This document shows positions 1 to 12,787 of a stretch of 12,787 bases of DNA, piece after piece. Made by a program: the position numbers and the translations under genes. The stretch is from NCBI GenBank assembly GCA_002703065.1, contig PAEO01000019.1, positions 90,890 to 103,676 on the forward strand, given 5' to 3'. Under the pieces are notes generated by a model. It was not told the origin of the DNA. It was given only the letters and a program-made list of their open reading frames with translations, and did no database searches. Within the stretch, counting starts at the first letter, position 1. Every line of letters begins with the position of its first letter. The DNA comes from Flavobacteriaceae bacterium (GTDB lineage Bacteria; Bacteroidota; Bacteroidia; Flavobacteriales; Flavobacteriaceae).

Positions 1-1679
1 ATTAAGAATTTATTTATCACCCATATTAATAATGAAACAATTAAGAAATGAATTAAATAAGATCTTGGTTTTCCTTCTCCATGAACAGTTGTAAATACTC
101 TATCCCATCTTATTTTCCAATTTTTAAATCCATCATTAATTCCCTCTATACTCATCCAAATGAATACAGGTTTACCCACTATGTGATCTTCTGGAACAAA
201 CCCCCAAACTCTACTGTCTTCAGAATTATATCTGTTATCTCCCATCATCCAGTAATAATCTAGTTTAAATTCATAATTGACATTTGGTTTGTTGTTAATA
301 AGAATTGTATTGTTGTTAACATCTAGTAAGTTTTTTTCATATTCTCTGATTATTCTTTTGTATAAGGGTAAGTTTGCTAATGACAATTGAACTTTGTTTC
401 CTTTTTTTGGAATAACTATAGGACCAAAATTATCTTCGTTCCAATCGAAAGTAATATCATTTGGGAAATATGAAACATTATATGATTTTGAATTTTTATA
501 GACTCTTTTTACACTATCAACAGAATTCGTATTCTTTAACTTTTCATAATCACTAGTTGTTAAACTTAAATTTTTTTCTTTTTGATTAACTTCTTTTACA
601 GAAAGTCGATTATTTACAATGACGTCTCTTGGAATTCCATTTGAATCAGTAATTAACGTAAATTTTGAAGGATCATTATCAATTATTTGTAAAATATATG
701 GTCTAATTTCATTAAATGAATTTTGGTTAATATTGTTTATAATAAACCTTCTTTGAAAATTATTAATTTTTAATTTAATCAACTCTCTAGCAGAAATTCC
801 AGATTTTGAATAAGCTTTATATCTGTATAATGGTTTTGCTCTGTAAGGCAGTTCGCTTAATTTACCATTTATAAAAACTAATCCATCTTTAATTTCTAAT
901 GTATCACCTGGGATTGCTACTGCTCTTTTAACATAATTTGATTTTTTATCTAATGGTTTTTTAACACCTTTCTCTCGAACAAAAAATTGTCTAACAGTAT
1001 CAGCTGGCCAATTAAAAGTTACTATTTCATTTCTTTTTATACTTTGTATTTTCGGGAATCTCAGATAGGGTAGTTGAGGTTTATTTAAATATGATTTGAT
1101 TCCAGTACCAATTATAGTGTCATGAACCATTGGAAATGATAAAACTGTATTTGGAACTCTAGCACCGTAATGATACTTGCTAACAAATAAAAAATCACCA
1201 ATTAAAAGACTTTTCTCAAGTGATCCAGTCGGAATAATAAATGGTTGAATAAAATATGTGTGTACTATAGTCGCAAGAGTAATTGCGTATATAAGAGAGC
1301 TTATAAATTCTCCGAATGCAGGTTTGGGTTTTAATTTTTCTTCATTTATAAATTTTGAATTTTTGTCAAAATTTATTGAATATATGTATAATCCTAAAGT
1401 TGCAATTACTAATAGAGCATCAGTTTTTTTTGATTGACCAAATGACCGTAGTATTTCAGTCCATATTGCAGGAAAAATAAATAGATTTACAATTGGAATA
1501 AATAGTAAAATTAACCACCACCAAGGCTTATTTAAAAATTTTAATAAAACTAATCCATTATATATAGGAATGAAGCTATATAAAGCGTTGTAACCAGCCT
1601 TTTTATATAGATTGAATGTCCCTAATCCATGAATAATTTGAACAGTAAAAAAGAAAATTAACCATTCGCTCCAAATCAT
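1..1679 (-). CDS. lepB: Signal peptidase I (leader peptidase), C-terminus cut by window edge
   Basis: Membrane serine protease that removes signal peptides from exported proteins. I translated 559 residues; the reading frame is still open at base 1, so a short C-terminal tail is missing. Hydrophobic segments lie near residues 4-20, 53-72, 86-101 and 124-143, with a C-terminal one from about 541. The first part resembles the DUF5684-like region seen in Bacteroidota LepB. Catalytic box B reads IPTGSLEKSL with the nucleophile at Ser153. The general-base box YVKRAVAIPGD places Lys251, and box E is GDNRYNSEDSR (480-490). About 225 residues lie between Lys251 and box E, far more than in E. coli LepB (324 aa in total) but usual for flavobacteria. 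The ATG start follows an in-frame TAA two codons upstream. It lies 27 nt after dapB, probably in the same transcript. Confidence 0.95.
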   Translation of the reverse strand, partial: MIWSEWLIFFFTVQIIHGLGTFNLYKKAGYNALYSFIPIYNGLVLLKFLNKPWWWLILLFIPIVNLFIFPAIWTEILRSFGQSKKTDALLVIATLGLYIYSINFDKNSKFINEEKLKPKPAFGEFISSLIYAITLATIVHTYFIQPFIIPTGSLEKSLLIGDFLFVSKYHYGARVPNTVLSFPMVHDTIIGTGIKSYLNKPQLPYLRFPKIQSIKRNEIVTFNWPADTVRQFFVREKGVKKPLDKKSNYVKRAVAIPGDTLEIKDGLVFINGKLSELPYRAKPLYRYKAYSKSGISARELIKLKINNFQRRFIINNINQNSFNEIRPYILQIIDNDPSKFTLITDSNGIPRDVIVNNRLSVKEVNQKEKNLSLTTSDYEKLKNTNSVDSVKRVYKNSKSYNVSYFPNDITFDWNEDNFGPIVIPKKGNKVQLSLANLPLYKRIIREYEKNLLDVNNNTILINNKPNVNYEFKLDYYWMMGDNRYNSEDSRVWGFVPEDHIVGKPVFIWMSIEGINDGFKNWKIRWDRVFTTVHGEGKPRSYLIHFLIVSLLIWVINKFL

Positions 1680-1706
1680 AAATTAAAAATATTAATAATC
1701 ATAAAA

Positions 1707-2411
1707 TTAAAACTTTATATCACTAAGGAAATCTTCCATAGTGAAAAAACCTTTTTTTGAAATAATCCATTCCGCACAGATAACAGCCCCTACAGCAAAT
1801 CCCTTACGGTTTTTAGCATCATGAGAAATAGAAATAGAATCAATTTCAGATTCATAAATAACATTATGCAATCCTTTTACATCATCTTTTCTTTCACATT
1901 TAATTTCAAGTTTACTTTTATCTTTTTTCAAAGACCAACCTTCTAGTGATAAATTATTGACTATTGAATCAGCTAGTTTTATTGCAGTTCCACTCGGTTT
2001 ATCGATTTTTTTTGTGTGATGAACTTCCTTCATCTTGACAGAATAATCTGAAAAATCTGACATTATCTCGGATAAGTATTTGTTTAATTTAATAAATAGA
2101 TTAACTCCTATGCTAAAGTTGGGTGAAAACAAAAATGTACCATTATTTTTATTACACAATAATTTTATTTCCTCATAACTATCAAGCCAACCAGTAGTTC
2201 CGCAAACTACAGGGATATTATTTATTAAACATTTTGTAATATTTTGAACTGCAGATGAGGGTGTTGAAAAAATGATTGCTATTTCTGTATCTTTAAAATC
2301 TTCATTATTGTTTTCAATATCTATAACTTTCGAAACTTGATGTCCTCTAGAAACTAAAACTTTTTCAATTTCTTTACCCATTTTTCCGTAACCAATAATT
2401 GCAACTTTCAT
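1707..2411 (-). CDS. dapB: 4-hydroxy-tetrahydrodipicolinate reductase DapB
   Basis: Cytoplasmic NAD(P)H-dependent reductase of the diaminopimelate/lysine pathway, turning the DapA product into tetrahydrodipicolinate for lysine and peptidoglycan. At 234 aa it is shorter than E. coli DapB (273) but normal for Bacteroidota. The Rossmann nucleotide-binding motif GYGKMG is at 7-12 and CGTTGW at 70-75. The family signature EVHHTKKIDKPSGTA (129-143) carries the catalytic His (H131) and Lys (K135), followed by the PSGTA substrate loop. GFAVGAVICAEWI near 204-216 matches the conserved C-terminal helix that closes the fold. Its ATG overlaps the stop of the DUF5683 gene by one base (TAATG), which suggests translational coupling. 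No key residue is missing. Confidence 0.96.
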   Translation of the reverse strand: MKVAIIGYGKMGKEIEKVLVSRGHQVSKVIDIENNNEDFKDTEIAIIFSTPSSAVQNITKCLINNIPVVCGTTGWLDSYEEIKLLCNKNNGTFLFSPNFSIGVNLFIKLNKYLSEIMSDFSDYSVKMKEVHHTKKIDKPSGTAIKLADSIVNNLSLEGWSLKKDKSKLEIKCERKDDVKGLHNVIYESEIDSISISHDAKNRKGFAVGAVICAEWIISKKGFFTMEDFLSDIKF

Positions 2412-2938
2412 TATAAAACTAATTTTAATTTTACGCCAATTGAGGTTGAGTTTGTGAGATTATCATTTTCAAAATACGGATTTAAAGATAAGTTTTCATT
2501 TACATTATAATCTAATAAATGAGCATCAATATTGGCATCAAGTATATTTAAAAAATAAAACCCAACCATAAAAATCATTGATAGATCTTTGAATCTTCTA
2601 TGAAAATCCTGTCCATCTAGTAAACGATCATCATTAATTATTAAACCCTGAAACTCATCATCTTTGAATCCAGCTTTTCTTCTTTTATAAGCATTTCTAT
2701 ATGAAAAATATTTTTTTCTATTGAAATCATAGGAATATACTGAAATACCAATTGCAGTATATACAATTGGCACTTTCCATAATTTTTTATTGTAAACCTG
2801 ACCTAAACCAGGTAAGACAGCAGAGTAAAAAGCTGCTTTAGAGGGTCTTAAAATGCTTTCATTGTCAAAAGAACCAGATTGAGTAAAACCCTTTATAAAA
2901 AAAGCTAAGAAAAAAAAAGTTAATAATCTTTTATTCAT
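2411..2938 (-). CDS. DUF5683 domain membrane protein
   Basis: A 175-residue exported or membrane protein of unknown function, matching the DUF5683 family that sits between parB and dapB in many Bacteroidota. Residues 1-20 form a signal peptide or signal anchor (a hydrophobic run LLTFFFLAFF, possible cleavage after GFTQ). The family core RPSKAAFYSAVLPGLGQVYN (31-50) has the PGLGQ-YN-K pattern. Two further hydrophobic segments lie at about 54-70 and 119-133, followed by the conserved DANIDAHL (134-141). The tail resembles a beta-strand-rich outer-envelope end. The start overlaps the end of parB by 8 nt. Conserved neighbourhood with chromosome segregation and envelope genes hints at an envelope role, but no biochemical activity can be read from the sequence. 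Confidence 0.85.
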   Translation of the reverse strand: MNKRLLTFFFLAFFIKGFTQSGSFDNESILRPSKAAFYSAVLPGLGQVYNKKLWKVPIVYTAIGISVYSYDFNRKKYFSYRNAYKRRKAGFKDDEFQGLIINDDRLLDGQDFHRRFKDLSMIFMVGFYFLNILDANIDAHLLDYNVNENLSLNPYFENDNLTNSTSIGVKLKLVL

Positions 2939-3794
2939 TAAGTTTATTAAGAATAGAAATTAAATCATTTTTATTTTCAAAATTAAATGATATTTGAGCT
3001 TTTCCTCCTTTGGTGCTAATTTTTAAATTATAATCAAACTTTTTATTTATTTCATCAATAATTTTAATTACTTCAGAGTCTATTTTTTTAAATTTTTTAT
3101 TATTTCTATTTCCATCAAGATTTTTAATCAAATCTTCTGTTTGTCTGACGGAGAATTTATTTTTTAATATTTTTTCATATATGGATAATTGAATTTCTTG
3201 ACTTTCAATTCCAATTAAGGCTCTACCATGTCCCATACTAATAAATTCATCTCTAATTCCACTTTGAATTATAGGATTCAATTTTAATAATCTCATGTAG
3301 TTGCTTATTGTTGATCTATCTTTACCAACTCTCTTACTCATTTGATCATGAGAAATTTTTAATTCTTCAATTAATCTTTTGTATGATATAGCTATTTCAA
3401 TTGGATCTAAATCTTTTCTTTGAATATTTTCAACAAGAGCCATTTCAAGAGAAGTTTGATCATCTGCTTCACGCACGTAAGCTGGAATTTCATTAAGATT
3501 CAAAAATTTGAAAGCTCTTAATCTTCTTTCTCCAGATATTAATTCATAATTATCATTGTTTTTTTGAACAGTTATAGGTTGTATTAGTCCTAATTCCTTA
3601 ATGGATGATGCTAATTCCTCTATAGCTTTTTGATCAAAATTTGTTCTTGGCTGATTAGGATTTAATTTTATGTTATTTATTGATATTCTAGAAATTCCGC
3701 TTATTAGATTATCGGAAAACCTATTATTATCATTTTCATTAAGGATGGCTGATAAACCTCTTCCTAAAACTCTTTTTTTGTATGCTTTTGCCAA
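2931..3794 (-). CDS. parB: Chromosome-partitioning protein ParB (TTG start)
   Basis: Sequence-specific DNA-binding protein that loads on parS sites, spreads as a CTP-dependent clamp and works with ParA in origin segregation. Of 287 residues, the N-terminus KKRVLGRGLSAIL is the typical ParB opening. The ParB/Spo0J N-terminal domain includes NPNQPR (45-50), the GERRLRA box (88-94) and ENIQRKDLDP (122-131). A helix-turn-helix follows at about 148-171 (SHDQMSKRVGKDRSTISNYM), then MGHGRAL (187-193) and a short C-terminal dimerisation region. The start codon is TTG, chosen because the family's conserved N-terminus (MAKA..K..LGRGLSA) begins exactly there and no ATG lies between this codon and that motif. 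It begins one base after the parA stop. No full parS palindrome was found in the window. Confidence 0.95.
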   Translation of the reverse strand: MAKAYKKRVLGRGLSAILNENDNNRFSDNLISGISRISINNIKLNPNQPRTNFDQKAIEELASSIKELGLIQPITVQKNNDNYELISGERRLRAFKFLNLNEIPAYVREADDQTSLEMALVENIQRKDLDPIEIAISYKRLIEELKISHDQMSKRVGKDRSTISNYMRLLKLNPIIQSGIRDEFISMGHGRALIGIESQEIQLSIYEKILKNKFSVRQTEDLIKNLDGNRNNKKFKKIDSEVIKIIDEINKKFDYNLKISTKGGKAQISFNFENKNDLISILNKLNE

Positions 3795-3795
3795 A

Positions 3796-4557
3796 CTAAT
3801 TTAAATTAATTATTTCTTGTGCAAATTTAATATAACTTTTCGACCCTTTACTTGTTGCACTATATTCAATTATGCTTTCTCCATAGCTAGGGGCTTCGCC
3901 TATACTTACATTTCTTGGTATAATTGATTGAAAAACCATACTTCCAAAATGTTTTTTAACATCTTCTCTAACTTGTTTGGATAGCCTTAATCTTGTATCA
4001 AACATTGTTAATAGAATTCCTTCAATTTCTAAATCTTTATTATGAACTTGTTGTACACCCTTTATGGTATTAAGTAATTTTCCAAGACCTTCCAAAGCAA
4101 AATATTCACATTGAATTGGAATTATTACAGAATTGGAAGCTGTAAGTGCATTTAAAGTAATTAATCCAAGTGATGGAGGGCAATCTATAATTATAAAATC
4201 ATAATCGTTTTTAACACTTTTTAAAACATCTTTAAAAATATATTCTCTTTTATCAACATCAACTAACTCAATCTCTATTGCAACAAGATCAATATTAGCT
4301 GGAATTAGATCAAGATTTGGACTGTTGGTTTTAATAATAGCATCCCTAGGAATACATTTATTTAAAATAAGATCATAGGTCGATAATTTAAAATCTTCGG
4401 AATTTACTCCTATACCTGATGATGCATTTCCTTGTGGATCAGCATCAATCAACAATATTTTCTTCTCCAATATACCTAAAGCAGCAGCTAAACTAACAGA
4501 AGTAGTTGTTTTTCCAACTCCGCCTTTTTGATTTGAAATAGAAATTATTTTACCCAT
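3796..4557 (-). CDS. parA: Chromosome-partitioning ATPase ParA
   Basis: Walker-type ATPase of the ParA/Soj/MinD superfamily that, with ParB, moves replicated origins apart on the nucleoid. The 253-residue length is typical for the chromosomal type without an N-terminal HTH domain. The deviant Walker A motif KGGVGKTTT is at 11-19 with the signature lysine K11 and P-loop K16. The A' motif DADPQGN is at 38-44, Walker B IIIDCPPSLG at 122-131, and the PIQCEYFALEGL segment at 147-158 is the usual ParA signature. The stop codon is TAG and lies one base from the ParB start. The ATG overlaps the stop of the upstream divIC-like gene by one base. It is certainly an intact chromosomal-type ParA; nothing suggests a plasmid origin. 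Confidence 0.97.
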   Translation of the reverse strand: MGKIISISNQKGGVGKTTTSVSLAAALGILEKKILLIDADPQGNASSGIGVNSEDFKLSTYDLILNKCIPRDAIIKTNSPNLDLIPANIDLVAIEIELVDVDKREYIFKDVLKSVKNDYDFIIIDCPPSLGLITLNALTASNSVIIPIQCEYFALEGLGKLLNTIKGVQQVHNKDLEIEGILLTMFDTRLRLSKQVREDVKKHFGSMVFQSIIPRNVSIGEAPSYGESIIEYSATSKGSKSYIKFAQEIINLN

Positions 4558-4868
4558 TAGTCTTTAAATTCAATAATATAAATATCCTCATTTTGTTTTT
4601 TCATAAATAATTTTTCTCGTGCATACCTTTCTAAGCTGTCTGGATTATTTAATGATGAAATGATTTTTTTATCGATATCGATTTGGTTTTGAAGCTCTTT
4701 TTTTCTTTCCTCAAGTTCATTTATTTCTTTATTTAATTTAATATTAACCAAAAACGAATTAGAATCAAATAAAAAAATCCAAACTAAAAATACAGTTGTA
4801 GACAATAGATAAATGTTTTTAAAATAATTGAGAAATTTTGAATTTGCTATTTTACTTTTTAAACTCAT
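4557..4868 (-). CDS. divIC: FtsB/DivIC-like septum formation initiator protein
   Basis: Small bitopic division protein of the DivIC/FtsB family, which in other bacteria bridges FtsL and FtsQ in the divisome. The 103 residues show the family layout: a short basic cytoplasmic N-terminus, one membrane span at about 19-35 (NIYLLSTTVFLVWIFLF), a coiled coil at about 43-75 (NKEINELEERKKELQNQI), and the conserved SLERYAREKLFMKKQNEDIY (78-97) after the coil. The R-E-x-L-F-M-K-K pattern is the DivIC hallmark. It overlaps uridine kinase by 17 nt and parA by one base. In many flavobacteria the same udk-divIC pair is present, so the assignment is supported by context as well as by sequence. The choice between the symbols ftsB and divIC is a naming convention here. 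Confidence 0.88.
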   Translation of the reverse strand: MSLKSKIANSKFLNYFKNIYLLSTTVFLVWIFLFDSNSFLVNIKLNKEINELEERKKELQNQIDIDKKIISSLNNPDSLERYAREKLFMKKQNEDIYIIEFKD

Positions 4869-5466
4869 TTAAAAAAGAATTTAATACTTGTTCTATAATC
4901 TCAAAATTATCATTTGATTTTAAAATTACATCAGCATATTCTTTTGTTTTATCAACATATTTATTGTGCATTACATCTATCATGCTTTTAAATCTATTTT
5001 CAACTTCATTTCTATCTCTTCCTCTTTCTATAATATCTCTGTGAAGCCTTCTGCTATGTCTGATTTTGTAATTTATATCCAAATAAATCTTTAGGTCAAA
5101 GCATTTTCTTAATCTTTTCTCAAGAAATATAAAAAGACCCTCAGTAATTATAAAACTACTATTAGTAACTAATTTTGTTTGTTTTGTTCTGTTATGAAGT
5201 TTGTAAGAATAAATTGGAATCTTTACATCTTTACCTTTTTTTAAAGCACATAAGTGTTGATAAAATAATTCAATATCAATGCTTTTAGGACTATCAAAGT
5301 TTACATTACATCTTTCTTCAAAACTTATATTAGATAAGTCCTTGTAGTAATTGTCTAGACTAATTTCATTAGCTGAATAATTAAAATTTTTTAAGTATTG
5401 CGAGATTTTATTTGATAGTGTTGTTTTTCCAGATGCTGTACCACCACATATTCCTATCAATATCAT
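4852..5466 (-). CDS. udk: Uridine kinase
   Basis: Cytoplasmic nucleoside kinase that phosphorylates uridine (and usually cytidine) to the monophosphate in pyrimidine salvage. The 204-residue length is the bacterial norm. The P-loop GGTASGKTT is at 8-16. The LDNYYKD motif (37-43), with the catalytic-base-type Asp38, and NFDSPKSID (56-64) follow. YSYKLHNRT (87-95) matches the substrate-binding Y-x-Y/F-x-x-H-x-R motif. TEGLFIF (108-114) is the second nucleotide-binding strand, and the lid RRLHRDIIERGRD (139-151) carries the arginines of the kinase family. The ATG overlaps the cytochrome stop by one base (TAATG), and its 3' end overlaps the divIC-like gene. Phosphoribulokinase-like relatives were considered, but length and motifs fit Udk. 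Confidence 0.95.
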   Translation of the reverse strand: MILIGICGGTASGKTTLSNKISQYLKNFNYSANEISLDNYYKDLSNISFEERCNVNFDSPKSIDIELFYQHLCALKKGKDVKIPIYSYKLHNRTKQTKLVTNSSFIITEGLFIFLEKRLRKCFDLKIYLDINYKIRHSRRLHRDIIERGRDRNEVENRFKSMIDVMHNKYVDKTKEYADVILKSNDNFEIIEQVLNSFLNEFKK

Positions 5467-5846
5467 TATTTGAGATTTTTTATATACTCTTCAGTGATAG
5501 TTTTGTCATATTTATTTCCCCAACTATTCAAGATATAATTAAGAACATCTGCGACTTCATCTTCATATAGCCCCATGTCTTCCATCTGAGTATTGTATTT
5601 AACACCATTCACAATGATTTCACCTTCAATACCACCTTGTTTAACAGCCAAAATACTTTCTTTTAAATGCTTAAATAAAAAGTCAGATTTAGCTAGTGGG
5701 GGGTAGATGCCTTCAACACCTTTACCATCAGGCATGTGACATCTTAAACATAAATCTTGATACAATAATTTTCCTCTTTGAATGGACTCATCTTTTTCTT
5801 GAGAAAAAATAAAAGTTGAAAAGAGTAATAAAACAATTAGTCTCAT
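5466..5846 (-). CDS. Small exported class I c-type cytochrome
   Basis: A single-haem periplasmic electron carrier of 126 residues. Residues 1-15 are a cleavable-looking signal peptide (MRLIVLLLFSTFIFSQ). The haem-binding motif is CLRCH (33-37), followed by PDGKGVEGIYPPLAKSDFL (39-57), which is the usual class I pattern G-x-G-x-x-x-x-x-P-P-L. The Met ligand is probably Met88 in YNTQMEDM, where homologues usually have a Met-Pro pair; Met91 is the alternative. The EDEVADVLNYI helix (96-106) is the standard C-terminal helix. It overlaps the upstream PQQ-type dehydrogenase by 4 nt (ATGA), so the two are almost certainly co-translated, and this protein is the likely electron acceptor of that enzyme. 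The acceptor role is inferred from context. Confidence 0.92.
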   Translation of the reverse strand: MRLIVLLLFSTFIFSQEKDESIQRGKLLYQDLCLRCHMPDGKGVEGIYPPLAKSDFLFKHLKESILAVKQGGIEGEIIVNGVKYNTQMEDMGLYEDEVADVLNYILNSWGNKYDKTITEEYIKNLK

Positions 5847-6961
5847 TTTTTAGGAACTAATTTGAATATTCCTTTATTTTCAACTCCAATATAGATGTAT
5901 CCATCAGGACTTATTTTAACATCTCTAACTCTACCAATTGAATCAGCAACTTTTTCTCTATATGTAACTTCGTTTTTTTTATTTAAAACAAGTCTTTCCA
6001 AATATTGAAACTTCAAAGATCCAACTAACAAACTGCCATTCCATTTCTTATATCTCTTTGAGTCCAAAAATGCAAATCCACTTGGACCAATTGATGGTAC
6101 CCAATAGTATAGAGGTTGTTCCATTCCAGGCAAATCTTTATCATCTGTTATGGTGGTTCCACTATAATTAATACCATATGTAATCTTTGGCCATCCATAA
6201 TTTTTTCCAGGTTCAACAATGTTAATTTCATCTCCTCCACGTGGTCCATGCTCATGAGTCCATATTTCACCACTTTTTGGATGTAAAAACATTCCTTGTG
6301 GATTTCTGTGACCATAAGAATAGGTAGCTTCCTTTATATTTTCTTTACCTGCAAATGGATTATCAACAGGAATTGATCCATCATCATGTATTCTATAAAC
6401 TTTTCCACCATCAAGATCTAAATTTTGAGGGTTTTTATCTCTATTTCCTCTGTCACCAATTGTGAAGAAAAGAAATCCATCTTTATCAAATTGTAATCTT
6501 GATCCATAATGCTGACCTTTTGTTGAATTTTCTTCACCCTTGTATAAAACTTCAACGTCATTTAATTTATTGTTAACAAACTTCGCTCTAGCAATAGCAG
6601 TGTTACCCCCACCTTGTTCTCTAGAACCAGATGCGTATGACATGTATATTAGGTTATTATTTTTAAAATCTGGATGTAACTCTAAGTCTAAAAGTCCTCC
6701 TTGACCTCTGAAATAAACTTCAGGAACATTTTCAACTTTAACTGCTTCATTGTTTTTAACAATGTAGATTTCACCTTTTTTTTCAGCATACATGATCGTG
6801 CTTTCATCTAAAAACTCAATACTCCATGGAATATCTACATCTTTATAAACATTAATGATTTCATAATTTTCTTCACTTGGTGAAACAATTGAATTATCTT
6901 TTTGTGCACAAGAAGCATTCAAAAAAAGAAAACATAATAAAGTAAATTTTGGATTTTTCAT
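5843..6961 (-). CDS. PQQ-dependent aldose sugar dehydrogenase family protein, probable lipoprotein
   Basis: Member of the soluble glucose/aldose sugar dehydrogenase (GSDH/YliI) six-bladed beta-propeller family, which oxidises aldoses using PQQ. Of 372 residues, 1-18 are an export signal ending in NASC, a slightly divergent lipobox with Cys18 followed by AQ, common in flavobacterial lipoproteins. Family motifs appear in order: IPWSIEF (44-50), GGLLDLELHPDF (88-99), HYGSRLQF (151-158) with the probable catalytic His151, TIGDRGN (167-173), YGHRNPQG (216-223) with the PQQ-contacting Arg219, and WTHEHGPRGGDEIN (234-247). GKNYGWP is at 252-258. The 4-nt overlap with the c-type cytochrome gene suggests that electrons pass to that protein. 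No PQQ biosynthesis genes are in the window. The exact sugar cannot be read from the sequence. Confidence 0.9.
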   Translation of the reverse strand: MKNPKFTLLCFLFLNASCAQKDNSIVSPSEENYEIINVYKDVDIPWSIEFLDESTIMYAEKKGEIYIVKNNEAVKVENVPEVYFRGQGGLLDLELHPDFKNNNLIYMSYASGSREQGGGNTAIARAKFVNNKLNDVEVLYKGEENSTKGQHYGSRLQFDKDGFLFFTIGDRGNRDKNPQNLDLDGGKVYRIHDDGSIPVDNPFAGKENIKEATYSYGHRNPQGMFLHPKSGEIWTHEHGPRGGDEINIVEPGKNYGWPKITYGINYSGTTITDDKDLPGMEQPLYYWVPSIGPSGFAFLDSKRYKKWNGSLLVGSLKFQYLERLVLNKKNEVTYREKVADSIGRVRDVKISPDGYIYIGVENKGIFKLVPKK

Positions 6962-6982
6962 TTAATTAAATTAATAAAAAAG

Positions 6983-7056
6983 TCGGGATGACAAGATTTG
7001 AACTTGCGACCCCACGCACCCCATGCGTGTACGCTACCAGACTGCGCCACATCCCG
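6983..7056 (-). tRNA. tRNA-Pro (anticodon GGG)
   Basis: The minus strand folds into a full 74-nt cloverleaf. The acceptor CGGGATG pairs with CATCCCG, the D stem GCGC pairs with GCGT, the anticodon stem CACGC pairs with GCGTG around loop ATGGGGT, and the T stem GCAAG pairs with CTTGT around loop TTCAAAT. Loop positions 34-36 read GGG, decoding CCC/CCU. The C1-G72 pair, A73 discriminator, G35, G36 and G37 are proline-tRNA identity features. The A32-T38 combination in the loop is, as I recall, a conserved tuning pair of GGG-type proline tRNAs. CCA is not encoded. The gene lies 21 nt upstream of the sugar dehydrogenase start on the same strand, so the two may share a transcript. Confidence 0.96.
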
Positions 7057-7062
7057 ATTTAT

Positions 7063-7070
7063 CAAATATA
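7063..7070 (-). promoter_or_regulatory. Bacteroidota-type -7 promoter box for the tRNA-Pro gene
   Basis: The minus strand reads TATATTTG, an exact match to the TAnnTTTG -7 consensus of Bacteroidota housekeeping promoters. It ends 6 nt before the tRNA 5' end, so transcription would start at or just before the mature tRNA. A clear TTG-type -33 element is not visible; the expected place holds a T-rich run with no G. This promoter may also serve the downstream leftward operon. Confidence 0.55.
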
Positions 7071-7082
7071 AAGTAAGAACAT

Positions 7083-7113
7083 AAAAAGAAAAAACTTAAT
7101 TTTTTTTCTTTTT
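7083..7113. repeat. 12-bp perfect A/T inverted repeat with 7-nt loop
   Basis: The arm at 7083-7094 (five A, G, six A) is the exact reverse complement of 7102-7113 (six T, C, five T), separated by 7 nt at 7095-7101. It sits just upstream of the tRNA promoter box, where the -33 region and an upstream A-tract element would be. It could be a bent-DNA/UP-like element or a weak hairpin. With only one G-C pair it may also be a chance product of AT-rich sequence. Confidence 0.5.
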
Positions 7114-7116
7114 AAT

Positions 7117-7127
7117 AAATAATGGTA
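7117..7127 (+). repeat. 11-nt direct repeat, copy 1 (AAATAATGGTA)
   Basis: The word AAATAATGGTA occurs here and again at 7208-7218, both inside the 187-bp divergent region and 91 nt apart. The shared GG makes it less likely to be an AT-rich coincidence. It could be a regulator site; no regulator is known. Confidence 0.4.
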
Positions 7128-7207
7128 CAGTAAAATGCATATTCATTAATATTAATTATCAAAAATTATCAAGTATTCAATGTTCAACAATAATTTCTGC
7201 TCTGCAC

Positions 7208-7218
7208 AAATAATGGTA
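7208..7218 (+). repeat. 11-nt direct repeat, copy 2 (AAATAATGGTA)
   Basis: Second copy of the word at 7117-7127. It touches the possible -7 region of the rightward operon, where a bound regulator could affect transcription. Function is inferred only. Confidence 0.4.
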
Positions 7219-7227
7219 TATATTTTG
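7217..7227 (+). promoter_or_regulatory. Possible weak -7 region for the trehalose operon
   Basis: TATATATTTTG lies 16 nt before the ATG at 7244 and resembles TAnnTTTG, but the spacing between TA and TTTG is off by one base. No convincing -33 TTG was seen at the right distance. The operon must have a promoter somewhere in 7057-7243, because it is divergent from the tRNA; this is the best candidate by eye. Confidence 0.3.
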
Positions 7228-7243
7228 TATTAAGTTTAAGGTA

Positions 7244-7675
7244 ATGATAATAGGGATAACTTTTAGTTGTTTTGATCTTTTTCATCCGGGTCATATTAAA
7301 ATGCTTGAGGAGGCCAAAACTCAATGTGATTATCTAATTACTGGATTACAAGTTGATCCAACAATTGATAGACCGAAAAAAAATAAACCCGTCCAATCTG
7401 TTGTAGAAAGATATATCCAATTAAAATCTTGCAAATATGTAGATGAGATTGTTCCATACGTTTCTGAACAAGATTTGTTAGATATTTTGACTTCTTTTAA
7501 TATTCATAAAAGAATAATTGGTGAGGAGTATAGAAATATAAATTTTACAGCTAAAGATTACTGTCTAAAAAATAATATTGAAATCTATTACAACAAAAGG
7601 GATCATCGCTTTTCATCTTCAGGACTCAGAAAGCAAGTTTATTTTATTGAACAAACATTAAAAGATGTGTCCTAA
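7244..7675 (+). CDS. Cytidylyltransferase-like nucleotidyltransferase (TagD/RfaE-C type)
   Basis: A 143-residue nucleotidyltransferase of the HIGH superfamily, closest by pattern to CTP:glycerol-3-phosphate cytidylyltransferases and related adenylyl/cytidylyltransferases. The nucleotide-binding segment GITFSCFDLFHPGHIKMLEE (4-23) includes HPGH (14-17), the HxGH catalytic motif. YVDEIVPYVSEQDLLDI (65-81) is the mid-domain pattern, RIIGEEYRN (90-98) corresponds to the -GDDW- region of TagD, and HRFSSSGLRK (121-130) is the C-terminal R-x-S-S/T-S/T signature that contacts the triphosphate. It probably activates a phosphorylated alcohol or sugar with CTP (or ATP); the substrate is unknown. It is the first gene of the rightward operon, and its stop overlaps the next start by 11 nt. 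FAD synthetase and coenzyme A adenylyltransferase were considered, but length and motifs fit TagD-type enzymes better. Confidence 0.85.
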   Translation: MIIGITFSCFDLFHPGHIKMLEEAKTQCDYLITGLQVDPTIDRPKKNKPVQSVVERYIQLKSCKYVDEIVPYVSEQDLLDILTSFNIHKRIIGEEYRNINFTAKDYCLKNNIEIYYNKRDHRFSSSGLRKQVYFIEQTLKDVS

Positions 7676-9464
7676 GTATGATTTTAAGAAACCTAATCTT
7701 AATTATGGTATAGTTGGAAATTGTAGATCTGCTGCACTAATTAACTACGATGCTTCTATCGATTGGTGCTGTCTTCCAAATTTCGATTCTCCATCTGTTT
7801 TCGCTAATATTTTAGATGACGAAATTGGTGGTCATTTTAAAATTTTATGTCACAAAACCTATAATATTACCCAAAAGTATTCTGAAAATACTTGCATATT
7901 AATAACAACCTTTTCAAATAATCATGATGAATTTGAAATTATAGATTTCATGCCTAGGTATCAAAAGGAAAGTGGGGTTTTTTATTCACCTCCTGAAATA
8001 ATTAGAATCTTTAAGCTTTTAAAAGGAGAACCGCGTTTTAAGATTGTGTATGATCCAAGACTTGAGTACTCAAATGGAATAACTAATAATTACATTAAAG
8101 AAAGATTTATTGTTAGTGTAATAGATCAAGAAAATCATGATACACTTTATTTATACACAAGTTTTAATAAAAAAAAATTTTTAAATGGAACTGAGCTAAT
8201 TCTTAACAAAGACCATTTTGTAAATATTTCTTATCATGAAAAAATTAAACCTTTTGAAATAAATGATTCTCTATTTGAGTTTGATAAAACAAAAGTTTAT
8301 TGGAGAAATTGGTGTTCTAAAACACCAACTTTCAAACTATATAATTATGAGATAATTAGAAGTGCTATAACACTTAAGTTATTGACATATGAAAAAACTG
8401 GTGCGGTTCTAGCTGCTGCTACCACATCAATTCCAGAAACCATAGGTGAGGTTAGAAATTGGGATTATCGTTTTTGTTGGATAAGGGATTCATCTATGGT
8501 TATCAAAGTTGTTGCAAAACTAGGTCACAAAAAAATAGTTAAGGATTACATTAAATATATTTTAAATCTAATACCTGAAAAAAATGAAAAACTTCAAATA
8601 ATGTATGGAATTAATGGTGAGAAAAATTTGAAAGAAAAAACATTAGATTATTTGAAAGGCTACATGGGCTCAAAACCTGTACGAATTGGTAATGCAGCTT
8701 ATATTCAAAAACAAAATGATATGTATGGGATATTGATGGATGCAATTCATTTTCAAATAATTAAATTCGATGATGATGATAAACACCAAGAGCTTTGGTC
8801 AATAGTCAAATCAATAGTTTGGGTTGTTGCTAACAATTGGAAATTACCTGACAAAGGTATCTGGGAATATAGAAATGAGGATAGGCATTTTACATTTTCA
8901 AAAGTCTTGTGTTGGGTTGCAATAGACCGGGCAATTAAAGTCTCGAAGTTAATACAAAATGGCATTTCTGCTCAAAAATGGGAACCCCTTAGAAAAGAAA
9001 TTTTTGAGGACATTATAAAAAATGCTTGGAATGAGAAGAAAGAAGCATTCACTCAGTCATATAATTCAGAGCATTTAGATGCCTCAGTTTTATTAATGGA
9101 GCCATATGGCTTTCTAGACTCAAAAAATGAAAAATACATCAAAACTGTTAAAGCAATCGAAAAAGACCTTTTGAAAGACGGTCTTATGTACAGGTATAAA
9201 AACGTTGATGATTTTGGTTTACCCACCTCTTCATTTACTGTTTGTTCCTTTTGGTTGATTGATAGTCTTTTTAAAATTGGTGAAGAAAAAAAGGCAATAA
9301 AATTGTTTGATAATTTATTGAAATTTAGCAACCATTTAAATTTATTTAGTGAAGATATTGACTTTAAATCTAAAAGGATGTTAGGGAATTTCCCTCAAGC
9401 ATACTCTCACTTAGCATTAATTGACACAGCTTTAAACTTTAATTTAAAATTAGACTCAAAGTAA
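7665..9464 (+). CDS. Glycoside hydrolase family 15 protein (glucoamylase/trehalase-like)
   Basis: A 599-residue cytoplasmic enzyme (no signal peptide) of GH15, whose bacterial and archaeal members include glucoamylases, glucodextranases and trehalases. The N-terminal beta-sandwich begins with NLNYGIVGNCRSAALINYDA (11-30) and SIDWCCLPNFDSPSVFANIL, the trehalase-like N-terminal signature. The (alpha/alpha)6 barrel holds IGEVRNWDYRFCWIRDSS (260-277), KGIWEYRNEDRHFTFSKVLC (397-416) with the likely catalytic acid Glu401, and FSEDIDFKSKRMLGNFPQAY (561-580) with the likely base Glu563. The 162-residue spacing of these two is close to the pair I recall for Thermoplasma GH15 trehalases. It is followed with no gap by the trehalose-6-phosphate synthase fusion, so trehalase activity (hydrolysis to two glucoses) is the favoured guess; glucoamylase activity remains possible. 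Confidence 0.92.
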   Translation: MCPKYDFKKPNLNYGIVGNCRSAALINYDASIDWCCLPNFDSPSVFANILDDEIGGHFKILCHKTYNITQKYSENTCILITTFSNNHDEFEIIDFMPRYQKESGVFYSPPEIIRIFKLLKGEPRFKIVYDPRLEYSNGITNNYIKERFIVSVIDQENHDTLYLYTSFNKKKFLNGTELILNKDHFVNISYHEKIKPFEINDSLFEFDKTKVYWRNWCSKTPTFKLYNYEIIRSAITLKLLTYEKTGAVLAAATTSIPETIGEVRNWDYRFCWIRDSSMVIKVVAKLGHKKIVKDYIKYILNLIPEKNEKLQIMYGINGEKNLKEKTLDYLKGYMGSKPVRIGNAAYIQKQNDMYGILMDAIHFQIIKFDDDDKHQELWSIVKSIVWVVANNWKLPDKGIWEYRNEDRHFTFSKVLCWVAIDRAIKVSKLIQNGISAQKWEPLRKEIFEDIIKNAWNEKKEAFTQSYNSEHLDASVLLMEPYGFLDSKNEKYIKTVKAIEKDLLKDGLMYRYKNVDDFGLPTSSFTVCSFWLIDSLFKIGEEKKAIKLFDNLLKFSNHLNLFSEDIDFKSKRMLGNFPQAYSHLALIDTALNFNLKLDSK

Positions 9465-11672
9465 ATGTTTAAAAATATAATTGTTTCGAATAGATTACCA
9501 ATTAAAATTACTAAGATAAACGGTTCATTTGATTTTAAACCATCAACAGGTGGTTTAGCAACGGGATTAAGTTCGATTCACAAGAATAACAGATCATTGT
9601 GGGTTGGTTGGACTGGACTATCTTCTGAAACTATCAACGATGAAGAGAATAATTATATTAATCAAAATTTAAAAAAATTAAAGTTGAGTCAAATTAGACT
9701 TAATAGTGAGGAAATCAATGACTTTTATTTTGGAATGTCCAACAAATGTTTGTGGCCTCTTTTTCATTACTTTATTGAATTTTCAATTTTTGAAAGTAAC
9801 ATGTGGGATGCATATAAAAAGATTAATGAGAAATTTTGTGATCACATTGTAAGTAAAATTGATCAAGGCGGAACGGTTTGGATTCATGATTATCAACTTT
9901 TGCTGTTACCCAAAATGATCAAGGAAATACGACCTGATGTAACAATAGGTTTCTTTCTACATATACCATTTCCCTCATTTGAAATTTTTAGAATTTTTCC
10001 TTGGAGAATTGAGCTTTTGGAAGGTATGCTTGGTTCTGATTTGATTGGTTTTCACACTTTTGATTATCAAAGGCACTTCTTAAGTTCAGTAAAAAGAATA
10101 CTTATGTATGATGTATTGTTCAACAAAGTTATTTTGGGCTCTAGAGAAATTATTGTAAATACATTTCCAATGGGAATCGATTTTAAAAAGTTTTTTAATG
10201 CTGCAAAAGCTCATCAAAAACGGATAAAATCAGAAAAAACAGAGCTTAAAAAACAACTAGAACTACATAAAAAAAATACTGAGGATAGTAAATTTATTTT
10301 ATCCATTGATAGGCTTGATTACACGAAAGGTGTAATTAATAGACTAAAGTCATTTGAGATTTTTCTAAATAAATACCCACAATATCTAGAAAAAGTAAGA
10401 TTATTAATGTTAACTGTTCCTTCCAGGTCAGATGTCCCTGAGTACAAACGTTTAAAGAAAGAAACTGATGAATTGGTAGGTAGAATTAATGGTAATTACG
10501 CTACGGTAAATTGGACACCTGTGTGGTATTATTATAGGGAAATGAAATTTGATGATTTGATTGATTTATATATGTCCTCTGACATAGCAATGATAACACC
10601 AGTGAGAGATGGTATGAATCTGGTTGCTAAAGAATTTGTTGCTACAAGGGTAGATAAAAAAGGCGTTTTGATTTTAAGTGAAATGGCGGGTGCATCAAAG
10701 GAGCTTTATGATTCAGTAACAATAAATCCTTTTGATTTGAATTCCATGGCAGATAGTATTTATAAAGCCTTAAATATGAGTTTAGAAGAACAAATCCGAA
10801 GAAATACAACAATGCAAAAAAGATTAAGTAGATACAATGTTGAGTATTGGGCAAATGCATTCTTTGAAGCTCTTAAAACTAAATCTAAAGATGAAAATGA
10901 AAAATCATTAAAAAAAATTGATAAATCAACAATCGAAATTTTAAGTAAAAAATTTAACAAATCTAAGAACAGAGCTTTTCTTTTAGATTATGACGGAACT
11001 TTAGTTAATTTCCATCACAAACCTGAAGTTGCAATACCTACCAAAGATGTAATTAGTATTCTTAATAAATTAACAAATGATAAAAAAAATAAAATTTATA
11101 TAGTTAGTGGAAGAGATAAATATTTTTTGGATAAAAACCTCAATATTTCATCACTTGGTTTAGTAGCAGAACATGGACATTACATTAAACCACCAAAGTC
11201 TAAATGGAAACAAAATTATAGTTCAGATAACAAATGGAAACAAAATTTTGTGCCTATTTTTCAGGATTTTTCTGACAGAACACCTGGTACTTTTGTTGAA
11301 GAAAAAAACAATTGTTTAGTTTGGCATTATAGAAAAACAGATCCTGAACTCGCAAATATTAGAGTAGTTGAGTTAAAAACAGTAATAAAAAGTATGCTTT
11401 CTGAAAATCTAACAATGTTAGATGGAAATAAAGCAATTGAGGTTACAAATGCAGATGTCAACAAAGGAACTATTATTAATAGCATAATTAATAATAATAA
11501 GTTTGATTTTATTTTATGTGCAGGTGATGACATTACTGATGAAAATATGTTTAAAGCTTTACCCAATGATTCCATTTCTATTAAAGTTGGAAAAAAAAGC
11601 AGTTCAGCAGAATACTTTGTAAAAAACCCAAATGAACTCTTAAAACTTTTTGAATATCTACTAAATAAATGA
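9465..11672 (+). CDS. otsAB: Bifunctional trehalose-6-phosphate synthase/trehalose-6-phosphatase
   Basis: One polypeptide of 735 residues makes trehalose from UDP-glucose and glucose-6-phosphate in two steps. Residues 1-470 are a GT20 synthase: NRLP (9-12), STGGLATGL (27-35), VWIHDYQL (138-145), FFLHIPFPSFEIFR (163-176), DRLDYTKG (282-289) with Arg283 and Lys288 for UDP-glucose phosphates, and TPVRDGMNLVAKEFVA (378-393) with Asp382 and Glu390. Residues 500-735 are a HAD-type phosphatase: DYDGT (508-512) with nucleophile Asp508 and acid/base Asp510, IVSGRD (546-551), AEHGHY (568-573), RTPGTFVEEK (605-614) and GDDITDENMF (687-696). Both halves look complete. The ATG directly follows the GH15 stop, and the 3' end overlaps the next gene by 4 nt (ATGA). 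The fused form is common in Bacteroidota and eukaryotes. Confidence 0.97.
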   Translation: MFKNIIVSNRLPIKITKINGSFDFKPSTGGLATGLSSIHKNNRSLWVGWTGLSSETINDEENNYINQNLKKLKLSQIRLNSEEINDFYFGMSNKCLWPLFHYFIEFSIFESNMWDAYKKINEKFCDHIVSKIDQGGTVWIHDYQLLLLPKMIKEIRPDVTIGFFLHIPFPSFEIFRIFPWRIELLEGMLGSDLIGFHTFDYQRHFLSSVKRILMYDVLFNKVILGSREIIVNTFPMGIDFKKFFNAAKAHQKRIKSEKTELKKQLELHKKNTEDSKFILSIDRLDYTKGVINRLKSFEIFLNKYPQYLEKVRLLMLTVPSRSDVPEYKRLKKETDELVGRINGNYATVNWTPVWYYYREMKFDDLIDLYMSSDIAMITPVRDGMNLVAKEFVATRVDKKGVLILSEMAGASKELYDSVTINPFDLNSMADSIYKALNMSLEEQIRRNTTMQKRLSRYNVEYWANAFFEALKTKSKDENEKSLKKIDKSTIEILSKKFNKSKNRAFLLDYDGTLVNFHHKPEVAIPTKDVISILNKLTNDKKNKIYIVSGRDKYFLDKNLNISSLGLVAEHGHYIKPPKSKWKQNYSSDNKWKQNFVPIFQDFSDRTPGTFVEEKNNCLVWHYRKTDPELANIRVVELKTVIKSMLSENLTMLDGNKAIEVTNADVNKGTIINSIINNNKFDFILCAGDDITDENMFKALPNDSISIKVGKKSSSAEYFVKNPNELLKLFEYLLNK

Positions 11673-12787
11673 TTGCTCAAAATAAAGATGAAAATTTAAA
11701 GCGAAGCTTATCTATACTTTTTAATGACATCTCACTCAATAAAAAAAAATTAGATTTCAAGAAAATTAGATTTTTTTGTGCCTCCAAATTTTTGGAAATT
11801 TTTTCAAATGAAGACATAATATTTAAAGGTTCTGAATATCTCCCATATGAAAGTAATTCAATTTTCATTTATAATCACTTGAATAATCATAAATTTTATA
11901 CAATAGCTAAAGATTTTCAAATCACGTTGGATAGCCACTTTATAAGTAGTAAAATTTTGTACAAGTATTATAATATACCTGGGAACAGGGTTGTTAGATG
12001 TTCACTGCCCCATGAAAAAAGTCATCAAGATTATTATTCAAAATTCAATTATATAAGGGTTTTTGCTCAAAACTTCATCCCGGCTGATACTAATTATAAA
12101 CAAATTAAAAAGTTTAATAGAAAATTTTATGATGAATCAAAAAAATCATTAGAAAACGGAGAGGGTATAATAGTAAGTCCAGAGGGGTTTTCCTTAGACA
12201 CTAAAAATTCACCTGGAGATTTTAAGTTGGGTGTTTTTAAGCTAGCAGCGATGATTAAACCACAACCCAAAATAGTTCCTATTATAAATGTAAATTTTGA
12301 AAATTTAATCTCTAATGGAAACTTTAAGTGTGAGATCAAACAACCTTTTAAAATGAGTGATTACGGGATTTACAGTCCAAACGATATTAAAATCAATTCA
12401 TTCGTCAAAGATTTTAATAAAAAATACAAATCTTGGGTAAATGATTTATTTGTAGAAGATTTAAACTTTAAAAGTGAAATTAAAAAACTATTGATAAAAT
12501 CAAAAAATTTAATGAAAACAGAAAATCAGATAATATTTTATGGAAGTTCAACAATACGTTTATGGGTTAATTTAAAAAAAGATTTTCCAGGTTTTAATGT
12601 TCTTAATTTTGGTTTTGGTGGAGCACTAATAAGCTCACTATCAAAAAATTTTAAAGTAATTTTTAAGAATTTGAATCCATCTGTTATTGTTCTTTACATG
12701 GGTGGAAATGATTTAACTAGATTTGATTCTTATGAAATGATAGTTTCTAAACAATTAAATTTTATTGATGAAATTTATTCCAATTAC
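11669..12787 (+). CDS. PlsC-type acyltransferase fused to SGNH/GDSL hydrolase, C-terminus cut by window edge
   Basis: An open frame of 373 residues that continues past the window. It starts at an ATG overlapping the otsAB stop (ATGA). Residues about 50-255 look like a PlsC/LPLAT acyltransferase: IYNHLNNHKFY (67-77) replaces the usual NHxxxxD box, and SPEGF (170-174) matches the FPEGTR block. GDFKLGVFKLA (183-193) then leads to IVPI (202-205). The canonical Asp of HX4D is Lys75, while a second His (74) lies beside it. After a linker of about 30 residues, 288-373 show the SGNH family: FYGSSTIRLW (290-299) with probable nucleophile Ser294, NFGFGGALISSL (313-324) as block II, and LYMGGNDL (342-349) as block III. 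The C-terminal catalytic Asp-x-x-His is beyond the edge. No signal peptide is seen. The pairing suggests acyl transfer and removal on one substrate, unknown. Confidence 0.8.
   Translation, partial: MIAQNKDENLKRSLSILFNDISLNKKKLDFKKIRFFCASKFLEIFSNEDIIFKGSEYLPYESNSIFIYNHLNNHKFYTIAKDFQITLDSHFISSKILYKYYNIPGNRVVRCSLPHEKSHQDYYSKFNYIRVFAQNFIPADTNYKQIKKFNRKFYDESKKSLENGEGIIVSPEGFSLDTKNSPGDFKLGVFKLAAMIKPQPKIVPIINVNFENLISNGNFKCEIKQPFKMSDYGIYSPNDIKINSFVKDFNKKYKSWVNDLFVEDLNFKSEIKKLLIKSKNLMKTENQIIFYGSSTIRLWVNLKKDFPGFNVLNFGFGGALISSLSKNFKVIFKNLNPSVIVLYMGGNDLTRFDSYEMIVSKQLNFIDEIYSNY

Follow-up and report, generated by a model that had tools for sequence, protein, structure and literature searches.

A PlsC-type acyltransferase–SGNH hydrolase fusion behind otsAB: member of an uncharacterised family that may remodel bacterial membrane lipids

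Gene order and the fusion protein

The window, the whole stretch of 12,787 nucleotides of flavobacterial DNA analysed here, ends in a tight run of genes on the forward strand. It is opened by a cytidylyl/adenylyltransferase-like gene (7244..7675; PF01467, 51.2 bits; TIGR00125, 63.8 bits), which is followed with an 11-base overlap by a GH15-family trehalase/glucoamylase-like gene with a TREH_N domain (7665..9464; PF00723, 210.7 bits; PF19291, 58.6 bits) that scores 422 bits against the TreH1 model, below its cut-off of 820. This second gene abuts otsAB (9465..11672), encoding a bifunctional trehalose-6-phosphate synthase/phosphatase (NF011071, 957.2 bits, cut-off 634), and the last bases of otsAB are overlapped by the start of a gene for a PlsC-type acyltransferase fused to an SGNH hydrolase (11669..12787), of which the first 373 of 462 amino acids lie in the window. 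Phage records were searched and gave no match. For comparison, 81 loci were chosen in a genome scan for proteins that match the peptide pattern [ND]FQITLDS or FK[LI]GVFKL, a selection and not a census; the cytidylyl/adenylyltransferase-like gene occupies the same place in only two of them (L002 and L004) and is therefore accessory.

Extended past the window, the frame at 11669 yields a 462-aa protein with both domains, and thus bears out the sequence-only reading, which had described one frame with an acyltransferase and then an SGNH domain, its ATG overlapping the otsAB stop. Two N-terminal helices (residues 3-23 and 30-45; 11675..11803) fall within the range aligned to Thermotoga maritima PlsC, and in PlsC such N-terminal helices are located at the membrane. 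The acyltransferase domain (residues 30-262; 11756..12454) holds an altered active-site motif, N69-H70 ... F83-QITLDSHF91 (11873..11941), in which the histidine is kept, the aspartate of HX4D is not conserved, and Asp88 at His+18 is kept; SPEG (residues 170-173; 12176..12187) corresponds to the PEG block in PlsC. The SGNH domain begins at residue 285 (12521..12787), with GSS at 12542-12550, a glycine block at about 12611-12622 and GGND at 12701-12712, all on the same strand. Its residues D436 and H439 lie past the window end and were read in L002, where the DxxH motif anticipated to the right of the window is present as DGLH, completing the SGNH catalytic residues.

A frameshift or assembly join of two separate genes is ruled out, since the 120 homologs listed among 525 matches share length and layout (458-471 aa, at least 92% query coverage), and the fusion is present in 68 of the 81 loci. 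The fusion is thus confirmed as a genuine single protein, soluble in its layout. That it should be uncommon holds in part: a family sample of 149 genera, searched with one protein so that distant copies may be missed, contained three intact copies and one decayed copy, whereas the protein collection contained 525 homologs. No description of a PlsC-SGNH fusion was found in the open-access literature searched (one library), and the protein belongs to an uncharacterised family that could let bacteria remodel membrane lipids.

Active sites of the two domains

The window protein carries the PlsC fold (PF01553 family), and its score against the Pfam Acyltransferase model PF01553 is 21.6 bits, below the cut-off of 23, which is passed by eight of the nine domain-bearing relatives examined (the exception, L067, scores 21.3). 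The domain fold resembles lysophosphatidic acid acyltransferase (T. maritima PlsC, 5kym); in the profile match to 5kym the NH and PEG block are aligned and the TLDSHF helix falls outside, the match being made of two pieces that are each weak alone. HX4D is the catalytic motif of PlsC/AGPAT acyltransferases, and their typical PEG block reads EGTR. Here the histidine is kept, and the residue at H+5 is Asp in four and Glu in six of the 79 readable loci out of 81; neither occurs in any of the 120 listed short-form homologs, and among the 120 matches listed for a long or split query 18 of 117 readable sequences have one or the other, so that the acid is present in some relatives. PEG is found in all 81 loci, with Ser instead of Arg two positions past the Gly in every one.

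An acid at the fixed His+18 spacing is kept together with the histidine and SPEG. We discarded the invariance of FQITLDS across the 81 loci as evidence, because the loci were picked by that pattern (80 of the 81 proteins contain the first selection pattern); support for the kept aspartate comes from two protein searches, in which the rest of the motif does vary. The aspartate at H+18 may stand in for the missing aspartate of HX4D. As the latter is not conserved, the acyltransferase is perhaps inactive or does other chemistry. In the SGNH domain, S293, the glycine block, N347, D436 and H439 do not vary across the 45 short and 22 long proteins, and assignment to SGNH/GDSL (PF00657/PF13472) is given by both the Pfam cut-off and the fold. 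This fold resembles PAF-acetylhydrolase (1wab) and sialate O-acetylesterase (7pzg); the nearest SGNH structures are acetyl-group enzymes judging by their names, and a lysophospholipase L1 structure stands lower, at rank 49.

Gene forms in relatives and the linkage to otsAB

The 81 loci comprise 45 short fusions, 23 long forms and 13 split forms. The long form (850-908 aa) carries cyclic-nucleotide-binding-like domains in front, shortened in one of the 23, and in the split form a separate SGNH gene lies directly behind the acyltransferase gene. The short form here comes from marine flavobacterial genomes, and the family is also found in cultured Maribacter, Flammeovirga and Sphingobacterium. 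According to Pfam the cyclic-nucleotide-binding domain PF00027 is absent from the window protein and exceeds its cut-off in all seven long or split acyltransferase proteins examined; the 50 structure matches listed for a long-form model include SGNH chains and 5kym and no CRP-fold chain, which does not speak against such domains, and the CRP-fold reading rests on Pfam. In the cyclic-nucleotide cassette a Glu and an Arg contact the nucleotide phosphate. Among 12 of 35 relatives read by eye, the second front domain has GW (10) or LW (2) at the expected GE and misses the Arg at its usual place, and the first, which reads GW (9), GL (2) or GV (1) there, has an Arg close to the expected position in all 12. 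Since the Glu is missing from both front domains and the Arg from the second, a sensor role for them is only putative. The tree is compatible with loss as well as gain of these domains.

The DNA around each locus, up to 10 kb a side, was searched for otsAB and GH15 by tblastn, the queries being the window's own proteins (E up to 1e-5). otsAB lies directly upstream of the fusion in 27 of the 45 short-form loci, against none of the 36 long or split loci. In the 27 linked loci the pairing persists at 38-99% identity with 11 kinds of downstream neighbour, and GH15 adjoins otsAB in 24 of them (divergent in 22, on the same strand in two), the contig ending too early in the remaining three. The link to trehalose genes is genuine yet lineage-bound. 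Occurrence of the fusion in many genomes with no link to trehalose genes had been named beforehand as refuting the interpretation, and this applies to part of the family: all 36 long or split and 18 of the 45 short loci have no otsAB in the DNA searched, and the family is therefore not an enzyme dedicated to trehalose, although otsA occurs somewhere in 72 of 80 genomes. A trehalose-dedicated gene in all relatives is likewise rejected, neither otsAB nor GH15 being found in the up to 10 kb a side searched around any of the 36 long or split loci. In five of the 18 unlinked short-form genomes, which are drafts, otsA was also not found elsewhere.

No other conserved neighbour emerged from clustering of the flanking genes. 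One member was named by Pfam in each of ten groups (two amidohydrolases, WD40-caspase, Sortilin/BNR, M28 peptidase, aconitase, VWA, AAA_5 ATPase, BamB/PQQ-like and ABC transporter), and every group is confined to a single sub-lineage. Two larger groups, c3 and c5, span several lineages, their position not fixed.

Membrane-lipid remodelling, rival readings and known systems

Our preferred reading, held tentatively, is that the protein is a cytoplasmic acyl-remodelling enzyme of the membrane interface, working in the manner of the Lands cycle, whose short form is co-expressed with trehalose synthesis. We infer that the SGNH domain would deacylate a membrane lipid, whereupon the PlsC-type domain would re-acylate the resulting lyso-lipid, closing a Lands-type cycle within a single polypeptide. 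In relatives, where a longer protein or a pair of abutting genes supplies these domains, the CRP-fold front domains would add a regulatory input; in the short form, where these are absent, coupling to otsAB may have been exchanged for that control. Given that otsAB immediately precedes the gene in 27 of the 45 short-form loci, lipid remodelling would increase along with compatible-solute production, plausibly in osmotic or cold stress. The unconserved HX4D aspartate, the acetyl-type nearest SGNH structures, the 18 unlinked short loci and the cassette residues missing from the front domains of relatives count against this model. We regard as rather doubtful the bolder version, a single-chain bacterial Lands-cycle enzyme that unites a hydrolase with a lysophospholipid acyltransferase whose new His-X17-Asp layout replaces HX4D, and that is joined to CRP-fold sensor domains in cultured relatives but, in ocean flavobacteria, has no sensor and is coupled to trehalose synthesis.

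The proposal that the protein both adds and trims acyl groups is retained, with a membrane lipid as a likelier substrate than a sugar. An acyl-trehalose product has no direct support, the folds resembling lysophosphatidic acid acyltransferase and PAF-acetylhydrolase or sialate O-acetylesterase. As the weaker rival to membrane-lipid remodelling, and a rather unlikely one, an acyl-trehalose or other glycolipid enzyme would acylate OtsAB-made trehalose or trehalose-6-phosphate with one domain and edit or transfer the acyl group with the other. The tight coupling in the 27 linked short-form loci speaks for it, as does OctT, an SGNH-annotated protein that acylates sugars, although its transfer to trehalose is termed insignificant (PMC4555173), and none of the 36 long or split relatives lies near otsAB. 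Raw co-occurrence also favours it: otsA occurs in 72 of 80 fusion-family genomes against 58 of 395 in a phylum sample, where the acyltransferase profile matched in the window's own genome only, and in an order sample 9 of 9 carriers have it, compared with 56 of 157 (p 6e-5 before collapsing relatives). However, seven of the nine carriers are 69-99% identical to one another and therefore represent about three lineages (p 0.04), or two (p 0.12) once the sample's central genome is removed. The family sample gives p 0.007 (four carriers, one decayed) or 0.025 (three intact), weakening to 0.02 or 0.08 respectively without the window's genome, and Sphingobacterium is uninformative because 91 of its 93 species have otsA anyway. 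Co-occurrence was therefore rejected as proof of a trehalose link.

Two further readings bear on the acyltransferase domain and on the gene's position. It is unlikely that the SGNH domain is the sole enzyme, the PlsC-type domain without its catalytic aspartate being a lipid- or acyl-binding module that docks the hydrolase at the membrane: the missing HX4D aspartate in all 120 listed short-form homologs and the sub-threshold Pfam score of the window protein would fit, but the histidine, the acid at spacing 18 and SPEG are kept and would hardly be needed for docking, and eight of nine relatives exceed the cut-off. That an ordinary lipid enzyme of the lineage merely hitch-hikes behind otsAB, its position functionally meaningless, would agree with the unlinked short-form and other loci, and with the short intergenic gaps general in genomes of this kind; we consider it quite unlikely, as otsAB and the fusion stay paired at 38-99% identity, joined by GH15 in the 24 loci whose contig extends far enough, while flanking neighbours on both sides differ.

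Both domains stay together throughout this family, whether fused, linked to a putative sensor or split, and cultured Maribacter, Flammeovirga and Sphingobacterium are among its carriers, which makes the question of acyl turnover testable; the family also suggests a way in which ocean bacteria may couple membrane change to compatible-solute synthesis, and it provides an acyltransferase with an unusual predicted active site. Compared with PlsC/AGPAT enzymes (PF01553; T. maritima PlsC, 5kym), the fusion lacks a conserved HX4D aspartate and has a kept TLDSHF helix with its aspartate at His+18, and in this family the acyltransferase comes either joined to a hydrolase or alongside one, relatives adding CRP-fold domains. 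Unlike SGNH enzymes such as PAF-acetylhydrolase and sialate O-acetylesterase (1wab, 7pzg), its SGNH domain sits C-terminal to an acyltransferase. AT3/OafA-SGNH fusions likewise combine acyltransferase and SGNH domains in a single polypeptide, whereas the acyltransferase here is PlsC-type, and Pfam gave no match to the AT3 domain PF01757 in the window protein at E up to 1. OlsF, the bifunctional ornithine-lipid acyltransferase, is likewise an acyl enzyme of membrane lipids with two domains, both of them acyltransferases, and is not known to carry a hydrolase; nor is OctT known to have a PlsC domain. OctT, a mycobacterial sugar octanoyltransferase, resembles the fusion in being SGNH-annotated, and its acyl acceptor is a sugar, with transfer to (di)glucosylglycerate and hardly to trehalose (PMC4555173). 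In the Lands cycle, phospholipase A and LPLAT carry out the reaction pair proposed for the fusion; a bacterial pathway for rapid turnover of membrane-lipid acyl chains is stated to be unknown (PMC9132575). There, PlaF of Pseudomonas aeruginosa, a separate membrane-bound phospholipase, is proposed as a bacterial Lands-cycle hydrolase, and its partner acyltransferase is called unknown (PMC9132575); PlaF stands alone, whereas the fusion has both domains in one chain.

The gene run closed by the fusion

The contig bearing the window is 117,867 bases long and belongs to a genome of 988 kb that is 55.6% complete. Here the fusion gene, starting at 11669, is the last of a run that opens with a cytidylyltransferase-like gene (7244-7675) and continues through the GH15/TREH_N gene (7665-9464) and otsAB (9465-11672), which scores 957 bits against the bifunctional model (cut-off 634). 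The first joint is an overlap of 11 bases, the middle pair abuts, and the last joint is an overlap of 4 bases, as the sequence-only reading had described for the fusion's ATG and the otsAB stop. A DxxH motif was also expected beyond the window; in the DNA fetched rightward the fusion frame closes after 462 aa, with DGLH near its C-terminal end. The closest named relative of the protein (88% identity) is from the Flavobacteriales MAG MED-G118. Of the 81 loci compared, only the window and L004 have the cytidylyltransferase-like gene in this run. Next after the fusion, on the opposite strand, lies a tRNA-Pro gene (L002:6987-7062, L002 being the fetched DNA with the window's own locus), followed by a gene that, judged by eye, resembles thioredoxin reductase. 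The same contig has a separate PlsC-like gene of 265 aa (L002:10115-10912; motif NHQTYYAD, by eye) some 3.2 kb past the fusion, and three downstream genes (L002:12701-16115) are N-rich, as if several strains had been collapsed.

Three forms of one family

The family is real, conserved and uncharacterised; its parts are known but their arrangement is little known, and its acyltransferase motif is unusual. A phmmer search found 525 relatives of the fusion, and the 120 matches listed are 458-471 aa long with query coverage of at least 92%. A pattern scan of one genome per species (84,980 species) gave 83 relatives, of which 80 were retained; with the window's own these make 81 loci, which are not a census since the scan detects only genes with one of two short peptides. 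Frame length divides them into 45 short ones (353-465 aa, among which the broken frame of L040 is the shortest), 22 long ones (850-908 aa) and 14 between these sizes (610-697 aa). One of these 14, L053 (Maribacter litopenaei), was counted as long with a shortened front because its SGNH part is still present, giving 23 long and 13 split forms. In all 13 split loci the next gene is on the same strand at -38 to +17 bases and encodes 199-217 aa of one SGNH-type cluster; the copy in L076 is above the GDSL_2 cut-off. A search with the split form returned at least 254 relatives, and 24 of the 120 matches listed have 800 aa or more. We infer that domains fused in some genomes and encoded by abutting genes in others usually cooperate.

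Several loci deserve separate mention. Sequencing faults or decay may account for the shortened front of L053 and for L040, where otsAB and the fusion are spread over several frames. L086 (G020:C18:37358-38047) is a decayed copy that contains a stop and lacks a large part; its matches to residues 19-146 and 357-460 adjoin. In each of the five Flammeovirga loci (L076, L077, L078, L080, L081) a same-strand gene of 1180-1202 aa precedes the split pair and begins some 3.6-3.9 kb ahead of the acyltransferase gene; in L076 it encodes WD40 repeats together with a caspase-like (Peptidase_C14) domain. Long or split forms from Candidatus Dadabacteria and 'Deltaproteobacteria' MAGs (L065, L066, L067, L073) stand amid Bacteroidota when the tree is rooted at its midpoint, a placement that points to interphylum transfer or a binning error. 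L010, on a contig titled Gammaproteobacteria, groups with flavobacterial genes on very short branches and is probably a mislabelled or mixed MAG.

All 45 short and 22 long proteins keep the SGNH Ser, Gly block, Asn, Asp and His without variation, and nearly every row that could be read among the 81 retains the acyltransferase NH, R107, R110, SPEG, S175 and T178, with S170 variable in 11. No conserved Asp stands at His+5, where 79 readable loci show 4 Asp and 6 Glu; an acid occurs there in none of the 120 short-form homologs listed and in 18 of the 117 readable matches of the second search (120 listed). At His+18, Asp occurs in all 120 short-form matches listed, and the second search gave 116 Asp and 1 Glu among 117 (of 120 listed, 3 unread, 7 by eye); the 81 loci were left out of this count because the scan makes the motif invariant by construction. 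We propose that the His+18 Asp stands in for the absent His+5 Asp. All seven acyltransferase proteins tested from long or split loci exceed the Pfam cut-off for the cyclic-nucleotide-binding domain, and two of them have a second matching stretch; by alignment, the front part of the remaining proteins may be read as a further divergent copy. Twelve aligned relatives, read by eye, have Trp, Leu or Val at the position of the Glu of the cyclic-nucleotide cassette, and their second front domain is without Arg at its customary position. The front domains may respond to a signal other than cAMP, or to none.

Linkage to trehalose synthesis

Coupling to trehalose synthesis is a lineage trait. otsAB immediately precedes the gene, in the same orientation, in 27/45 short-form loci, including the window, and in 0/36 long or split loci. 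Among the 27, the contig ends within otsAB in L003, L009 and L012, and otsAB is broken in L040; the GH15 gene is present in 24, of which 22 have it in divergent orientation and 2 on the same strand. The gap between otsAB and the fusion, readable in 26, is -20 to +27 bases and -4 in ten, using longest-frame starts. These fusion proteins share 38-99% identity (median 49%), and their next downstream genes fall into 11 groups, one a singleton. In the acyltransferase-domain tree the short form occupies one side of a starred branch, and the otsAB neighbour requires three changes. As the linkage occurs in both main short-form branches (1/11 and 26/34 rows), one reading would be that the link arose early and was later lost in places, another that it was gained separately.

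At the genome level otsA, scored as PF00982, is present in 37/44 short-form and 35/36 long- or split-form genomes; two of the short-form misses, L009 and L012, have the phosphatase end of otsAB on the contig. The 18 unlinked short-form genomes, all drafts, have otsA elsewhere in 13 cases, with none found in 5. Background frequencies are 58/395 for the phylum, 44/149 for the family, 56/157 for the order of Marinoscillum and 91/93 for Sphingobacterium. All carriers in the family sample have otsA: three intact fusions (p = 0.025) and one decayed copy (p = 0.007 when included), or p = 0.08 and 0.02, respectively, when the window's own genome is removed. In the order sample (Marinoscillum) 9/9 carriers have it (p = 6e-5); seven of the nine are related at 69-99% mutual identity, and collapsing to three lineages gives p = 0.04, or 0.12 for two lineages without the centre genome. 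These counts make a functional tie between the fusion and trehalose plausible, not proven.

Possible role and known systems

No paper on the architecture (PlsC-type/SGNH, with or without a cyclic nucleotide-binding domain), nor on otsA with an acyltransferase in Flavobacteriaceae or on trehalose with a GDSL acyltransferase in Bacteroidetes, was found among the papers listed by full-text searches of one open library, which lacks most subscription journals. Automatic database names (GDSL-type esterase, lysophospholipase L1-like esterase, 1-acyl-sn-glycerol-3-phosphate acyltransferase, cyclic nucleotide-binding protein) mean that the family is already recorded, and it is a description that those searches did not find.

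The fusion protein gives no sign of a leader sequence and its relatives start with cytoplasmic-type domains, which would make it a cytoplasmic protein seated on the inner membrane via PlsC-like helices. There the SGNH domain may produce a lyso-lipid that the acyltransferase domain would re-acylate, as in a Lands cycle, and co-expression with OtsAB could link the membrane's response to salt or cold with that of solutes. The only open-access text found to treat the Lands cycle or LPLAT together with SGNH calls this pathway in bacteria unknown (PMC9132575). The sequence-only reading had instead inferred an enzyme that modifies acyl-trehalose or another glycolipid; 54 of the 81 loci are unlinked to otsAB, which argues against trehalose as the substrate of the family, and we regard an acyl-trehalose product as possible but unlikely. 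Acyl transfer to a sugar has a precedent in OctT, an SGNH-annotated protein (PMC4555173).
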